The position numbers and the translations under genes are program-made. From Actinocatenispora sera (GTDB lineage Bacteria; Actinomycetota; Actinomycetes; Mycobacteriales; Micromonosporaceae), in NCBI RefSeq assembly GCF_018324685.1, contig NZ_AP023354.1:2604001-2668000 (forward strand): 64,000 bases of DNA, read 5' to 3'. The notes beneath the pieces were generated by a model. That model ran no database searches, had not been told where the DNA came from, and saw only the letters and a program-made list of their open reading frames with translations. How positions within the stretch are numbered: the stretch's first letter is position 1; the number at the start of each line of letters is the position of its first letter. Shown piece by piece: positions 1-64,000 of the stretch.

Positions 1-33
1 GAGCAATCCGGTGTTGACCATTCGCGCGCTCCT

Positions 34-59
34 ACTTCTGTAATGATCATTCAAGAAGT
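34..59. promoter_or_regulatory. Palindromic operator upstream of TetR gene
   Basis: The arms ACTTCT and AGAAGT flank a perfect core AATGATCATT, centred at 46.5, giving a 26-bp dyad. It lies about 40 bp upstream of the TetR start, which is the usual place for an autoregulatory TetR site. A TTGACC hexamer at 14-19 may be a -35 element. A second, smaller palindrome TAGCGATCGCTA lies at 77-88. The target gene could also be a divergent gene left of the window. Confidence 0.6.
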
Positions 60-100
60 AACCTAGCAGACATTGCTAGCGATCGCTATAGAATGGGCAC

Positions 101-709
101 ATGAAGACGGGCCGACCGCGGTCGTTCGATCGCACCGAGGCGCTCGAGGGTGCCATGGCCGTGTTCTGGGAGCACGGCTACGACGCGACGTCGATCGCCC
201 TCCTCACTCAGGCGCTCGGCATCGGCGCGCCCAGCGTGTACGCGGCCTTCGGCGACAAGCGGTCCTTGTTCCTTGCGGCGCTCGACCGGTACCTCCGCAC
301 CTACGGCTCCTTCACCGAACGCGCGTTGGCTGAGGAACCGAAGGCCCGAGACGCCGTCGAACGCCTGCTGCGCGAGGCGGCGGTCGCGTACACCAGGCCC
401 GAACATCCGCGCGGTTGCCTGCTGATCACCGCCGCGACCAACTGCTCCCCACAATCCGCTGACATCGCCGCCCACCTGCGTGACCTCCGCGCCGCGGGCC
501 GCCGCGTGCTCCACGACAAGATCGCCACCGCGACGCGAACGGGCGACATCCCCGCCCGCACCGACCCCCGGGCCCTCGCGGCCTTCTACACCGCCGTACT
601 CCAGGGCATGTCCGCGCAGGCTCGCGACGGCGCCACGAGAACCGACCTGGAACAGATCGCCGAGACAGCCCTCCGCGCCTGGCCAGCAGTGCCTTCCCGA
701 CTCCACTGA
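101..709 (+). CDS. TetR/AcrR family transcriptional regulator
   Basis: A 202-residue protein. Residues about 9-60 form a TetR helix-turn-helix (FDRTEALEGAMAVFWEHGYD, then a recognition region with SVYAAFGDKRSLF). The rest is a helical ligand-binding domain with a TetR_C-like region; CLLITAATNCS near residue 107 is typical of this subgroup. Length is normal for the family. The ATG follows a weak purine stretch. The palindrome at 34-59 suggests self-repression and control of a gene to the left. The ligand cannot be inferred. It ends 50 bp before the convergent response regulator. Confidence 0.9.
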   Translation: MKTGRPRSFDRTEALEGAMAVFWEHGYDATSIALLTQALGIGAPSVYAAFGDKRSLFLAALDRYLRTYGSFTERALAEEPKARDAVERLLREAAVAYTRPEHPRGCLLITAATNCSPQSADIAAHLRDLRAAGRRVLHDKIATATRTGDIPARTDPRALAAFYTAVLQGMSAQARDGATRTDLEQIAETALRAWPAVPSRLH

Positions 710-759
710 TCCGCAGCCGCAGCCGGCCGACGCTTGCCCGCGCCGGCAGCGTCCGTCGG

Positions 760-1404
760 TCAGGTGTCGAGGTAGTGGAGGATGGCGAGGATGCGGCGGC
801 TGTGGGTGGAGCGCTCGGGCAGGTCGAGCTTGGTAAAGATCGCGTTGACGTGCTTCTCCACCGCACTGCGGGAGACGAACAGCTGGGCGCCGATCGACGC
901 GTTGGTGTGGCCCTGCGCCATCAGGTCCAGCACGCTGCGTTCCCGCTCGGTCAGGCGGGACAGCGGATCGGTGTGGCTGGTGGCGGCGAGCAGCTGGCGG
1001 ACCACCTCGGGGTCGAAGGCGGTACCGCCGGCGCCGACCCGTACCAGCGCGTCGAGGAACTCGCCGACGTCGACCACCCGGTCCTTGAGCAGGTAGCCGA
1101 CGCCGGCCGGGTCGCCGGTGAGCAGCCGCGTCGCGTACCGCTTCTCGACGTACTGGGAGAGCACCAGCACCGCGACCTCCGGCCACCGCTGCCGGATGGT
1201 CAGCGCGGCGCGCAACCCCTCGTCGGTGTGCGTCGGCGGCATCCGTACGTCCAGCACGGCCACCTGCGGCCGGTCCTCGGCGACCGCGGCGAGCAGCGCG
1301 TCCGCGTCGCCGACCGCGGCGACGACCTGGTGGCCCTCCTCGGCCAGCAGCCGGACCAGCCCCTCGCGCAGCAGCGCCGAGTCCTCCGCCAGCGCTATCC
1401 GCAC
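760..1404 (-). CDS. NarL/FixJ family response regulator
   Basis: A 214-residue two-component response regulator. The receiver domain occupies residues 1-120 with acidic residues ED near 7-8, phospho-acceptor D52 in VLDVRMP, and K107 in LLKD. A LuxR-type helix-turn-helix is at about 148-205 (LTERERSVLDLMAQGHTNAS, then AVEKHVNAIFTKL). I chose GTG at 1404 because it gives a normal receiver start (VRIALAEDS) and has a GGAG site 6 nt upstream. The gene overlaps the end of the kinase gene by 10 bp, so the two are surely cotranscribed and act as a pair. Confidence 0.93.
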   Translation of the reverse strand: MRIALAEDSALLREGLVRLLAEEGHQVVAAVGDADALLAAVAEDRPQVAVLDVRMPPTHTDEGLRAALTIRQRWPEVAVLVLSQYVEKRYATRLLTGDPAGVGYLLKDRVVDVGEFLDALVRVGAGGTAFDPEVVRQLLAATSHTDPLSRLTERERSVLDLMAQGHTNASIGAQLFVSRSAVEKHVNAIFTKLDLPERSTHSRRILAILHYLDT

Positions 1405-2549
1405 GACGGCTCCGCGGCGCAGGCCGGGATCTCGGCGGTGACCAGGGTGGGACCGCCGGGTGGGCTGAACACCGAAAGCCGCCCGTCGACCGCGGCGAGC
1501 CGGCGGGCCAGTCCGGACAGGCCGGGCCCGGCCGGGTCGGCGCCGCCGCAGCCGTCGTCGTGCACCTCGATCCGGATCACGCCGGCCGCCTCGGTCAGCC
1601 GTACGGTCGCGGCGCGCGCGGTGGCGTGCTTGGCCGCGTTGGTGATCGCCTCGCACACCACGAAGTAGCAGGCCGCCTCGACGCCGGCCGGCGGGCGGGC
1701 CCGCAGCCGGTGGTCCAGCCGTACCGGCAGGCCGGCTCGTTCGGCGACCGACTCCAGCGCCGCGGGCAGGCCGGCGGAGTCCAGCGCCGACGGGTACACG
1801 CGCCAGGCCACCTCGCGCAGCTCCACCAGCGCCCGGCGGGACTCCTCGTGCGCGGCGCGCAGCAGGTCGGTGGAGCGCTGCGGGTCGGTGGCGCGGCGGG
1901 CCCGGCCGAGCAGCATGCCGAGCGCCACCAGGCGCTGCTGCACGCCGTCGTGCAGGTCGCGCTCGATCCGGCGGCGTTCGCCGTCGACCGCGGCGACCAC
2001 CGCGGCCCGGCTGACCGACAGCTCGTCGATGCGGTGCTCCAGGGCGGCGCGGCCGGGCCGGACGGCCCAGTTCGCCCAGCGCAGGTCCAGCGCGGCGACG
2101 GCGATCATCCCCTGCACCGCGAGGAACGCGAGAACCAGCCCGGCCGCCGCGAGGTAGCCCACGATCGGCCAGGACGGGGTGATGCCGTCCAGCGGCCGCC
2201 CGGTCAGCCAGCCCGCCACCAGCCGCACGCCGGCGACCAGGCCGGCGCCGAACAGGGTCAGCACGGCGCCGCCGAGCAGCCCGAGTCCCAGCCGTACCAG
2301 CAGGTACCCGACGCCGCGGGCGACGTGCGGCGGGTCCGGCCGGGTGGCGGGCCAGCGGGTGGCGCGGGACAGCTCGGCGGCGGTCAGCCGGCGCAGCGCC
2401 GCGCCGACCACCCGGCGTGGCGCCGGCCGGCCCAGGGTGACCAGCACGGCCAGCCCGGCCGCGGCCAGCACCAGCGCGTCGAACGGTACGGTCAGCGCGC
2501 CCACCAGCAGCGCGGCGACGGCGCGGGCCGGACGGGGCAGGTACCGCAC
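1395..2549 (-). CDS. Sensor histidine kinase, NarL-partner type (HisKA_3)
   Basis: A 384-residue membrane kinase. The N-terminal half has about four to five hydrophobic segments (residues about 10-40, 85-110, 128-155) and only short exposed loops. The dimerisation/phosphoacceptor box ERDLHDGVQQRLVALG carries H200. The ATPase domain has an N-box (CEAITNAAKHA) and glycine boxes (HDDGCGGA, GPGLSGLARRL). The start is GTG, 8 nt after the DedA stop. With the downstream regulator it forms a complete two-component system; the likely signal is a membrane or envelope state, since the first gene of the operon is a DedA protein. Confidence 0.92.
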   Translation of the reverse strand: MRYLPRPARAVAALLVGALTVPFDALVLAAAGLAVLVTLGRPAPRRVVGAALRRLTAAELSRATRWPATRPDPPHVARGVGYLLVRLGLGLLGGAVLTLFGAGLVAGVRLVAGWLTGRPLDGITPSWPIVGYLAAAGLVLAFLAVQGMIAVAALDLRWANWAVRPGRAALEHRIDELSVSRAAVVAAVDGERRRIERDLHDGVQQRLVALGMLLGRARRATDPQRSTDLLRAAHEESRRALVELREVAWRVYPSALDSAGLPAALESVAERAGLPVRLDHRLRARPPAGVEAACYFVVCEAITNAAKHATARAATVRLTEAAGVIRIEVHDDGCGGADPAGPGLSGLARRLAAVDGRLSVFSPPGGPTLVTAEIPACAAEPSCG

Positions 2550-2557
2550 GGCGGCGC

Positions 2558-3760
2558 CTAGGCTCGGCCGTCGGGCTCGGTGGACCGGGACGAGCCGTAC
2601 ACGGTGCCGCGGAACCGCTTCACCAGCGTCGGCTCCCCGTCTGTCACCGGCCGCCCGTCCGCGGTTCGATCGGACCCCGGGTACGGGTGGGTCTCCGGCG
2701 CCGGGCCGGCCGCGTGGCGTGGCGCGGCGGGGTCGGCGGACGCGTGCTGCGGTCCGGAGGCGGCGCCGGCCGGCGGGAATCCCGCCGGCGAGTGCTCGCC
2801 GGAGTAGCTGGACCCGGCGTACGCACCGCCGGACCGGTACCCGCCGCTCTGCTCGGGCCGCTGGTAGCCGCCGCTGTCGTCCGGGTGGTTGCCGTCACGG
2901 CCGTCCGGGCCGTACCCGGTGCGCCCGGCCGGCGGTTGCCCGGCGCGGCCGTACGGGTCGGGGTGGCCGTACGGCTCGCGGTGGTCGGCAAGGTCGCGGT
3001 GGTCGGCGGGGGCGCCGGTGGGCAGGCCGTAACCGGCCGGGCCGGGGTCGTCGTCGACCGCCAGCGCGGCGAAGCCGGGATGGTCGTCGGCCTCGTCGGG
3101 GCCGGCGGCGGCGCGCCGCCGGCGCAGCAGCCGGGAGACCACGAAGTACGCGATGGCCAGCACGATCAGCACGATGATCGCCTTGGAGAAGTAGCTGCCG
3201 TACTTCTCGACCTTCTCCCAGTTGGCCCCGAGCGAGTATCCAGCGAGCACGAACACGGTGTTCCAGATCGCCGATCCGGCCGCGGACAGCAGCGTGAACT
3301 TCAGCAACGGCATGCGTTCCAGCCCGGCCGGCAGCGAGATCAGGCTGCGGAACACCGGGACGAACCGGCCGAAGAACACCGCCTTGGTGCCGTGCTTGCG
3401 GAAGAACGCCTCGGTGCGCTCGATCTCGTGCACCTGCACCAGCGGGATCTTCGCCGCCCAGCGCAGCACCCGCTCGCGGCCGAACGCCGCGCCGATGTAG
3501 TACATCGCGATCGAGCCGACGATCGAGCCGATGGTGGTCCAGACCAGCGCCGCGTACAGGTTGATGCTGCCGCGGCTCGCGGCGAACCCGGCCAGCGGCA
3601 GGATCACCTCGCTCGGCAGCACCGGGATGATGCTGTCCAGCGCGTTCGCCAGGCCCGCACCGGGGCTGCCGGCCACGTCCATGATCTTGGTGGCCCAGTC
3701 GGCGACCGTACCGGCGAGGCCGCCGCCGGCACTGCCGTCCGCCAGCAGGATCAGGCTCAC
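2558..3760 (-). CDS. DedA family membrane protein with disordered C-terminal tail
   Basis: A 400-residue protein. Residues about 40-210 are a DedA/SNARE-associated domain (VILPLAGFAASRG, then FGRFVPVFRSLISLPAGLERM with the conserved FxRFxPxxR pattern, ending in a transmembrane helix and RRRR). DedA proteins are membrane lipid scramblases or proton-dependent transporters. The last 170 residues are a Gly/Pro/Tyr/Asp-rich, probably cytoplasmic, disordered tail, much longer than in short bacterial DedA proteins. I placed the start at GTG 3760 because GAGGGGGA lies about 8 nt upstream; an in-frame start at 3874 has no such site. It leads an operon with the two-component pair. Confidence 0.88.
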   Translation of the reverse strand: MSLILLADGSAGGGLAGTVADWATKIMDVAGSPGAGLANALDSIIPVLPSEVILPLAGFAASRGSINLYAALVWTTIGSIVGSIAMYYIGAAFGRERVLRWAAKIPLVQVHEIERTEAFFRKHGTKAVFFGRFVPVFRSLISLPAGLERMPLLKFTLLSAAGSAIWNTVFVLAGYSLGANWEKVEKYGSYFSKAIIVLIVLAIAYFVVSRLLRRRRAAAGPDEADDHPGFAALAVDDDPGPAGYGLPTGAPADHRDLADHREPYGHPDPYGRAGQPPAGRTGYGPDGRDGNHPDDSGGYQRPEQSGGYRSGGAYAGSSYSGEHSPAGFPPAGAASGPQHASADPAAPRHAAGPAPETHPYPGSDRTADGRPVTDGEPTLVKRFRGTVYGSSRSTEPDGRA

Positions 3761-4038
3761 GCGCGCATCCCCCTCGTCGCATCGCCGAGTCGGCGTCGGT
3801 TCATGCGGACCAACGCTACGGGGCCGAACTGTGCTTCCGCCATGTGGACGCGCTCCCCGTCCACCTGTGGACAACCGCAGTACGCACCGTTCACCGTGCC
3901 CTTGCCGTGCTCGGACACGGGGGCTGACCCGACCCCGGACGGGGTGAAGGCGTCAGGTCGGGTTGGGGAGGTGACGCCAGGGTGTTGCGCCGCGATCCGG
4001 ACGAAAGTGGTAGCGAGCCCAGCGAGGAGGAGACCCCG

Positions 4039-4791
4039 ATGAGTCAGACCCAGGTGCGTCCCGCGCCGACCCCGGCCCGGCGCCGGTCGCGCGGCTGGTG
4101 GCTGGTGCCGTTCGCGGCGGTGTGGCTGCTGATCCTGTCGTACATGCTGTCGGCGTACCTGCCGCCCGAGATGCGCACCAGCCGGGTACCGGTCGTCGGC
4201 CACCCGGTGCACTACTGGCTGCTGGTGGCGCACATCGGTACCGCCACGATCGCCACGCTGACCGGGTTCGGCCAGTTCTGGCCGTGGCTGCGGCGCACCC
4301 ATCCGCGGGTGCACCGCTACGTCGGCCGGGCGTACTTCTTCGCCGGGGTGTTCCCGTCGATCGTGCTGGCGGTGCCGGTGGCGCTGCTGAGCTCGTTCGG
4401 CTTCGCCAACGTCGCCGGGCTGCTCGCGCTGGACGCGGCCTGGGCGGTCACCGCCGTCGCCGGACTGCGGGCCGCCGTGCAGGGCCGGTACCCGGATCAT
4501 CGCCGGTGGATGATCCGCAACTTCGCGGTGACGCTCGCCTCGCTGGCGTCCCGCCCGTGGCAGCTGCTGATGTCGGTACTGGTGTTCGGGTTCGCCGACA
4601 GCCCGATCTACCACGGCGACACGCTGACGATGATCCACGATGTGGCGAGCTCCAGCGTGTGGCTCGCCCTGGCCGGCAACCTCGTGGTGGTCGAGATCTA
4701 CCTGGCCCGCCGGTACCCGCACCGGGTGGCCCGGGCCGTGCCGCGGGTGCGCCGGGAGAAGGCGCCGGTGCTGGAGTCGGTGTCGCGCTGA
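4039..4791 (+). CDS. DUF2306 family membrane protein
   Basis: A 250-residue protein with about six hydrophobic segments. The conserved features of the DUF2306 family are visible: HPRVHRYVGRAYFF near residue 92 and HRRWMIRNF near 154, followed by SRPWQLLM. These histidines and arginines are near membrane faces and may bind a cofactor, but no activity is established. The start at ATG 4039 has a strong GAGGAGGAG site; the longer reading frame from 3982 lacks one. It stands alone, divergent from the DedA operon and convergent with the VOC gene. Confidence 0.85.
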   Translation: MSQTQVRPAPTPARRRSRGWWLVPFAAVWLLILSYMLSAYLPPEMRTSRVPVVGHPVHYWLLVAHIGTATIATLTGFGQFWPWLRRTHPRVHRYVGRAYFFAGVFPSIVLAVPVALLSSFGFANVAGLLALDAAWAVTAVAGLRAAVQGRYPDHRRWMIRNFAVTLASLASRPWQLLMSVLVFGFADSPIYHGDTLTMIHDVASSSVWLALAGNLVVVEIYLARRYPHRVARAVPRVRREKAPVLESVSR

Positions 4792-4872
4792 GGTACCACC
4801 GGACGGTCGGACGGCGTCGAGGGGTCGCCGCCCGGCCGCCGCGGCCTGCGGGCCGGCGCCGCGGCCCGGCGG

Positions 4873-5496
4873 TCAGTGCTCGTGGGCCGGGACCAGCGCC
4901 GGGGCCCAGGCGAAGGCGTCCGGGTCGGCGAAGGTACCGGCGTCGGCGCCGATGGTGAGCCGGTGCGAGCCGGTGCCGCCGGCGTCGACCCCGAGGTCCT
5001 TGGCCGCCGCGCGCCGGGTGTACAGGGCCAGCTTGATCGGCGCGGTGCCGAACTCGACGTACTTGCTGCCGAAGCTCTTGGTCAGCGGCAGGCCACGGCC
5101 GAGGTAGTACTTCTTGGTCGCGCCGACGTCGGAGGCGCCGAGCAGCAGCACGATGTCGTCCACCCGGCGGCTGGCCGGGCCGGTGTCCTTCTTGGCCGAG
5201 GTGGCGATCTTCCAGATCACGCCGTACGGGTCGCGCAGCACGCCGGCGTAGCCCCAGAAGCCCTTCGCGGCGGGCTTGAGGGCGGTCGCGCCGCCGGCGA
5301 GCGCGGTACCCATCAGGCTGTCCACGGTGCTCGGCTGGGCCACCACCAGCGACACCGCGAAGCCGCGGAAGCCGGTCGTGGGTGGTTGCCCCCCGCGTAC
5401 CCGGATCCGGTCGCCGACGCCGAACGCGGCGGCGTAGTAGGCGTCGGCCGCCGCGGTGTCGGCGACGTCGAAGGTGAGGTGGTGGATCGCGGTCAT
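4873..5496 (-). CDS. VOC (glyoxalase/bleomycin resistance) superfamily protein
   Basis: A 207-residue protein with two tandem VOC half-domains. The first begins ITAIHHLTFDVAD-like (TAIHHLTFDVAD) and ends DPYGVIWKI; the second starts near residue 118 (VDDIVLLLGASDVGATKKYY). Such proteins bind metal and act as dioxygenases, lyases or binding proteins for toxic compounds; the substrate is unknown. ATG 5496 has an AGAAGAG site. It is divergent from a LuxR-type regulator, which may control it. Confidence 0.85.
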   Translation of the reverse strand: MTAIHHLTFDVADTAAADAYYAAAFGVGDRIRVRGGQPPTTGFRGFAVSLVVAQPSTVDSLMGTALAGGATALKPAAKGFWGYAGVLRDPYGVIWKIATSAKKDTGPASRRVDDIVLLLGASDVGATKKYYLGRGLPLTKSFGSKYVEFGTAPIKLALYTRRAAAKDLGVDAGGTGSHRLTIGADAGTFADPDAFAWAPALVPAHEH

Positions 5497-5580
5497 GACA
5501 GCTCTTCTCTGTACGGATCGGGCCGGTCCGGGAGGCGAACCGGGAGTGGTTTCAGCCTCTCGCCGTGGCGGTCGACGCAC

Positions 5581-5599
5581 ATCCGTGCTGACCACGGAT
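5581..5599. promoter_or_regulatory. Inverted repeat in divergent VOC/LuxR spacer
   Basis: ATCCGTG and CACGGAT form a perfect 7-bp dyad with a 5-nt spacer, 23 nt upstream of the LuxR-type regulator start. It is a candidate operator for this divergent pair. Confidence 0.4.
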
Positions 5600-5622
5600 C
5601 CGGCCCGGAGCGGTACGGGAGA

Positions 5623-8469
5623 ATGGCCGGCGTGAGTGCGCCGGTGGAGGTCTCGGCTCGGGAAGCCGAGGTGTTGCAGCTGGTCGGGCGCCATCTCAGC
5701 AACGCCGAGATCGGGGCACAGCTGTTCATTTCGGTCCGTACCGTCGAGAGTCACGTTTCCTCGCTGCTGCGCAAGCTGGGCGCCCCGGACAGGCGGGCGC
5801 TGGCCCGGCGCGCGGCCGAACCGGCGCGGCCGGCACTGCCTGCGCCGGCGACCTCGTTCGTCGGCCGGGCAACCGAACGGGCCGAGCTCGCCGCGGCACT
5901 CGCGGCGCACCGGCTGGTCACCGCGCTCGGCGCCGGCGGCGTCGGCAAGACCCGGCTGGCCCTGGCGGTCGCGGCGGACGTGGCCGGCTCGTACCGGGAC
6001 GGGGTGTGGTTCGTCGACCTGGCGCCGACCAGCGATCCCCGCATGGTCGCCGCCGCGGTGGCGGGTGCGCTCGGGCTCGGCGAGCAGCCGGGCCGCGGCA
6101 TGGCCGAGTCGGTGTCGGCCGCACTGGCCGACCGGCAGGCGCTGCTGGTCCTGGACAACTGCGAGCAGGTACGCGACGGGGTGGCCGACTTCGCCGATCG
6201 GCTGCTCGCGGCATGCCCGCAGGTCACGGCGCTGGCCACCAGCCGGGCCCGGCTGCTGGTGCCGTTCGAGTACACCTACCCGGTGCCGCCGCTGTCGCTG
6301 TCCGGCGACGGTACGTCAGAGGCGGTGGCGCTGTTCGTCGACCGCGCGGCGGCGGGCGGCGCCCGGCCGGAGCCGGCGGTACGGGACGCGGTCGCGGCGA
6401 TCTGCCGCCGGCTGGACGGGATGGCGCTGGCGATCGAGCTGGCCGCGGCGCGCTGGCCGGCGCTGGGGCCGGACGGCCTGGCCGCCGCGCTGGCCGACCC
6501 GCTGCGGACGCTGGCCGGTGGCTCCCGCGCGCACGACCGGCACCGTTCGGTGCGCGCCGCGCTGGACTGGAGCCACGCCCTGCTGGACCCCGATGCGCAG
6601 GCGTTGCTGCGCCGGACCTCGGTGTTCGCGGCACCGTTCACCGTCGCCGCGGCGGCCGAGGTGGCCGCGGTCGACGCCGGTAGCGCGGCCGACGCGTTGG
6701 CCCGGCTCACCGAGCAGAGCCTGCTGGTGGTGTCCGCAGCGCCGGCCGGCACCCGGTACCGGGCGCTGGAGACGATCCGGCAGTACGGGGCCGAGCGGCT
6801 CGCGGCGGCCGGCGAGGAGGCCGACACCCGGGTCCGGCAGCTGCGCTGGTGCCTGGCGGCCGCGGCCGAGCTGGCCGCGGGCGGCGACGACTGGCGGGCC
6901 CGGTTCGACGCGGTCGCCGACGACCTGCGTGCGGCGCTGGGCTGGGCGGCCGACCGCTGCGCACCGTCGCCGGACATCGCCCCGCCCGGGACACTCGGTG
7001 ACACCGCGCCGACGGGCCCGCGCCTGGCGGCGCTGCGGGAGGACGCGTGCCTGCTGGCGAGCCGGCTGGCGGAGCTGGCGTTCACCCGGAACCTGACCGG
7101 TGAGTCGCAGGCCCGGTACGAGCAGGCCGCCGGGCTCGCGGCCGACCCGGCACGGGCGGCGCCGATGCTGCGGCGGGCCGCGGCCGTGGCCGGCTGCCGC
7201 ACCCGCGGCGACGACGCGTACCGCCTGCACCGGGCGGCGGCCGAGGCGGCCCGCGCGGCCGGCGACCTCGCCGGCGTCGCGACCGACCTGGCCACCGCCG
7301 CAACCTGCGCGTACCGGTTCTCCACCAAGTTCGAGCGACTGCCGGCCCCGGCCGAGGTACTGGCGCTGCTGGCCGAGGCGCGGCAGCTGGCCGGCGCCGA
7401 CCCGGCGGCGCGCGCGGCGGTGGCGCTGGCCGAGGCCGGGGTGCTCGCGGACGCCTTCGGGGCGGCGCAGGGCCCGCCGGACAACGCGGTACCCGACACG
7501 ATCGCCGCGGCCGAGCGGGCGGTGACGCTGGCCCGCCGTACCGGGGACCCGATCGCCGAGTCTGCGGCGCTGGACGCGCTGACGGGGGCGCAGAGCTGGG
7601 CCGGCGACACGTTCGGTACCGCCGCCACCGCGCGGCGCCGCATCACGCTGCTGCGGTCGCTGCCGGTGACGCCGGCCAGCGCGCACGAGCTGGTCGACGC
7701 GCTGGGCATGGCGGTGGAGACCAGCCTGGGCGTCGGTGACCTTCCCGGCGCGTACCGCTGGGGGCGGCAGCTGGCCGACCATCCGTTGCTGGCCGAGGTC
7801 GGCCACCGGGCGACCGCCTGGCTGCTGGTCGCCGACGCGCTGGCCGGCAACGTGGCCGGGATCGGTACCCGCAGCGACCGGTTCCGCGAGGGCTGGCGGC
7901 GCGCCGGCAGCCCGGCGACCGCGGTGTTCACCCCGGCGGCGACCGGGGTGGCGGCGATCCACGCGCTGCGCGGCGACGAGGCGGCGCGGCGCGAGTGGGA
8001 GGCGATCCGGGACCGGCTCGGTACGCCGCCGGAGCACGCCTACGGCTACGGCGCGGTGTTCGACGCGCTGCGGTTGCTGCACGAGGGCGAGGTGGCGGCC
8101 GCGGTCGACCGGACCGCGCCGGAGCCGGACGAGGTGTGGAAGTGGGTCACCTGGATCTGGCTGCACTGGTACGTGGCGCTCCGGGCCGAGGCCGCCGTAC
8201 TCGCCGGCGATCCCGCCGCGCGCGACCGGGTCGCCGCGGCCCGGACGATCGTGGCCGGCAATCCGGTGGCTACCGCGCTGGTCGAGCGGGCCGCGGCGCT
8301 GCTCGACGGCGACCGGGACCGGCTGCTCGCCACCGCTGCGGCGTTCGACGTCGCCGAGTGCGGCTACCAGGTGGCCCGTACGTTCGTGCTGGCCGGCGGC
8401 GAGCACGCCGAGCGGGGCGCCCGCATGGTCGCCGAGCTCGGCCTCGCCCCGATGACCCCGCCGCCCTGA
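5623..8469 (+). CDS. LuxR-family regulator with N-terminal HTH, NB-ARC ATPase and TPR-like arm
   Basis: A 948-residue signal-transducing ATPase regulator. A LuxR helix-turn-helix sits at the N-terminus (residues about 10-62: AREAEVLQLVGRHLSNAEIG, TVESHVSSLLRKL), the reverse of the usual LAL order. An NB-ARC-type ATPase follows, with Walker A GAGGVGKT at 103-110 and Walker B LLVLDNCEQ at about 174-182, then RLDGMALAIELAAAR typical of AfsR/SARP-like ATPases. Residues about 400-948 are alpha-helical, alanine-rich repeats (TPR-like). ATG 5623 sits right after GGGAGA; in-frame GTG 5632 is an equally good start. Probably controls the divergent VOC gene. Confidence 0.9.
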   Translation: MAGVSAPVEVSAREAEVLQLVGRHLSNAEIGAQLFISVRTVESHVSSLLRKLGAPDRRALARRAAEPARPALPAPATSFVGRATERAELAAALAAHRLVTALGAGGVGKTRLALAVAADVAGSYRDGVWFVDLAPTSDPRMVAAAVAGALGLGEQPGRGMAESVSAALADRQALLVLDNCEQVRDGVADFADRLLAACPQVTALATSRARLLVPFEYTYPVPPLSLSGDGTSEAVALFVDRAAAGGARPEPAVRDAVAAICRRLDGMALAIELAAARWPALGPDGLAAALADPLRTLAGGSRAHDRHRSVRAALDWSHALLDPDAQALLRRTSVFAAPFTVAAAAEVAAVDAGSAADALARLTEQSLLVVSAAPAGTRYRALETIRQYGAERLAAAGEEADTRVRQLRWCLAAAAELAAGGDDWRARFDAVADDLRAALGWAADRCAPSPDIAPPGTLGDTAPTGPRLAALREDACLLASRLAELAFTRNLTGESQARYEQAAGLAADPARAAPMLRRAAAVAGCRTRGDDAYRLHRAAAEAARAAGDLAGVATDLATAATCAYRFSTKFERLPAPAEVLALLAEARQLAGADPAARAAVALAEAGVLADAFGAAQGPPDNAVPDTIAAAERAVTLARRTGDPIAESAALDALTGAQSWAGDTFGTAATARRRITLLRSLPVTPASAHELVDALGMAVETSLGVGDLPGAYRWGRQLADHPLLAEVGHRATAWLLVADALAGNVAGIGTRSDRFREGWRRAGSPATAVFTPAATGVAAIHALRGDEAARREWEAIRDRLGTPPEHAYGYGAVFDALRLLHEGEVAAAVDRTAPEPDEVWKWVTWIWLHWYVALRAEAAVLAGDPAARDRVAAARTIVAGNPVATALVERAAALLDGDRDRLLATAAAFDVAECGYQVARTFVLAGGEHAERGARMVAELGLAPMTPPP

Positions 8470-8554
8470 GCGCTCGCCCGGGCGCGTCGGTTCGGGACCG
8501 CGGCCGCGATGCGCTTCGCCCGTCGCTGGCACCGCGTCGTTTCGGCCGCGCGGG

Positions 8555-9034
8555 TCAGTCCATCGTCTCGGTGCGGGCGATCTCGGCCAGCGCGGCGCGG
8601 AGGTAGCCGGCGAGCGGGTGCGGCGCGCCGGCGGCCAGCCGGGCGATCAGCAGCGGGCCGTGCCCGGCCACCTCGGCCGCGGCCAGCGGCAACGGTTCTC
8701 CGTCGGCCTCGTGCACGCCCAGCGCGCCGGCGATCAGCGTCATCGCCACGGTCGGGTCGAACTCCGGGTACCAGCGGGCCGCGCCCGCGCAGTCGGTGAG
8801 CACGGCGCGCAGGTCGTCGCCGGTCAACCCGTCCGGGTAGCGCTCCTCCAGCAGCAGCCGCACCGTCTCGCCGGCCACGATGCCGACCTGCTCGGCGTGG
8901 TGACCGGCGAGCCGGGCGGTCGCCACCTGGTACCCGTCGGCGTCGGTGTCGCGGGCCGCGGTCACCGCGGCGACGGTCGCCTCGGCGATGCCGCGGGCCG
9001 GCTGGGGCAGGTCGTACCACTCGGAGCTGTGCAC
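8555..9034 (-). CDS. Conserved hypothetical protein
   Basis: A 159-residue soluble, mostly helical protein beginning with GTG. It has no signal peptide or membrane segment and I do not recognise a family. Acidic and histidine-containing stretches (ARLAGHHAEQVGIVAGETV, RWYPEFDPTVAMTLIAGAL) may be structural. It starts 9 nt after the stop of the peroxiredoxin-like gene, so the two are almost certainly cotranscribed and may share a redox-related role. Confidence 0.7.
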   Translation of the reverse strand: MHSSEWYDLPQPARGIAEATVAAVTAARDTDADGYQVATARLAGHHAEQVGIVAGETVRLLLEERYPDGLTGDDLRAVLTDCAGAARWYPEFDPTVAMTLIAGALGVHEADGEPLPLAAAEVAGHGPLLIARLAAGAPHPLAGYLRAALAEIARTETMD

Positions 9035-9043
9035 CCCGCCGTT

Positions 9044-9532
9044 CTAGCAGACCGCGCCGTCCGTCGCCCCGGTGGCGTCGCCGGTGCGCAGCGCGTCGAC
9101 CGCGGCGAGGATGCCGGCCCGGTCGTACCCGCCGGTCGGCACCGTGGCGGCGCGCACGTACCGCACCGTGCCGGCCGCGTCCAGCAGTACCGTGCCGGAC
9201 TGCTGCATGGTGCCGAAGATCCGTCGGCCCAGGCCGACCCGCTGGTGCGGGCGGTCGCCGCGGCCCACCAGCACGGGGAAACCGACGTCGCGCCGGTCCC
9301 GCCAGGCCGCTGCCGTGGCGCGGTCCTCGGGTACCACCAGCAGGATGCGAACGCCGGCCAGCTGCGCCGCGTGGGTGGCCAGGTCCCGGACGTGCCGGTT
9401 GCACACCGGGCAGGTACTGGACCGCAGGAAGTACAGCAGGACGGGGCGACCGCGATGGTCCGACAGGCGCACGGGGTGACCGGTGGTGTCCTCGAACGTC
9501 AGGTCCGGAGCCGGCGATCCGATGGCGAGCAT
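9044..9532 (-). CDS. Peroxiredoxin/thioredoxin-fold protein (AhpC/TSA-like) with CPVC
   Basis: A 162-residue thioredoxin-fold protein. It opens with LAIGSPAPDLTFEDTTGHPV, the classic AhpC/TSA start, followed by LLYFLRSSTCPVCNRHVRDL with active-site cysteines C41 and C44. The CxxC pair suggests thiol peroxidase or disulfide reductase chemistry rather than a one-cysteine peroxiredoxin. No signal peptide, so it is cytoplasmic. ATG 9532 has AGGAAGG about 9 nt upstream. It heads a two-gene operon, and lies downstream of an ECF sigma gene on the same strand across a repeat-filled spacer, so it is a plausible target of that sigma factor. Confidence 0.86.
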   Translation of the reverse strand: MLAIGSPAPDLTFEDTTGHPVRLSDHRGRPVLLYFLRSSTCPVCNRHVRDLATHAAQLAGVRILLVVPEDRATAAAWRDRRDVGFPVLVGRGDRPHQRVGLGRRIFGTMQQSGTVLLDAAGTVRYVRAATVPTGGYDRAGILAAVDALRTGDATGATDGAVC

Positions 9533-9549
9533 GACGAGTTTCCTTCCTT

Positions 9550-9702
9550 CGATGGGTGTCCGCCGCGAAACGCGCGGCGGGCCTGGTGCGACGGGTTCCG
9601 CCGCGAAACGCGGGCGGCGGGCCCGGTGCGACGGGTTCCGCCGCGAAACGCGGGCGGCGGGCCCGGTGCGACGGGTTCCGCCGCGAAACGCGGTCGCCGC
9701 GG
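9550..9702. repeat. 40-bp hairpin-forming tandem repeats between sigma and peroxiredoxin genes
   Basis: About four copies of a 40-bp unit start at 9550 (39 bp, variant), 9589, 9629 and 9669 (partial); a degenerate copy is near 9725-9759. The copies at 9589 and 9629 are identical. Each holds CCGCCGCG-AAA-CGCG followed by GGCGG, which folds into a GC-rich hairpin with an AAA loop. The array lies in the 245-bp spacer between two minus-strand genes, just upstream of the ribosome site of the peroxiredoxin-like gene. Confidence 0.8.
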
Positions 9703-9777
9703 AGCACGGGAGGCGGAGCGCGGGACGACGAGGTCCGCGGCGAGACGCGGGCCTGGTACGGCGACGGACCGGTGCGG

Positions 9778-10341
9778 TCAGCCGCGCCCGGCGCCGAGGC
9801 CGGTGTCGCGCAGGTCCCGGCGCAACGCCGCACGCGCCCGGTGCAGCTGGGACTTCATCGCCGCGGTGCTCAGCCCGAGCGACTCGGCGACCGCGCCTCC
9901 CGGGTGGCCCAGCACGTCGCGCAGGATCAGTACCCGGCGTTGGGTGTCCGGCAGCGCCCGGATCGCCGCGGCGACCCGCTGGGCGTCGAGCCGGTCCAGC
10001 GCCTCCTCCTCGGCCGATCCGGCGGGCGCAGCGGGCCGGTCGGCGGCCTCGGCCGGGATCTCGCGGCGCCACGACCGGGCCCGGCGCAGGCACTCGTTCC
10101 GGACGATCCGGAACATCCACGACGTCAGGGCCGCGGTGGCGCGCAGGGTGCCGATCTTGCGGTACAGCACGATCAGTGCTTCCTGCGCCGCGTCCTCGGC
10201 GTCCTGGCTGGTGGCGCACAGGTGCGCGGCGAAGCGCCGGACGTGCGGGTGGGCGCCGTGCACCACCGCGGTGAGCGAGTCGAGGTCACCCGCCTGCGCG
10301 GCCTCGATCAGCTGCCTTGATGCCCATCCCGGTCCGGCCAA
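9778..10341 (-). CDS. ECF sigma factor (sigma-70 family)
   Basis: A 187-residue sigma factor with region 2 at residues about 20-90 (DAEDAAQEALIVLYRKIGTL, TSWMFRIVRNECLRRAR) and region 4 at about 120-175 (IRALPDTQRRVLILRDVLGH, then GLSTAAMKSQLHRARAALRRDL). Length is normal for the ECF type. The start is a TTG at 10341, supported by GGGAGGC a few nt upstream; there is no ATG or GTG that keeps region 2 intact. No anti-sigma gene is adjacent; the next gene on the strand is a peroxiredoxin-like protein. It is divergent from the ECF41 sigma gene. Confidence 0.88.
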   Translation of the reverse strand: MAGPGWASRQLIEAAQAGDLDSLTAVVHGAHPHVRRFAAHLCATSQDAEDAAQEALIVLYRKIGTLRATAALTSWMFRIVRNECLRRARSWRREIPAEAADRPAAPAGSAEEEALDRLDAQRVAAAIRALPDTQRRVLILRDVLGHPGGAVAESLGLSTAAMKSQLHRARAALRRDLRDTGLGAGRG

Positions 10342-10422
10342 CGCCGCCTCCCGTGCACCGTGCGGGCCACCCGGCGGCCCGCGTTCGATCCGTCCGGGAC
10401 AAGAGCGTCCGGCGGCGGGAAA

Positions 10423-10443
10423 GGATTCGCGTTCGGCGAATCC
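10423..10443. promoter_or_regulatory. Inverted repeat abutting ECF41 -35 element
   Basis: GGATTCGC and GCGAATCC form a perfect 8-bp dyad around GTTCG. Its right end touches the CGTTACC -35 element of the ECF41 sigma gene, so a bound protein could block or recruit polymerase. Confidence 0.4.
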
Positions 10444-10469
10444 GTTACCTTGGCCGGCCGGTACCCGTC
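10443..10469 (+). promoter_or_regulatory. ECF41-type promoter of the ECF41 sigma gene (autoregulation)
   Basis: CGTTACC (10443-10449), 16 nt, then CGTC (10466-10469). The published ECF41 promoter is TGTCACA-N16-CGTC; spacing and -10 are identical and the -35 matches at 4 of 7 positions. The same local variant (CGTTACA-N16-CGTC) precedes the carboxymuconolactone decarboxylase-like gene. Confidence 0.7.
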
Positions 10470-10505
10470 ATGGTCATGACGGAACGTGTGCAGGAAGGTA
10501 GCACC

Positions 10506-11402
10506 ATGACGGGAACGGGGCCGGAGACGCTCGCGGCGGCGTTCGAGCGGCAGCGCGAGCGGCTGGTCGCGGTGGCGTACCGGATGCTCGGGTCGCGGGC
10601 CGACGCGGAGGACGCGGTGCAGGAGGCGTGGCTGCGGCTCAACCGGCAGGACGCCGACCGGATCGACAACCTGGCCGGCTGGCTGACCACCGTGGTCGGC
10701 CGGATCTGCATCGACCTGCTGCGCGCCCGCACCGCGCACCCCGAGGTGTCGTACGAGCAGCGGCTGTCCGAGTTCGTGGTGACCGAGGACGACGACGAGC
10801 AGCCACCGGACGAGGCGGTACTGGCCGAGTCGGTCGGGTTGGCGCTGCTGGTGGTGCTGGACACGCTCGGCCCGGCCGAGCGGCTGGCGTTCGTGCTGCA
10901 CGACATGTTCGCGATGCCGTTCGACGACATCGGCCGGATCCTCGACCGGTCCGCGGACGCGGCGAAGATGCTGGCCAGCCGGGCCCGCCGCAAGGTGCAG
11001 GGCACGCCGCGACCGGCCGATGACCGGCAGCGGCAGCGGGAGGTGGTGGACGCGTTCCTGGCGGCCTCCCGGTCCGGCGACTTCGAGGGGCTGCTGCGGG
11101 TACTCGACCCGGACGTGCGGTGGACCGTGCACACCGCCCGCGGTGCGGTGGTGCGGCACGGTGCGGTCGAGGTCGCCGAGCGCGCCCGGCTCGGTGCCAC
11201 GACCGCGCTGGACGCCCGCCGTGCGCTGGTCAACGGCGAGCCCGGGATCGTGGTGCACAGCCGGGACGGCCGGGTGGTCGGCGTGATGGCCTGCACGGTC
11301 GCCGGCGGGAGGATCGTCGAGATCCTCTCCGTCAGCGACCCGGTGCAGCTTGCCGCGGTCGAGCTTCCCGGCCGCCGGGGCCCCGGCCGGCACGACGGGT
11401 GA
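10506..11402 (+). CDS. ECF41-type sigma factor with fused SnoaL-like C-terminal domain
   Basis: A 298-residue sigma factor. Region 2 is at about 10-75 (VAYRMLGSRADAEDAVQEAWLR), region 4 at about 115-165 (LGPAERLAFVLHDMFAMPF, ADAAKMLASRARRKV). Residues about 178-290 form a SnoaL/NTF2-like domain (VVDAFLAASRSGDFEGLLRVLDPDVRW), which in ECF41 factors tunes activity in place of a separate anti-sigma. ATG 10506 has a GGAAGG site and lies correctly about 37 nt after the -10 element; the earlier ATG at 10470 overlaps the promoter. The usual ECF41 partner gene is found at 12730. Confidence 0.92.
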   Translation: MTGTGPETLAAAFERQRERLVAVAYRMLGSRADAEDAVQEAWLRLNRQDADRIDNLAGWLTTVVGRICIDLLRARTAHPEVSYEQRLSEFVVTEDDDEQPPDEAVLAESVGLALLVVLDTLGPAERLAFVLHDMFAMPFDDIGRILDRSADAAKMLASRARRKVQGTPRPADDRQRQREVVDAFLAASRSGDFEGLLRVLDPDVRWTVHTARGAVVRHGAVEVAERARLGATTALDARRALVNGEPGIVVHSRDGRVVGVMACTVAGGRIVEILSVSDPVQLAAVELPGRRGPGRHDG

Positions 11403-11471
11403 CGATCGGCGGGCGCCGCCCGCGGGATCGTCCCGGCCGTGCCGGCCGGTGGCCGGAGGCGGATCGGACGA

Positions 11472-12494
11472 TCAGGGGGCGGTGAACCCGTTGAAGTAGT
11501 GCACGCCGTCATGGGCGGTGTCGCTCGACGAGTTCTTGCGATTCGTGCTGAACCAGAGGTGGCTGCCGGCACCGATTCCGACGCTCTCGATCTCGAACAG
11601 GGTCGGGTACGCGCTGGAGGTGATCCGGAAGGACAGATCGTCGGCCGAGTAGATGGTGCCGGAGGCGGTGGAGATGTTCCGGTACACCAGCACGATGCTG
11701 ACGTTCTCGTAGGTCATCGGAAAGTACACGGTGTTGCTGTCGTAGCCGAACCCCTGGTTGACGTACGAGCTGATGTTGTCGATGGTCTTGCCGTTCACCT
11801 TCGCGTGCACGACGTCCAGGCTGAACGCGGAGCTGAGCGCGATGGTCCCGCTGGTCGCGCTGCGCGGCAGGGTGCCGCGGTAGAAGGTCCGGCCGCTCTT
11901 GAACAGGAAGTTGATGGTGCTCGCGGTCTTGCTGGTGATCTTCACGCCGGACATGGACTTGTTCGCACCGTCGTACTGGAGGGTGTAGCTGCCGACCTTG
12001 TAGAAGGTGGTGCTGACGTACTTGAGCTTCACCACGCTGGTGCTGCCGGCCTTCATCGTCACGACGAACATGTAGTAGTTGCCGTCGGTCGAGCTGAGCA
12101 CGACGTCGTTGGCGTGACCGAGATAGGTCGCGTAGGTGGTGCCGTTGTCTCCGTTCTTCATCAGGGTGGTCGTGCCGTCGCTCATCCTGGTGCGGTAGAT
12201 GACGGCCTTGTTCTCGTCGCCGTTGATCTTCACCGAGTAGGTGTAGCTGGACCCGACGGCGAACCCTTCGGCCGCGTAGCAGCTGTTCGCGTTCCCGAGC
12301 GTCGCCATGGTCGTGTAGGTGTTGAAGTAGCCCGTGCTGGCCGCGGGGCGCACCACCGAGGCGGTGCGGGCGGTCGTCGTGCCGGGGCCGGCCTTGGTGC
12401 CCTCGGCCGAGGCGTGCTGGGTGCTGGCGGCGCCGATGGCGACGAGCGCCACGGCTGCCATGACTGTGCCGGCGGTACGTCTGAGCATTCTCAT
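11472..12494 (-). CDS. Secreted protein of unknown function, possibly beta-propeller
   Basis: A 340-residue protein with a clear Sec signal peptide (RMLRRTAGTVMAAVALVAIG, probable cleavage after ASA at residue 30). The mature part is rich in Ser, Thr, Tyr, Asn and beta-strand patterns, unlike its Ala/Arg-rich neighbours, and the DNA is visibly less GC-rich. A GHANDVVLSSTDGNYYMFVV segment and the end FEIESVGIGAGSHLWFST faintly recall helveticin-J-like or other propeller proteins; I would not claim the function. ATG 12494 has GGAGGA at good spacing. It sits between the ECF41 sigma gene and its target, in the opposite direction. Confidence 0.8.
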   Translation of the reverse strand: MRMLRRTAGTVMAAVALVAIGAASTQHASAEGTKAGPGTTTARTASVVRPAASTGYFNTYTTMATLGNANSCYAAEGFAVGSSYTYSVKINGDENKAVIYRTRMSDGTTTLMKNGDNGTTYATYLGHANDVVLSSTDGNYYMFVVTMKAGSTSVVKLKYVSTTFYKVGSYTLQYDGANKSMSGVKITSKTASTINFLFKSGRTFYRGTLPRSATSGTIALSSAFSLDVVHAKVNGKTIDNISSYVNQGFGYDSNTVYFPMTYENVSIVLVYRNISTASGTIYSADDLSFRITSSAYPTLFEIESVGIGAGSHLWFSTNRKNSSSDTAHDGVHYFNGFTAP

Positions 12495-12510
12495 CCGTGA
12501 ATCCTCCGAT

Positions 12511-12526
12511 CTATCAGCTTTGATAG
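12511..12526. promoter_or_regulatory. Inverted repeat in leader of secreted-protein gene
   Basis: CTATCA and TGATAG form a perfect 6-bp dyad with a 4-nt spacer, between the ribosome site of the secreted-protein gene and an upstream TTGTCA hexamer (minus strand). It could be an operator. Confidence 0.35.
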
Positions 12527-12667
12527 TGACAATACCGTTTTTCGATGCGAAGAACGACCCTTCACCACCACGGATGGTCGTTCCGGAGCTTCGGGTCGAT
12601 TTCGCCGCCGGCTGATCTCGGCCGCCGACGGCCGGCGTACCGGCGCCGGCGCCTGGCGGACCGGGAG

Positions 12668-12694
12668 CGTTACATCTCGGGGCGCTGCTTCGTC
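12668..12694 (+). promoter_or_regulatory. ECF41-type promoter of carboxymuconolactone decarboxylase-like gene
   Basis: CGTTACA (12668-12674), 16 nt, then CGTC (12691-12694). Six of seven -35 bases, the spacer length and the whole -10 agree with the element before the ECF41 sigma gene, so both are likely read by that sigma factor. The start codon follows 35 nt after the -10. Confidence 0.72.
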
Positions 12695-12729
12695 GGGTAG
12701 GTGAAGCACATCGACACGAGGAGATCACC

Positions 12730-13200
12730 ATGCAGGCTCGGCTCGACATGATGGCCACCGAACTCGGCCCGAAGCTCGTCAAGCACCTGGTCGCGTCGCA
12801 CCGCGCCATCGCCGCTTCCGGCGTACCGGAGGCGACGCTGAACCTGGTCGACATCCGGGCCAGCCAGCTCAACGGCTGCGCACCCTGCCTGGACATGCAC
12901 ACCAAGGAGGCGATTGCGGCGGGCGAGACCTCCGTACGGCTCAACCTGGTCGCCTGCTGGCGCGAGGCGAGCGTGTTCACCGAGCCGGAGCGGGCCGCGC
13001 TGGAGCTTGCCGAGCAGGGCACCCGGCTGGCCGACAGCACCGGCGTCGACGAGGACGTGTGGCGCAACGCGGCCAAGCACTACGACGACGAGCAGCTGAC
13101 GGGGCTGGTCGCGCAGATCGCGCTGATCAACACGTTCAACCGGCTCAACGTCATCACCCGCCAGGTCGGCGGCAGCTACCAGGCCGGCCAGCTCGGCTGA
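12730..13200 (+). CDS. Carboxymuconolactone decarboxylase-like (AhpD-type) protein
   Basis: A 156-residue helical protein of the CMD/AhpD fold. The redox motif NGCAPCLDMH holds C50, C53 and H57, as in AhpD alkylhydroperoxidases; EGNR-like helices follow. Such proteins are the standard genetic partners of ECF41 sigma factors and probably act on peroxides or related stress. ATG 12730 has a GAGGAG site. The 3' end overlaps the convergent MFS gene by 25 bp. Confidence 0.9.
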   Translation: MQARLDMMATELGPKLVKHLVASHRAIAASGVPEATLNLVDIRASQLNGCAPCLDMHTKEAIAAGETSVRLNLVACWREASVFTEPERAALELAEQGTRLADSTGVDEDVWRNAAKHYDDEQLTGLVAQIALINTFNRLNVITRQVGGSYQAGQLG

Positions 13201-14618
13201 ACCGTACCTGGGGGCCGCGGCAGTGCCGTCCCCCAGGTACGCCCGTCATCGCCCCCGGCGCCAACCCGGGCGGGCGATGCGGCCGGCCGGGCCACCGCGG
13301 TCAGCAGTAGCGTCAGCGCGGTCGCGGCGGCGCCGATGCCCACGCAGGTCACGAAGCCGCCGGTGAGGTCGGTCCCGGCACCGAGCAACGGACCGAACGT
13401 CGCGACGCCGATCGCGGCGCCCACCTGCCGGGACGTGTTGAAGGCCGCGGACGCCGCGCCGTGCAGGTCGGGCGCCACCGCGGCGATCGACTGCGAGGTC
13501 ATCGTGGGCACCAGCAGCCCGGCGAAGAACCCGGCAGGGACCAGCGCGACCGCGAGCGACCAGAGCCCGCCGGCGGTACTCGCCCAGGCCACCGCCAGCA
13601 GCGTCGCGGTCAGCGCGACCTGACCGAGGACGAGGACGCCGCGGCGGCCCAGGCGCTGCGCGAGCGGCGCGGCGCACAGGCTGCCGATCGAGATGAGGCC
13701 GGTGAGCGGCAGGAACAGCAGCCCGGCCCGCAGCGGGTCGAGCCCGCGGCCCTGCTGCAGCAGCAGGGTCAGCGCGAACAGCAGCCCGTAGAAGGTGAAG
13801 TTGAACAGGGCGCCCTGCCCGGCGCTGCTGGCGAAGCCGCGATCGGCGTACACACCGGGCGGCAGCAGCGGCGCGCGGACGGTCCGCTCGGCGCGGACGA
13901 AGCCGACCAGCCCGGCCAGTGCCAGTACCACCGCGGCGACGACCGCCGGGTTCGACCAGCCCCGGGTCGGCGCCTCGATGAACGCGAACACCAGCCCGCC
14001 GATCAGTACGATGGCCGCGAGCATTCCGGCGGTGTCGAAGCGCCGCCGGCCCCGCGGTACGGCGGGCATCGTGCGCAGGCTCCAGAGCACGGCCGGGACG
14101 GCGATGACCACGTTGACCGCGAACACCGCGCGCCAGCCGGCCGCCGCGACCAGGAGGCCGCCGAGCAGCGGTCCGGCCGCCATACCGACGCCACCGGCGG
14201 CGGTCCAGGCGCCGACGAGCCGGTGCCGGGTCCGCTCGTCCGGGGCGGACGCCGTCGCCAGCACCAGCGCGCTGGGCAGCAGCAGCGCGGCGCCGGCGCC
14301 CTGGGCCAGCCGGGCCACGTCCAGCGCGGACATCGAGCCGGCGGCGGCGCAGATCGCGGAGGCCGCGCCGAAGACCAGCAGCCCGGCGACGAACGTGCGC
14401 TTGGCCCCGAGTACGTCGGTGACCGCGCCGGCGGCGAGCATCGTCGCGGCGAACGACAGCGTGTACGCGTTGACCGCCCATTCCAGTTCGCTGCGGGAGG
14501 CGTGCAGGTGCGCGGCGAGTTGTGGCAGGGCGACGGTCACGATCGTCCCGTCCACGAAGACCATGAACGCCGCGACCAGCGCGAGCAGCACGACACCGCG
14601 TCGATGTTCGAATTTCAT
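13176..14618 (-). CDS. MFS multidrug efflux transporter (DHA2-like)
   Basis: A 480-residue polytopic protein with about 14 hydrophobic segments. Family features: FVDGTIVTVALPQLAAHL in helix 1, ELEWAVNAYTLSFAATMLAAG in helix 2, then TDVLGAKRTFVAGLLVF (motif A) and RLAQGAGAALLLPSALVL. This is the EmrB/QacA type of drug-proton antiporter. ATG 14618 lies 18 bp from an inverted repeat (14637-14656) that may be a repressor site. The last about 20 residues are read through the terminator hairpin of the convergent gene, so the C-terminus may be recently extended. A SnoaL-like gene is 62 bp upstream on the same strand. Confidence 0.92.
   Translation of the reverse strand: MKFEHRRGVVLLALVAAFMVFVDGTIVTVALPQLAAHLHASRSELEWAVNAYTLSFAATMLAAGAVTDVLGAKRTFVAGLLVFGAASAICAAAGSMSALDVARLAQGAGAALLLPSALVLATASAPDERTRHRLVGAWTAAGGVGMAAGPLLGGLLVAAAGWRAVFAVNVVIAVPAVLWSLRTMPAVPRGRRRFDTAGMLAAIVLIGGLVFAFIEAPTRGWSNPAVVAAVVLALAGLVGFVRAERTVRAPLLPPGVYADRGFASSAGQGALFNFTFYGLLFALTLLLQQGRGLDPLRAGLLFLPLTGLISIGSLCAAPLAQRLGRRGVLVLGQVALTATLLAVAWASTAGGLWSLAVALVPAGFFAGLLVPTMTSQSIAAVAPDLHGAASAAFNTSRQVGAAIGVATFGPLLGAGTDLTGGFVTCVGIGAAATALTLLLTAVARPAASPARVGAGGDDGRTWGTALPRPPGTVQPSWPAW
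13204..13240. terminator. Terminator hairpin after carboxymuconolactone decarboxylase-like gene
   Basis: GTACCTGGGGG and CCCCCAGGTAC form a perfect 11-bp stem with a 15-nt loop, 3 nt after the stop at 13200. It lies inside the 3' end of the MFS gene on the other strand. No T-run follows, as is common in actinomycetes. Confidence 0.7.
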
Positions 14619-14636
14619 GGAACTAATCTAGGGCAA

Positions 14637-14656
14637 GGTTCGATAAAACTCGAACC
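14637..14656. promoter_or_regulatory. Inverted repeat upstream of MFS gene
   Basis: GGTTCGA and TCGAACC form a perfect 7-bp dyad with 6 nt between. It lies 18 bp before the MFS start codon, in an unusually AT-rich stretch, so it is a likely repressor site over the promoter. Confidence 0.5.
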
Positions 14657-14680
14657 AAATGCGGCGCGGCGCGCTCGGGC

Positions 14681-15031
14681 TCAGGCGGGGTGGGCGATGC
14701 GGGGATGGTCGATGGCCCAGAGCCAGCTGCCATCGGGTTGGCGCCGGGCGACCTCGGCGGTCACCGAACCGTCGGCCAGTACGGTCGAGGTCAGCGCGAG
14801 GTCGTCGCGCAGCAGCGTGGGCGCCGGGCGGCCCGGCTCGAACCGGGGCCGGTCGGCGAGCAGGTCGGCGTAGACGCGGCGAATCGCGTCCCGGCCCACG
14901 GTCGTCGCGCCGGCCGGGAAGGCCAGTACCGCGTCCGGTTCGTACAGGGCGGCCAGGCCGTCCGCGTCGCCGGCGTTGGCGCGCTGCAGAAACAGCCGGC
15001 CCAGCTCGTCCGGCGTGGTTGCCCCCGGCAC
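14681..15031 (-). CDS. SnoaL/NTF2-like protein
   Basis: A 116-residue protein of the NTF2/SnoaL fold ([50 protein letters not shown]). Such small cone-shaped domains bind ligands or catalyse isomerisation or lactonisation; nothing fixes the substrate. I chose GTG 15031 because it sits 5 nt after GGAGGTGA, an excellent ribosome site. A longer form from ATG 15064 would overlap the divergent VOC start and have no ribosome site. It is likely cotranscribed with the MFS gene. Confidence 0.8.
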
Positions 15032-15062
15032 GGCGGTCACCTCCTGCTGCGATGATCGGGTC

Positions 15063-15488
15063 ATGTCAGCATCGCACCGGCCCGGGTTCCACCTGGCCAT
15101 CCCGGTCGACGACCTCGCCGCGGCCCGCCGCTTCTACGGCGAGGTGCTCGGCCCGCAGGGCCGCGACAGCGACCACTGGATCGACTGGGACCTGCACGGC
15201 CACCAGCTCGTCACTCACCTGGTACCGGGCGCGACCGGTCCGGCCGGGCGCAGCGAGGTGGACGAGCACCGGGTGCCGGTGCCGCACTTCGGACTGATCC
15301 TGCCGGCCGACGAGTTCCACCGGTTGGCGCAGCGGCTGCGGGACGCCCAGGTCGAGTTCGTCATCGAGCCGTACCTGCGGTTTCCCGGTCAGCCGGGGGA
15401 GCAGTGGACGATGTTCCTGCACGACCCGGCCGGCAACGCGCTGGAGTTCAAGTCGTTCGCCGACGAGTCGCAGATCTTTGCCCGCTGA
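15063..15488 (+). CDS. VOC family protein (glyoxalase fold)
   Basis: A 141-residue single VOC domain. It starts [20 protein letters not shown] with a metal-ligand-type H, and ends [20 protein letters not shown], the standard VOC closing motif with E. Conserved H in PHFGLIL supplies another ligand. Enzymes of this type include lyases and dioxygenases. The ATG at 15063 has only a weak GATCGGG site, and the promoter must lie over the start of the divergent SnoaL-like gene. Confidence 0.85.
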
Positions 15489-15561
15489 CAGGTGGCGCAC
15501 AGCCGTCCGTTCGTGACCTGGGAGAGACCGGGGCCACCTCGGCGGCTGCAAGAATCATCGG

Positions 15562-16434
15562 ATGACCGAATCTTGGCGGCTGCCCGACGGCCGGATTCTC
15601 GACGTGGACGTCAGCGGCCCGGCCGGCGGTACCCCGCTGGTCTTCCACCACGGCACCCCTGGCTCGGTGCTGCCGATCCGGGCACTCGCCCGCGCCGTGC
15701 ACGACCGGGGACTGCGGCTCGTCACGTACTCCCGCGCCGGATACGGCGGGTCGACCCGGCGGCCCGGGCGCACCGTCGCCGATGTCGCCGGTGACGTCGA
15801 GGCCATCCTGGACCACCTGGGCGCCGAACGGTGCGTGACGGCCGGCTGGTCCGGCGGCGGTCCGCACGCGCTCGCCACCGGCGCGCTGCTGCCCGGCCGC
15901 GTTGCCGGGGTGCTGAGCATCGCGTCGGTCGCGCCGTACGACGCGGAGGGGCTGGACTTCGACGCCGGGGCCGGCGAGCAGAACATCGAGGAGAACGCGG
16001 CCGCACTGCGCGGCGAGGCAGTGCTGCGGCCGTACCTGGAGCGCGAGGCCGCCGGGCTCGCCGACGCCGACGTGGCCGGGCTGATCGCCGGGATGTCCAC
16101 GCTGCTGCCGGCGGTGGACCGCGCCGTGCTCACCGACGAGTACGGCGAGGACATGACCGCCGGATTCCACGAGGCGCTGCGCACCGGCATCGACGGCTGG
16201 CTGGACGACGACCTGGCGTTCGTCACCCCGTGGGGCTTCGCGCTGGACTCGATCTCGGTACCGGTGTCGGTGTGGCAGGGCAGCGAGGATCTGATGGTGC
16301 CGTACGCGCACGGCGAGTGGCTCGCGGCGCACGTCCCAGGCGTCCGCGCGCATCTCGTGTCCGGCGAGGGGCACCTGTCGATCGGCCTGGGCGCCACCGA
16401 CGCGATGCTCGACGAGCTGACCGCCATGCTCTGA
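15562..16434 (+). CDS. Alpha/beta hydrolase
   Basis: A 290-residue alpha/beta-hydrolase. An oxyanion region HHGTPGS is near residue 31, the nucleophile elbow GWSGGG holds S97, the acid is in GSEDLMVP near residue 238, and the histidine in GEGHLSI near residue 272. A cap region spans about 130-225. It belongs to the proline-iminopeptidase/carboxylesterase-like group; the substrate is unknown. The gene starts 73 nt after the VOC stop and may share a transcript. Confidence 0.88.
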
Positions 16435-16456
16435 GGTTCGGCGACAACGGAACCTC
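16433..16456. terminator. Hairpin terminator between hydrolase and HelD genes
   Basis: GAGGTTC and GAACCTC form a 7-bp stem with a 10-nt loop, starting at the hydrolase stop codon. The rest of the 164-bp convergent spacer up to 16599 is GC-rich with no further feature that I can see. Confidence 0.55.
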
Positions 16457-16599
16457 GACGCCGGGTCGGTCGCGCGCCGGCCGGTCCACCCCCCGGCGGT
16501 CGCGCCCGGGCGGGCCGACCGTCGGCCGGACCGCCCGGGCGCGCCGGGGTGGGCCGCAGGGCTACCGGCAGCGGCGTACCTCCGCGGCAACGGTCGCGG

Positions 16600-19182
16600 T
16601 CAGGACTCCAGGCCGGGCGGCAACTGTCCACTGTGGATGACGCCGAGCCGGTTGGTGGTACGGGTCAGCGCCACGTACAGGTCGGAGTAGCCGCGGCGGG
16701 ACTCGGCGACGATCTCGTCCGGCGCCACCACCAGCACGGTGTCGAACTCCAACCCCTTCGCCTGGCGGGCGGTCAGCACCGCGACGCCGCGCTCCAGGTC
16801 GGCGTCGTCGCCGCTGGCCGCGTCGGGGGCCACCGCGCGCACCGCGGCGGCGACCGCGCCGGCCCGCCCCGCCGGGACGATCACGCCGACCCGGCCGTCG
16901 CCCACCGCGGCGACCTCGGTGCGCACCGTGTCCGCCACCTCGGTGGCGATCAGATCGCCGGGTACGCAACGGAACCACGGCTCGTCGCCGGTGTCTCGTA
17001 CCGCCCGCGGCGGGGTCAGCGTGGGGTCGATGTGGGCCAGCAGCCGAGCCGCCACCGCGAGGATCTCCGCCGGGGTGCGGTAGCTGGTGGCCAGCTCCGC
17101 GGTCCGCAGCCGACCGTCCACATAGGGCGCGAACGTGTCCGCCCAGGTGCGGGTGCCCGACTCGTCGGCGGTCTGCGCGACATCACCGACCACGGTCAGC
17201 GACCGGGTCGGGCAGCGGCGCATCAGCGCGCGCCAGGCCATCGGCGACAGCTCCTGCGCCTCGTCCACGATCACGTGCCCGAACGTCCACTGCCGGTCGA
17301 CCGCCGCCCGCTCGGCCGCGGTACGCCGGTCGGCCTCGACCTGCCGCTCGGCGAGCTGCTCGGCGGTCAACGCGTCGGTGACCTCCAGCACCTCGGTCTC
17401 CTCGTCCTCGAACTCCTGCGACATCGAGCCCGCGGCGACCTCCAGCACGCCCTCCGCGTACTCGATCCGGCGGCGCCGGGCGCGTTCCTCCCGCTCGCGC
17501 CGGGCCCGGTCGTCGACGCCGAGTAGCTCGGCCGCCTCGTCCAGCAGCGGTACGTCGGCGACCGTCCACGGCGCGCCGGGGTCGCGGCGCAGCAGCGCGC
17601 GTCGCTCCTCGGGCAGGGCGGGCGCGGCGGCGGCCAGCCGGTCGTCGGAGGCGTACAGGTCGGTGAGCAGTTGCTGCGGCGTCAGCGTCGGCCACAGCTC
17701 GTCCAGCGCCGCGGCGAGCCGGGAGTCGGTCGCCAGCTCCCGGCGGATCTCGGCCACGTCGCTCTCGTTGAGCAGCAGCGCCCCCTCGCCGGGGGCGTCG
17801 TTGCCGCCGAGCGCCTGGTCGGCGTACGGATCGTCGCCGAGCCGCTCGGCGACCTGCCAGCCGAGCGCGTCGACGATCTCGGCGACGAACACCTCGCGGG
17901 CCAGGTTGTGCGGCCGGGTGGTTCGCCGGGCCCGCTCTCGGGCCGCCGCAACGGTTTCCGGCTCCAGTACCACGGTGTCGTGCTGGAAGCCGAAACCCTG
18001 GTGGCTGTCGTCGATGCGCACCTCGACCGGCTCGTCCGGTACCCGCTGGCGGTCGGCGACCGCGGTGCGCAGCACCTCGACCATCGAGGTGGCGCCCTTG
18101 ACCAGCCCGGCCTCCGGTGTCTCCTCCACGGCGGTGGCGATGCCCGGGTACAGCTCGCCGACGGTGCGGGCCAGCACGCCGGTCTCGGCCAGCGCCGGCA
18201 GCACGTGCTCGATGTAGCGCAGGAACGTCCGATGTGGACCGACCAGCAGCACGCCCTGCCGGGTCAGCTGCTCGCGGTAGGTGTAGAGCAGGTACGCCGC
18301 GCGGTGCAACGCCACTGCGGTCTTGCCGGTACCGGGTCCGCCCTGGACGACGAGCATCCCGGCCAGCGGCGCCCGGATCACCCGGTCCTGCTCGGCCTGG
18401 ATGGTGTCGACGATGTCGCGCATCCGCCCGGTACGGCTGCGCGACAGCGCGGCGAGCAGCGTCGCCTCGCCGGTCAGCCCCTCGTGCCCGGCGTGCGCGG
18501 CGTCGTCGAGGTCGAGCACCTCGTCGGTGACGTCGACGATCCGCCGGCCGCGGGTGTCCAGGTGCCGGCGGCGCCGCACGCCCTCCGGCGCCGCGGCGGT
18601 GGCGAGGTAGAACGGCCGGGCGGCCGGCGCGCGCCAGTCGACCAGCAGCGGCTCGTACCCGTTGGCCTCGTCGAAGATGCCGATCCGGCCGACGTAGCGG
18701 GGCGGCTCGTCGGCCGTGAAGTCGAGCCGGCCGAAGCACAGCCCCTGCTCGACCGCGCCCAGCATGGCCACCTGGTCGTTGGCGTCGCGGACCACGCTCT
18801 CCCGCTCGGCCCGCTCCGACGGCGTGTTCCCGGTCTGCCGCAGCGCCCCGGACAGCCGCCCCTGCGCCTCTCCGCGCAGCTCGTCGAGCCGTCCGTACAG
18901 CCGGTCGAGGTGGTCCTGCTCGACCGCGACGACCGTCGCGTCGCCGCCATCGCCCCCCGCCGGGCCCGCGCCGCCATCGACCCCCGCCGGGCCCGTGCCG
19001 CCGTCGACGCCCGCCAAGCCCGCGCCGCGGTCGGGGCCCGTGCCCGCGCCGCCGTCCGCGCCCGTGCCCGCGCCGCGGCCGGCGGCTGTGCTCGCGCTAC
19101 CGTCGGGGGCGGTCACCGCCGCATCCCGGGTGGTGCCCGGTGCCGGTTGCTCTGCCACCGTCGATCGGTCCCTGTCTGCCAC
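16600..19182 (-). CDS. HelD-like UvrD/Rep superfamily helicase (RNA polymerase recycling factor)
   Basis: An 860-residue superfamily-1 ATPase. Walker A GGPGTGKT lies at about 281-288, Walker B VIVDEAQELSPMAW near 630, VVGDVAQTADESGTRTW after it, and the C-terminal helicase motif ARQAKGLEFDTVLVV and DLYVALTRTTNRLGV. The coiled-coil-like insertion after residue 70 (DRLYGRLDELRGEAQGRL) fits the HelD arm that enters RNA polymerase. HelD releases stalled polymerase, and relatives give rifamycin tolerance. The first about 65 residues after the GTG start hold Gly/Ala/Asp-rich 8-9-residue repeats not expected in the family. An alternative upstream start exists at 19341. Confidence 0.87.
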   Translation of the reverse strand: MADRDRSTVAEQPAPGTTRDAAVTAPDGSASTAAGRGAGTGADGGAGTGPDRGAGLAGVDGGTGPAGVDGGAGPAGGDGGDATVVAVEQDHLDRLYGRLDELRGEAQGRLSGALRQTGNTPSERAERESVVRDANDQVAMLGAVEQGLCFGRLDFTADEPPRYVGRIGIFDEANGYEPLLVDWRAPAARPFYLATAAAPEGVRRRRHLDTRGRRIVDVTDEVLDLDDAAHAGHEGLTGEATLLAALSRSRTGRMRDIVDTIQAEQDRVIRAPLAGMLVVQGGPGTGKTAVALHRAAYLLYTYREQLTRQGVLLVGPHRTFLRYIEHVLPALAETGVLARTVGELYPGIATAVEETPEAGLVKGATSMVEVLRTAVADRQRVPDEPVEVRIDDSHQGFGFQHDTVVLEPETVAAARERARRTTRPHNLAREVFVAEIVDALGWQVAERLGDDPYADQALGGNDAPGEGALLLNESDVAEIRRELATDSRLAAALDELWPTLTPQQLLTDLYASDDRLAAAAPALPEERRALLRRDPGAPWTVADVPLLDEAAELLGVDDRARREREERARRRRIEYAEGVLEVAAGSMSQEFEDEETEVLEVTDALTAEQLAERQVEADRRTAAERAAVDRQWTFGHVIVDEAQELSPMAWRALMRRCPTRSLTVVGDVAQTADESGTRTWADTFAPYVDGRLRTAELATSYRTPAEILAVAARLLAHIDPTLTPPRAVRDTGDEPWFRCVPGDLIATEVADTVRTEVAAVGDGRVGVIVPAGRAGAVAAAVRAVAPDAASGDDADLERGVAVLTARQAKGLEFDTVLVVAPDEIVAESRRGYSDLYVALTRTTNRLGVIHSGQLPPGLES
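18942..19085. repeat. In-frame 27/24-bp tandem repeats in HelD N-terminus
   Basis: Three units of 27 bp and two or more of 24 bp encode repeats such as GPAGVDGGT and GTGADGGA. They lie between the start codon and the arm domain, so expansion or loss would keep the frame and not touch the helicase core. Confidence 0.7.
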
Positions 19183-19363
19183 GCGCCTGCCACCTTCGCC
19201 CCGGGGATCCACTGGCCGGGTCGACGCCGCGGCCGCCACCAGGGCAGCATGCACCGTGAACCCGAGCCGAGGGCCTAAGCTAACGCGTGCAGGCGCGGCC
19301 CGCCCATCATCTGCCGACTGCCTCACGATTCCGCCGGACAACCCCGGAACCGGCCGTTCGCCC

Positions 19364-19372
19364 TGTTAGAAT
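19364..19372 (+). promoter_or_regulatory. Possible extended -10 promoter for NADAR gene
   Basis: TGTTAGAAT matches an extended -10 (TGN plus TAGAAT). No -35 is evident. It would give a leader of about 100 nt before the NADAR start. The 296-bp spacer 19183-19478 holds no gene that I can support. Confidence 0.35.
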
Positions 19373-19478
19373 GGCTCGTGACGGCGCGCCCGGTCCTCCG
19401 ACCGGCCGCCGTTTTTCCGTGCAAACCTCCCGTGCCGCGCCCGTCGTCCGCACGGGGCGGTCCTGGCAGGATGGGGCG

Positions 19479-20054
19479 GTGCGGAGCGATGGCGCGGGCG
19501 CGGTGCGCAGCGTGGCGGAGCTGGTGGCGGCCCTCGATGCCGGGGCGGCGCCGAAGTGGCTGCTGTTCTGGGGGCACCGGCCGGAACGCTCGGGTGAGAT
19601 CGGCAAGGGCTGCCTGAGCCAGTGGTGGCCGTGTCTGTTCACTGTGGACGGTGTCGGGTACGCCTCGGCCGAGCACTGGATGATGGCCGGCAAGGCGCGG
19701 CTGTTCGGCGACGACGAGGCGCTGGCACGGATCCTGGCGGCGCGGACGCCGGCCGAGGCGAAGAAGCTCGGCCGGTCGGTCCGGGACTTCGACCGGCAGG
19801 TGTGGGAGTCGCGCCGGTACGGGCTGGTGGTGGACGGGAACGTCGCCAAGTTCGGTCAGGATCCGCGGCTGCGCGAGTTCCTGCTCGGCACCGGGTCGCG
19901 GGTGCTGGTCGAAGCCAGCCCGTACGACCGGATCTGGGGGGCCGGGGTCGCGGTCACCGACGAGCGGGCCACCGATCCGGGTCGCTGGCCCGGCGCCAAC
20001 CTGCTCGGATTCGCCTTGATGCAGGCCCGCGAGCTGCTGGGGACGTACCGCTGA
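19479..20054 (+). CDS. NADAR (YbiA-like, DUF1768) family protein
   Basis: A 191-residue protein of the NADAR/YbiA fold: FWGHRPERSGEIGKGCLSQW, then FTVDGVGYASAEHWMMAGKA (the conserved AEHWMM/AEQ-type motif near residue 70), SRRYGLVVDGNVAKFGQ and the closing GANLLGFALMQAREL. Members cleave N-glycosidic bonds: YbiA-type proteins act on reactive riboflavin intermediates, and NADAR proteins remove ADP-ribose from guanine in nucleic acids. Which applies here is open. GTG 19479 has AGGATGGGG before it. It ends 2 bp from the convergent AlkD-like gene. Confidence 0.88.
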   Translation: MRSDGAGAVRSVAELVAALDAGAAPKWLLFWGHRPERSGEIGKGCLSQWWPCLFTVDGVGYASAEHWMMAGKARLFGDDEALARILAARTPAEAKKLGRSVRDFDRQVWESRRYGLVVDGNVAKFGQDPRLREFLLGTGSRVLVEASPYDRIWGAGVAVTDERATDPGRWPGANLLGFALMQARELLGTYR

Positions 20055-20056
20055 GC

Positions 20057-20731
20057 TCAGCTGGTCGTGGCTTGGCGGCGGACCTTCTCGGTGATCCAGG
20101 TCGGTGCGTACGGGGAGGTGCAGCCGCGCGGGGTCGGGTAGTCCCGGAACACCCCGAGCCGCTCGCCGATGGCGAGGGCGCGGGCCCGGTGGTCGGGGTG
20201 TTCGATCCCGATCTGGGCCAGGCAGTGGTTCATCGCCCACTGCAGCCGGTCCGGCGCTTCCGCCAGCTGGCCTGCGATCGTGTCGAGCAGCGCCGCCAGG
20301 TCCAACCCGTCGGGGTTGCGCGCGACCCGGGTGGTCGTCAGCGCCCAGCCGGCGCTCGCCACCACCGGGTCGGGGTCGGCCAACCACTGCTGTCGCAGCG
20401 CTTCGGCGTGAGGGCTCTTGGCCACCACGGTACCGACCAGCCAGTCGTGCACCTTCGGCGTGCTGGCCGCGCGCAGCATCGCGTCCAGCTCGTCGCGCTG
20501 GTACTGCTTGGGTCGGCTGATCTGGATCGCCAGCAGCCGCGCCGAGCTGTCCCCGGTGGCCCACAGCTCGCGGGCCAGCTCGGGCCGGGTCTTGAGCCGC
20601 TTCGCGATCGCGCGCAGCGCGGTGAGGTTCACCCCGTGGTCGTCGCCGTGCCGCTGGTTCACCGCGCGGATCTTCGGATCCTCCAGCGCGGCCAGCTCGG
20701 CCAGCACCTCCGTCACCGTCGTGTCGGCCAC
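20057..20731 (-). CDS. DNA alkylation repair protein (AlkD-like HEAT-repeat)
   Basis: A 224-residue all-helical protein of the AlkD/AlkC HEAT-repeat group: MADTTVTEVLAELAALEDPK, LRAIAKRLKTRPELARELW, then KVHDWLVGTVVAKSP and VASAGWALTTTRVARNPDGL. AlkD proteins remove bulky or cationic alkylated bases. Whether the catalytic acid and aromatic residues of AlkD are all conserved cannot be settled by eye. It is convergent with NADAR, with only 2 bp between stops. Confidence 0.86.
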   Translation of the reverse strand: MADTTVTEVLAELAALEDPKIRAVNQRHGDDHGVNLTALRAIAKRLKTRPELARELWATGDSSARLLAIQISRPKQYQRDELDAMLRAASTPKVHDWLVGTVVAKSPHAEALRQQWLADPDPVVASAGWALTTTRVARNPDGLDLAALLDTIAGQLAEAPDRLQWAMNHCLAQIGIEHPDHRARALAIGERLGVFRDYPTPRGCTSPYAPTWITEKVRRQATTS

Positions 20732-20849
20732 CGCCGCCTCCCTCTCCGCCGGTCGGCATCCAGCCTACGGTGCCGCACGCGGCCGGTTCCGGGCGAACGA
20801 CCGGTGGTCGGGTGGGGTCCGCGCCGGACGCGCGCGGACCCCGCCCGCG

Positions 20850-21197
20850 TCAGCCGTCGTCCTGGAGGCGTTGGACCGGGAACGGAGGCATGGTCAGCGG
20901 GAGCGCCGCGAGCCGCAGCAACAGCAGCGGGTTGTCGTCGCCGGCGGTACGGTTCAGGCGCAGCCGGCCGCAGCTGAGGCAGCGGTGGACGAGCACCCAA
21001 CTTCCCTTGCCGCGCACCGTGACCGCGATCGGTTCCATCCCGGCCGAACACGTTGCCTTGCGGTCGCCGGGGGTGTTGCGGTCCAGGTGCCGGGACCACA
21101 GGCAGCGGGGACAGTGGTTACGGTGTGTGGTTCCGGGCGCGTCGAGCGAGACGGCCGCGCCACACTGGGTGCACTGGAACGAACGTGCGAATGCCAA
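20850..21197 (-). CDS. RNHCP domain zinc-ribbon protein
   Basis: A 115-residue protein with several metal-binding cysteines. CTQCG at residues 9-13 is followed by the family signature RNHCPRCLWSRHLD near residues 26-39, then TCSAGMEPIAV and HRCLSCGRLRLNR near 75. This is the actinobacterial RNHCP family, of unknown role, probably nucleic-acid binding. The start is TTG, with AAAGG about 12 nt upstream. It may be cotranscribed with nothing: 118 bp separate it from the AlkD-like gene. Confidence 0.88.
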   Translation of the reverse strand: MAFARSFQCTQCGAAVSLDAPGTTHRNHCPRCLWSRHLDRNTPGDRKATCSAGMEPIAVTVRGKGSWVLVHRCLSCGRLRLNRTAGDDNPLLLLRLAALPLTMPPFPVQRLQDDG

Positions 21198-21342
21198 GTC
21201 GTGAGACCTTTCTCAGCGAGCGTGCAGGGTGGATGGGCATTCGACTCGCCTCCTTCCGGTCTCGACGATGGGCCGCGATCAGCAGACCAACCGTGGGCGG
21301 CGCGGTCAAGTCAATAACGGCCGATGCCGGCCGCGCGGTGTC

Positions 21343-21361
21343 CCCCGTGCGAGCTACGGGG
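21343..21361. other. Small hairpin in CPBP leader region
   Basis: CCCCGT and ACGGGG pair around GCGAGCT. It lies in the 259-bp spacer 21198-21456 between the divergent RNHCP and CPBP genes, which otherwise shows no clear promoter motif. Confidence 0.3.
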
Positions 21362-21456
21362 AAGTGTCCGCTCGATGGTGACGATTCCGATCGGTCCGGT
21401 CCGTAGCGTTCCGGGCGGTTGCGGCGCAGTGGCCGCACGTCCGGTGAGGAGTCGTC

Positions 21457-22314
21457 GTGAAAGTGTTCTTCAGGACCGTCCTGCAGCTGGTCGCCATGGC
21501 GGTGGTGGCCGCCGCCGGCGGCCAGGCGCTCACCGCGGTGCAGAAGAACCCGTGGCTGGAGCTCGCGGTCGGGGTCGGTACCGCGGTCGCCGCACTGTTC
21601 GTCTACAAGGGACTGGTGCGGCTGACCGAGCATCGCCGGGTGGTGGAGGCAGGCGCCAGGGGACTCGTCCCGGGCCTGCTGCTCGGCCTCGGCATCGGCC
21701 TCCTGCTGTTCGGCTGCGTTGTCGTGAACATCTGGTTCCTGGGCTACTACCAGGTGCACGGTGTGACGGCGAACGTCGGGATGGTCGGCCTGGTCGGCTA
21801 CATGGCGGGGGCGGCCGTGACCGAGGAGCTGATGTTTCGTGGTGTTCTGCTGCGGGTCCTGGAACGGGGGACGGGTACCTGGCTCGCGATGCTGATCTCC
21901 GGCCTGCTGTTCGGCGCGTACCACCTGGCCAACCCGGACGCGAGCCTGTGGGGGGCGGCCGCGATCGTGGTCGAGGCGGGCGGCATGCTGGCCGCCGCGT
22001 ACATCGCGACCCGCAAGCTGTGGGTACCGATCGGGCTGCACTTCGGGTGGAACTACGCCGCCGCCGCCATCTTCAGTACCGAGGTCTCCGGCAACGGCGG
22101 CAACCAGGGACTGCTGGACGCGACGATGCACGGTCCGGCGCTGGCCACCGGCGGCGATTTCGGCCCCGAGGGCAGCCTGTACTCGATCGTGTTCTGCGTG
22201 TTGGCGGCGGTCGTGTTCCTCGTCGTCGCGTGGCGCCGCGGGCGCCTCGTGCCGCGGAAGGCGCGGGCCGCCCGGCTGGCGAGTCTGGACGCCGTTCCTA
22301 CACTTTCGCAGTGA
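21457..22314 (+). CDS. CPBP family intramembrane metalloprotease
   Basis: A 285-residue membrane protein with about seven to eight hydrophobic helices. The Abi/CPBP motifs are intact: EELMFRG at 123-129 (motif 1), FGAYH ending at H156 (motif 2) and LHFGWN near 193-198 (motif 3), which together bind zinc in type II CAAX-prenyl-protease-like enzymes. Bacterial members process membrane-linked peptides or give bacteriocin immunity. The start is GTG after GGTGAGGAG. The stop overlaps the kinase start by 4 bp (GTGA), so it is translated with the two-component pair. Confidence 0.92.
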   Translation: MKVFFRTVLQLVAMAVVAAAGGQALTAVQKNPWLELAVGVGTAVAALFVYKGLVRLTEHRRVVEAGARGLVPGLLLGLGIGLLLFGCVVVNIWFLGYYQVHGVTANVGMVGLVGYMAGAAVTEELMFRGVLLRVLERGTGTWLAMLISGLLFGAYHLANPDASLWGAAAIVVEAGGMLAAAYIATRKLWVPIGLHFGWNYAAAAIFSTEVSGNGGNQGLLDATMHGPALATGGDFGPEGSLYSIVFCVLAAVVFLVVAWRRGRLVPRKARAARLASLDAVPTLSQ

Positions 22315-23498
22315 TCGTTCTGCCGCGAATCCCCGGACCGTGGCGACGCATCGGCGCCGCGGTCTGGTACGTGCCGCTCGCGCTCGCGCTGCTCGTCACC
22401 TCGCTGGTACCCGGGTTCCACCACTACGGCACCCAGCTCGGCGGCGTGCCGACGCGCCCCTTCGACGCCTGGGCGCTGCTCGCGGTCGCGTTGCAGTGCC
22501 TGCCGTTGATCAGCCGGCGCCGGTGGCCGGTGGTGAGCCTGGCGCTGGTGTGCGCGGGGTTCGCGCTCGACCAGCTCCGGGGGTACCACACGGTCGCCGG
22601 CACCGCGCTGCCGTTCGCGCTGATCGGGGTCGGTGCGGCGCTGGACCGCTTCCGGCGTACGACGGTGCTGGTCTGCTCGGCGGCCTTCGTGGTGCTCGCG
22701 GCGGCGCTGGACCGGGTCGGTGCCGGCGAGACCGTGACCGAGTTCGTGGCGTTCTACCTGGCGTTGGCGCTGTGCTGGGGGATCGGCGCCTGGTGGCGGG
22801 CGAGCCGGCTGGCCGAGACCGAGCGGCGCGACCGCATCGCCGCGGCCACCCGGGCCGCGGAGCGCACCCGGATCGCCCGCGAGCTGCACGACGTGGTGAC
22901 CCACCACGTGACGGCGATGGTCGTCCAGGCGGAAGCCGCGCGATACCTGACCGCGGTGCCGGAACGGCTGGACGAGACGCTCGGCGCGGTCACCGACACC
23001 GGCCGGCGCGCGATCACCGACCTGCGGCACCTGCTCGACCTGCTCGAGCCGGAGCACGACGCCGAGGCGCGCACGCCGACTCTCGGCCGGCTGCGTACGC
23101 TGGTCGAGCAGACGCGCCAGGCGGGTCAGCCGGTGGAGTTCGACGAGGCGGGTGCGCCGGCCGAGTCGACCGGCAGCGCCGATCTCGTCGCGTACCGGGT
23201 GGTGCAGGAGGCGCTGACCAACGCCCTGAAGTACGCGCACGGCAGCCGCACCGCGGTGCGGGTGCACTACGGCGAACGGGAGATCAGCGTGCAGGTCGCC
23301 ACGCACGGACCAGGTGCCGACCGAACACCGACCGGCCGGCCTTCCGGTGCGCCAGCGGCGTTTCCGGCCGGCGGCGGGCGGGGTCTGGCCGGCCTGCGCG
23401 CGCGGGTCGACGTGCTGGGCGGGGAGTTCAGCGCCGGCCCGCAGCCGGGCGGCGGTTTCCTGGTAGGGGCCCGGATCCCGGCCGGGAAGGCGTCGTGA
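22311..23498 (+). CDS. Sensor histidine kinase (HisKA_3)
   Basis: A 395-residue kinase with about five N-terminal membrane segments (residues about 12-165), then ERTRIARELHDVVTHHVTAM with phospho-acceptor H193. The ATPase domain shows VQEALTNALKYAHG (N box) and GGGRGLAGLRARV (G box); the middle glycine box is poor (ATHGPGADR), as seen in some NarL-partner kinases. Overlaps of 4 bp on both sides (GTGA) couple it to the CPBP protease before and the regulator after. Confidence 0.92.
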   Translation: MIVLPRIPGPWRRIGAAVWYVPLALALLVTSLVPGFHHYGTQLGGVPTRPFDAWALLAVALQCLPLISRRRWPVVSLALVCAGFALDQLRGYHTVAGTALPFALIGVGAALDRFRRTTVLVCSAAFVVLAAALDRVGAGETVTEFVAFYLALALCWGIGAWWRASRLAETERRDRIAAATRAAERTRIARELHDVVTHHVTAMVVQAEAARYLTAVPERLDETLGAVTDTGRRAITDLRHLLDLLEPEHDAEARTPTLGRLRTLVEQTRQAGQPVEFDEAGAPAESTGSADLVAYRVVQEALTNALKYAHGSRTAVRVHYGEREISVQVATHGPGADRTPTGRPSGAPAAFPAGGGRGLAGLRARVDVLGGEFSAGPQPGGGFLVGARIPAGKAS

Positions 23499-24154
23499 CC
23501 GCCCCGATCCGGGTGCTGGTCTGCGACGACCAGGTGCTCATCCGCACCGGCCTGGCCACGATCATCGACGCGCAGCCGGACCTGGCCATGGTGGGTGAGT
23601 GTGGCGACGGCCGGGCGGTGGTCGATCTCGCCGGCCGGCTGCACCCCGACGTGGTGGTGATGGACGTGCGGATGCCGGTGCTCGACGGCATCGCGGCGAC
23701 CCGGCTGCTCGCCGGTGCCGGCGTCGAAGCACCGGTGAAGGTGCTGGTGGTGACGACGTTCAACCTGGACGAGTACGTCTACCAGGCGTTGCGGGCCGGG
23801 GCGAGCGGGTTCCTGCTCAAGGACGCGCCGCCGGCCCAGCTGCTGCACGGCATCCGTACCGTCGCAAGCGGCGCGGCGCTGCTGGACCCCGAGGTCACCC
23901 GCCAGCTCGTCGGCCGGTACGCGGCGCGGATCCGGCCGATGGACGGCGCCGCACCGGATCGCCCGCTGACCCCCCGCGAGCTGGAGGTGCTGCGCCTGAT
24001 CGCGGACGGGCTGTCCAACTCCGAGATCGCGGCGACGCTACGGATCAGCCAGGAGACGGTCAAGACGTTCGTCTCCCGCATCCTCACCAAGCTCGGCCTG
24101 CGCGACCGGGTCCAGGCGGTCGTCTACGCCTACCGCCACGGCCTGGCCACCTGA
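23495..24154 (+). CDS. NarL/FixJ family response regulator
   Basis: A 219-residue response regulator. Receiver: VLVCDDQVLIRTGL with D11/D12, phospho-acceptor D57 in VVMDVRMPVLDG, and K in LLKDAPP. The LuxR helix-turn-helix is at about 150-210 (LTPRELEVLRLIADGLSNSE, then TVKTFVSRILTKLGLRDR). It starts with GTG overlapping the kinase stop. It is the output of the CPBP-kinase-regulator operon and ends 26 bp from the convergent ECF42 gene. Confidence 0.93.
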   Translation: MTAPIRVLVCDDQVLIRTGLATIIDAQPDLAMVGECGDGRAVVDLAGRLHPDVVVMDVRMPVLDGIAATRLLAGAGVEAPVKVLVVTTFNLDEYVYQALRAGASGFLLKDAPPAQLLHGIRTVASGAALLDPEVTRQLVGRYAARIRPMDGAAPDRPLTPRELEVLRLIADGLSNSEIAATLRISQETVKTFVSRILTKLGLRDRVQAVVYAYRHGLAT

Positions 24155-24180
24155 GCGTCAGAACAACGGCCGGCTGCGGC

Positions 24181-25464
24181 TCAGTCGAGGGCGCGGAGCT
24201 TGCGGGACAGTACGGTGCGGTCCCGGTCGTTGTCGCTGCGTTGCAGCGCGACCCGCAGTGCGGCCCGGGCCTCGTCGGTGCGACCCAGGCGGGTGAGCAG
24301 TTCGCCGCGGACGCTGGGCAGCAGGTGCGAGGTGGCAAGGCCGGGATCGGCGGCCAGACCGTCCACAATGGACAGCGCAGCGGCCGGGCCGTCGGCCATG
24401 CACACCGCGACCGCACGATTGAGTTCGACCACCGGCGAGGGCGCCAGCCGGCCGAGCGCCTCGTACAGCAGCACGATGCGCGGCCAGTCGGTGGCCCGGA
24501 CCGACTCGGCGACCGCGTGGCACTCGGCGATCGCCGCCTGCAGCCCGTACGCACCGAGGCCGCGACCACGTCCGGCGCGGGCCAGTGCGGCGCGGCCGCG
24601 GCGGATCGCGGCGCGATCCCAGCGGCGCCGGTCCTGCTGCTCCAGCAGCACCGGCTCACCGTCCGGTCCGGTCCGGGCCGGGAACCGCGCCGCGGTCAGT
24701 TCCAGCAATGCGAGCAGGCCGGACACCTCCGGTTCGGCCGGCATCAGCCGGGCCAGGATCCGGGCCAGCCGCAGCGCCTCCCCGGCCAGGTCGAACCGGA
24801 TCGCCGCGCTGCCCGAGCTGGCCGAGGACCCCTCGGTGAAGATCAGGTACACGACGTTGAGCACCGAGCCGAGCCGCTGCGCTCGTTCGGCCGGCGGCGG
24901 GACCGCGAACGGTACCCGGGCCGCGCCGAGCGTCCTCTTCGCCCGGGTGATGCGAGCCTGCACGGTGGCGGTGGGTACCAGGCAGGCCCTGGCGATCTCG
25001 TCGCTGGTCAGCCCGCCGAGTACGCGCAGGGTCAGCGCCACCCGGGCCTCCCGCGACAGCACCGGGTGACAGGAGACGAACATCAGCGCCAGCGTGTCGT
25101 CGTCGATCCGGTCCGGGTCCCACAGGACGTCGTCGGCGTCCCGGGCCGGGTCGGCCGGTACCGGGCCGGACGCGGCGCCGCCCTCGCCCAGGTCGCGGGC
25201 GATGGCGGCGTACCTGTCGTCCTGGGTCGCGCGGCGGCGGTACGTGTCGATCGCCCGCCGCCGCCCGACCGTCAGCAGCCAACCCGCCGGGTGGCGCGGC
25301 ACACCGTCGCGCGGCCAGGACACCAGCGCCTCGGCCAGGGCCTCCTGCGCCAGGTCCTCGGCCAGCGCGAAGTCACCGGTGTAGCGGGCGAGTGCGCCGA
25401 CGATGCGGGCCGACTCGATTCGCCACACCGCGGCCACCGCCTCCCGACCCGCCGGTTCGGTCAT
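24181..25464 (-). CDS. ECF42-type sigma factor with TPR-like C-terminal extension
   Basis: A 427-residue sigma factor. Region 2 lies at about 10-80 (YTGDFALAEDLAQEALAEAL, PAGWLLTVGRRRAIDTYRR) and region 4 at about 125-180 (FVSCHPVLSREARVALTLRV, LVPTATVQARITRAKRTL). The last about 200 residues are a helical domain with VYLIFTEGSS and LYEALGRLAPSPVVELNRAV, the conserved C-terminal extension of ECF42 that replaces an anti-sigma. The ATG at 25464 has no clear ribosome site, but it lies 11 nt after the YCII stop, so translation is probably coupled. The partner YCII gene and a matching promoter lie upstream. Confidence 0.93.
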   Translation of the reverse strand: MTEPAGREAVAAVWRIESARIVGALARYTGDFALAEDLAQEALAEALVSWPRDGVPRHPAGWLLTVGRRRAIDTYRRRATQDDRYAAIARDLGEGGAASGPVPADPARDADDVLWDPDRIDDDTLALMFVSCHPVLSREARVALTLRVLGGLTSDEIARACLVPTATVQARITRAKRTLGAARVPFAVPPPAERAQRLGSVLNVVYLIFTEGSSASSGSAAIRFDLAGEALRLARILARLMPAEPEVSGLLALLELTAARFPARTGPDGEPVLLEQQDRRRWDRAAIRRGRAALARAGRGRGLGAYGLQAAIAECHAVAESVRATDWPRIVLLYEALGRLAPSPVVELNRAVAVCMADGPAAALSIVDGLAADPGLATSHLLPSVRGELLTRLGRTDEARAALRVALQRSDNDRDRTVLSRKLRALD

Positions 25465-25475
25465 CGGAGCAGCTT

Positions 25476-25895
25476 TCAGAGCTGGCCGGTGGACTCGCGC
25501 CAGGCGCGTTCCCGCTTGATCCACTCGTTGTCCTGCGGGAACTCGTCGATGGTCGGTACCCGGCGGATCTCGGTCTTGAAACCGGGCCCGGTGATCGGCA
25601 TCCGCTTCGCCCACTCGACCGCCTCCTGGATGGACGCGACGTTGAGCAGGTAGAACCCGCCGAACAACTCCTTGGTCTCCCCGTACGGCCCGTCGGTGAC
25701 CAGCGGCGGCTCGCTCGAGTGGTCGACCACCACGCCCTCGGCCGCGTCGGCCAGCCCCTCCGCGGCCAGCAGCACCCCGGCCCGGATCAGCTCGTCGTTG
25801 AACCGACCGACCGTCTCCAGCATCTCGGCGAAGTCGGCCTCGCGCATCTGCGCGTACGCCGTGTCGTCCGCCCGCATGATGAGCATGTACTTCAT
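25476..25895 (-). CDS. YCII-domain (DGPF) protein, ECF42 partner
   Basis: A 139-residue YCII/YciI-like protein beginning KYMLIMRADD, with VTDGPYGETKELFGGFYLL holding the DGPY/DGPF signature. DGPF proteins are the conserved partners and targets of ECF42 sigma factors; their chemistry is not settled. ATG 25895 has GGAGGA at good spacing. It is the first gene of the operon. Confidence 0.93.
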   Translation of the reverse strand: MKYMLIMRADDTAYAQMREADFAEMLETVGRFNDELIRAGVLLAAEGLADAAEGVVVDHSSEPPLVTDGPYGETKELFGGFYLLNVASIQEAVEWAKRMPITGPGFKTEIRRVPTIDEFPQDNEWIKRERAWRESTGQL

Positions 25896-25945
25896 GGTGG
25901 TTCCTCCGTGTCGTCCGGGCCGCCGTCCGGCCCGTTCATCCGTAG

Positions 25946-25973
25946 GTCGAACGGCGCCGGGTCCGGATCGACA
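25946..25973 (-). promoter_or_regulatory. ECF42-type promoter of the YCII-sigma operon
   Basis: On the minus strand, TGTCGA (25973-25968), 18 nt, then CGAC (25949-25946). The published ECF42 elements are TGTCGA at -35 and CG[A/T]C at -10; both match exactly. It lies 51 bp before the YCII start and implies that the sigma factor controls its own operon. Confidence 0.75.
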
Positions 25974-26043
25974 CGTCGCCGGACTTTCTTCAGAAACCTT
26001 TCCGTGCCGCGCCCGCCGCCAGAAGCCGCAGGTCAGAAGGGTG

Positions 26044-26325
26044 TCAGCGAGCTGGTCGGCTCGGTTTGGCGGGGCGGCGCCACCAGCGGACCGGGCGGTA
26101 GCGGGGGCACACCTCGGCGCCGCAGACGGCACAGTCGCTGCCGCGCCGGTAGTGCCGGTGCGCGCTGCGCGGATGTCCGCACACGCACGGCCGCTCGCCG
26201 CCGGCCGAGCGATCTACGCCGTTCACCGGACGGTCGGCGCCGGTCACCGAGTCGTCGGCCGCTGCGCGGTCGGCGCCGGTCACCGGTCGCTCCGTTCCGG
26301 CCGCTGCGCGGTCCGCGCCGGTCAC
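26044..26325 (-). CDS. Small zinc-binding protein at end of polysaccharide gene set
   Basis: A 93-residue protein. Residues 1-40 are repeats of the type VTGADRAAAGTERP. Residues 45-75 carry a dense metal-ligand array: C47, C49, H51, H56, H58, C65, C68 and C73 (CVCGHPRSAHRHYRRGSDC), followed by a basic tail. I do not recognise a named family. The GTG at 26325 overlaps the flippase stop (GTGA). Because the tandem repeat carries GTGACC, in-frame alternative starts exist at 26283 and 26247. Context suggests a role in polysaccharide export or its control. Confidence 0.65.
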   Translation of the reverse strand: MTGADRAAAGTERPVTGADRAAADDSVTGADRPVNGVDRSAGGERPCVCGHPRSAHRHYRRGSDCAVCGAEVCPRYRPVRWWRRPAKPSRPAR

Positions 26326-26344
26326 CGGTCGCTCCGTTCCGGCC
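26235..26344. repeat. 42-bp tandem repeat spanning flippase stop and zinc-protein start
   Basis: Units begin at 26235 (36 bp), 26271 (42 bp) and 26313 (partial, 32 bp). In the zinc-protein frame they encode VTGADRAAAGTERP. Each unit carries GTGACC, giving a GTG start in one frame and a TGA stop in the flippase frame. Confidence 0.8.
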
Positions 26345-27650
26345 GCCCGCCGGCGCGGGCGGTTGCCGCCCACAGCACGATCGGCGCGGTGACCAGAGCC
26401 TCCAGCGCGAACACGCCGACCAGCCACAGCACCATCGTGGTCAGGCCACCGTGGGCCCCGCCGTACGCGGCGGCGGCGATCTCCAGGCAGCCGGCGAGCA
26501 CCGCGCCGGCGGTGGCGAGCCGCACCTTGTCGAGCACCCGTACCACGCCGACGACGAGCTGGCGGAACACCGCGAACACGTAGGCGAGGGCGAGGATGCG
26601 CAGCGCGCCGGTGGCGACGTCGGCGTACTCGGTGCCGAACAGCGACATGATCGGCCGGGCGGCGACCGCCACCAGCGCGGTGGCCGGCAGGCCGACGCCG
26701 AGCGCGACCGCGAGCGCGGTGCGCAGCTTGGCGCGCAGCACCGCACGCTGCCCGGTCGCCACCGCGAACAGGGCGGTCGCGAGGTTGCCGGGCAGCATCA
26801 CCGCGACGGTGTAGACCATCCAGGCAGTGTAGAAGGCACCGGTCACCCGCACCCCCAACACCGCCGTCACCACCAGCGGCAACGTGACGTGCGGCAGGTA
26901 CAGGGAAAGGTTGAGCAGGTTGTAGTCGAAGGCGCGGGAGGTGCGGCCGCGCAGCATCGACAGAGCCGGGCGCAGCGACCCGAGCCGGCCGCGGCGGTGC
27001 AGCAACGGGGCGAGCAGCAGCAGCGACAGCAGCAGCCCGGCGAGCCAGCTGGCCAGGATCGGGGCACCGGTCGCGGTGACGGGCAGCAGCGCGGCGGCGC
27101 CGAGCAGCACCAGTTTGACCACCGCGAAGTACAGGTTGCGCAACATCTGAAACGGCCCGGCGGCGAGGCCGACCAGCCCGTCGTCGACCACCAGCGCCAT
27201 CGCGGTCAGCACGATGCCGGCCGCGACCAGGACGACCATCGTCGGTCCGGGTAGCGCCGTGCGCAGGCCGGGGATGGCGAACCAGGCGAGGCCGAGGTAG
27301 ACCAGCGCGCCGACGGTGGCGATGGCGCCGGCGGTGAGGGTGGCGGCGGACAGCAGCGGCCAGCGGTCGCCGGGCAGCCGGGGCAGCTCGCCGATCAGCA
27401 TCGTGCCGAGCCCGAACATGCCGAGCGTGCCGACCAGCGTCATCGCCGACACGGCCGCCGATGCGGTACCGACCGCCTCCGGGCTGAACAGCCGGGCCGC
27501 GACGAACCAGTACAGGAAGCCGGTGGCGGAGGTGATCAGGGTGGACGCGGTCAGCGAGCCGGAGCTGGTGAGCAGGTCGCCGTCCCGGCGGGCCAGGCGG
27601 GCCAGCCGCGCCCTGGGGCGGGGCAGGGTCGGGGCTGCGCGGTGGGCCAT
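26322..27650 (-). CDS. Polysaccharide flippase, Wzx/MATE-like
   Basis: A 442-residue protein with about 12 to 13 hydrophobic helices and short loops. The first helix region (LTSSGSLTASTLITSATGFL, YWFVAARLFSPEAVGTASA) is the usual start of Wzx/polysaccharide-biosynthesis (MVIN-like) flippases, which move lipid-linked oligosaccharide across the membrane. ATG 27650 lies 6 nt after the DUF1616 stop. Its presence defines the surrounding genes as a polysaccharide assembly set. Confidence 0.87.
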   Translation of the reverse strand: MAHRAAPTLPRPRARLARLARRDGDLLTSSGSLTASTLITSATGFLYWFVAARLFSPEAVGTASAAVSAMTLVGTLGMFGLGTMLIGELPRLPGDRWPLLSAATLTAGAIATVGALVYLGLAWFAIPGLRTALPGPTMVVLVAAGIVLTAMALVVDDGLVGLAAGPFQMLRNLYFAVVKLVLLGAAALLPVTATGAPILASWLAGLLLSLLLLAPLLHRRGRLGSLRPALSMLRGRTSRAFDYNLLNLSLYLPHVTLPLVVTAVLGVRVTGAFYTAWMVYTVAVMLPGNLATALFAVATGQRAVLRAKLRTALAVALGVGLPATALVAVAARPIMSLFGTEYADVATGALRILALAYVFAVFRQLVVGVVRVLDKVRLATAGAVLAGCLEIAAAAYGGAHGGLTTMVLWLVGVFALEALVTAPIVLWAATARAGGRPERSDR

Positions 27651-27656
27651 GGTCGG

Positions 27657-28622
27657 TCACCCCCCGGCCAGGAACACCGACCGGTCCGGGGTGCCCCGGT
27701 CGCCGGTGTAGAGCTGTGCGGTGACCCGTCCGACCGCCGGTACGGTCAGCCGCCAGGTGCGCGACTGCCCGGGCGCGAGCCGCACGCTGCGGTGCGTGTC
27801 GTACCCGTCCGCGCCGGTCACCCGGACCGTGTAGGCGGTGGCGGCGGATTCGTTGCAGGACACGGTGATGCGTACCGACCGGTCGAGCGCGACGGCGGAG
27901 CCGACGGGCGTGATCGACAGCGCCGTGTAGTGCTGCACCGAGCCGGCCCCGGCCGCCCGCAGCGCCACGGCGCCGGCGCCACCGAGCAGCGCGACCGTCA
28001 GTACCGCCGGGAGCACGACGCGCAGCGCCCGCCGCACCGCCGCCCGCGGCTCGTCGTTGCGACGCTGCCACGCCGGATCGCTGCGGGGCGCCGGCCCGCG
28101 GGCCTGGCCGCGTCGCACCGCGCGCCGGCCGGTCCGGTCCGCCTCCGCGCCGTCCGGGTCGGGCCGGGGTGACCGCGTGCCGGCCGGGTCGCGGCGGGCT
28201 GCTCGTGCTGCGGCGGGATCGCCGAGCACGACGTGCAGGCCGCAGAGGGCGAGCGTGACGACCGTCGCGAGTACCGCCCACACCGGCGCGGTCAGCCGAG
28301 CGCCCGCGGCGTAGCAGCCGATTCCGCCAAGGACCGGTACCGCGATGCTCAGCAACGGCACCAGCGCGATCCGCTCCATCGTGGACAGTCGAGGGCGGAG
28401 CGGGCCGACGGCGGCGAGGCCGGGCAGGACGAGCACCAGCGCGAGCCCGGCCGGGACCCGCAGCACCGGTACCGGCAGCAGCACGGCGCCGGCGGCGAGT
28501 AGCGCAGCGCCCGCCACCCCGATCGGCCACCGCGACCGGCCCGGGTTCGCCCCGCGCAGCGTGCCGAGCACGCCGCGCCGGCGGGCCGCTGGGCTGCGCG
28601 CACCGTGGCGCCGGGCGGTCAT
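27657..28622 (-). CDS. DUF1616-like membrane protein
   Basis: A 321-residue protein with four hydrophobic segments in residues about 33-135 (GVAGAALLAAGAVLLPVPVL and three more), a basic loop rich in Arg/Asp (about 140-200), a fifth helix near 205-225 and a C-terminal outside domain of beta-strand type (ITVSCNESAATAYTVRVTGA, LAPGQSRTWRLTVPA). This pattern fits DUF1616 proteins found in polysaccharide gene sets. The ATG overlaps the stop of the preceding gene by 4 bp (ATGA). Confidence 0.75.
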   Translation of the reverse strand: MTARRHGARSPAARRRGVLGTLRGANPGRSRWPIGVAGAALLAAGAVLLPVPVLRVPAGLALVLVLPGLAAVGPLRPRLSTMERIALVPLLSIAVPVLGGIGCYAAGARLTAPVWAVLATVVTLALCGLHVVLGDPAAARAARRDPAGTRSPRPDPDGAEADRTGRRAVRRGQARGPAPRSDPAWQRRNDEPRAAVRRALRVVLPAVLTVALLGGAGAVALRAAGAGSVQHYTALSITPVGSAVALDRSVRITVSCNESAATAYTVRVTGADGYDTHRSVRLAPGQSRTWRLTVPAVGRVTAQLYTGDRGTPDRSVFLAGG

Positions 28623-30478
28623 CGCTGGTCCACCGTGTAGATGCGGACCGCGCCGTCGTCGTACCGGCGGTCGCTGCCCGGCAGCCGGTCGAACTTGGCG
28701 ACCGCGGTGCGTGGCAGCGGCCGGTCCCGCTGCCCGGCCCGCGGATCGGTCGGGAACAGGCTGCCGGTCGGCGGGGTCTCGGTGCCGAGCCGGCGGTCGA
28801 CCCACAGCAGCGACACCGCCTGCTGCCGCAGCAGCGCCTCGGTGTCCGGCGTCCAGCGGGGCGTCGTGTACACCCGGTCGATGTAGCCGACCGGATCGAG
28901 CCGCCCGTACGCGGCGGCCAGGGTGCAGCCGGTCAGGTCGCAGCCGATTCGGGTACCGGGCGGGTACTGCCGGCCGAGCCACTGTGCCGCGGCGATCGAC
29001 CGCGCGTCCAGCCCGCTCTCGTAGCCGTCGAGGCGAAACCCGCCGGGCAGCCGCTCGAACCCGGGCGGCCAGCCACCCAGGCGCGCACCGACCAGCAGCA
29101 ACAGCATCAATGCGGTACCGGCGGCGACCCGCAACCGGTGGCGCGCCGGTGACAGCTCGCCGCGGAGGTCGCTGCTGCCTCGGCCGGCGGCGCCGGCGAG
29201 GACCCCGGCGGCCAGCAGCGACAGCGGCAGGTAGGTGAACGTGGTGGCGCGGCCGGCGATCTCCGGTCCCTGCGCGCCGACGAACCGGATCGCGGCGACG
29301 GCGAAGAACGCGCCGCCACCCGCCAGCAGCGCCCACCGCCACGGGTCGCGGCACCGGGCCCGTACCGTCGCGCGCAGCGCCACCACCAGCACGGCGAGCA
29401 GCGCCAGCAGCCCGGCCGCCTGCACGGCGGCGGCCACCGGGTCGGTGCCGGCCGAACCGCCCGACCGGCCGGACAGCAGGCCGCTCGCCGCGTCGCCGAG
29501 CTGCCGCAGCTGCGGGCCGAAGTAGTCGAACACCGACCGCGCCGGCCCGAGCGTCCAGGCAGCCACCAGTGCGGCTCCGGCCGCCGCCAGCAGCAGCGTC
29601 TCGTAACGCCGGGACGGGGCGCCGGACCGTGCGGGGGCCCGCCGGCGGCCCAGCAGCGCCTCCAGGGTGCCGAGCAGGGCGAGGATCGCCACCGCCAGGT
29701 ACCCGGTGACGTGGTGGGTGACCGTCATCGTGGCCAGCGCGACCAGCCCGATCGCCGCGTACGGCAGGGTGTTCGGCGAGCGCAGCCGCCAGCGCCGGCT
29801 GGCCCACAGCACCAGCGGCAGGAACGGCAGCGCGATCGTCTGGTACAGGTACATCGAGTCGAAGAACAGGTAGTGCAGGCCGGTCGCGTACAACACGCAG
29901 GCGAGCGCCGCGGTGCGGGGCCCGGCGCCGGTACGGCGGGCCAGCGCGAACAGCGCCGCGACGAACGCCAGGTGGCAGGCGCCGGCGACCAGCAGGCCGG
30001 CCACGGTGACCGGCAGCCCGGTGAGCCCGGCGACCGCGGCACCGACCTCGGCGATGCCCGGGTAGTGCGCGGCGATCGGCAGCGCCTCGTTCGGCCGGTA
30101 CAGCGCTCCGGCGTGCAGCAGGTCGGTGGTGCCGGCCCAGTGCTGCAGCTCGTCGGGGAACCGGAACCGGTTTGGGCTGTACATCCACTTCAGCAGGTAC
30201 TGCATCGTCGCTAGCCCGAGCACCAGGGTGCCGGCCTCGGCGGTACGGATCGTGCGGGCGGCGAGCAGCCGCACGGCGACCGGGGTGAACACCAGCAGCT
30301 GCCCGCACCAGTACGCGACGCTGCCGTTGGCACCGGCCCAGCCCTGCGCGTACGAGACCGCGACGAGTGCCACGCCGACCGCGCAGGCGGTCAGCGTCAC
30401 CGGCGCGCCGCCGAGGGCGGGCGCGCGCGGTACGGCGGGCGCCACCGCGTCGCGGTGCCGGTCGGCGGTCAGCGTCAT
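28619..30478 (-). CDS. Polytopic membrane protein, candidate polymerase or GT-C glycosyltransferase
   Basis: A 619-residue protein with about 12 to 13 transmembrane helices and a large soluble C-terminal part (from about residue 480: GFRLDGYESGLDARSIAAAQ, WLGRQYPPGTRIGCDLTGC). An early loop, RFRFPDELQHWAGTTDLL, holds an acidic pair like the DE/DD loop of GT-C enzymes. I infer a role in chain polymerisation or sugar transfer at the outer face; a Wzy role is possible because no other polymerase is seen. The start overlaps the GT2 stop (ATGA). Confidence 0.75.
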   Translation of the reverse strand: MTLTADRHRDAVAPAVPRAPALGGAPVTLTACAVGVALVAVSYAQGWAGANGSVAYWCGQLLVFTPVAVRLLAARTIRTAEAGTLVLGLATMQYLLKWMYSPNRFRFPDELQHWAGTTDLLHAGALYRPNEALPIAAHYPGIAEVGAAVAGLTGLPVTVAGLLVAGACHLAFVAALFALARRTGAGPRTAALACVLYATGLHYLFFDSMYLYQTIALPFLPLVLWASRRWRLRSPNTLPYAAIGLVALATMTVTHHVTGYLAVAILALLGTLEALLGRRRAPARSGAPSRRYETLLLAAAGAALVAAWTLGPARSVFDYFGPQLRQLGDAASGLLSGRSGGSAGTDPVAAAVQAAGLLALLAVLVVALRATVRARCRDPWRWALLAGGGAFFAVAAIRFVGAQGPEIAGRATTFTYLPLSLLAAGVLAGAAGRGSSDLRGELSPARHRLRVAAGTALMLLLLVGARLGGWPPGFERLPGGFRLDGYESGLDARSIAAAQWLGRQYPPGTRIGCDLTGCTLAAAYGRLDPVGYIDRVYTTPRWTPDTEALLRQQAVSLLWVDRRLGTETPPTGSLFPTDPRAGQRDRPLPRTAVAKFDRLPGSDRRYDDGAVRIYTVDQR

Positions 30479-31899
30479 GTCGCCCCGTCCACCACGTGCG
30501 CGGCGCCCGGGGAGCCACCGGTTGCGTCCCGCTGCGCCGGCTCCGGACGCTCCGGGGCCGGCGGCGTGGAGGAGTGGCGGGCGGCGCGACGGCCGCGCAG
30601 GTACCAGAGCGGGCCGCGGAGCATGCCGTGCCGGTTGGCGGTGAGCAGGTCGCGGGGGAAGTCCGGGCCGATGCTGGCCATCCGCGGGCTGCCGGCCGCG
30701 AACAGGTCGTGCAGCGCCCGCGGCGCCAGCCGGGCCAGGCTGAGCAGGCTCGCCGGGCGCCGGCACACCAGCGCCGTGTACGCGGCGGTCAGGCCCGAGC
30801 CGTAGCCGACCAGCTGGCTGCGCAGCCCGGCGAGGTCGTCCCGGTGCCGGTGCCGGACCAGCGCGCCGGGATGGTAGACGACGGTACCGCCGGCGGCGAG
30901 CAGCGTCATGAACGCCAGCGTGTCCTCGCCGCCCAGTGCCGGCGCGCCGCCGCCGAGCGCGGGGTCGAACCGGCCGATGCGGGCCACGGCGCCGGGGCGC
31001 AGCGTCATGTTGACCCCGCTGCCGACCGGCGGTAGCGGGTAGAGCGGGTGCTGCCGATCGCGGCCGCCCGGGCCGAACACCCACTCGCGGAAGCCGCGGC
31101 CCTTGCTCAGGCCGCCGTACTGCTCGAACCACAGCTGTGCGGGGCTGTCGAGCACCAGCGGTACGACGGGGCCGGTGACGGCGTCCGCGGTCGGATGGTC
31201 GGCGAACGCGCGGGCGATCTCGGCGAGCCAGTACGGGTCGGGTTGCGCGTCGTCGTCGACGAACGCAACCGTGCTGCCGCGGGTGGCGGCCAGCGCCACG
31301 TTGCGGGCGTTCGACGCGCCGGCGCGCGGGGCGACCAGGTAGTCGATCTCGACCGGGTGGCGGGCGCGCGCGGCCTCGACGCAGCGGCGGGTGGCATCGG
31401 TGCGTGGTGCGTTGTCGACCACCAGCACCCGGAACCGGGAGTAGCGTTGCGCGGCAACGGCGTCCAGGCACTGGGCCAGCAGCTCGGCGCGGTCCCGGGT
31501 GCAGATCGCCACCGTCAGTTCCGGTGCCGCACGCAGCACCTCGGCCCGCCGGCGCAGGTACTCCGGTGTGTCCATGGTGGACGCTGCGGGCGCACCGTCC
31601 GGCGCGGCCGGCTGGTCCGCGGCCGAATGGCCGCCGTGGCGGGCCCGCGGGGTGGCCGCGGCGACGGCGTCGGCGATGCGGCCGGGGCCCAGGGCGGCGG
31701 TCAGCGCGGCCGCCAGCCGCGCCGGCGCGAGCCCCTCGTCGGGGATCGCGACCGGTACCAGCGCCAGCGGCTCGGTGTGGCGTCGCAGCAGCAGGAAGGC
31801 CCGGTCGGCGCGCCGACCGGTCGCATCGCGGGACGGCACGGCGGGCAGCGGGTCGGACAGCTCCACATCCCGTACCACGGCGGGGATCCGCGCCGTCAT
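30475..31899 (-). CDS. Glycosyltransferase family 2 with N-terminal extension
   Basis: A 474-residue protein. Residues about 130-380 form a GT-A catalytic domain: ELTVAICTRDRAELLAQCLD, then RVLVVDNAPRTD, APRAGASNARNVALAA, FVDDDAQPDP (DXD-type metal site) and GSGVNMTLRPGAVARIGRFD. ALGGEDTLAF is an ED-type catalytic-acid motif. The first 125 residues are a separate small domain also seen in actinobacterial mycofactocin-like glycosyltransferases, by my reading only. It is coupled by 4-bp overlaps to its neighbours. Confidence 0.88.
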   Translation of the reverse strand: MTARIPAVVRDVELSDPLPAVPSRDATGRRADRAFLLLRRHTEPLALVPVAIPDEGLAPARLAAALTAALGPGRIADAVAAATPRARHGGHSAADQPAAPDGAPAASTMDTPEYLRRRAEVLRAAPELTVAICTRDRAELLAQCLDAVAAQRYSRFRVLVVDNAPRTDATRRCVEAARARHPVEIDYLVAPRAGASNARNVALAATRGSTVAFVDDDAQPDPYWLAEIARAFADHPTADAVTGPVVPLVLDSPAQLWFEQYGGLSKGRGFREWVFGPGGRDRQHPLYPLPPVGSGVNMTLRPGAVARIGRFDPALGGGAPALGGEDTLAFMTLLAAGGTVVYHPGALVRHRHRDDLAGLRSQLVGYGSGLTAAYTALVCRRPASLLSLARLAPRALHDLFAAGSPRMASIGPDFPRDLLTANRHGMLRGPLWYLRGRRAARHSSTPPAPERPEPAQRDATGGSPGAAHVVDGAT

Positions 31900-32852
31900 C
31901 GTCGCCCCCCACGGGCTGCGGACGCCCGGCGGCCGCCGGTCAGCTCGACCAGCGCGCCGCAGCCGGCGGCGCCGACACCGGCGAGCATCGCGGCGGCCGG
32001 CAGCAGGGCGGCGGCGTTGCCGCGCAGCGGTGCGGTCGCGCCGCGCAGTATCGCCCGCGGTACGGTGCCGAGCAGGTATCCGCGCTCGCTGGAGAGGCTG
32101 GCGGGGCCGCGGTTGAGCCGGGCCAGCGCGATCTTCCCGCGGCCTTCCTGGTAGCAGCGGCCGAGGAAGTAGCGCAGCAGCGTCTTGTCCGCGTCGACCG
32201 GGTGGCGCACCCGCGCATCCGGTGCGTACCACCAGATCCCGCCGGTGGCGCGGCTGAGTCGCAGGCACAGGTCGGTGTCCTCGGGCCGGGACAGGTTGCC
32301 GACCTTGCCGAAGTCGACCCGGAATCCGCCGACGGCGCGGAACGCCTCGGTGCGCACCGCCATGCTCGCCGACCAGACGTTGCGTACCGGGCCGGCGGTG
32401 GTCGGCAGCCCGGCATAGGCGCCACCCCACGCCCACAGGAACTCGTCCGGTACCCACCGGGGGCGAGGCCCGGCCCAGACAGGGGTGATGGCGCCCCCGA
32501 CGCCGCACACCGAAGGGTCGGCGAACGGCGCGGTCAGCGCGGCGAGCCAGCCGGGCTCGGCGGCCGCATCGCCGTCCAGCAGCGCGATCAGCGGCGTGTC
32601 GAGCAGCCGGGCACCGCTGTTGCGGTTGCCGGAGACGCCACGCCGGGGGTAGCGGTTGGCGATCACGGTGACGTGCGGGTAGGCATTCTCCAGCCGGGCT
32701 CGCAGCGGCTCGTTGTGGTCGACGGCCACGATCAGGCGGGCGGGCGCGGGTCGCTGGGCCAGCACCGATTCGATCGATCGGCGCAGCAGCGGCCACTGCC
32801 GGTCGTGGTGGCAGGGCACCACGACGCCGACCTCGGGGTCCACCGTGGACAT
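31896..32852 (-). CDS. Glycosyltransferase family 2
   Basis: A 318-residue GT2 enzyme. DPEVGVVVPCHHDRQWPLLR opens the GT-A fold; ARLIVAVDHNEPL, GVSGNRNSGARLLDTPLIAL and LLDGDAAAEPGW give the nucleotide-sugar and metal site, with RPEDTDLCLRLSRATGGIWW as the ED region. A weak hydrophobic region near the C-terminus may touch the membrane. ATG 32852 is one nt after the previous stop (TGAGATG); a GTG at 32873 is the alternative. Its stop overlaps the next glycosyltransferase. Confidence 0.88.
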   Translation of the reverse strand: MSTVDPEVGVVVPCHHDRQWPLLRRSIESVLAQRPAPARLIVAVDHNEPLRARLENAYPHVTVIANRYPRRGVSGNRNSGARLLDTPLIALLDGDAAAEPGWLAALTAPFADPSVCGVGGAITPVWAGPRPRWVPDEFLWAWGGAYAGLPTTAGPVRNVWSASMAVRTEAFRAVGGFRVDFGKVGNLSRPEDTDLCLRLSRATGGIWWYAPDARVRHPVDADKTLLRYFLGRCYQEGRGKIALARLNRGPASLSSERGYLLGTVPRAILRGATAPLRGNAAALLPAAAMLAGVGAAGCGALVELTGGRRASAARGGRR

Positions 32853-32853
32853 C

Positions 32854-33726
32854 TCAGCGCTCGCTCGCGTCACGCTCGCCGGCCGGCGCCTGTGAGGCGA
32901 ACCTGGCCGCCACCGCGACGGCCACCGCCGCCCGGCGCCGGTGCCGCGGCGACCGGGCCGCCCGTCGGGCCCGCCGGTACTCGGTGGCGATCGTGTTGAG
33001 AATGCGCCGTCCGTCGGCGAACACGTGCAGGTTGCTCTCCCCGTGCAGCCGGCGCGCCTCGAGGCTGGACACCTCCTGGATGGACAGTCCGGTGCAGGCG
33101 GCGCGGATGTTGAGCAGCGTCTCGATCTCGAAGCCGTCGCCCCAGAGCCGTTTCCCGTCGGCGGTGGTGAGCTGCGGGTCGGGCAGCTCCAGCCGCGGGA
33201 TCACGTCCCGCCAGAACGCGTTGTAGCCGTAGCACAGGTCGGTGAACCGGGTACCGAACAGGCGGTTGACGATGCCGTTGAGGATCGCGTTGCCCAGCCG
33301 GCGAACCGGGGTGATGTCCTCGCTGCCGCCACCCGAGCAGAACCGGGAGCCCTTGGCGTAGTCGGCACCGTCGCGCAGCGCGCCCACGAACGCCGGGATC
33401 TCCATCGGGTCGGTCGAGCCGTCCGCGTCGATCATCACCACCACGTCGCCGGAACACTCGGCGAACCCGCACGCCAGCGCGTTTCCCTTGCCGGTACGGG
33501 TCTGCCGGACGACCCGGATGTCCGGCCGCAGCGTCCGTGCCACCTCGACGGTGTCGTCGACCGAGCCGCCGTCGACCAGTACCACCTCGGCCAGGCCGGG
33601 AGGAAGTCGGGCGAAGACGTACGGCAGGTTCTTCGACTCGTTGAGCGTGGGGATCACCACGCTGACTCGCGGCGCGCCGGACGGTAAAGGACGTCTGCGG
33701 CCATTGATGGCAGTAGGCAAAACCAT
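32854..33726 (-). CDS. Glycosyltransferase family 2, dolichyl-phosphate mannosyltransferase-like
   Basis: A 290-residue GT2 enzyme of the DPM1/GtrB type: RVSVVIPTLNESKNLPYVFA, VVLVDGGSVDDTVEVARTLR, GKGNALACGF, VMIDADGSTDPMEIPAFVGA (DxD) and YAKGSRF near residue 125. There is no membrane anchor like GtrB, only a basic tail (RRARRAARSPRHRRR). It probably transfers a sugar to a lipid phosphate carrier. ATG 33726 has GGGGGA just upstream. A GTG at 33804 would add 26 residues but has no ribosome site. Confidence 0.87.
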   Translation of the reverse strand: MVLPTAINGRRRPLPSGAPRVSVVIPTLNESKNLPYVFARLPPGLAEVVLVDGGSVDDTVEVARTLRPDIRVVRQTRTGKGNALACGFAECSGDVVVMIDADGSTDPMEIPAFVGALRDGADYAKGSRFCSGGGSEDITPVRRLGNAILNGIVNRLFGTRFTDLCYGYNAFWRDVIPRLELPDPQLTTADGKRLWGDGFEIETLLNIRAACTGLSIQEVSSLEARRLHGESNLHVFADGRRILNTIATEYRRARRAARSPRHRRRAAVAVAVAARFASQAPAGERDASER

Positions 33727-34023
33727 GGTTCCCCCGTGTCGGCGCCGCGCGGCTCCCGATGCACTGCCGCGACGGGTATCGACGTAGCGCAGCCGTTCCG
33801 ACACCCAGAAGTTATCCCCAGCCTGACCTGCGAGAATCCACCAAATGGCTACCGTTGATCGGCATCTCGCCAGCCGCCGGCACCGACCGGTGGCCGACGG
33901 TGGCCCCGACGGAGTGCGGCCGGGACCGCCCGGTTGCCGGTACCCGTCGGTAGTTTGGCGGGCGATGGCTGTGTCGACGGTGGCCGCCCGGCGGCCCGAA
34001 GGGGAGTGTGCCCGAGCTGCCGG
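33727..34023. other. Gap inside polysaccharide gene set
   Basis: The minus-strand genes before and after are joined by overlaps, but 297 bp separate this pair. I see no convincing promoter, hairpin or reading frame in it. It may hold an internal promoter for the glycosyltransferase half. Confidence 0.4.
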
Positions 34024-35253
34024 TCACCGCGACAGCAGATCGACCGCCCGGTCGCAGACCAGTTCCAGCGCCCGCCGCACCTCGGCGCCGGCGAAGCTGG
34101 TGGCGTGGAACGAGACGTCCAGGTGCAGCACGCCGGACAGCTCGGCCACCGACACCGTGACGGCGTCCGGCCCGCCCGGCGTCAGAACGGTCTCGTTGCG
34201 CCGCTGTGCCGGCGGCGCCGCCCACGGCAGGGGCTCCAACGGTTCGGTCCGGCCGAAGTGCGTGAGGGTGATGGCCGGAGCGCCCGCCCAGCGGTCGGCG
34301 GCCCGCGCGGAGTGCGGCGCGAGCATGACGTGCGCCGTACGGGCGGCCATCATCGACAGGGTGCGGCCGGCCGCAAGCTCCGCGCGTACCGCGGTGTCGA
34401 TGGCGACCGGGGAGTCGAGCGGATCGGGCCGCAGGTACTGGCCGAACGCGAAGTTGCCGCTGACCTCGGTCGTCGCGGGCAGGTAGCGGCGGGCGTCGAC
34501 CAGGATCGTCACGCCGGGTCCGCGCGGCGGTAACCCGGCGGCGGCGAACGCCCGCAGGATCGCGGCGAACAGCGCCGACGCGGTGCTCACCGCCGGGGCC
34601 GCGGCCGAGCGCCAGTCCCGCAGCGCCGGCAGCAGTCGCGCGGACCGTACCGAGACGTGGCTCGGTTCGGGCCGCCAGCCGGCCGGGAGCTGCCGCTCCG
34701 GCACCGGCGGCCGCACCAGCCGCAGCGCCGCGGGTACCGAGCGGGGATGGCGGCCGAAGTGACCGAGCAGCGCCCGTGCCAGCGGGGCGCCCAGCGGCGG
34801 GGTCGCCGGGTCGGGGTCGCAGCCGGTCGCGCTCGACGCGAGCGCACCGAGCAGGGTGTTGAAGCCGCGCCCGTCGGCGAGGCAGTGGTTGACCGCGGCG
34901 GCCAGGTAGTCGCCGCAGACCGCGAGCCGCAGCGGTGCCTCGTCGACATCGGCGGCCCGTACCGCGGCGAGCGCCTGCCCGGCCGGATCGCCGGCCGGTG
35001 TCGGGGTCGAAACGAGCGCGGCCACCTGCGCGGGGACCCCGACCCCGGTACGCGGCACCCAGCGCCGGCCGTCGACCAGCCGACACAGCGGCGGCCAGCG
35101 CGGGTCGTCGGCCTGCCGGCGGATCAGCGCGGTGCGCAGGTCGGCCGCGCACAGCCCGTGCAGCGGGCCGATCAGCCGCACCATCCGTACCGAGGTCCAG
35201 GCCCGGTCGCGGTAGGCCACCCGGCGGCCGACGCCGGCCTGATGCGCGCTCAT
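34024..35253 (-). CDS. Condensation-domain-like (CoA-dependent acyltransferase fold) protein
   Basis: A 409-residue protein of the condensation/PapA/WES acyltransferase fold. The catalytic motif appears as NHCLADG with H123 and D127 (HxxxDG), preceded by LRLAVCGDYLAAAV. A second region SGNFAFGQYLRPD near residue 270 fits the family's conserved GNF-type loop, and ITLTHFGRTEPLEPLPW lies on the floor of the tunnel. In this setting it most likely acylates the sugar chain. ATG 35253 overlaps the GH26-like stop by 4 bp. Confidence 0.78.
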   Translation of the reverse strand: MSAHQAGVGRRVAYRDRAWTSVRMVRLIGPLHGLCAADLRTALIRRQADDPRWPPLCRLVDGRRWVPRTGVGVPAQVAALVSTPTPAGDPAGQALAAVRAADVDEAPLRLAVCGDYLAAAVNHCLADGRGFNTLLGALASSATGCDPDPATPPLGAPLARALLGHFGRHPRSVPAALRLVRPPVPERQLPAGWRPEPSHVSVRSARLLPALRDWRSAAAPAVSTASALFAAILRAFAAAGLPPRGPGVTILVDARRYLPATTEVSGNFAFGQYLRPDPLDSPVAIDTAVRAELAAGRTLSMMAARTAHVMLAPHSARAADRWAGAPAITLTHFGRTEPLEPLPWAAPPAQRRNETVLTPGGPDAVTVSVAELSGVLHLDVSFHATSFAGAEVRRALELVCDRAVDLLSR

Positions 35254-36245
35254 CCCTGGAACCTCGGATCGGCACCCATCGCCTTGACGGCGGCGAGCAG
35301 CTGCGGGGTGGCGTCGATGCGCCAGCTCAGCGCCGTGCTCTGGGAGGTGTCGGTGTCGAACCAGATCACCGCCCGGGTGCGGGGATGTCGGGCCACCCAC
35401 CGGCGCAGCTGCCCGACCCAGTGCGCGGCGAACTTCCCGTCCGCGCGCACGCCGGTCTCGGCGAGCATGAACGGCTTGTCCGTGCCGAGGTTGTACACCC
35501 GGTCGAACAGCTGGGCCGGCGACTTGGTGCCGTAGCTGTAGCCCGACACCGCGATCCAGTCCACGTACCGGTCGCCGGGGTAGTAGCGCCGCACGTCGTT
35601 CCAGCGGGCGTCCGGGTTGGAGTTGCGGTTCGGCCCCCACACCCACTGCACGTTCGTCGCGCCCTGCTTCGCGAAGATCGCGTGCAGGTGCCGCCAGGCG
35701 GCGACGAACCCGGCCGGGTTCTTGCCGTTGGCCGCGCCGCCCCAGACGAACCAGTCGCCGTTCATCTCCCACCCCCAGCGCAGCAGCACAGGCTTGCCGT
35801 ACCGCTTGAGCCGGTCGGCCTGCTCGGCGATCCAGGTGTCCTGCGACCCGTCCAGGATCTGCCGGTAGTAGGTGCCGCGCCACGACGCCATCAGCAGCTG
35901 GCCGGGGTCCGGCGCGGGCGAGCCGACCAGCAGCGAGTCCTTCCAGGCGAAGAACTCCTGGTCGATCCGGTACGAGCGGCCCAGCTGCCGGCGCCGCAAC
36001 GCCTCCGCCTGCTCGTGCGTGTGCCCGGACAGATCCAGGTACGCGCCGAACATGACCCGCTGCGGCGCCGGCCGGCTGGGGGTCGCCGACGGCGACGGTC
36101 GCGCCGACACCGACGACCGGCCGGCCGGGCTCGGTGGGTCGGCGCCGCCGCCACCGGACCCACCGGTACCGCAACCGGACAGCACGACCACGGTCGTCAG
36201 CAGTGCGGCGAGCATCGCGCGGCACCGCCGGGTACGGCCGGTCAT
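35250..36245 (-). CDS. GH26-like glycoside hydrolase lipoprotein
   Basis: A 331-residue lipoprotein. The signal peptide ends at a lipobox LSGC (C25), followed by a Gly/Ser/Pro linker to about residue 62. The catalytic (beta/alpha)8-like domain shows LLRWGWEMNGDWFVWGG with acid/base candidate E160, and KPFMLAETGVRADG with nucleophile candidate E263, the spacing expected for GH26 beta-mannanase-like enzymes. It would act on the outer face, probably trimming the exported polysaccharide. The ATG overlaps the deacetylase stop. Confidence 0.86.
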   Translation of the reverse strand: MTGRTRRCRAMLAALLTTVVVLSGCGTGGSGGGGADPPSPAGRSSVSARPSPSATPSRPAPQRVMFGAYLDLSGHTHEQAEALRRRQLGRSYRIDQEFFAWKDSLLVGSPAPDPGQLLMASWRGTYYRQILDGSQDTWIAEQADRLKRYGKPVLLRWGWEMNGDWFVWGGAANGKNPAGFVAAWRHLHAIFAKQGATNVQWVWGPNRNSNPDARWNDVRRYYPGDRYVDWIAVSGYSYGTKSPAQLFDRVYNLGTDKPFMLAETGVRADGKFAAHWVGQLRRWVARHPRTRAVIWFDTDTSQSTALSWRIDATPQLLAAVKAMGADPRFQG

Positions 36246-37051
36246 GTCAGTACCCGGCCGGAGATCCGGAAGACCTGGCGCCGGACCAGCCGCCAGGCCG
36301 GCTGGCCCAGCGCCCGCAGCCGGGCCGCCCAGGCCGGGCCGCCGGTCTCCACCAGCTCGACCACCTGCTCCCCGGTCTGCTCCGGCGTGGGCAGCAGCCG
36401 GGACACGGCGAAGCGGTCCGCGCCGATGGTGTGCAGCGCGCGCCCGACGATGCAGGCGTTGTCGTAGCCGTGCCGCGCGACCGCGGCGCGCACCGCGGCG
36501 TCCTGGTACCCGTGCGGGTAGCAGAACGACCGGATGCGCCGCCCGTACCGTTCGGTCAACCGCTCGCGGGCGATCCGTAGCTCCTCGTCGACCTGGCCGC
36601 GCGGCAGGACGTCCAGCGGGCGGTGGGTGAGGCCGTGGCAGCCGATCTCGACGCCGGCCGCGGCCACCTCGTCCAGCTCCGGCCAGTCCAGCAGCCGGCC
36701 GAACAGCCCGGCCCGGTCGCCCAGCCAGTCGGCCTCGTCGCCGAGCTGTCCGACCACCGGGTACAGCGTCGCGCCGGCGCCGACGGCCAGCAGGATCGGC
36801 AGCGCGTCGAGGAAGTCCGCGTACCCGTCGTCGAAGGTCACCGCGACCACCGGGTCGGTGAACCCGCCGGACACCAGGTCGAGCGCGTCGCTGAGCCCGA
36901 CCAGCCGGTACCCGGCCGAGGCCAGCGCGGCGAGGTGTTCACGCAGCCGCCGCTGCGGCACGGCCAGCTCGGCGAGCGGCCCCGCCGGGACCGTCGACAC
37001 CGAGTGGTACATCAGCACCGGCAGTGTGGCCGGGCCAGGCGGGTCTGCCAC
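36242..37051 (-). CDS. Polysaccharide deacetylase (NodB domain, CE4)
   Basis: A 269-residue CE4 enzyme. Motif 1 is VTFDDGYADF (72-80) with the catalytic D-D pair; motif 2 is CHGLTHRPL with zinc ligands H139 and H143; FCYPHGYQ follows as motif 3. These enzymes remove acetyl groups from N-acetylated sugars. No signal peptide is seen with GTG 37051, which has an AGAAGAGG site. It is the first gene of the minus-strand set. Confidence 0.88.
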   Translation of the reverse strand: MADPPGPATLPVLMYHSVSTVPAGPLAELAVPQRRLREHLAALASAGYRLVGLSDALDLVSGGFTDPVVAVTFDDGYADFLDALPILLAVGAGATLYPVVGQLGDEADWLGDRAGLFGRLLDWPELDEVAAAGVEIGCHGLTHRPLDVLPRGQVDEELRIARERLTERYGRRIRSFCYPHGYQDAAVRAAVARHGYDNACIVGRALHTIGADRFAVSRLLPTPEQTGEQVVELVETGGPAWAARLRALGQPAWRLVRRQVFRISGRVLT

Positions 37052-37407
37052 GATGCCTCTTCTCGTCGTGGTGCCGGGCGCGAACCCGACCCGAGTATCG
37101 GCACCGGCCGGGCCCGCAGACATCCACCACTCAGCCGGTACCCTCCGCCGCTCGGGCGCGCCGGGCCGCCCGAACCGCCCCGCCGCGGCGCCGACCGGCT
37201 CGCGCCGGGGCACTCCGCAGTACCGTTTCCGGCCGCGCAGCTCCCACCGCGGTGGACGGGCGGGAATGTGCGCGAACTGTGGAGTGCCGAGGCGTCAGCT
37301 GATACGGTCATGCGCGACGAAAGTTCGTGACGGGTCAGGGAGCGCTCAATCGACGTTCCAGCCGATGTTTCGGCCGCGTTGTGAGCGCGCGATCACCTGG
37401 AGGTGGT
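37052..37407. other. Divergent spacer before E1/peptide operon
   Basis: 356 bp between the deacetylase and the E1-like gene. A weak promoter may be TGTGGA (37278-37283), 16 nt, TGATAC (37300-37305), and a small dyad ACGAAAGTTCGT lies at 37317-37328. The half next to the deacetylase is Pro/Arg-coding-like GC-rich DNA with no supported gene. Confidence 0.35.
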
Positions 37408-38523
37408 ATGCGGCCCCGACTCAAGTCCGTCGCCTGGGAACGCGACGGTGCCCGGCTGCGGTTGGTGCACGACGTACGCGACCGGTTGCTCGTCGAGGAC
37501 CCCGACGGTGCGGTCGAGCGGCTGCTGGAGCTGCTCCGGGCCGGCGGCCGAACCGTCGCCGAGCTGGCGGAGCAGTTGGCGATGCCGGTGGACGACGTCG
37601 TCGCGGCCGTCGCGGCGCTCGACGAGTACCGGTTGCTGGAGGATGGCGAGCGGCTCGGCGGGTTCGGCGCGGCCGACAGCGAGCGCTACTTCAGCAACCT
37701 GGGCTTCTTCGAGACGTTCGCGTCGCTGTCGTGCAGCCGGGAGGACTTCCAGCGCCGGCTGCGCGCCGCACACGTTCTCGTGCTGGGCACCGGCGGGCTC
37801 AACTCCAACACGGTGCCGCACCTGTGCGGGCTGGGCGTCGGACGGCTGACCCTGCTGGACCGCGACACCGTCGACGCCCGCAACTTCGCCCGTCAGTACC
37901 TGTACCGGTGGGGCCAGCGCGGCGACCGCAAGGTGGCGCGGGCCGGCGAGTGGGTGCGCGAGTTCGACCCGGCGATCGAGGTGGACACGATCGACGCGGC
38001 CGTGGACTCGGCGGCGGCGCTGGCCGCGCTGCTCGACGAGTACGCGCCGGACGTGGTGATGTCCGGGATCGACAGCCCGGCCGACGTGGACGACTGGGTG
38101 AACGCGGAGTGCGTGCGTGCCGGTGTGCCCTACGTGCGGGGCGGCATGTGGGTCAGCCAGGGCGTCGTGTGGTCGGTGGATCCCGGCCGCAGCGCCTGCC
38201 GCCGGTGCGGCGTGCACGAGCCCGACGACGGTGACGCGGCCGGCGAGGCGGCCGCCATCCGGTTGCACGCCACGAAGCCGCGCGTCAACCGCGGCATCGG
38301 ACCGGTGGCCGGGCTGCTCGGTTCGCTGGCCGCGTTCGAGGTGTTGCGCTACCTCACCGGCTTCGAACCACCCGCGTACGCCGGCAGCCCCATCTCGGTG
38401 GACTTCGCGGCCGGTTGCCGGACCGATCAGGTCGAGTGGGCGCGCGATCCCGCGTGCCCGGTGTGCGGATCGATCGACGCGTCCGTTGCGACGGCCGGCG
38501 ACGCCGGCCTGGGCCGGCCGTGA
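37408..38523 (+). CDS. E1/ThiF-like adenylyltransferase with N-terminal leader-binding-like domain
   Basis: A 371-residue E1-superfamily enzyme. Residues about 6-80 form a small winged-helix domain (RLLVEDPDGAVERLLELLRA, then TVAELAEQLAMPVDDVVAAV) of the kind that binds RiPP leader peptides. The adenylating domain has LVLGTGGLNSNTVPHL (ATP loop, 127-134), D151 and D153 (LLDRDTVDARN), R162/Q163 and K175, so the catalytic set looks complete. Zinc cysteines are C264, C267, C350 and C353. There is no rhodanese or JAMM domain. It resembles MccB/PaaA-type peptide adenylators more than ThiF. ATG 37408 has GGAGGTGG; the peptide gene lies 64 bp downstream. Confidence 0.87.
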   Translation: MRPRLKSVAWERDGARLRLVHDVRDRLLVEDPDGAVERLLELLRAGGRTVAELAEQLAMPVDDVVAAVAALDEYRLLEDGERLGGFGAADSERYFSNLGFFETFASLSCSREDFQRRLRAAHVLVLGTGGLNSNTVPHLCGLGVGRLTLLDRDTVDARNFARQYLYRWGQRGDRKVARAGEWVREFDPAIEVDTIDAAVDSAAALAALLDEYAPDVVMSGIDSPADVDDWVNAECVRAGVPYVRGGMWVSQGVVWSVDPGRSACRRCGVHEPDDGDAAGEAAAIRLHATKPRVNRGIGPVAGLLGSLAAFEVLRYLTGFEPPAYAGSPISVDFAAGCRTDQVEWARDPACPVCGSIDASVATAGDAGLGRP

Positions 38524-38532
38524 GCCGTCCCT

Positions 38533-38558
38533 CGGTGGCCGCCGGCCCGGCGCCACCG
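38533..38558. other. Hairpin between E1-like gene and peptide gene
   Basis: CGGTGGC and GCCACCG form a 7-bp stem. It starts 9 nt after the E1 stop and ends about 14 nt before the strong ribosome site of the peptide gene. Such a structure can protect the 3' message and raise precursor levels, or act as a partial terminator. Confidence 0.5.
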
Positions 38559-38587
38559 AGCGGAGCCGTCGGAAGGAGGTGAACGCC

Positions 38588-38665
38588 ATGAAGATCGAGA
38601 TCAAGAAGATCGAGAACACCCGCCTGACCGGTTGTCAGATCGCGGGCAAGCTGTGCGACTCCTGA
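38588..38665 (+). CDS. Candidate RiPP precursor peptide, 25 residues, two cysteines
   Basis: A 26-codon gene (with stop). The peptide begins MKIEIKKIEN, a charged alternating segment suited to pair as a beta-strand with a leader-binding domain. It ends CQIAGKLCDS, a short core with C16 and C23. An almost perfect ribosome site, GGAAGGAGGTGAACGCC, precedes the ATG. AAG/ATC/GAG codons dominate and the local GC content is lower than around it. It lies between the E1-like enzyme and a PqqD-domain protease on the same strand. I do not recognise a named peptide family. The alternative, an accidental small frame, is unlikely given the ribosome site and placement. Confidence 0.78.
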   Translation: MKIEIKKIENTRLTGCQIAGKLCDS

Positions 38666-38712
38666 GGTGACCACGGTTCGGCCGGCCGGTACGACATGTC
38701 TGGAGGTGTCTC

Positions 38713-39963
38713 GTGACCACCGTTGGTGCCGATCTGGCTGCGGCGACGGCGCCGCTGGTGGTGGCGCGCGACGGCGCGGAGTGCGTACTGGGCCGGCCGG
38801 ATCTGGGGCTGTTCGTCACGGTGCCGGAGCCGGGCGCGGTGTTCGTGGAGGCGCTCCAGTCGGGTGCCTCGCTGGCCGAGGCGACCGACGCCGCGACCGC
38901 GGCCGCCGGCGAACCGGTCGACGGTGCGGACTTCGTGGCAACGCTGACCGCCGCCGGTCTGCTCGACCCGGTCGCGACGCAGCCGGACGCGGATCCGGAC
39001 GGGGAGGCTTCGCCGATCCGGGGTCGGCGGCAGCGGCCGATCCGGTGGATCGAAGGGGTCGACCCGGCGGTCGCCCGCCGGTTCTTCGGCCGGCCGGCCT
39101 GGATCGGGTACGGGTCGGCGGCGGCGATCGCGGTCGTGCTGCTGGTGGCGCGGCCGGAGTTGCGGCCCAGCTTCGAGAGCGTGTGGTTCCTGTCCGATCC
39201 GCTGCTGTCGCTGCTGGCGTTGCTGCCGTTGAGCCTGCTGTTCAATGCGCTGCACGAGATGTGGCACTGGCTGGCCGGCCGGGCTCTCGGCATCCCGGCG
39301 ATCTTCCGGTTCAGCTACCGCGGCGTGTACGTGGTGTTCGAGACCGATCTGAGCCAGATCGTCACCGTACCGCGGCGCCGCAGGTACGGCCCGTTCCTGG
39401 CCGGGATGGCGGTCGACAGCACCGTGCTGGCGGTCGTGTTGCTCGTCCGGTTGGCATACCTGCGGCAGCTCGTCGAGCTGCCGCCGCTGCTCGACCGGGT
39501 GCTGGCCGCCCTGGTGCTCAACCAGGTCATCTCGCTCGTGTGGCAGTTCGGCGCGGTGTTCCTCCGGTCCGACATGTACGCCGTGCTGGCGAACGCCTTG
39601 CGCTGCACCAACCTGTACCGGGTGACCTGGCTGACCACCAAGAACCGGCTCTGGCGGTTGTCCGACGACGACCGGGCCGAGCTCGCCGCGGCGAGCTCGC
39701 GGGACCGGACCGTGGCGCGCTGGTTCGGCGTGGTGTACCTGGTCGGGATCGGCGCCATGTGCTGGCTGTTCCTCACGTTCAACCTGCCGATCGTGCTGTC
39801 CATGCTGGTGTACGTCGGTGGCAACCTCGTCGTGCCGTCGGCGCATTCGGTGCCGTTCTGGGAGTCCGCCGCCGTCTCCCTCTACTTCCTCGTCGTGTAC
39901 GGCACTCCGGGGCTGCTGGCACTGCGCGAACGGCGACTGCGCAGGAAGGGTCTGCTGCTGTGA
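38713..39963 (+). CDS. PqqD-domain fused M50-like membrane metalloprotease
   Basis: A 416-residue protein. Residues about 15-88 form a PqqD-like domain (LVVARDGAECVLGRPDLGLF, VDGADFVATLTAAGLLDP), another leader-binding fold. About eight membrane helices follow. The zinc motif FNALHEMWHWLAGRALGIP holds H181, E182 and H185 (HExxH), and D235 in AGMAVDSTVL is the likely third ligand, as in M50/site-2 proteases. It probably binds the precursor and cleaves or exports it, like YydH in epipeptide systems. GTG 38713 has GGAGGTGTC. Its stop overlaps the next start by GTGA. Confidence 0.85.
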   Translation: MTTVGADLAAATAPLVVARDGAECVLGRPDLGLFVTVPEPGAVFVEALQSGASLAEATDAATAAAGEPVDGADFVATLTAAGLLDPVATQPDADPDGEASPIRGRRQRPIRWIEGVDPAVARRFFGRPAWIGYGSAAAIAVVLLVARPELRPSFESVWFLSDPLLSLLALLPLSLLFNALHEMWHWLAGRALGIPAIFRFSYRGVYVVFETDLSQIVTVPRRRRYGPFLAGMAVDSTVLAVVLLVRLAYLRQLVELPPLLDRVLAALVLNQVISLVWQFGAVFLRSDMYAVLANALRCTNLYRVTWLTTKNRLWRLSDDDRAELAAASSRDRTVARWFGVVYLVGIGAMCWLFLTFNLPIVLSMLVYVGGNLVVPSAHSVPFWESAAVSLYFLVVYGTPGLLALRERRLRRKGLLL

Positions 39964-40520
39964 GCCGCTTTCTCTGGCGGGCCGCCGCCGTCGGGGCGAT
40001 CGTCGCCGCGGTCGTCGCGCTGCTGGTCGGCCCGTACCGGGCACAGCTGGTGGCCACGGCCGCCGGTTCCCGCGCCCCGAGTCGCGCGGCACCGTGCCTG
40101 CCCGGTACGGGGGTGGCCATCATGGACAGCCCGCACATCTCGGTGGCGAGGGCGGCGTCCGTTCGGTACAACTCCGATCCGCCGACCTCCGGTCCGCACT
40201 TCCCGTTCGTGGCCGCGGTCGGCATCTACACCGCACCGTTGCCCGACGGGTTGACCGTGCACGCCCTCGAGCACGGCCACGTCGTCATCCACTACCCGCC
40301 CGCCACGGCGCCGGCGACCGTACGGCTGCTGCGCGACGTGCAGCGGCGCTTCCCCGCCGACACCCTGCTGGTGCCCCGCCCCGGCCTGCGCTCCATCACG
40401 CTGACCGCCTGGGGCCGCATCGACCGGCTCCCGCGCTACGACGAGGCGCGCATCGTCCGGTTCGTCACCGCCCTGCGCGGGCGCTACGACCATCACTGGA
40501 CGCGCCCCGACGGCTGCTGA
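39960..40520 (+). CDS. DUF3105 family protein, membrane-anchored
   Basis: A 186-residue protein with an N-terminal signal anchor (LWRAAAVGAIVAAVVALLVG) and an outside domain. The DUF3105 signature is clear: VRYNSDPPTSGPHFPFVAAV and LTVHALEHGHVVIHYPP near residues 95-112. The clustered histidines could bind a metal. The family has no established function and is often found near membrane or secretion genes. The GTG overlaps the protease stop (GTGA), so it is translated with the peptide operon. Confidence 0.87.
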   Translation: MSRFLWRAAAVGAIVAAVVALLVGPYRAQLVATAAGSRAPSRAAPCLPGTGVAIMDSPHISVARAASVRYNSDPPTSGPHFPFVAAVGIYTAPLPDGLTVHALEHGHVVIHYPPATAPATVRLLRDVQRRFPADTLLVPRPGLRSITLTAWGRIDRLPRYDEARIVRFVTALRGRYDHHWTRPDGC

Positions 40521-40540
40521 GCCGCGACGCCACGCCCCCT

Positions 40541-40581
40541 GGCCGGTCCGCCGGCCCAGCCGGATTGGTCCGGTTGGTTTT
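40541..40581 (+). terminator. Terminator of E1/peptide operon
   Basis: GGCCGG-TCCG-CCGGCC (40541-40556) is followed by CCGG-N6-CCGG (40560-40573) and then TTGGTTTT. This hairpin pair with a T-rich end, 20 nt after the DUF3105 stop, marks the operon's end and sets the questin-oxidase-like gene apart. Confidence 0.6.
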
Positions 40582-40650
40582 GCCCGTGATGGCCCTGTGC
40601 GAGCCGCCGTGGGTGGACGAGCCTGGGCAGCGAGGCGGAGGGAGCTGGCG

Positions 40651-41715
40651 GTGAACAGCGGAGCGCTGGACGACGCGTACGAGCGGCTGCATCGGATGGG
40701 CCCGGAGTACGAGGGGGACAGGGACCACAACAACGGGCTGACCAACCACGGCCCGATGGCGGCCGAGGTGCTGGCCCGGCGCGGGTACGGCGACCGGATC
40801 GGGCGCTGGGTCGACGGGTACCTGCCCCGGTTGGTGGAGCTGCCCGACACCCGGCAGCCGATCGCCGAGGCGAACTGGACCGCCGCGCTCGGCGACGGCA
40901 GCCGCGTCGCCGACTGGGTCGACCACTTCCGGCGGGAGCTGGCCGACCGGCCATGGCGAGAGGTACTGGTCGAGTGGTGGCCGCGGCTGCTGCCGGGGAT
41001 CGTTGCCGGCTCCACCCACGGGCTGATCCGGGTCGGTCACGCGGTGCGGGCGTTGCAGGACGGCGCGACCGGCCCGGCCGGTCTGGACGAGTTCGGCCAC
41101 GGGCTGGCGTTCTGGGCGGCGCGGTCCCGGCCGGTCCCGGCGGCACACCGGCCGGCCGGGCACCTCGAACCCGACCAGGCGCTCGCCGGCATCCCGCACC
41201 TGGCCGACCAGAGCGGGCTGATCGTGCAGCGGCTCGGCCGGCTCGCCGAACTGCCCGGGTGGCCGGCCGCGCAGGCGGCGCTGCGTGCCCCGGCGGCACC
41301 CGCGGAGGTACCGGAGCTGCTGGAGCGGCTCGTCGACGCCGCGGTGCTGCGCTACCTCGAGCGCGGCCACGGCAGCCCGGTGCTGCTGGTGCACACCGCC
41401 ACCGCGCCGAACGCGGTACTGCACACGCTGCCGCTGCTGCCCGACGAGCTGTGGGCGCCGAGCCTCGCCGCCGTGTGGTCCGCGTCGGCCGCGATCGTCT
41501 CCGCGTACGAACCGGCCCAGCCGCTGGCGCGCGCCGAGCTGCCGGCGGCACCGCGCGGCGACGACCCGGCCACCGCGATCGTCGAGCGGGCCACCGACCA
41601 CGGGGACGAGCACGTCATGAAGTTCACCGACACGGCGGTGGAGGCGTACGAGCGCACCGGTGACCCGGACACGCTCGCCGCCGCCCGGCACATCGTCGAG
41701 CTGACCTGCCGCTGA
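40651..41715 (+). CDS. Questin oxidase-like (DUF4243) protein
   Basis: A 354-residue helical protein. Family features include DDAYERLHRMGPEYEGDRDH with NNGLTNHGPMAAEVL, IVAGSTHGLIRVGHAVRAL (conserved H), and VLLVHTATAPNAVLHTLPLL near residue 250. Questin oxidase is a cofactor-independent Baeyer-Villiger-type ring-cleaving oxygenase in fungi; bacterial members act on unknown substrates. GTG 40651 follows a GGAGGGAG site. It is separated from the peptide operon by a terminator-like structure. Confidence 0.85.
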   Translation: MNSGALDDAYERLHRMGPEYEGDRDHNNGLTNHGPMAAEVLARRGYGDRIGRWVDGYLPRLVELPDTRQPIAEANWTAALGDGSRVADWVDHFRRELADRPWREVLVEWWPRLLPGIVAGSTHGLIRVGHAVRALQDGATGPAGLDEFGHGLAFWAARSRPVPAAHRPAGHLEPDQALAGIPHLADQSGLIVQRLGRLAELPGWPAAQAALRAPAAPAEVPELLERLVDAAVLRYLERGHGSPVLLVHTATAPNAVLHTLPLLPDELWAPSLAAVWSASAAIVSAYEPAQPLARAELPAAPRGDDPATAIVERATDHGDEHVMKFTDTAVEAYERTGDPDTLAAARHIVELTCR

Positions 41716-41891
41716 ATCGGTCGCCGGTTCGTCCCGGTTCCGGGTTTCGGCCCGCCCGGGCCGGGTAGCCGGTACCGGGAGCGGGCATTCCGTGCCGGAG
41801 CCGGAGCCGGGGCCGGGGGGCCGGGTGTCCGGCCGGTACCGGCCGGACGGCCGTGCCGAGCGCCGAGCCGGGTACGGCGGTGGGAGGCGGC

Positions 41892-43841
41892 ATGAGCGGG
41901 ACCGTGGCGGAGAAGTTGATCGCCGACCATCTGGTCGACGGCGAGGCGACACCGGGCACCGAGATCGGCATCCGGGTCGACCAGACGCTGACCCAGGACG
42001 CCACCGGCACCCTGGTGATGCAGGAGCTGGCGGCGCTGGGCCTGGACCGGGCCCGCACCGAGCGCAGCGTCCAGTACGTGGACCACAACCTGCTGCAGGC
42101 CGACGAGCGCAACGCCGAGGACCACGAGTTCCTGCGCACCGCGGCGCAGCGGTTCGGCCTGTGGTACTCCCGGCCCGGCAACGGTGTCTCGCACCCGACG
42201 CACATGCAGCGCTTCGGGGTACCCGGCAAGACACTCGCCGGCTCGGACTCGCACACCTGCGCGGCCGGCTCGCTCGGCATGCTCGCCATCGGTGTCGGCG
42301 GACTGGACGTGGCGCGAGCGATCGCCGGTGAACCGCTGTACCTGCGGATGCCGCGGATCTGGGGTGTCGAGCTGACCGGCGAGCTGCCGCCGTGGGTGTC
42401 GGCCAAGGACGTGATCCTGGAACTGCTGCGACGGCACGGCGTCGCCGGCGGCGTGCACCGGATCATCGAGTACCACGGGCCGGGGCTGGCCGGGCTGACC
42501 GCGATGGACCGGCACGTGCTGGCGAACATGGGCGCCGAACTGGGCGCCACCACCACGGTGTTCCCGGCCGACGACGCGGTCCGGGCGTTCCTGCGCGCCG
42601 AGGACCGGGCGGACGACTTCACCCCGATCGCCGCCGACCCCGATGCCCGGTACGACATCGACGAGCGCATCGATCTGTCCACTGTGGAGCCGCTGGTGGC
42701 GCGACCGTCCTCGCCCGGCGACGTGGTACCGGTGCGGGAGGTCGCCGGTACCCCGGTGGGGCAGGTGGTGCTGGGCTCGTCGGCGAACCCGGGCCTGCGT
42801 GACTACGCGGTGGCCGGCGCGATCGTGGCCGGGCGGCGCATCGCCGACACCGTCTCGTTCGACGTCAACCCGACCTCGCGGGAGATCCTGGTCGACCTGA
42901 CCCGGATGGGGGTGGTCGCCCGGCTGATCCAGGCCGGCGCGCGGTTGCACCAGACCGGCTGCCTCGGCTGCATCGGGATGGGCCAGGCGCCGGCGGCCGG
43001 AACCAACTCGCTGCGTACCTTCCCGCGCAACTTCCCGGGGCGCTCCGGCACCCCCGACGACCGGGTCTGGCTCTGCTCACCGGAAACCGCCGCCGCGTCG
43101 GCGCTGACCGGTACCATCACCGACCCGCGCGAGCTGGCCGACCGGCTCGGGCTGGCGTACCCGGAGCTGACCCCGCCGGAGCACGCCAGCGTCGACACCG
43201 GGATGGTGGTGGCGCCGCCGCCCCGGGCGGAGGCGCTGGCGATCGAGCCGGTGCGCGGGCCGAACATCTCCGAGCTGCCCGAGCTGGATCCGTTGCCGGA
43301 CACCATCGAGGCGCCGGTACTGCTGGTACTCGGCGACGACGTGTCCACCGACGAGGTGTCGCCGGCCGGCGCCGCGGCCCTGCCGTACCGGTCGAACATC
43401 CCGAAGCTGGCCGACTTCACCTTCACCCGGCTCGACCCGGACTACCCGCGCCGCGCCCGCGAGACCGGTACGCACGTCGTGGTGGCCGGTGCGAACTACG
43501 GGCAGGGATCGTCCCGCGAGCACGCCGCGATCACCCCGCGGTACCTGGGCATGCGGGTGGTCCTGGCCGGATCGTACGCGCGGATTCACGCGCAGAACCT
43601 GGCCAACTTCGGGGTGCTGGCGCTGGAGTTCGCCGAGCCGGGCGACGCCGCCGGGATCCGGGTCGGTACCACCCTGCGGCTGACCGGGTTGCGTGCCGCG
43701 CTGAGTGCCGGCGACACGCTGACGGTGCACGACCTCGACGCCGGCCGCGACATCCCGGTCCGGCACCGGCTGTCCCCGCGGCAGGTCCGGATGGTTCTCG
43801 CGGGCGGGCTGATTCCGTTGCTGCGCAACGAATCTGGGTAA
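41892..43841 (+). CDS. Aconitate hydratase, Aquifex-type (short form)
   Basis: A 649-residue aconitase-family enzyme. The [4Fe-4S] ligands are visible: C123 in AGSDSHTCAAGSLGM, and C357 and C360 in HQTGCLGCIGMG. Substrate residues include VSHPTHMQRF and, in the swivel domain, GANYGQGSSREHAA and GSYARIHAQNLANFG. The length fits the roughly 650-residue Aquifex type, not the 900-residue AcnA. It probably converts citrate to isocitrate, or a related acid, possibly as a second aconitase. ATG 41892 has a GGGAGGCGG site. The upstream spacer 41716-41891 is low-complexity GC-rich DNA. Confidence 0.9.
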   Translation: MSGTVAEKLIADHLVDGEATPGTEIGIRVDQTLTQDATGTLVMQELAALGLDRARTERSVQYVDHNLLQADERNAEDHEFLRTAAQRFGLWYSRPGNGVSHPTHMQRFGVPGKTLAGSDSHTCAAGSLGMLAIGVGGLDVARAIAGEPLYLRMPRIWGVELTGELPPWVSAKDVILELLRRHGVAGGVHRIIEYHGPGLAGLTAMDRHVLANMGAELGATTTVFPADDAVRAFLRAEDRADDFTPIAADPDARYDIDERIDLSTVEPLVARPSSPGDVVPVREVAGTPVGQVVLGSSANPGLRDYAVAGAIVAGRRIADTVSFDVNPTSREILVDLTRMGVVARLIQAGARLHQTGCLGCIGMGQAPAAGTNSLRTFPRNFPGRSGTPDDRVWLCSPETAAASALTGTITDPRELADRLGLAYPELTPPEHASVDTGMVVAPPPRAEALAIEPVRGPNISELPELDPLPDTIEAPVLLVLGDDVSTDEVSPAGAAALPYRSNIPKLADFTFTRLDPDYPRRARETGTHVVVAGANYGQGSSREHAAITPRYLGMRVVLAGSYARIHAQNLANFGVLALEFAEPGDAAGIRVGTTLRLTGLRAALSAGDTLTVHDLDAGRDIPVRHRLSPRQVRMVLAGGLIPLLRNESG

Positions 43842-43842
43842 T

Positions 43843-43861
43843 CCCCCTCACCAGGAGGGGG
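43843..43861. terminator. Bidirectional terminator hairpin
   Basis: CCCCCTC and GAGGGGG pair around ACCAG, directly after the aconitase stop and before the convergent hydrolase stop. It can serve both genes. Confidence 0.65.
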
Positions 43862-43917
43862 AGAACGGCCGCCGCCTCTACGCTTCCCCGCGGGCGGCGA
43901 CCGTTGCCCGGGGGATG

Positions 43918-44643
43918 TCAGCCGCCGTTCGACACCGCGGCGAGTGCCTCGACGATCGTCTCGGTCACCGCGCTCGCGGCCCCGACGCTGATGGCGTGCG
44001 AGGCGCCGGCGACCTCGCGGGTGCCCTTCGACCCGGCGCGTTCGGCGAAGAACCGCAGGAGCGCCGGCGGGATGTTCCGGTCCTGGTCGCCGAAGACGAA
44101 CCAGGACGGCACCTGGCGCCACGCGGGCGTCTCGGTGGGCAGCGGTTCGGTCAGCGCGGCCTGGGTGACCGGCCGCTGGGTCACCGCCATCAGCTCCGCC
44201 TCGTCCGCCGAGGCGTCGGCCACGAACTGGTGGTGGAACTTCTCCGGCTGGATCCGGAACTCGGTGCCACCGCCCGGTACCGGAGAGGGTACGAGCGCGT
44301 CGCCGAGCGTGCTGCCCGGGAACTTCATGGACAGGTCGAGGGCGTTCTCGCCGTGATCCGGGGTGAACGCGGAGGCGTAGACGAGCCCGGTCACCTGCTC
44401 GTTGTTGGAGCCTGCCTCGGTGATCACCATGCCGCCGTACGAGTGGGCGACGAGCAGGACGGGGCGGCCCAGCCCGGTGACGACGTCTCGTACGTAGGCC
44501 GCGTCGTCGGTGACGGTGCGCAGCGGGTTGGCCGCCGCGACGACGTCCACCGACCGTGCGTGCAACTGGGCGATGACCGGGTTCCAGCTCGCCGACTCGG
44601 CGAACGCGCCGTGCACCAACACGACGGTGGGTTGGTCTGACAT
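43918..44643 (-). CDS. Alpha/beta hydrolase
   Basis: A 241-residue alpha/beta-hydrolase: VVLVHGAFAESASWNPVIAQ, nucleophile elbow AHSYGGMV with S68, acid candidate in FVFGDQDRNIPP near residue 185, and histidine in GASHAISVGAAS near 217. This close-packed form is common in actinomycetes as a chloroperoxidase- or MhpC-like stress-related hydrolase. ATG 44643 has an AGGAGAAC site. It is 29 bp after the NmrA-like gene and probably cotranscribed. Confidence 0.88.
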   Translation of the reverse strand: MSDQPTVVLVHGAFAESASWNPVIAQLHARSVDVVAAANPLRTVTDDAAYVRDVVTGLGRPVLLVAHSYGGMVITEAGSNNEQVTGLVYASAFTPDHGENALDLSMKFPGSTLGDALVPSPVPGGGTEFRIQPEKFHHQFVADASADEAELMAVTQRPVTQAALTEPLPTETPAWRQVPSWFVFGDQDRNIPPALLRFFAERAGSKGTREVAGASHAISVGAASAVTETIVEALAAVSNGG

Positions 44644-44672
44644 GACGTTCTCCTTGCTGGTACGGAGTTTCC

Positions 44673-45419
44673 TTACTTCTGTTGTGCGGCCCACTGGGTG
44701 TAGGTGATGCCACCCAGCTCGGCGTCGCTGCCCGGAACCAGGGTCCGATCGGTGACCTGCACGCCGAAGTACGGTGCCTTCTCGTCGGCGACGACCGGGC
44801 GCGGATCGCCCTTGTCGGCCAGCGCGGTACGCACCATCTCGTCCAGCCGGAACTGCTCCGGCCCGGCGATCTCGCGCACCGCGTTCAGCGGCGCACCCAT
44901 CGCGACGCGGGCCACGCCCGCGGCGACGTCGTCGGCGGCCATCGGCTGGAACCGCACCGGAGGCAGGTGGATCTCCCCGTCGACGGTACTGAAGTCCGAG
45001 ATGGAGCGCACGAACTCGAAGAACTGGGTGGCGTGCACGATCGAGTACGGCTGGCCGGACCCGGCGATCATGTCCTCCTGCGCCTGCTTCGCGCGGAAGT
45101 AGCCGGAGTCCTGCAACTGGTCGGTGCCCACCACCGACAGCGCGACGTAGTGCTTGACGTTCGCCTTCTGCGACTGCTCCAGCAGGTTCGTGGTGGCGGT
45201 CCGGAAGAACTCCATCGCCGGGTCGTCGTCGAACGACGGCGAGTTCGACACGTCCACGACGACGTCGGCTCCGTCCAGCGCCTCGGCGAGACCCTCGCCG
45301 GTCAGGGTGTTGACTCCGGTCTTCGGCGCGGCGGCGATCGCCTCGTGGCCGTGCTCGCGCAGCTTGTCGACCACCTTCGAGCCGATCAGCCCGGTACCAC
45401 CGATCACAACGACCTTCAC
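44673..45419 (-). CDS. NmrA-like NAD(P)-binding SDR-family protein
   Basis: A 248-residue Rossmann protein. VKVVVIGGTGLIGSKVVDKL gives the nucleotide motif GGTGLIG at 7-13; VVVDVSNSPSF and HYVALSVVGTDQ are strand ends of the atypical SDR fold; YFRAKQAQEDMI places the YxxxK-like K. It belongs to the NmrA/SDR_a5 group, redox sensors or quinone-type reductases. GTG 45419 has AGAGGAAA upstream. The gene heads a pair with the hydrolase. Confidence 0.87.
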   Translation of the reverse strand: MKVVVIGGTGLIGSKVVDKLREHGHEAIAAAPKTGVNTLTGEGLAEALDGADVVVDVSNSPSFDDDPAMEFFRTATTNLLEQSQKANVKHYVALSVVGTDQLQDSGYFRAKQAQEDMIAGSGQPYSIVHATQFFEFVRSISDFSTVDGEIHLPPVRFQPMAADDVAAGVARVAMGAPLNAVREIAGPEQFRLDEMVRTALADKGDPRPVVADEKAPYFGVQVTDRTLVPGSDAELGGITYTQWAAQQK

Positions 45420-45472
45420 GATGTTTCCTCTTCTCCGTGGTTGCCCCGTCGCCGTCGAGCGACGGCTCCTCG

Positions 45473-45733
45473 TCAGGGGAGACAGTGCGGCGGCACGCTT
45501 TGTGACACCGCTCGGGCACCGGCCGTCGCCACGTTGCCGTCGACGGCCTGCACCGCACCGAGCAGGTTGCGCAGCCCGATCTCCTCGCGCTGTGCCTCGA
45601 ACTGCTCGTACATCGATTGCGCGGTCGGCGCGGTCGGCATCCACCGCTGGCTGTACCGGGTCGAGGCCAGCTCGGCCCGGATCGTGCGTTCGAGCTCGTG
45701 CCGGGCGACGTCGCGGTTGGTCGATCCGGTCAT
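45473..45733 (-). CDS. Small hypothetical protein
   Basis: An 86-residue protein of unknown function starting TGSTNRDVARHELERTIRAE. The first 50 residues look helical and amphipathic (HELERTIRAELASTRYSQRW, QSMYEQFEAQREEIGLRNLL), the end is irregular. ATG 45733 has GGGGGA at good spacing. It lies 53 bp upstream of the NmrA-like gene on the same strand, so may lead that transcript. Confidence 0.55.
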   Translation of the reverse strand: MTGSTNRDVARHELERTIRAELASTRYSQRWMPTAPTAQSMYEQFEAQREEIGLRNLLGAVQAVDGNVATAGARAVSQSVPPHCLP

Positions 45734-45843
45734 GATTCCCCCATTACGGTCGAGATTCCGGCCCAGCGGGCCACCGTGGACGGAACGCCGTTCGGTGGCG
45801 TCCGGGGCGGCCGTACCCCAAGGACCGGGCCGGTGGGGGTGGC

Positions 45844-45878
45844 GTGACACCGCGGACCGGACCCGGCGGCGGTGTCAC
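45844..45878. promoter_or_regulatory. Inverted repeat in divergent spacer
   Basis: GTGACACCGC and GCGGTGTCAC form a perfect 10-bp dyad with 15 nt between, in the 293-bp spacer between the small hypothetical gene and the flavoprotein gene. The right arm contains TGTCACA, the canonical ECF41 -35 sequence, with TGTC after 16 nt. It may be an operator or a promoter pair. Confidence 0.45.
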
Positions 45879-46026
45879 ATCGGCGCGGGCTGCGCTGTCT
45901 TGCACAGGAAGGGGTCGGCGATCCAGCGGCGCCCGCGCCGAGCCGCCGACCTCGTCCGAACCGGGTGCAAGGAGAACAGATGTACGGCAGCGAGATCTGG
46001 ACGGCACGCTCCGCGGGGCGGACACG

Positions 46027-47757
46027 ATGAGGCCCGCCGAGCAGCGCCTCGCCACCTCGGTACTGGTGATCGGTACCGGCGGGTCCGGGTTGCGCGCGGC
46101 GATCCAGCTGGCCGAGCGCGGCACCGATGTCCTGCTGGTAGGCAAACGTCCCAGTTCCGACGCGCACACCACGCTCGCCGCCGGCGGCATCAACGCCGCC
46201 CTCGGCACGATGGATCCGGCCGACTCATGGCAGCAGCATGCCGCGGACACGCTGAAGGAGGGCTACTTTCTCGGAGATCCGTACACGGTCCGGATCGTCA
46301 CCGAGAATGCCCCCGCCGGCATCGCGGATCTGGAGCGCTGGGGCATGCCGTTCGCCCGCGAGGAGGACGGGCGGATCTCGCAGCGGTTCTTCGGTGCGCA
46401 CACCTACCGGCGGACCGCGTTCGCCGGCGACTACACCGGCCTGGAGATCCAGCGGACCCTCGTCGGCCGGGTCCGCGAGCTGAAGGTGCCGATCATCGAC
46501 ACCCTGTACGTCACGCGCCTGCTGACCCGCGACGGCGTCGTGTTCGGCGCCTACGGCTTCGACACCACCGACGGCACCCGGTACCTGATCCATGCCGACG
46601 CGGTGATCCTCGCCGCCGGCGGGCACACCCGGATCTGGCGGCGCACCTCGTCCCGGCGCGACGAGAACACCGGCGACTCGTTCCGGCTGGCGCGTACCGC
46701 CGGGGCCCGCATCCGCGACCCCGAGCTGGTCCAGTTCCACCCGTCCGGGCTGATCGAGCCGGAGAACGCGGCCGGCACGCTCGTGTCGGAGGCGGCCCGG
46801 GGCGAGGGTGGCGTGCTGCGCAACGGGCTGGGCGAGCGGTTCATGCAGCGCTACGACCCGGACCGGCTGGAGCTGTCCACCCGGGACCGGGTCGCGCTGG
46901 CCGAGTACACCGAGATCAAGGCCGGCCGCGGCACCGCGCACGGCGGAGTCTGGCTGGACGTGTCGCACCTGCCCCGGCAGACGATCCTGCGCCGGCTGCC
47001 CCGCGTCTACCAGACGCTGCTGGAGTTGCAGATGCTCGACATCACCACCACGCCGATCGAGATCGCGCCGACCGCGCACTACTCGATGGGTGGGGTGTGG
47101 GTGCGTCCCGAGGACCACGGCACCGGCGTCCCCGGCCTGTACGCGATCGGCGAGGCGGCCAGCGGCCTGCATGGCGCCAACCGGCTCGGCGGCAACTCGC
47201 TGATCGAGCTGCTGGTGTACGGGCGGATCGTCGGCGACGCGGCGGCCGCGTACTCGGCGGGCCTGGACGCGCAGCCGCGTTCGGCCGCCGCCGTCGCCGC
47301 GGCCCGCGACGAGGTGGACCAGCTGCTGGCGGCGGACGGGCCGGAAACGGTACGGGCGCTGCAGCGGGCGGTGCGCGACACGATGACCGAACACGCCGGA
47401 GTTGTCCGGGACGAGGCCGGGCTCAAGGCCGGACTCGAACGGCTCGACGACATCGAGGCGGCCGAGGCACAGGTCGGCGTGCATCCCGACCTGGCCGGCT
47501 TCCAGGATCTGGCCCACGCCTTCGACCTGCGCGCGTCGTTGATCGCGGCGCGGGCGACGGTGGAGGCGGCGATCGAACGGCGGGAGACCCGCGGTTGTCA
47601 CAACCGGTCGGACTTTCCGGAATTGGACGAGTCGCTGCGGGTCAACCTGGTGTGGGACGGGCCCGGGCGGATCGTGCGCGAACCCATCGCCGAGGTGCCG
47701 GGCGAGATCGCGGCGTTCGTCCGGGAGGTTTCCAGCACCGGCAAGCTGGTCGAGTAG
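46027..47757 (+). CDS. Fumarate reductase/succinate dehydrogenase-type flavoprotein
   Basis: A 576-residue flavoprotein. FAD-binding VLVIGTGGSGLRAAIQLAE lies at residues 13-31. SDAHTTLAAGGINAALG resembles the SdhA/FrdA region whose histidine carries covalent FAD, which argues against L-aspartate oxidase. Active-site regions are VQFHPSGLIEPENAAGTLVS, EAARGEGGVLRNGLGERFM, and TAHYSMGGVWV; HGANRLGGNSL closes the FAD site. The C-terminal helical domain is present. No iron-sulfur or membrane-anchor subunit gene lies nearby. ATG 46027 has a poor ribosome site. Confidence 0.86.
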   Translation: MRPAEQRLATSVLVIGTGGSGLRAAIQLAERGTDVLLVGKRPSSDAHTTLAAGGINAALGTMDPADSWQQHAADTLKEGYFLGDPYTVRIVTENAPAGIADLERWGMPFAREEDGRISQRFFGAHTYRRTAFAGDYTGLEIQRTLVGRVRELKVPIIDTLYVTRLLTRDGVVFGAYGFDTTDGTRYLIHADAVILAAGGHTRIWRRTSSRRDENTGDSFRLARTAGARIRDPELVQFHPSGLIEPENAAGTLVSEAARGEGGVLRNGLGERFMQRYDPDRLELSTRDRVALAEYTEIKAGRGTAHGGVWLDVSHLPRQTILRRLPRVYQTLLELQMLDITTTPIEIAPTAHYSMGGVWVRPEDHGTGVPGLYAIGEAASGLHGANRLGGNSLIELLVYGRIVGDAAAAYSAGLDAQPRSAAAVAAARDEVDQLLAADGPETVRALQRAVRDTMTEHAGVVRDEAGLKAGLERLDDIEAAEAQVGVHPDLAGFQDLAHAFDLRASLIAARATVEAAIERRETRGCHNRSDFPELDESLRVNLVWDGPGRIVREPIAEVPGEIAAFVREVSSTGKLVE

Positions 47758-47772
47758 CGGTTCGCGCCATCT

Positions 47773-47830
47773 GTGAGCTCCCTCACGGTTCGCCATCGTC
47801 CGCCGGTGGAGCGGGGCGTCCCCCGCCCCG
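47773..47830 (+). terminator. Two hairpins after flavoprotein gene
   Basis: GTGAG-CTCC-CTCAC (47773-47786) and CGGGGCG-TCCCC-CGCCCCG (47812-47830) follow the stop at 47757. Either could end the transcript before the LuxR-type genes. The rest of the spacer to 47972 shows nothing else clear. Confidence 0.55.
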
Positions 47831-47972
47831 TGAAGGGCTCGCGCGGCGGAGAATGGTCCGTCCAGCGGACCGATCGGAGCGCCGGCCACGGGCATGATGG
47901 GAGCGTTCGGATCCGGAGCTGAGAGGTGGCGCGCCGCGGGGTCGATGCACGGCGCGCCGGGGGGACGGCACG

Positions 47973-50480
47973 ATGGCGCCGCCGCGGGGCGACTCCGTCA
48001 CGGAGCTGCTCGGCCAGCTGGCGGCCGGCCGTGGCGCGGTGGTGGCCTTGCCGCGCGACACCGACCTGTGCGCGCTTCCGCACGCCGGCGCCGTCCCGCT
48101 CGAGATCGGCGACGAGCCGCGGCTGCGGTCCTTCGCGCTGGGTCCGCTGATCGGCGCGCTGCACGCCGCCGGCCTCGCCCCGGACGTACCGCTCATCGCG
48201 GCCGAGGGGGCGCCGCCGCGCGTCGTCCACGAGGTACTGCGCACCGTCCGCCGGCACCTCGCCGCCTTGCCGGCGTTGCTACTGGTACGCGATCGAGCCG
48301 CGCTGGATCCGGTGTCCCGGCGGTGGCTGGCCGAGGCGACCCGGGCCGGCGACGACATCCCGGTCGGCTGGGTCGTCGCCGATGCCGGTACCGGCGCGGC
48401 GGCGCCGGACGCCGACCCCGCCAGCCCCGGCGCGGCGGCGCCGGACGCCGACCCCGCCAGCCCCGGCACGGCGGCGCCGGACGCCGACCCCGCCAGCACC
48501 GAAGCCGCCCCGCTCGATGAGGGGGAGCGGGTGGTCGGGTGGCTGCTCGCGATGTCGGACGCGGCGCTGACGGTGCCGGAACTGGTCGAGCTGAGCGGCA
48601 CCACCACCGACTCCTGCCGCCGGACGCTACGGTCACTGCGGCGCCGCGGCCTCGTCGTCGAGTTCGACGGCCACCACCTGTGCTGCGATCCGGCCGCCCG
48701 AACCCGGGTGTGCGCCGAGCTGCCGCAGGCGCTGTGGCAGGCGCTGGAGCGCAGCGTGCTGGCGGTCACCCGGCGCCGGGTCGGCGCGGCCGTGCTGGCC
48801 GAACGGGTACTCGCGGTGTCCCGGCCGGAGGATCCGTTCGCCGTCGAGATCCTGACCGAGGCGATGGATGCGCTCGCGGACGCGGATCCGGAGGCGGCCG
48901 CCGACTACGGCACCGCCGCGGTCCGCGCGTTGACCGAGCCGGACGAGCGGCTCACCGCGATCGCGTGGCGGTTGCTGCCGCTGCTGTGGCAGACCGCGCG
49001 GGTCGACGAGGCCCGCCGGCTGGCCCGACGGGTGTTCACCGAGCGCGGCCAGGCCGAGACCGAAGCGCAGGTACTGCTGTGGTTGGCCCGGTTCGAGAGC
49101 GCCCCGCAGCGGGCGATGGAGCTGGCCACCTCGGCGCTCGCGATCCCGGCCGTACCGGCGTCGATCCGGGCCGGACTGCACAGCGTGCAGCTGCGCTGCC
49201 TGGTCACGCTCGGCCGCTTCGGCGAGGTGGACGGGTTGCTGCCGGAGGCGCTGGCGGATGCGACCGCCGGCGCCGACCAGCCGGCGCTGTCCCGGCTGCA
49301 GACCTGCGACGCGATCCGGCACTTCAACCGCGGCGACTACCGGCGGGCGCTCGATCTGGCCGAACTCTCCGAACAGACGTGGCGGGAATCGGGCGCACCC
49401 ATCGCGGAGCGGATGCCCGAAATGACCTGGACGCCGCACCTGACCAGCGTGCTCGGCGACCCTGCCGCCGGCCTGCGGCGGATCGAGGAGCTGCTGGCCG
49501 AGCTGGCCCCCGTCAGCCGGCCCATCGCCAACCGGTACCTGTACGGCGAGCGGGCCTTCGTGCTGCTGATCCTGGGCCGGTTGGCCGAGGCGAAGCAGAC
49601 GGCGGTGCTCGCCACCGACCTGGCGCAGCGGCTGTGGGGTGCCCGCGACGGCATCGACGACCGCCTGCAGGCGGTCGCCTTCTCGGTGCGGCTCAAGGTG
49701 GCGCTGCACCAGGGCGACCCGGCCGATCTCGCCGAGTTCGGCGAGATCCTGGACCGGTCGGTGGTCGAGCCGGGTACCGAGGCGGCGCAGCGACGGGCCT
49801 GGTGGAGTTTCCTGCTCGACGACGCACAGGGCCGGACGACGCCGGAGCGACGGCGGGTGGACCCGGCGAGCCTGCCGCCGCTGACGTGCCTGGACCCCGC
49901 CGACGAGGTACTGCTCGGCCGGGCGCTGCTGCGGCACGGGTGGCGCGACGAGGCGGCCGGGCTGGTCGACCGGGCCCAGGCGCGGGTTGCGGTCAGCGGG
50001 GCGCACCCGCTCGCGGTGACGGTGGCCGCGCACCTGCGCGGCCTGCAGCGCGCGGACCCCGCCGAGCTGGGACGCGCCCGGGACGGCTGGCACGCGCTCG
50101 GCCGACCGCTGTCGGAGGCGGCAGCGTTGTCGGACACCGGCGCGATCCGCATCGACTCGGGTGACCTGTCCGGCCTGCCGCTGATGCAGCAGGCACACTC
50201 GACGGTGACCGAGCTGGGTGCCGACCGGGACGCCTGGCGGATCCGCTGGTTCCTGCACGTACGCGGGCACAGCGTGGTGCCCGAGCCGCCGGGGGCGCCG
50301 GCCCTGACGCCGTCCGAGCGGCGGGTGGTGGATCGCGCGGCGCGCGGCGGCGCGGTACGGGTGATCGCGGCGGATCTGAAGCTGTCCCCGCACACCGTCA
50401 CCACCCATCTCCGGCACGTCTACCTCAAGCTGGGCATCCGGTCGCGCACCGAGCTGGAGGAATGGGTGCGGGCCCGATGA
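47973..50480 (+). CDS. LuxR-family regulator with degenerate ATPase region and TPR-like arm
   Basis: An 835-residue regulator. A LuxR helix-turn-helix closes the protein (about 775-832: LTPSERRVVDRAARGGAVRV, SPHTVTTHLRHVYLKLGIRS). The first 140 residues look like a remnant of a LAL ATPase (LRTVRRHLAALPALLLVRDR resembling Walker B) but no Walker A GxxGxGK is present. A winged-helix-like region follows near 185-225 (VPELVELSGTTTDSCRRTL), then a long helical repeat arm. Residues about 141-176 are three 12-residue repeats of the type AAAPDADPASPG. ATG 47973 has GGGGGGAC upstream. Its stop overlaps the next regulator (ATGA). Confidence 0.86.
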   Translation: MAPPRGDSVTELLGQLAAGRGAVVALPRDTDLCALPHAGAVPLEIGDEPRLRSFALGPLIGALHAAGLAPDVPLIAAEGAPPRVVHEVLRTVRRHLAALPALLLVRDRAALDPVSRRWLAEATRAGDDIPVGWVVADAGTGAAAPDADPASPGAAAPDADPASPGTAAPDADPASTEAAPLDEGERVVGWLLAMSDAALTVPELVELSGTTTDSCRRTLRSLRRRGLVVEFDGHHLCCDPAARTRVCAELPQALWQALERSVLAVTRRRVGAAVLAERVLAVSRPEDPFAVEILTEAMDALADADPEAAADYGTAAVRALTEPDERLTAIAWRLLPLLWQTARVDEARRLARRVFTERGQAETEAQVLLWLARFESAPQRAMELATSALAIPAVPASIRAGLHSVQLRCLVTLGRFGEVDGLLPEALADATAGADQPALSRLQTCDAIRHFNRGDYRRALDLAELSEQTWRESGAPIAERMPEMTWTPHLTSVLGDPAAGLRRIEELLAELAPVSRPIANRYLYGERAFVLLILGRLAEAKQTAVLATDLAQRLWGARDGIDDRLQAVAFSVRLKVALHQGDPADLAEFGEILDRSVVEPGTEAAQRRAWWSFLLDDAQGRTTPERRRVDPASLPPLTCLDPADEVLLGRALLRHGWRDEAAGLVDRAQARVAVSGAHPLAVTVAAHLRGLQRADPAELGRARDGWHALGRPLSEAAALSDTGAIRIDSGDLSGLPLMQQAHSTVTELGADRDAWRIRWFLHVRGHSVVPEPPGAPALTPSERRVVDRAARGGAVRVIAADLKLSPHTVTTHLRHVYLKLGIRSRTELEEWVRAR
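48393..48500. repeat. 36-bp in-frame tandem repeat in LuxR gene
   Basis: Three nearly identical 36-bp units encode AAAPDADPASPG. They form a flexible linker between the ATPase-like part and the winged-helix-like part. Confidence 0.85.
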
Positions 50481-53047
50481 CGGCCGGACCGCGCCGCGCC
50501 GCCCTGCTGTGCTCCGGCCGGGAGACCGCGCTGGCGGAGCTGGAGCGCGCGTTGCGCCGGTTGCGCCGCGGTCGGGGTGGACGGCTGACGCTGGTCGGGC
50601 CGCCCGGCTCCGGTCGCACCGAGCTGCTGGCCGTCGCCGGCGAGCTGGCTGCGGCCGCCGGCATCCTGAGCGTCGACGTGCACGAGGGGCGGCCGCTGTC
50701 GCTGTACCGGTTGGGCGGGCGCGAGCGGCCGGACCGGCAGCGCAGCGCGGTGCTGCTGTGCGTCGACGACGTGGAGCGATGCGACGGTGGTACCCGCCGG
50801 GTCGCCGAGTTCGCGGCGCCGTCGCTTCGGGACACCGCGGTGTTGTGGCTGGTCACCACGGTGCCGGCGGGCCACGTACGGTCCACCGGGCAGTACGCGG
50901 AGGTGGGCGAGCTGTCCCGCGCGGACGCCGACGAGCTCGCGCTGCGCTCGTCCGGTCGTACCGTGATCGACGCCGCGCTGCGCGCCGCGCTCGACGCGGC
51001 CCCGCGGTACCCGCTGCACGTGGTGCAGACCGCCCGCCGCGCGGTGCCCTGGCCGGCGGGGCTGGTGGCCGGGCTGGCCGGTGCCGACCGCCGGATGCTC
51101 GCTGCCGCCGCGGCCCTGGGGCCACGGTTCTCCCCGGACGATCTGGCCGAGGTGGTGGACCGGCCCGTGGGTACGTTGCTGGTGTCGCTGCTCGCGTCGA
51201 TCGAGGCGGGCCTGCTGCGCGCCGACGGCGACGAGCTGGCCTTCAGCCACCGGTTGGTGCAGGACCTGGTCGCCGGTGCGGTACCGGAGGGCGAGCTCGC
51301 CGTGCGCGCGGTGCGGTTGCTGGCCCGGCAGGGCGCGGCGGACAAGCTGGTCGCAGCGCTGCGCGGGCAGCGACCGCCGGAGCTGGACCCGGCCACGCTG
51401 CGCGAGGTGGCCGAGGTGTCGGCCCGGCGTGATCCGTCGACGGCGGCGGTGCTGTCCCGGCTCGAACACCGGGCGCTGGCCGATCGGCACCCGGCCGACG
51501 TGCCGGCCACCCAGGAGGCCGCCGCCCGCATCGCCACCTACGCGGTCCAGTCCGGCGACCCGGTGGTCGGGCGCGCCGTGTCGGAACGGCTGGACACCGA
51601 GCGGTCGGCCACGCTGGGGTTTGCGGTGGCGGAGGTGCTGTTGCCGTCGCATCCCGCGGGTGCGCTGCGTGTCGCGCAGCGTGCCGCGGACGCCGCCGGA
51701 GCCGACGTCGACGAGCTGCACCGGGTTCGGCTCGCCGCGGTCCGGCTCGCCGGCCGGGCGTATGCCGACGACTGCGAGCCGGCCGAGCTCGCGGCGACGG
51801 AACGGCGCGCGGCGCGGCTCGGTGACCCTCGGTCGCTGGCGCTGATCGGCCTGGCGCGCACCCTGGACACCAGCGCCGGCGGCGACCTCGTCGAGGCGCT
51901 GCGGCACGCGTCGATGGCCGGCGAGGCGGCCGACCGCGGGCACGGACCGCAGTGGTGGATCGCCGGGATCTTCCGGGCGAAGCTGCTGACCGATCTCGGC
52001 CGGCTCGGCGAGGCCGAGCAGTTGCTGGACGCGTTGGCCGACCGGGCCGAGCGGACCAGCCAGATCGGCGCCCTGCCGAACCTGCTGATGGGCCGGGCGA
52101 CCTGCGATGTCGAGGCGGGCCGGCTCGCCGCGGCCGAGGTCGGGCTGATCGCCGCGCGGCAGCTCGCGCACGCGATCGGCCGACCCAGCCTGGTCGAGAC
52201 GAACGTGGTGAACATGCTGGTGCGGGTCGCCTACCTGCGGGGCGACACGACGCGGCTGACCGAGTACCGCGAGGTGCTGGAACGCCAGCTCGCGGTCGAC
52301 CCGGCCCGCAGCACCAGCGCCGCCATCGGCCTGCTGTTCGCGGTCGAGGTGACCTCGGCGGTCGAGATCGCCGAATGGGCCCGGTTGTCCGAACGGCTGG
52401 ACGGCCCCCGCCGGTACGCGATCGCGCGCGGGGTCACCGACGACCTGATGCGGCTGCGGATCCTGCTGCGGCACGGGCTGCGGGCGCACGCCGTCCGGCT
52501 GACGGGGCTGATCGACCGGCTCGCGTCGATCACCGACGCGCCGCTGCCGAACGCCGCCGCCGGGCACGCGGACGGTGTGGTCCACCGGCGAGTGGCCGCG
52601 CTGCGCGCCGCGCGGGAGGCGTACCAGGAACTCGGCCGGCCGATGCTCGCCGCCCAGGCGTTGGAGGATCTGGCGGACGTGTCGGGCGATCCGCAGGAAC
52701 AGGCCGATGCGCTGCGGGACGCCCGGGCGGTGTGGTACGAGTGCGGCGCGCACCGCGAGACCGCCCGAGTGGACAAGCTGCTGCGTGCCTCGGGCCTGCG
52801 GGCGGCGGCGACGGCGGCACCGGAGCTCGGGCTGGGGTTGACGGTCAGCGAGGAACGCGTGGTCCGCGAGGTCGTCGCCGGACGCAGCAACCGGGCGGTG
52901 GCGGAGGCACTGTTCCTGTCGCCACACACCGTCGCGGTCCATCTGCGCCGGATCTACGGCAAAACCGGCGTACGGAACCGGCGCGAGCTGACGGAGTTGA
53001 TCCGGCGCCGGGCCGGGGCCCGGTCCGGTCCGGCCGATCGGGAATGA
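50477..53047 (+). CDS. LuxR-family (LAL) regulator
   Basis: An 856-residue regulator. An AAA-type ATPase starts near residue 15 with Walker A VGPPGSGRTEL (R replaces the usual K, so nucleotide binding may be altered) and Walker B VLLCVDDVERCD near 95-105. A helical repeat arm follows. The C-terminal LuxR domain (about 795-850) reads LTVSEERVVREVVAGRSNRA, SPHTVAVHLRRIYGKTGVRN. ATG 50477 overlaps the previous stop by 4 bp, so the two LuxR proteins are made together and may interact. Confidence 0.88.
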   Translation: MTAGPRRAALLCSGRETALAELERALRRLRRGRGGRLTLVGPPGSGRTELLAVAGELAAAAGILSVDVHEGRPLSLYRLGGRERPDRQRSAVLLCVDDVERCDGGTRRVAEFAAPSLRDTAVLWLVTTVPAGHVRSTGQYAEVGELSRADADELALRSSGRTVIDAALRAALDAAPRYPLHVVQTARRAVPWPAGLVAGLAGADRRMLAAAAALGPRFSPDDLAEVVDRPVGTLLVSLLASIEAGLLRADGDELAFSHRLVQDLVAGAVPEGELAVRAVRLLARQGAADKLVAALRGQRPPELDPATLREVAEVSARRDPSTAAVLSRLEHRALADRHPADVPATQEAAARIATYAVQSGDPVVGRAVSERLDTERSATLGFAVAEVLLPSHPAGALRVAQRAADAAGADVDELHRVRLAAVRLAGRAYADDCEPAELAATERRAARLGDPRSLALIGLARTLDTSAGGDLVEALRHASMAGEAADRGHGPQWWIAGIFRAKLLTDLGRLGEAEQLLDALADRAERTSQIGALPNLLMGRATCDVEAGRLAAAEVGLIAARQLAHAIGRPSLVETNVVNMLVRVAYLRGDTTRLTEYREVLERQLAVDPARSTSAAIGLLFAVEVTSAVEIAEWARLSERLDGPRRYAIARGVTDDLMRLRILLRHGLRAHAVRLTGLIDRLASITDAPLPNAAAGHADGVVHRRVAALRAAREAYQELGRPMLAAQALEDLADVSGDPQEQADALRDARAVWYECGAHRETARVDKLLRASGLRAAATAAPELGLGLTVSEERVVREVVAGRSNRAVAEALFLSPHTVAVHLRRIYGKTGVRNRRELTELIRRRAGARSGPADRE

Positions 53048-53105
53048 GTACTACCGTTCGCGCCGAGGTGATGTGCACCGGCGGCTGACCTCCTAGCGTT
53101 GCGGC

Positions 53106-56024
53106 ATGGACACGATCCTCCCCGGTCCGCTCCGATCGGTGCTCGGCGGCGACGACGCGCCGCGTGCCGTGGGCCGGGACAACCCGGCCGGTGCCGGGTC
53201 GGCGGCCGGGGGCGGCCCGACCCGGCCCGGTCCGAGCGGCACGGGGGACCGGCCGGTTTACGACGCCGGGAACGCGTCGTCTGGCGCGGTGTTGCACGGT
53301 CGGCGGGACGAGTGTGCGGTGCTGGACGCGGTGGTGGCCGATGTCCGGGACGGTCGCAGCCGGGTGCTGGTGCTGACCGGCGAGGCGGGGATCGGCAAGA
53401 CGTCGTTGCTGGAGCATCTCGCGGGTCGGGCCACCGGGTGCCGGCTGGCGCGCGCGACGGGCGTCGAGTCGGAGATGGAGTTCGCCTTCGCCGGTCTGCA
53501 CCAGTTGTGCGCGCCGTTCCTCGGCCGCCTGGACCGGCTGCCGGCGCCGCAGCGGGAGGCGCTGAGTACCGCGTTCGGCCTGCTCGACGGGGCGGTACCG
53601 GACCGTTTCCTGGTCAGTCTGGCGGTGTTGAACCTGCTGTCCGACGCTGCCGAGGATCAGCCGTTGATCTGCCTGGTCGACGACGCGCAGTGGTTGGATC
53701 AGGCGTCGTTGCGGGCGCTGACGTTCGTGGCCCGCCGGCTGCTGGCGGAGCCGATCGCGGTGGTGTTCGCGACCCGCACGGTCGCCGCCGATCCGGTACT
53801 GCCGCTGCTGCCGTCGCTGCTGGTGACGGGGTTGGCCGAGCACGACGCCCGGGCGATGCTGCTCGGTGTGCTGCACGGGCCGCTGGAAGCGGCGGTGCTC
53901 GACGAGATCCTGGCCGAGGCGCGCGGCAACCCGCTGGCGCTGGTGGAGTTGCCCCGCGGGCGTACCGGCGCCGAGCTGGCGTTCGGGTTCGGTCGGCCCG
54001 GCAGCATGCCGGTCGCGGGCCGGGTGGAGCAGGGGTTCCTGCACCAGCTGGAGCCGCTGCCGGCGGCCACCCGGCGGCTGCTGCTGGTCGCGGCGGTGGA
54101 GCCGGTGGGTGATGTCACGTTGCTGTGGCGAGCGGCCGAGTTGCTGGATGTCGGGCCACCCGCGGCGACACCGGCGGAGTCGGCCGGATTGATCGAGATC
54201 GGTGCCCGGGTCAGGTTCCGCCACCCGCTGCTGCGCTCCGCGGTCTGCCGGGCCGCGGACATCCGGGACCTGCGTCGGGTGCACGACGCGCTGGCCCGGG
54301 CCGGTACCGATCCGGACCGGACGGCGTGGCACCGGGCGCAGGCCTGCGCGGTGCCCGACGAGGAGGTGGCCGCCGAGCTGGCCCGATCGGCCGAACGGGC
54401 CCGGGCGCGCGGCGGGCTCGCCGCGGCGGGCGCGTTCCTGCAGCGGGCCGCCGAGCTGACCCCGTCCGCGCAGCTGCGGGCCGAGCGGCTGCTGGCCGCG
54501 GCGGCGGCCAAGCTGGAGGGCGGCCAGTTCGAGTCGGTGACCGACCTGCTTGCCGCGTGTGCGGCGGAGCCGGGCGACGAGCTGCGCAGCGCCCGGATCG
54601 ACCTGCTGCGGGCGCGATTCGCGTTCGCCTTCCGCCGGACGAGCCGCGCCGTACCGCTGCTGCGTTCCGCCGCGGATCGGATGGTGCCGCTGGACGCCGA
54701 GATGGCCTGCAACACCTACCTCGACGCGTTCAACGCCGCGATCTTCTCCGGCCGGCTCAGCGGCGGAGCCAACGTGGCGGACGTGGCGGACGCGGTGCGG
54801 AAGGCGCCGCGCGACCTGACCCGGCAGCCCGACCTGCTGCTGGAGAGCATGGCGACACTGTTCACCGACGGGTACTCGGCGGCCGTGCCGCTGGTGCGGC
54901 GCGCGCTGGCCGGATTCCGTACCGCCGGCGGGGACGGGGCGGGGGAGTCGCGCTGGCTGTTCCTGGCCGCCAGCCTCGCGGCGGACACCTGGGACGACGA
55001 GAGCTGGGACGTGGTGTCCGAGCGCCAGGTACGGATCGCCCGCGACGGCGGCGCGCTGACCGAACTGCCGCTGGCGATCAACTCGCGCATCGTGCTGTTG
55101 CTGTTCGCCGGCGAACTGGCCACCGCGGAGCACCTGGTGGCGGAGGCGCAGGCGGTGGGGGAAGCGATCGGTGCGGACATCGCGCCGTACGGCGCGTTCG
55201 CGCTGGCGGCGTGGCGGGGCCGCGCGGACGAACTGCGTGGCCTGGCCGACGCGGCGATCGACGGGATGCTCTTCCGGGGCGAGGGTATCGGGGTCGGCCA
55301 GGCGAGGTGGGCGAGCGCGTTGCTGTTCAACGGGCTCGGCCGGTACGACGAGGCGGTGGTCGCGGCGCGCGAGGCCAGCGAGCACCTGTACGAGCTCGGC
55401 GTGTCGAAGTGGGGGTTGGTGGAGTTGGTCGAGGCGGCCGTGCGATCCGGTGAGACCGACCTCGCCCGGCAGGCGCTGACGACGCTGGAGCAGGTCTGCC
55501 AGGCGTCCGGCACGCGGTGGGCGCGGGGACTGGCGGCGCGCTCGCGCGCGATGTTGAGCGACGGGTCGGTCGCCGACGAGCTCTACCGGGAGGCGATCGG
55601 GCATCTGCGGCGTACCCGGCTGCCGTTGGAGCTGGCTCGGGCGCGCCTGTTGTACGGGGAGTGGCTGCGCCGGGAGGGCCGCCGGGTCGATGCGCGGGAG
55701 CAGTTGCGGGCGGCGTACGAGCGGTTCGCGTCGGCCGGTGCGCAGGGGTTCGCGGAGCGGGCTCGGCGTGAGTTGCTGGTGACCGGTGAGTCGGCCCGGC
55801 GGCGGGGTTCGGATGGTTCCGAGGAGTTGACGGCGCAGGAGTTGCAGATCGCCCGGCTTGCCGCGGAGCGGCGGACGAACCCGGAGATCGGGGCGTACCT
55901 GTACATCAGTCCTCGTACCGTGGAATGGCATCTGGGGAAGATCTTCACCAAGCTGGGTATCGGCTCACGCCGGGAGCTGGCGTCCGCGCTGCCGGACCTC
56001 GGTACCGACTCGGCCTCCGCCTGA
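53106..56024 (+). CDS. LuxR-family (LAL) regulator with intact ATPase
   Basis: A 972-residue LAL protein. After a Gly/Pro-rich N-terminus of about 60 residues, LHGRRDECAVLDAVVADVRD leads into Walker A LTGEAGIGKTSLLEHL (about 90-98) and Walker B LICLVDDAQWLDQASL near 190. The HTH at about 905-965 reads LTAQELQIARLAAERRTNPE and SPRTVEWHLGKIFTKLGIGS. Unlike its two upstream neighbours it keeps a standard Walker A. It starts 58 bp after the previous stop and may be cotranscribed. Confidence 0.92.
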   Translation: MDTILPGPLRSVLGGDDAPRAVGRDNPAGAGSAAGGGPTRPGPSGTGDRPVYDAGNASSGAVLHGRRDECAVLDAVVADVRDGRSRVLVLTGEAGIGKTSLLEHLAGRATGCRLARATGVESEMEFAFAGLHQLCAPFLGRLDRLPAPQREALSTAFGLLDGAVPDRFLVSLAVLNLLSDAAEDQPLICLVDDAQWLDQASLRALTFVARRLLAEPIAVVFATRTVAADPVLPLLPSLLVTGLAEHDARAMLLGVLHGPLEAAVLDEILAEARGNPLALVELPRGRTGAELAFGFGRPGSMPVAGRVEQGFLHQLEPLPAATRRLLLVAAVEPVGDVTLLWRAAELLDVGPPAATPAESAGLIEIGARVRFRHPLLRSAVCRAADIRDLRRVHDALARAGTDPDRTAWHRAQACAVPDEEVAAELARSAERARARGGLAAAGAFLQRAAELTPSAQLRAERLLAAAAAKLEGGQFESVTDLLAACAAEPGDELRSARIDLLRARFAFAFRRTSRAVPLLRSAADRMVPLDAEMACNTYLDAFNAAIFSGRLSGGANVADVADAVRKAPRDLTRQPDLLLESMATLFTDGYSAAVPLVRRALAGFRTAGGDGAGESRWLFLAASLAADTWDDESWDVVSERQVRIARDGGALTELPLAINSRIVLLLFAGELATAEHLVAEAQAVGEAIGADIAPYGAFALAAWRGRADELRGLADAAIDGMLFRGEGIGVGQARWASALLFNGLGRYDEAVVAAREASEHLYELGVSKWGLVELVEAAVRSGETDLARQALTTLEQVCQASGTRWARGLAARSRAMLSDGSVADELYREAIGHLRRTRLPLELARARLLYGEWLRREGRRVDAREQLRAAYERFASAGAQGFAERARRELLVTGESARRRGSDGSEELTAQELQIARLAAERRTNPEIGAYLYISPRTVEWHLGKIFTKLGIGSRRELASALPDLGTDSASA

Positions 56025-56357
56025 ACGTCCCCGCCGGCCCTCGCGACCCGGGGGCTGCTCGAGCCGGCCCGCTTCCGGCCGCGCCTGCCCTCGTGGCCCG
56101 GTGACCGCACGGATCCTGCCCCGGTTCGCCCGAGTTGGTTCGGTGGCGCGTCTCTGTCGGATCATCCGTTCGGGCCATCGAGCCTGACCGTTCGGTCCTC
56201 CCGGGTTCGGTGACACCCGACCCGGTGACCCCCGGGCCCCGGGGGCGCCCGGGACTTCGACGGGCGCGACCGGGATGGGCTGCGGCGGATGCTTTCGGTA
56301 CCGCCGGGGTCGCAGGGGGGTCGACCCCGGCGGTACCGCACCGAGGGGGTGAGTTCG
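56025..56357. other. Long leader region of ECF sigma gene
   Basis: 333 bp with no gene that I can support. It ends in a very stable hairpin (56297-56337) and the ribosome site GGGGGTGAG. A reading frame from ATG 56289 would extend the sigma factor by 23 residues through the hairpin; I judge this unlikely. Confidence 0.5.
56297..56337 (+). promoter_or_regulatory. Perfect 16-bp hairpin upstream of ECF sigma gene
   Basis: GGTACCGCCGGGGTCG and CGACCCCGGCGGTACC are perfect complements around a 9-nt loop containing six G. The stem ends 20 nt before the start codon and about 8 nt before the ribosome site, so it can act as an attenuator, a translation gate or an operator. Confidence 0.7.
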
Positions 56358-57011
56358 ATGTTGGTGGCCGATCCGGATCTCGTGGGGCACAACGGTTCGC
56401 CGCATCCGGCCGGTGGCGTCGTCGACGCGGACTTCGAGCGCGTCCGGTACCGGCTGTTCGGCATCGCGTACCAGGTGCTCGGCCGCGCGGCGGAGGCCGA
56501 GGACATCGTCCAGGACACCTGGGTGAAGTGGCACGGCGCCGATCAGGCCCAGGTACGCGATCGGGTGGCGTTCCTGGTCACGATCACGACCCGGCTGTCG
56601 CTGAACGCGGCCACCTCGGCCCGGGCGCGGCGGGAGTTCTGCGTCGGTGCGGCCCTGCCCGAGCCGGTTGCGGTCTACGGGGACCCGGTGCTGGTGGCCG
56701 AGCGGGGCGCCGCGCTGGACGCGGCGGTACGGCTGCTGCTGGAACGGCTGTCCCCGGCTGAACGCGCCGCGTACGTGCTGCGGGAGGCGTTCGGCTACCG
56801 GTTCCGGGAGATCGCCGCGGCGCTGTCCATCACCGAGGCGAACGCCCGGCAGGTGGCGAACCGGGCGCGGCGGCACCTGATCGCCGGCCGGCGCCGGCCG
56901 GTTCGTCCGGCCGAGCACGCCGGGCTGCTGGCGGCCTTCACCGCCGCGGCCCGTACCGGGGAGATGGCTGGACTGCTCGCGGTGCTCGCCCCGGTGTCCG
57001 CCGCGGCGTGA
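56358..57011 (+). CDS. ECF sigma factor with truncated SnoaL-like C-terminus
   Basis: A 217-residue SigJ/ECF41-like sigma factor. Region 2 is at about 22-85 (FGIAYQVLGRAAEAEDIVQD, AFLVTITTRLSLNAA) and region 4 at about 125-175 (LSPAERAAYVLREAFGYRFR, SITEANARQVANRARRHLI). The C-terminal SnoaL-like domain starts (HAGLLAAFTAAARTGEMAGL) but stops after about 27 residues in a degenerate repeat. Relatives are 280-300 residues long and need that domain for full control, so activity may be constitutive or altered. ATG 56358 follows GGGGGTGAG. No partner oxidoreductase or decarboxylase is adjacent. Confidence 0.85.
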   Translation: MLVADPDLVGHNGSPHPAGGVVDADFERVRYRLFGIAYQVLGRAAEAEDIVQDTWVKWHGADQAQVRDRVAFLVTITTRLSLNAATSARARREFCVGAALPEPVAVYGDPVLVAERGAALDAAVRLLLERLSPAERAAYVLREAFGYRFREIAAALSITEANARQVANRARRHLIAGRRRPVRPAEHAGLLAAFTAAARTGEMAGLLAVLAPVSAAA

Positions 57012-57140
57012 CCCGGTGGTGCGCGCGGTGCTCGCCGCGGCGTGACCCGGTGGCGCGCGGCCCTCGCCCCGGTGTGACACGGCACGGTGCGCGGTGCTCG
57101 CCCCGGCCGCCGCGGCCTGATCCGGCACGGCGCGCGGTGG
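56974..57140. repeat. Degenerate tandem repeat at the truncated end of the ECF sigma gene
   Basis: About four diverged copies built on CGGTGCTCGCCCCGG and GTGACCCGGTG. The first lies inside the last codons of the sigma gene and provides its TGA stop (57009-57011); the others fill the spacer to the VOC gene. No continuation of the SnoaL domain is seen in any frame. Confidence 0.6.
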
Positions 57141-57153
57141 CGTGGGATCGGTC

Positions 57154-57522
57154 TCAGGCGCGGTCGTGCAGGGTGACGTGGTAGCCGTCGGGGTCGGCGA
57201 AGGTGAACGTCCGGCCGAACGGACCGTCGAGGGGTGCGGAAACGATCGGGTGCCCGTCGGCCACCAGCGCGTCGTGGATGGCCTGGACGTCGGTGGCGTG
57301 CAGCCAGATCGCGGCACCGATGCCGGGCCGCGCGGCGGAGTCGAGATCGGTGCCGGGGACGACGTCGCGGAGCGCGAACGCGATCGGCTTCGTGTCGAAG
57401 ACGACGGCGTGCGCGGGCCCGGCGGGGGAGCGGACGAGGCCGAGGTAGCGCTCGTAGAACGCCTGCGAGGCGTGCAGGTCGCGCGCCTGGAGCGAGATGA
57501 AATCGGGGCCGGTGGCGGGCAT
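57154..57522 (-). CDS. VOC family protein (glyoxalase fold)
   Basis: A 122-residue single VOC domain: ATGPDFISLQARDLHASQAF, YERYLGLVRSPAGPAHAVVF, and the closing DPDGYHVTLHD. It belongs to the small bleomycin-resistance/dioxygenase-like group. ATG 57522 is preceded by GAGGAG. It is divergent from a MarR regulator across twin operator-like repeats, so it is very probably repressed by that protein and induced by its ligand. Confidence 0.88.
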   Translation of the reverse strand: MPATGPDFISLQARDLHASQAFYERYLGLVRSPAGPAHAVVFDTKPIAFALRDVVPGTDLDSAARPGIGAAIWLHATDVQAIHDALVADGHPIVSAPLDGPFGRTFTFADPDGYHVTLHDRA

Positions 57523-57540
57523 GGCATGCTCCTCGTCTTG

Positions 57541-57556
57541 TGTCAGTCTTTTGACA
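57541..57556. promoter_or_regulatory. MarR operator-like site 1
   Basis: TGTCA-N6-TGACA, an imperfect copy of the perfect dyad 28 bp to the right. The TTGACA at 57551-57556 may double as a -35 for the MarR gene. Confidence 0.6.
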
Positions 57557-57568
57557 TGGGAAAGCCTA

Positions 57569-57584
57569 TGTCAGAATGCTGACA
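57569..57584. promoter_or_regulatory. MarR operator-like site 2
   Basis: TGTCAG-AATG-CTGACA, a perfect 6-bp dyad whose last base is the A of the MarR start codon. With site 1 it covers the whole divergent promoter region. Confidence 0.7.
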
Positions 57585-58033
57585 TGAGTCAAGACGGTGC
57601 CGGCATCGACCTGAACAGCTCGCTGGGCTACCTGCTGAAGGAGGCGTCGAGCGCGCTGCGGGTGGCCATGGAGGAGGTGCTGCGGCCGCTCGGCATGAGC
57701 GTGACCCACTACTCCTGCCTCGAACTGCTGGCGCAACGGCCCGGCCTGTCCAACTCCGAGCTCGCGCGGGGCGCGTTCGTGACCCGGCAGTCGATGAACG
57801 TGCTGCTGCAGGCGCTGGAACGAGACGGCTACGTGACCAGGCCCGCGACGCCACCGGTCGGGAAGGCCCTGCCCGCCCGGCTCACCCCGCGGGGTCGCCG
57901 AAGCCTGGAGAAGGCCAGCGCGGCGGTCCGGTCGGTCGAGGTCAGGATGCTTGCCGGGCTGACCGAGACCGAACGCTCGGACGCGCTCCGGATCCTGCGA
58001 AGCATGGTCCGGTCGCTGCGCGCCGGCGGGTAG
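57584..58033 (+). CDS. MarR family transcriptional regulator
   Basis: A 149-residue MarR protein. A helical N-terminus (LNSSLGYLLKEASSALRVAM) leads to a winged helix at about 45-105 (MSVTHYSCLELLAQRPGLSN, FVTRQSMNVLLQALERDGYV, then the wing TPPVGKALPARLTPRGRRSL). The C-terminal helix completes the dimer. ATG 57584 lies inside operator-like site 2, so binding would also block translation initiation or transcription start. It likely controls itself and the VOC gene. Confidence 0.92.
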   Translation: MSQDGAGIDLNSSLGYLLKEASSALRVAMEEVLRPLGMSVTHYSCLELLAQRPGLSNSELARGAFVTRQSMNVLLQALERDGYVTRPATPPVGKALPARLTPRGRRSLEKASAAVRSVEVRMLAGLTETERSDALRILRSMVRSLRAGG

Positions 58034-58142
58034 CTCGGTTCCCGGTACGCGCCTCGTCGCATCGGGACCGGGGGTCGGGCTGGAGCGGGCTGCGATCGGC
58101 CGCGAGATCGGCGGTCCTGGTACGCCGCTGGGCACAAACCGG

Positions 58143-58189
58143 TTGACAGCGCGGCTTTGAGAGAACATTATCGATACAGTTCTCTCAAA
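58143..58189 (+). promoter_or_regulatory. Near-consensus promoter overlapped by perfect operator of ArsR-like gene
   Basis: TTGACA (58143-58148), 17 nt, CATTAT (58166-58171) is a near-perfect housekeeping promoter. TTTGAGAGAAC (58156-58166) and GTTCTCTCAAA (58179-58189) are perfect 11-bp arms that flank and cover the -10, which is the expected design for autorepression. AAAGGAG follows as ribosome site. Confidence 0.85.
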
Positions 58190-58197
58190 GGAGCGAC

Positions 58198-58959
<762 letters not shown>

Positions 58960-59050
58960 CCGCGCCCGGCCAGGCCGGGGCCCGCGGCCCGGCCCGCGGC
59001 GCCGGGAGCGGCGGCGCCCGGTGCGGCGCGGACGGGCGCGGGGGAGCGGC

Positions 59051-60301
59051 GTGAGTACCGCCGGGGTCGACGCGGGGCCGATCCGCCGCAACGGGCGATT
59101 CCTGCGCTACTGGACCGGGCACGCCACGTCGATGTTCGGCGACCAGATCTCGGCACTGGCGATGCCGTACCTGGCGGCGACGACGCTGCACGCCGGCTCC
59201 GCGCAGCTCGGCGTGCTGACCGCGGTGCTGTGGGCGCCGCAGCTGCTGTCGCTGCTGGTGGGCACCGGGGTGGACCGGCTGCGCCGGGTGCGCCGCCCGC
59301 TGATCGTGGCGAACGTGGCGCAGTGCCTGACCATCGCCGCGGTCCCGGTCGCCGCGGCGTTCGGACTGCTGTCGATGCCGCTGCTGTACGGGGTGGGCCT
59401 GGCGCTGGGTGCCGGCACGGTCCTGTACGGCACCTCGTACCAGCGGTTCTTCGTCCGGGTGGTCCCGCGCGCCCAGTACGTCGGCGCCAACTCGCTGCTG
59501 TCCACCACGAGCTCGGCCGCGAACATCGCCGGGCCGGCGCTCGGCGGTGCGCTGATCAAGCTGCTGACCGCGCCGCTGGCGATGCTCGCCGACGCGGTGA
59601 CGTTCCTGGTCTCGGCGGTCGCGATCCGTACCGTGCCGGTCGAGGATGCCGGCGCCGGTGCCGCGGACCCCGAGCCGTACCTGCGGCGGCTTCGCGCCGG
59701 CGTGCGCTACCTGCGGCACCACCCGTACCTGCGGGCCAGCCTCGGCTGCTCGACCACGATGAACTTCGCCGCGTTCGTGGTGCTGTCGCTGCTGGTGCTG
59801 TACGCGACGCGTGGGCTGCACCTGGGCGCCGGCCGGATCGGTGGCGCGCTCGCCGTCGGCGCGGTCGGCGGCCTGCTCGGTGCGATGGTCTCGGGCCGGA
59901 TCGCGGTGCTGCTGGGCACCGGTCGCACCATCGCGCTGGGCGCGGTGCTCTACTGCCTGCCGTTCGCCGCCCTGGCCCTGGCCCGCCCCGGCCTGCCCGG
60001 TCTGCTGGTACTGGCCGGCGTCGAGGCGGTGTCGAGCTTCGGCGTGATGCTGTTCGACGTCAACAACAACGCGGTGCGCACCACCGTCACCCGCGACGAC
60101 ATGCGAGCCCGGGTCGCCGGCGCGTACTCGACCGTCAACTACGGCATCCGGCCGATCGGTGCGCTGGTCGGCGGTGCCGCCGCGGCGCGGCTCGGCCTGG
60201 TACCGGTGCTGGTCGCCGCCGGAGCGCTCGGCGCACTGTCGGTGCTGTGGCTGCTCGCCAGCCCGTTCGTGCGGCTGCGCTCGCTGGCCGACCTGGAGTG
60301 A
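59051..60301 (+). CDS. MFS transporter (EntS-like)
   Basis: A 416-residue protein with about 12 transmembrane helices. RNGRFLRYWTGHATSMFGDQ and ISALAMPYLAATTLHAGSAQ open the MFS_3/enterobactin-exporter-like fold; VDRLRRVRRPLIVANVAQCL is the loop 2-3 motif A variant, and MRARVAGAYSTVNYGIRPIG is typical of helix 10-11 of this group. It probably exports a small lipophilic compound. GTG 59051 has GGGGAG upstream. It lies 91 bp after the ArsR-like gene. Confidence 0.9.
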   Translation: MSTAGVDAGPIRRNGRFLRYWTGHATSMFGDQISALAMPYLAATTLHAGSAQLGVLTAVLWAPQLLSLLVGTGVDRLRRVRRPLIVANVAQCLTIAAVPVAAAFGLLSMPLLYGVGLALGAGTVLYGTSYQRFFVRVVPRAQYVGANSLLSTTSSAANIAGPALGGALIKLLTAPLAMLADAVTFLVSAVAIRTVPVEDAGAGAADPEPYLRRLRAGVRYLRHHPYLRASLGCSTTMNFAAFVVLSLLVLYATRGLHLGAGRIGGALAVGAVGGLLGAMVSGRIAVLLGTGRTIALGAVLYCLPFAALALARPGLPGLLVLAGVEAVSSFGVMLFDVNNNAVRTTVTRDDMRARVAGAYSTVNYGIRPIGALVGGAAAARLGLVPVLVAAGALGALSVLWLLASPFVRLRSLADLE

Positions 60302-60351
60302 TCGCCGGCCGCGGGGTCCCGGATCGGCCGGCGATCGGGTAGACCAGTGGC

Positions 60352-61272
60352 ATGGTCGTTCCCGCCGAGGTCGTCGCACCGGTCCGGATCGAGGTACGCG
60401 AGGGGCACCGGCTCGCCGTGCGGCGCCGCGGCGAGGGCGGGGTACCGCTGCTGCTGGTGCACGGGTTCCCCTGCACCAGCCGGATCTGGTCACACAACCT
60501 GCTTCCGCTGGCGGCCGCCGGGTTCGACGTGGTGGCGCCGGATCTGCGCGGCTACGGCGACTCGGACTTCGCGCCGGACGGCTGGTACGACTTCGCCGCG
60601 TTCGACGCCGACCTCACGGCCCTGTTCGACCGGCTCGGCTGGCAGACCGCGGTGGTCGCCGGGCACGACCTGGGCGCGATGATCGCCATCGACCTCGCCA
60701 ACCGGTACCCCGAGCGGGTCGACCGGCTGGTCATCCTGGACGACTCGATGCCGGACCTGCCGGAGGCGTACGCCGCGGCCGGGATCCCGCCGAGCCCGCC
60801 GAAGCCGGCCGTGTTCGACTACCAGCGCCGGCAGGGACACCATGCGGACGAGCTCGTCGCCGAGCTGAACACGCCGGAGCGTCGCCGGCGCTACGTCGGG
60901 GAGTTCTACGGGCATCGGCTGTGGTGCCCGCCGGACGCGTTCGACGGGGCGGACCTGGCGTTCCTGAGCGAGCCGTACGGGGACGCGGCCCGGCTGCGCG
61001 CGTCGTTCGCCGACTACGAGGTGATGGCGGGCACCCGGCCGGTGTCCGCGCCGGAGCTGATCGACCGGCCGGTACGGCAGCGGGCCCTGGTGCTGATCGG
61101 CGCGGACCAGGTGACCCGGGGCGAGCATGCCGAACAGCGGTGCGCGATCGCGTTCCCCGAGGCGGTCGGGCCGTTCTGGGTCAACGGGGCCGGGCACTTC
61201 CTGCCGTGGGAGCGCCCCGAGCTGGTCAACCGGTCCATCCGCTCGTTCTGCGGCGACCTGCTGCGCCACTGA
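60352..61272 (+). CDS. Alpha/beta hydrolase, epoxide hydrolase/haloalkane dehalogenase type
   Basis: A 306-residue enzyme with aspartate as nucleophile: VAGHDLGAMIA holds D106 in place of serine. LLVHGFPCTSRIW gives the HGxP oxyanion motif, and GAGHFLPWERPELV holds H282. DLRGYGDSD matches the family. These features fit epoxide hydrolases, fluoroacetate dehalogenase-like or haloalkane dehalogenases; the cap (about 135-215) has tyrosines (FDYQRRQGHH, FYGHRLW) but which reaction is not fixed. It follows the MFS gene by 50 bp. Confidence 0.9.
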   Translation: MVVPAEVVAPVRIEVREGHRLAVRRRGEGGVPLLLVHGFPCTSRIWSHNLLPLAAAGFDVVAPDLRGYGDSDFAPDGWYDFAAFDADLTALFDRLGWQTAVVAGHDLGAMIAIDLANRYPERVDRLVILDDSMPDLPEAYAAAGIPPSPPKPAVFDYQRRQGHHADELVAELNTPERRRRYVGEFYGHRLWCPPDAFDGADLAFLSEPYGDAARLRASFADYEVMAGTRPVSAPELIDRPVRQRALVLIGADQVTRGEHAEQRCAIAFPEAVGPFWVNGAGHFLPWERPELVNRSIRSFCGDLLRH

Positions 61273-61293
61273 ACCGCGCCCCGGCGGCCGGCG

Positions 61294-62049
61294 TCACCGC
61301 TCCGTGGCGGCGAAGAAGCCGCGGACCATGGCGACCAGGGCGTCGACGTCGGCGGGCGACATCGGTTCGCCGGTCATGCCGAGCCGGTGCAGCAGGGTGC
61401 CGACCACGGTGTCGATGAGGAACAGGACGCGGTGTTCGGGCTCGCCGAGCGCCTCCTGCAGCGCCTGCCGGTACGGGTCCTGGAAGCGGGTGGCCAGGAT
61501 CTCGCGCAGGGCGGGGTCGCTGACCGCGTCGCTGAACACGCCGGCGAACGCATCGCCGACGCCCGCCGCGCCGATCTTGCCGGCGATCCAGCGGATACCG
61601 GACTCGATCAGTCTGCCCCGCTCGGCTTCACCGGGCGGCGTGCCTGGGCCGGCGGCGCCGGGCGGTGTGCCTGGGCCGGCGGTGTCGGGCGGTGTGTCTG
61701 GGCCGGCGGCGCCGGGCGGTGTGCCTGGGTCGGCGGTGTCGAGCGGTGCACCTGGGCTGGCGTCGAGCGGCGTACCCGAGTCGGCGGCCCTCGACCGGGC
61801 GCCCGAGCCTGTGGTGTTCAGGGGCATCGGGCCGAACGCGTCGAGCAGGCAGTCGACGATCAGCGCGCCCTTGGTCGGCCAGCGGCGGTAGACGGTGGTC
61901 TTCGCGATGCCGGCGGCGGCGGCGATGCGCTCGACGGTGGCGCGGGCGTAGCCGACCTCGTGCACGGTGCGCAGCGTCGCGGCGTACACGGACTGGTGGA
62001 CGCCGGCGCGGGGCCGGCCGGGTGATCGACGGGCTGTGGTCGGCGTCAT
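61294..62049 (-). CDS. TetR family regulator with repeat insertion
   Basis: A 251-residue TetR protein. HTH at about 20-70 (VYAATLRTVHEVGYARATVE, RIAAAAGIAKTTVYRRWPTK). Residues about 86-139 are a Pro/Gly/Ala/Asp/Thr insertion with four 9-residue repeats of type PGTPPGAAG, between the DNA-binding and the C-terminal domain (RGRLIESGIRWIAGKIGAAG onward, a TetR_C_11-like fold). Normal TetR proteins have no such linker. It is divergent from a serine hydrolase gene over a long dyad. Confidence 0.88.
   Translation of the reverse strand: MTPTTARRSPGRPRAGVHQSVYAATLRTVHEVGYARATVERIAAAAGIAKTTVYRRWPTKGALIVDCLLDAFGPMPLNTTGSGARSRAADSGTPLDASPGAPLDTADPGTPPGAAGPDTPPDTAGPGTPPGAAGPGTPPGEAERGRLIESGIRWIAGKIGAAGVGDAFAGVFSDAVSDPALREILATRFQDPYRQALQEALGEPEHRVLFLIDTVVGTLLHRLGMTGEPMSPADVDALVAMVRGFFAATER
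61633..61791. repeat. 27-bp tandem repeats inside TetR gene
   Basis: Four good 27-bp units (61633-61740) plus diverged ones to about 61791, all in frame. They code the PGTPPGAAG-type linker of the TetR protein. Confidence 0.8.
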
Positions 62050-62066
62050 GGGTGCACAGTACCTCG

Positions 62067-62108
62067 AATTGCGCTACCTTGGGTATCGAAACAAAAGGTA
62101 GCGAAATT
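62067..62108. promoter_or_regulatory. Operator between TetR and serine hydrolase genes
   Basis: AATTGCGCTACCTT and AAGGTAGCGAAATT pair at 13 of 14 positions around a 14-nt spacer, centred at 62087.5. The inner GGTATCGAAAC repeats the right-arm pattern GGTAGCGAAAT. The region is AT-rich and starts 17 bp from the TetR ATG. Confidence 0.7.
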
Positions 62109-62118
62109 AGGGGGAGAC

Positions 62119-63285
62119 ATGATCGAGCCGCGGAGCGGTCCCGGTGCGGGCGCAGCGTCCACGGGCGTCGCGCTGCAGGCCGCTCTGGACGACGTGCACC
62201 GCGCCGGCATGCCCGGCGTGTTCGCCGAGGTACGCGACGGCGACCAGGTGTGGCGCGGCGCCACCGGGGTCGCCGACCTCGACACCGGCCGCCCGGCCGG
62301 CCCCGAGCTGCGCCACCGGGTCGGCAGCATCACCAAGACCTTCACCGCCGCGGCGGTGCTCCAGCAGGTCGAGCAGGGGCAGATCGGCCTGGACACCCCG
62401 ATCGGCCACTACCTGCCGCGGCTGGTCCCCGGCTCCCGCGGCGAGGCGATCACGGTGCGGATGCTGCTCGGCCACACCAGCGGCCTGCGCGACTACCTGC
62501 CCTCGGCGTACCCGTCGCTGCGGGGCTTCCCGACGATCGGCGAGACGACCCCGGCCAGCCTGGACGAGCACCGGTTCACCCGGTTCGACCCGGTCGAGCT
62601 GATCGGGATGGGTGTCGCGGCGCCGCCGGTGGGTGCCCCGGACGGCGCGCCCGGCGTGTACTCCAACACCAACTACCTGCTGCTGTGCCAGCTGCTCGGG
62701 CACGTCACCGGCAGCAGCGCCGAGCGGTACATCACCGAGCAGGTCATCGAGCGTGCCGGGCTGCGCGACACCGTACTGCCGACCGGGAGCGAGATCGACG
62801 GGCCGCACTCGAGGCTCTACGAGTCCTGGTTCGGCATGATCGACCCGCCCCGCGACTACAGCGTGTTCGACATGTCCTGGGTCGGGCCGGCCGCGTCGCT
62901 GATCTCCACGATGGCCGACCTGAACCGGTTCTTCGGGCTGCTGCTCGCCGGCGAGATCGTCGCTCCGTCCTCGCTGGCGCAGATGCAGCGCACCGGCCCG
63001 GTGATCTCCTTCGAGGGCACGACGATCCAGTACGGGCTGGGCCTGCACCGCGTCGAGCTGCCCGGCCACGGCACGTTCTGGGGTCACGACGGTTCGGTCT
63101 GGGGCGGCGGCGCGATCTCGCTGCACCGCGCCGACGGCGGCCGGCAGCTGTCGATCGGGATCAACCTGATGCGCCCCAACGGGCTCGACGAGCACGGCCG
63201 CCCCCGGCACCATCCGCTCGACGACGCGCTGCCCGCCCTGTACCACCTGGCGATGGCCGGTGTCCCGGCCCCGACGGCGGCCTGA
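62119..63285 (+). CDS. Serine hydrolase, beta-lactamase/D-Ala-D-Ala carboxypeptidase family
   Basis: A 388-residue penicillin-binding-fold enzyme. GSITKTF gives SxxK (S70, K73); VYSNTNYLL gives YxN (Y181, N183); FWGHDGSVWGG supplies the HxG-type third motif. LGHTSGLRDYLP is the common HTSGL loop. No signal peptide is seen, so it is probably cytoplasmic, acting as an esterase or peptidase rather than a secreted beta-lactamase. ATG 62119 has a GGGGGAG site. It is likely repressed by the divergent TetR protein. Confidence 0.91.
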   Translation: MIEPRSGPGAGAASTGVALQAALDDVHRAGMPGVFAEVRDGDQVWRGATGVADLDTGRPAGPELRHRVGSITKTFTAAAVLQQVEQGQIGLDTPIGHYLPRLVPGSRGEAITVRMLLGHTSGLRDYLPSAYPSLRGFPTIGETTPASLDEHRFTRFDPVELIGMGVAAPPVGAPDGAPGVYSNTNYLLLCQLLGHVTGSSAERYITEQVIERAGLRDTVLPTGSEIDGPHSRLYESWFGMIDPPRDYSVFDMSWVGPAASLISTMADLNRFFGLLLAGEIVAPSSLAQMQRTGPVISFEGTTIQYGLGLHRVELPGHGTFWGHDGSVWGGGAISLHRADGGRQLSIGINLMRPNGLDEHGRPRHHPLDDALPALYHLAMAGVPAPTAA

Positions 63286-63413
63286 TCCGCCGGCCGAGAT
63301 GCCTTGCGGGTCCGGCGATTGCCCCGTTTCGGGCCGGCCCGGACGCACGGGGCTGCCCCGCGGTGGCCAACGCCGCTACCGTGTGGGCACCGTCGGGCAT
63401 TCGGGGAGGGCGC

Positions 63414-64000
63414 ATGGTGGACCGGACCAGCCGCGAGATCGATCGCCGACACGTGTTCTACCCGTGGGCCGCGCAGGCGCGCATCGAGCCGGTCGTGGTG
63501 ACCGGCGGTGCCGGCGCCCGGTTCACCGACGACACCGGCACCAGCTACCTGGACTTCGCCTCGCAGCTGGTGCACGCCAACCTCGGGCTGCAGCATCCGC
63601 GGCTGGTGGCCGCGGTGCACCGGCAGGCCGACCGGCTGTGCACGGTGTCGCCCAACCACGCCACCGACGTCAAGGCCGAGGCGGCGCGGCTGATCGCCGC
63701 GCACGCGCCGGGCGATCTGGACACCGTCTTCTTCACCACCGGCGGCGCCGAGGCGGTGGAGAACGCGATCCGGCTGGCCCGGCTGCACAGCGGGCGGCAC
63801 AAGATCCTCGCCGCGTACCGCTCGTACCACGGGGCGACGGCCGGCGCGGTCACCGCCACCGGCGAGCCGCGGCGCTGGGCCAGCGAGCCCGGCATCCCCG
63901 GCGTGGTGCACTTCTTCGGCCCGTACCTCTACCGCTCGGCGTTCCACGCCGCTACCGAGGCGCAGGAGCGGGACCGGGCGCTGGAGCACCTGGAGCAGGT
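63414..64000 (+). CDS. Class III PLP-dependent aminotransferase (partial, runs off the right edge)
   Basis: The first about 195 residues of a fold-type I aminotransferase, open to the window end. The start reads VVDRTSREIDRRHVFYPWAA, then VTGGAGARFTDDTGTSYLDF, LQHPRLVAAVHRQADRL, VFFTTGGAEAVENAIRLARL (cofactor phosphate region) and AAYRSYHGAT (the aromatic-H pair that stacks on PLP). The lysine and C-terminal part lie outside. It fits the omega-amino acid/aspartate aminotransferase family group. ATG 63414 has GGGAGGG upstream. Confidence 0.9.
   Translation, partial: MVDRTSREIDRRHVFYPWAAQARIEPVVVTGGAGARFTDDTGTSYLDFASQLVHANLGLQHPRLVAAVHRQADRLCTVSPNHATDVKAEAARLIAAHAPGDLDTVFFTTGGAEAVENAIRLARLHSGRHKILAAYRSYHGATAGAVTATGEPRRWASEPGIPGVVHFFGPYLYRSAFHAATEAQERDRALEHLEQ

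Follow-up and report, generated by a model that had tools for sequence, protein, structure and literature searches.

RiPP pathways with ThiF-like enzymes are already known, namely those of microcin C, pantocin, GRC, enterofaecin and Ind. According to the available text of PMC13255007, MccB adenylates a Gly-ended substrate, and the O-AMP is captured by outside thiols. Enzymes of the PaaA, GrcB, EnfB and IndF type adenylate a peptide carboxylate, as described in the accessible parts of PMC12250964 and PMC12150305. The locus analysed here lies in a 64-kb stretch of actinobacterial DNA (the window) and joins an enzyme of this kind to a short peptide gene, an M50 protease and a DUF3105 protein. The sequence-only reading had proposed a set of four same-strand genes, and all four are confirmed as real, on the + strand and within 37408-40520. 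The features are as follows.

37408..38523, + strand: E1, an RRE-E1 (MccB/ThiF-like) adenylating enzyme, 371 aa; ThiF Pfam E 4.6e-41
38573..38582, + strand: Shine-Dalgarno sequence AAGGAGGTGA of the peptide gene, 5-nt spacer
38588..38665, + strand: precursor peptide gene, 25 aa, MKIEIKKIENTRLTGCQIAGKLCDS
38588-38629, + strand: proposed leader MKIEIKKIENTRLT, putative leader/core border
38630-38662, + strand: core GCQIAGKLCDS, from the same putative border
38713..39963, + strand: M50, an RRE-fused M50 intramembrane metalloprotease, 416 aa
38758-38952, + strand: RRE of the M50 protein, residues about 16-80
39253-39267, + strand: HExxH of the M50 protein, residues 181-185; Asp287 is the likely third ligand
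39960..40520, + strand: DUF3105 protein, 186 aa; PF11303 E 6e-25
40260-40280, + strand: H101-x2-E104-H105-G-H107 of the DUF3105 protein; H80 is listed with it

The peptide gene is the sole gene between E1 and M50. Its ribosome site, picked out in the sequence-only reading, is borne out by a Shine-Dalgarno sequence that occurs once in the window, both strands included, and the M50 and DUF3105 genes overlap by 4 bases as originally read. A terminator had also been thought to close the set. A scan found none, and the stretch with a hairpin at about 40557-40576 is no more stably folded than shuffled sequences (z 0.25).

Sequence comparison shows the 25-residue peptide to be a conserved precursor. 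The sequence-only reading hinged on whether the peptide gene is conserved in relatives, and it is kept there beside E1 and M50. Specifically, the proposed search for E1-M50 loci and the small genes between them yielded a short related ORF adjoining E1 in 12/12 E1-bearing loci of the first set and a precursor in 68/73 E1 loci of the second set (61 via the leader motif, 7 judged by eye). No precursor was found in the other 5 of these 73 or in the third-set loci L237, L243 and L244. The leader motif lies close to homologous M50 genes in 62/80 named loci. All 63 matches are on the coding strand and none falls in the remaining 700,075 bases of the loci, a control that rules out a chance ORF; in the whole window, the one ORF matched is the peptide at 38588-38665. 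The precursors are 18-57 aa long and combine the leader motif with variable cores, and a conserved leader and variable core encoded next to modifying enzymes is the generic arrangement of a RiPP. The C-terminal residue is G, S, T, A, V, Q or N in 84/87 unique precursors; three exceptions (L, I and R) break the rule that C-termini are always small.

By sequence, E1 is MccB-like and nearly complete. Residues about 1-85 form a winged-helix/RRE-like domain, and a PqqD match is found in 4/12 E1 proteins (E up to 0.1). The key residues are GxGGxN 127-132, D151/D153, N159, R162, Q163, K175 and D222, and the zinc Cys are 264/267/350/353. Sixteen positions (ATP-site, zinc-site and other) are kept in 54/54 aligned relatives picked from 86 at hand, which places E1 among the ThiF-like RiPP enzymes. 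The earlier claim of intact ATP and zinc residues thus holds for the other residues listed but not for the ATP loop, which reads GxGGxN rather than GxGGxG. In the window E1, Asn replaces the third loop Gly, and position 132 is N in 2/54 (window included), G in 51 and A in 1. A family-profile search of the PDB gives MccB as the top match (1.4e-49), with PaaA aligned from position 2, whereas a single-sequence search with the window E1 ranks MoeB (2.8e-24) above MccB (1.3e-17). E1 is absent from all 3 other same-genus genomes listed, and a second ThiF-like place in the window's genome (G000:C1:3119000-3131000) has no such cluster by eye in the ORF list.

Judged from its model, the M50 protein is an HExxH membrane protease fused to an RRE/PqqD-like fold. 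Neither Pfam nor NCBIfam gives a match for the window protein; among 46 aligned family M50 proteins (window included), Peptidase_M50 is matched in 17 and PqqD in 14 (E up to 0.01). The HExxH and D287 are kept in 54/54, and an HExxH with a distal Asp in membrane helices assigns the protein to peptidase family M50. In the AF2 model (pLDDT 89.8), the N-terminal part forms a beta3-alpha3 domain, and the PDB structures that match it best are those of the lasso RRE TbiB1. The membrane protease with a PqqD-like domain that had been read from the letters is therefore well founded.

The fourth protein scores 88.2 bits against the DUF3105 Pfam model (gathering cut-off 25), and its N-terminal helix 2-34 is a likely membrane anchor. 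Its model weakly matches thioredoxin-like structures: about 37 of the 50 matches listed (of 574) are thioredoxin/PDI-like by title, with a best E of 0.034 and none under 0.001. The protein has no CXXC. At least two core Cys are present in 18/20 precursors with DUF3105 versus 1/67 unique precursors without it, counts for which a Fisher test ignores relatedness, the Cys losses being only about two events. An originally perfect rule (14/14 versus 0/52) was weakened to these figures by later loci. A two-Cys core occurs without DUF3105 in L232, and L226 has neither Cys nor DUF3105. The two DUF3105-bearing exceptions have lost invariant His (H105Q/H107Q; H101Q/H105L/H107D), so decayed DUF3105 copies partly explain the broken rule. 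The trees most simply fit two separate losses, with some of the forks between them not starred. Because of this correlated loss, DUF3105 probably acts on the core Cys pair, and would do so through its His centre.

DUF3105 is present in 157/200 sampled genomes of the order, and no paper on it was found in the open-access literature searched. Cluster and common copies share PP-x-x-GPH and H-x2-EHG. They differ in that the common proteins read EHGAV (five correctly read copies among 10 sampled rows, with L165, L171, L175, L181 and L191 left out), whereas the cluster copies read EHGHV. The common proteins also score about 149-175 bits (best among the matches listed), compared with 88.9 for the window copy. 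The locus thus offers a first genetic lead to a possible DUF3105 role.

Because a conserved precursor, an MccB-like E1 and an RRE-M50 protease occur together, we consider it likely that the locus encodes a compact RiPP pathway in which E1 adenylates the C-terminus, a nucleophile other than Cys captures it, M50 removes the leader and DUF3105 acts on the Cys pair. The guess of a RiPP-type pathway, made before any comparison, agrees with the conserved precursor beside E1 and M50 and with the nearly complete MccB-like E1. Specifically, the 14-residue leader would bind the RRE domains of E1 and the M50 protease. E1 would use ATP to adenylate the core C-terminal carboxylate, which belongs to Ser25 in the window; a nucleophile other than a core cysteine would then capture the acyl-AMP. 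A small external nucleophile, or the peptide backbone at the last residues, appears a slightly likelier captor than a ring-closing side chain. The membrane-bound M50 protease would remove the leader near the conserved Thr14 and may assist export. DUF3105, anchored via one N-terminal helix and probably facing outward, may use its His centre to act on the two core cysteines, for example by forming a disulfide or other Cys-Cys link.

The alternative that survives best, although we regard it as unlikely, is that E1 closes a ring by joining the C-terminal carboxylate to the border Thr hydroxyl, giving an autoinducer-like macrolactone. The leader-core border residue is Thr in 84/87 unique precursors, and 9 cores offer no alternative nucleophilic side chain (among C, K, S, T, Y, H and W). 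However, M50 loci that lack E1 also have Thr or Ser at the leader end. This points to protease recognition, so the residue says nothing certain about E1. Moreover, the core that such a ring would span varies in length from 4 to 21.

A second alternative, which we hold to be quite improbable, is attack of a core Cys thiol on the E1-activated carboxylate, giving a GRC-like thiolactone. The window core does contain two Cys, and the available text of PMC12250964 describes a Glu-Cys thiolactone made by GrcB. However, most E1-linked cores have no Cys. Three clusters of the window clade (L226, L229 and L230) have no Cys in the precursor yet keep E1 and M50, 66/67 unique DUF3105-less precursors have fewer than two core Cys, and Cys tracks DUF3105, not E1 clade. 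Because Cys-less relatives keep E1, a Cys link is unsupported as the E1 reaction. Of the two link partners suggested in the sequence-only reading, the Cys thiol is therefore the less favoured. Asp24/Ser25 fares better, as [Asp/Glu]-[Ser/Thr] forms the C-terminal end in 9/10 precursors compared.

MoeB and ThiF, relatives of E1, activate proteins with a C-terminal Gly. Consistent with this, 32/87 precursors end in Gly, and the peptide might be a sulphur carrier or ubiquitin-like tag rather than a RiPP. This is very unlikely given the short precursors with their leader motif and variable cores, and the PqqD/RRE-like domains in E1 and M50 relatives. The window's genome contains four ThiS/MoaD matches, the nearest about 180 kb from E1, which leaves no carrier of this type beside E1 and shows that, in this genome, E1 does not follow the constant pairing with sulphur carriers that would have told against the sequence-only reading. 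All nine other genomes searched have ThiS/MoaD matches, at positions that cannot be placed relative to the loci. Finally, ThiF-like proteins can serve as docking partners in azole pathways (PMC12150305 and PMC7136475, in the parts available) and E1 has a TIGR03882 match, below its cut-off, but a mere docking scaffold for a YcaO protein is scarcely credible, since the 16 positions are kept throughout and YcaO gives 0 matches in the whole genome (control search positive in 5/14 genomes), which also removes E1 as a YcaO partner and a YcaO azole pathway (TOMM) as the class.

The preferred reading, a compact RiPP pathway, extends beyond the window. Among comparison loci, which were collected through M50, the pathway spans Actinomycetota and Bacillota and includes one cyanobacterial MAG; genomes other than the window's also carry the full four-gene set. 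In the E1 tree, DUF3105 clusters belong to two clades that lie far apart (AU p 4.35e-5), but in the M50 tree they lie on one side of a branch (SH-aLRT 76). Clustering of ORFs of at least 70 aa in 81 regions places E1, M50 and DUF3105 at fixed positions, while the other families are clade-restricted, antisense or scattered; no transporter, regulator or immunity gene has a fixed place with the set in the 81 loci.

Only 8 clustered proteins were annotated. An aldo/keto reductase family occurs in 8 of the 81 regions, an MFS family in 6/81 at scattered distances, and an unnamed upstream family in 22/81.

A broader reading is possible, although we lean against it. DUF3105 here would be a new kind of Cys-modifying RiPP enzyme, membrane-anchored and thioredoxin-like without CXXC, whose HxxEHGH metal-type centre would join or oxidise two core Cys outside the cell on a peptide with an E1-capped C-terminus. 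In addition, the RRE-M50 protein would be the fixed element around which a large RiPP superfamily exchanges its modification modules (E1, TPR protein, DUF6039/HMG-CoA-synthase-like).

The initial view, which knew of no described class with exactly this set, overstated its novelty, since GRC thiolactone, enterofaecin and Ind indolylamide are published and the four genes recur elsewhere. No description of this gene set was found in the open-access literature searched, and a prediction in an older E1-superfamily survey is possible. The term 'M50' is absent from the main texts of PMC12250964 and PMC12150305, and the review consulted does not mention Streptomyces, Nonomuraea, Micromonospora, actinobacteria or actinomycete. 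With this locus, the E1-based peptide pathways gain a wide branch in Actinomycetota that has no description in the open literature searched. With precursors short enough for synthesis and two to three enzymes, the E1 bond is directly testable in vitro.

Microcin C shares with this locus an MccB-type enzyme, a short precursor and, in the available text of PMC13255007, C-terminal activation. It differs in that MccA is a heptapeptide, MRTGNAN, ending in Asn, whereas Asn ends 3/87 precursors here and the window precursor ends in Ser; in addition, a leader is present here and an RRE-M50 protease adjoins E1 (in loci collected through M50). Pantocin A (PaaA), GRC (GrcB), enterofaecin (EnfB) and Ind (IndF) pair a ThiF-like enzyme with a precursor, as here. 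The Ind protease is M16 in the accessible text of PMC12150305, as opposed to M50 here. Daptide M50 membership was rejected: of five family M50 proteins scanned with NF041824 (cut-off 300), L054 scores 25.9 and L132 31.2 bits, and the other three, window included, have no match. The modifying enzymes of daptides also differ from those here. Those of epipeptides and pearlins are radical SAM and PEARL enzymes, not E1. The likeness lies in the protease: the daptide MpaP is an RRE-dependent intramembrane peptidase that removes the leader (PMC10036551, available text), and the epipeptide EpeP and pearlin TglG/TmoG are M50 proteases of RiPP pathways, as here (PMC10885120, available text).

The four genes in the window constitute a predicted RiPP pathway of the ThiF-like kind. 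The positions given to them by an earlier sequence-only reading are borne out, and all four lie on the same strand:

37408-38523, + strand, E1, the MccB/ThiF-like adenylating enzyme of 371 aa (ThiF by Pfam, 4.6e-41)
38588-38665, + strand, peptide gene, an ORF with a ribosome site encoding the 25-aa precursor
38713-39963, + strand, M50, the HExxH membrane protease of 416 aa (without any Pfam match)
39960-40520, + strand, DUF3105, a protein of 186 aa (DUF3105 by Pfam, 6e-25)

E1 and the peptide gene are 64 bases apart, the peptide gene and M50 are 47 bases apart, and M50 and DUF3105 overlap by 4 bases. The peptide gene has a perfect Shine-Dalgarno-type site, AAGGAGGTGA, which occurs once in the window. 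The terminator proposed to close the set was not confirmed. The source genome is a single contig of 7.04 Mb. A polysaccharide deacetylase and GH26-like protein upstream on the opposite strand (35250-37213, −) and a questin-oxidase-like protein downstream (40597-41715, +) have no evident tie to the pathway.

Among solved structures, a family profile of 12 E1 proteins matches MccB best (1.4e-49), followed by MoeB (5.9e-43) and PaaA (3.8e-40), the PaaA alignment to the profile starting at position 2; with the window E1 sequence alone as query, MoeB ranks first. An alignment of 54 E1 proteins chosen from 86 shows no substitution in 54/54 at R93, G127, G129, G130, G143, D151, D153, N159, R162, Q163, K175, D222, or any of the four zinc cysteines. 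Position 132, the third loop glycine, is Gly in 51, Asn in two (including the window protein), and Ala in one. No other Cys is invariant across the aligned proteins, which would make it unlikely that the enzyme relays sulphur in the manner of ThiF. The nearest ThiS/MoaD match in the window's genome is ~180 kb from E1, and YcaO has no match there. At an E threshold of 0.1, PqqD matches 4 of these 12 proteins of the E1 profile.

The HExxH motif and Asp287 of M50 are kept in 54/54 aligned proteins. In the AF2 model of M50 (pLDDT 89.8), the N-terminal domain consists of three strands and three helices. TbiB1, a lasso RRE solved together with its leader, takes ranks 1-4 and 6 of a Foldseek search with the model (probability 0.98 to 1.00, E only 0.07 to 0.48), and a sequence profile search finds TbiB1 (0.0072) and TfuB1 (0.083). 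Because structure and sequence profile both match TbiB1, the PqqD-like domain proposed for M50 is well supported.

E1 matches at E up to 1e-30 occur in 25/300 family genomes and M50 matches in 36/298 genomes of the order searched, the window's own included in both; E1 is absent from all three further genomes that the family-wide search lists for the genus. In a first set of loci (38 of the 43 M50 match places outside the window), E1 adjoins M50 in 12 and DUF3105 is present in four. A second set, the best 80 of 108 M50 relatives from a species collection scanned with an M50 alignment and one short pattern, covers Micromonospora, Kribbella, Nonomuraea, Actinomadura, Streptomyces, Nocardia, Actinocrispum, and others, as well as four Bacillota loci and one cyanobacterial MAG. 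Here a same-strand E1 lies within 4 kb of M50 in 73/80 and DUF3105 likewise in 14/80; the set is seeded by M50, hence silent on the frequency of such E1 genes away from M50, and it shares some species with the first, so the two are not fully independent. A third set comprises 19 places, 18 chosen by E1 and one by M50. Gene order is altered in loci L086, L103, L105, and L107, where the precursor follows M50; in L086 and L103, E1 then follows the precursor.

Conservation of the peptide gene, the check suggested by the sequence-only reading, is evident in these relatives. Specifically, 12/12 first-set E1 loci carry a small ORF whose leader is related. The 80 second-set loci were searched on both strands, in ORFs of 15-70 residues, for the leader motif [ILV].[ILV][RKIT][KR][ILV][ED].{4}T, derived from the window and first-set precursors. 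Near M50 (504,986 bases) it has 63 matches in 62 loci, 63/63 on the coding strand, and it has none in the remaining 700,075 bases. Its single match in the 64-kb window is the proposed peptide. Seven further E1 loci (L126, L132, L124, L127, L137, L144, L147) have a precursor by eye; motif and eye together give 68/73 second-set E1 loci, with none found in L079, L123, L148, L151, and L152, two of which are cut or partial. In the third set a precursor is present in 16/19, and L237, L243, and L244 have none by either test. Locus L039 carries a second copy with the same leader and a seemingly frameshifted C-terminal part (7337-7471), upstream of the copy at 7688-7774. In Pontibacillus chungwhensis (L126:6318-6731), four tandem precursors combine one leader with three distinct cores that end in GG or AG.

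Of 26 first-set M50 loci without E1, 16 have a related but different leader by eye, of the type MKKIxVRKAGxVRLT or RRLEPVKTS. Precursors of the former type contain Cys in L044, L046, L047, L050-L053, L057, and L063; these nine loci look like a second, E1-free branch of one RiPP superfamily built around this protease. A TPR-repeat protein follows M50 in L052 and L063, the two so annotated, and the next gene in L046 has no Pfam match. L054 (7673-11255) has what is possibly an odd RiPP set, in which the precursor MKTLTVRRLEPVKTTAASGCGAANKVA adjoins the RRE-M50 protease together with DUF6039 and HMG-CoA-synthase-like proteins.

The core cysteines of 87 unique E1-linked precursors (66 counted first, 21 later) give an independent and unforeseen hint about DUF3105. 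In the first count, exactly two core Cys occur in 14/14 precursors with DUF3105 versus 0/52 without, three of the latter having one Cys. In the full count, at least two occur in 18/20 with DUF3105 versus 1/67 without (Fisher p 1.8e-15, kinship ignored); L232 keeps two without DUF3105. The two DUF3105-bearing exceptions, L229 and L230, have cores without Cys, and their DUF3105 proteins carry H105Q and H107Q, and H101Q, H105L, and H107D, respectively. The lost histidines are invariant in 14 aligned DUF3105 proteins (including that of L079, without known precursor) and present in L227, L228, and L233, in a comparison that omits L081 (cut by a contig end) and L094. L226 has a core without Cys and a locus without DUF3105. 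Because L229 and L230 are sisters in the tree (100/100) and L226 stands apart, with intervening forks not starred, loss of Cys in two separate events is the simplest reading.

The DUF3105 model (pLDDT 78.5) combines a long N-terminal helix with a domain for which ~37 of the 50 matches listed are thioredoxin-like by title (best E 0.034, none below 0.001). Common DUF3105 copies occur in 157/200 genomes of the order, and the five compared have EHGAV versus EHGHV in cluster copies; the window's genome has the cluster copy only. DUF3105 is unmentioned in the open literature searched.

Quick E1 and M50 trees (54 rows, some long branches) predate the finding of L226-L233. DUF3105 loci fall into two distant clades of the E1 tree (monophyly rejected, AU p 4.35e-5) and on one side of an M50 branch with support 76, where their grouping is neither shown nor rejected. 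Thus, the Micromonospora and Kribbella clusters look hybrid, with leader and E1 from one lineage and M50, DUF3105, and the two-Cys core from the other.

The last residue of the leader motif is Thr in 84/87 precursors. C-terminal residues are Gly (32), Ser (16), Thr (11), Ala (10), Val (9), Gln (3), Asn (3), Leu (1), Ile (1), and Arg (1), and nine cores lack any C, K, S, T, Y, H, or W. The survey is consistent with C-terminal action of E1 and speaks against a general role of Cys as the nucleophile. Of the links proposed for E1, that to a Cys thiol is disfavoured, as relatives without core Cys keep E1, and that to Asp24/Ser25 gains from [Asp/Glu]-[Ser/Thr] ends in 9 of 10 precursors compared (the exception, L228, ends Cys-Ser; L233, among the ten, falls outside the window's clade in the tree).

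A daptide protease model matches 2/5 family M50 proteins, far below its cut-off. In PMC13255007, MccB adenylates a Gly-ended substrate and outside thiols catch the O-AMP; in PMC12250964, EnfB activates a C-terminal carboxylate that is attacked by a backbone nitrogen. Within the open literature searched, the combination and the lineage of the four-gene pathway appear to be new.
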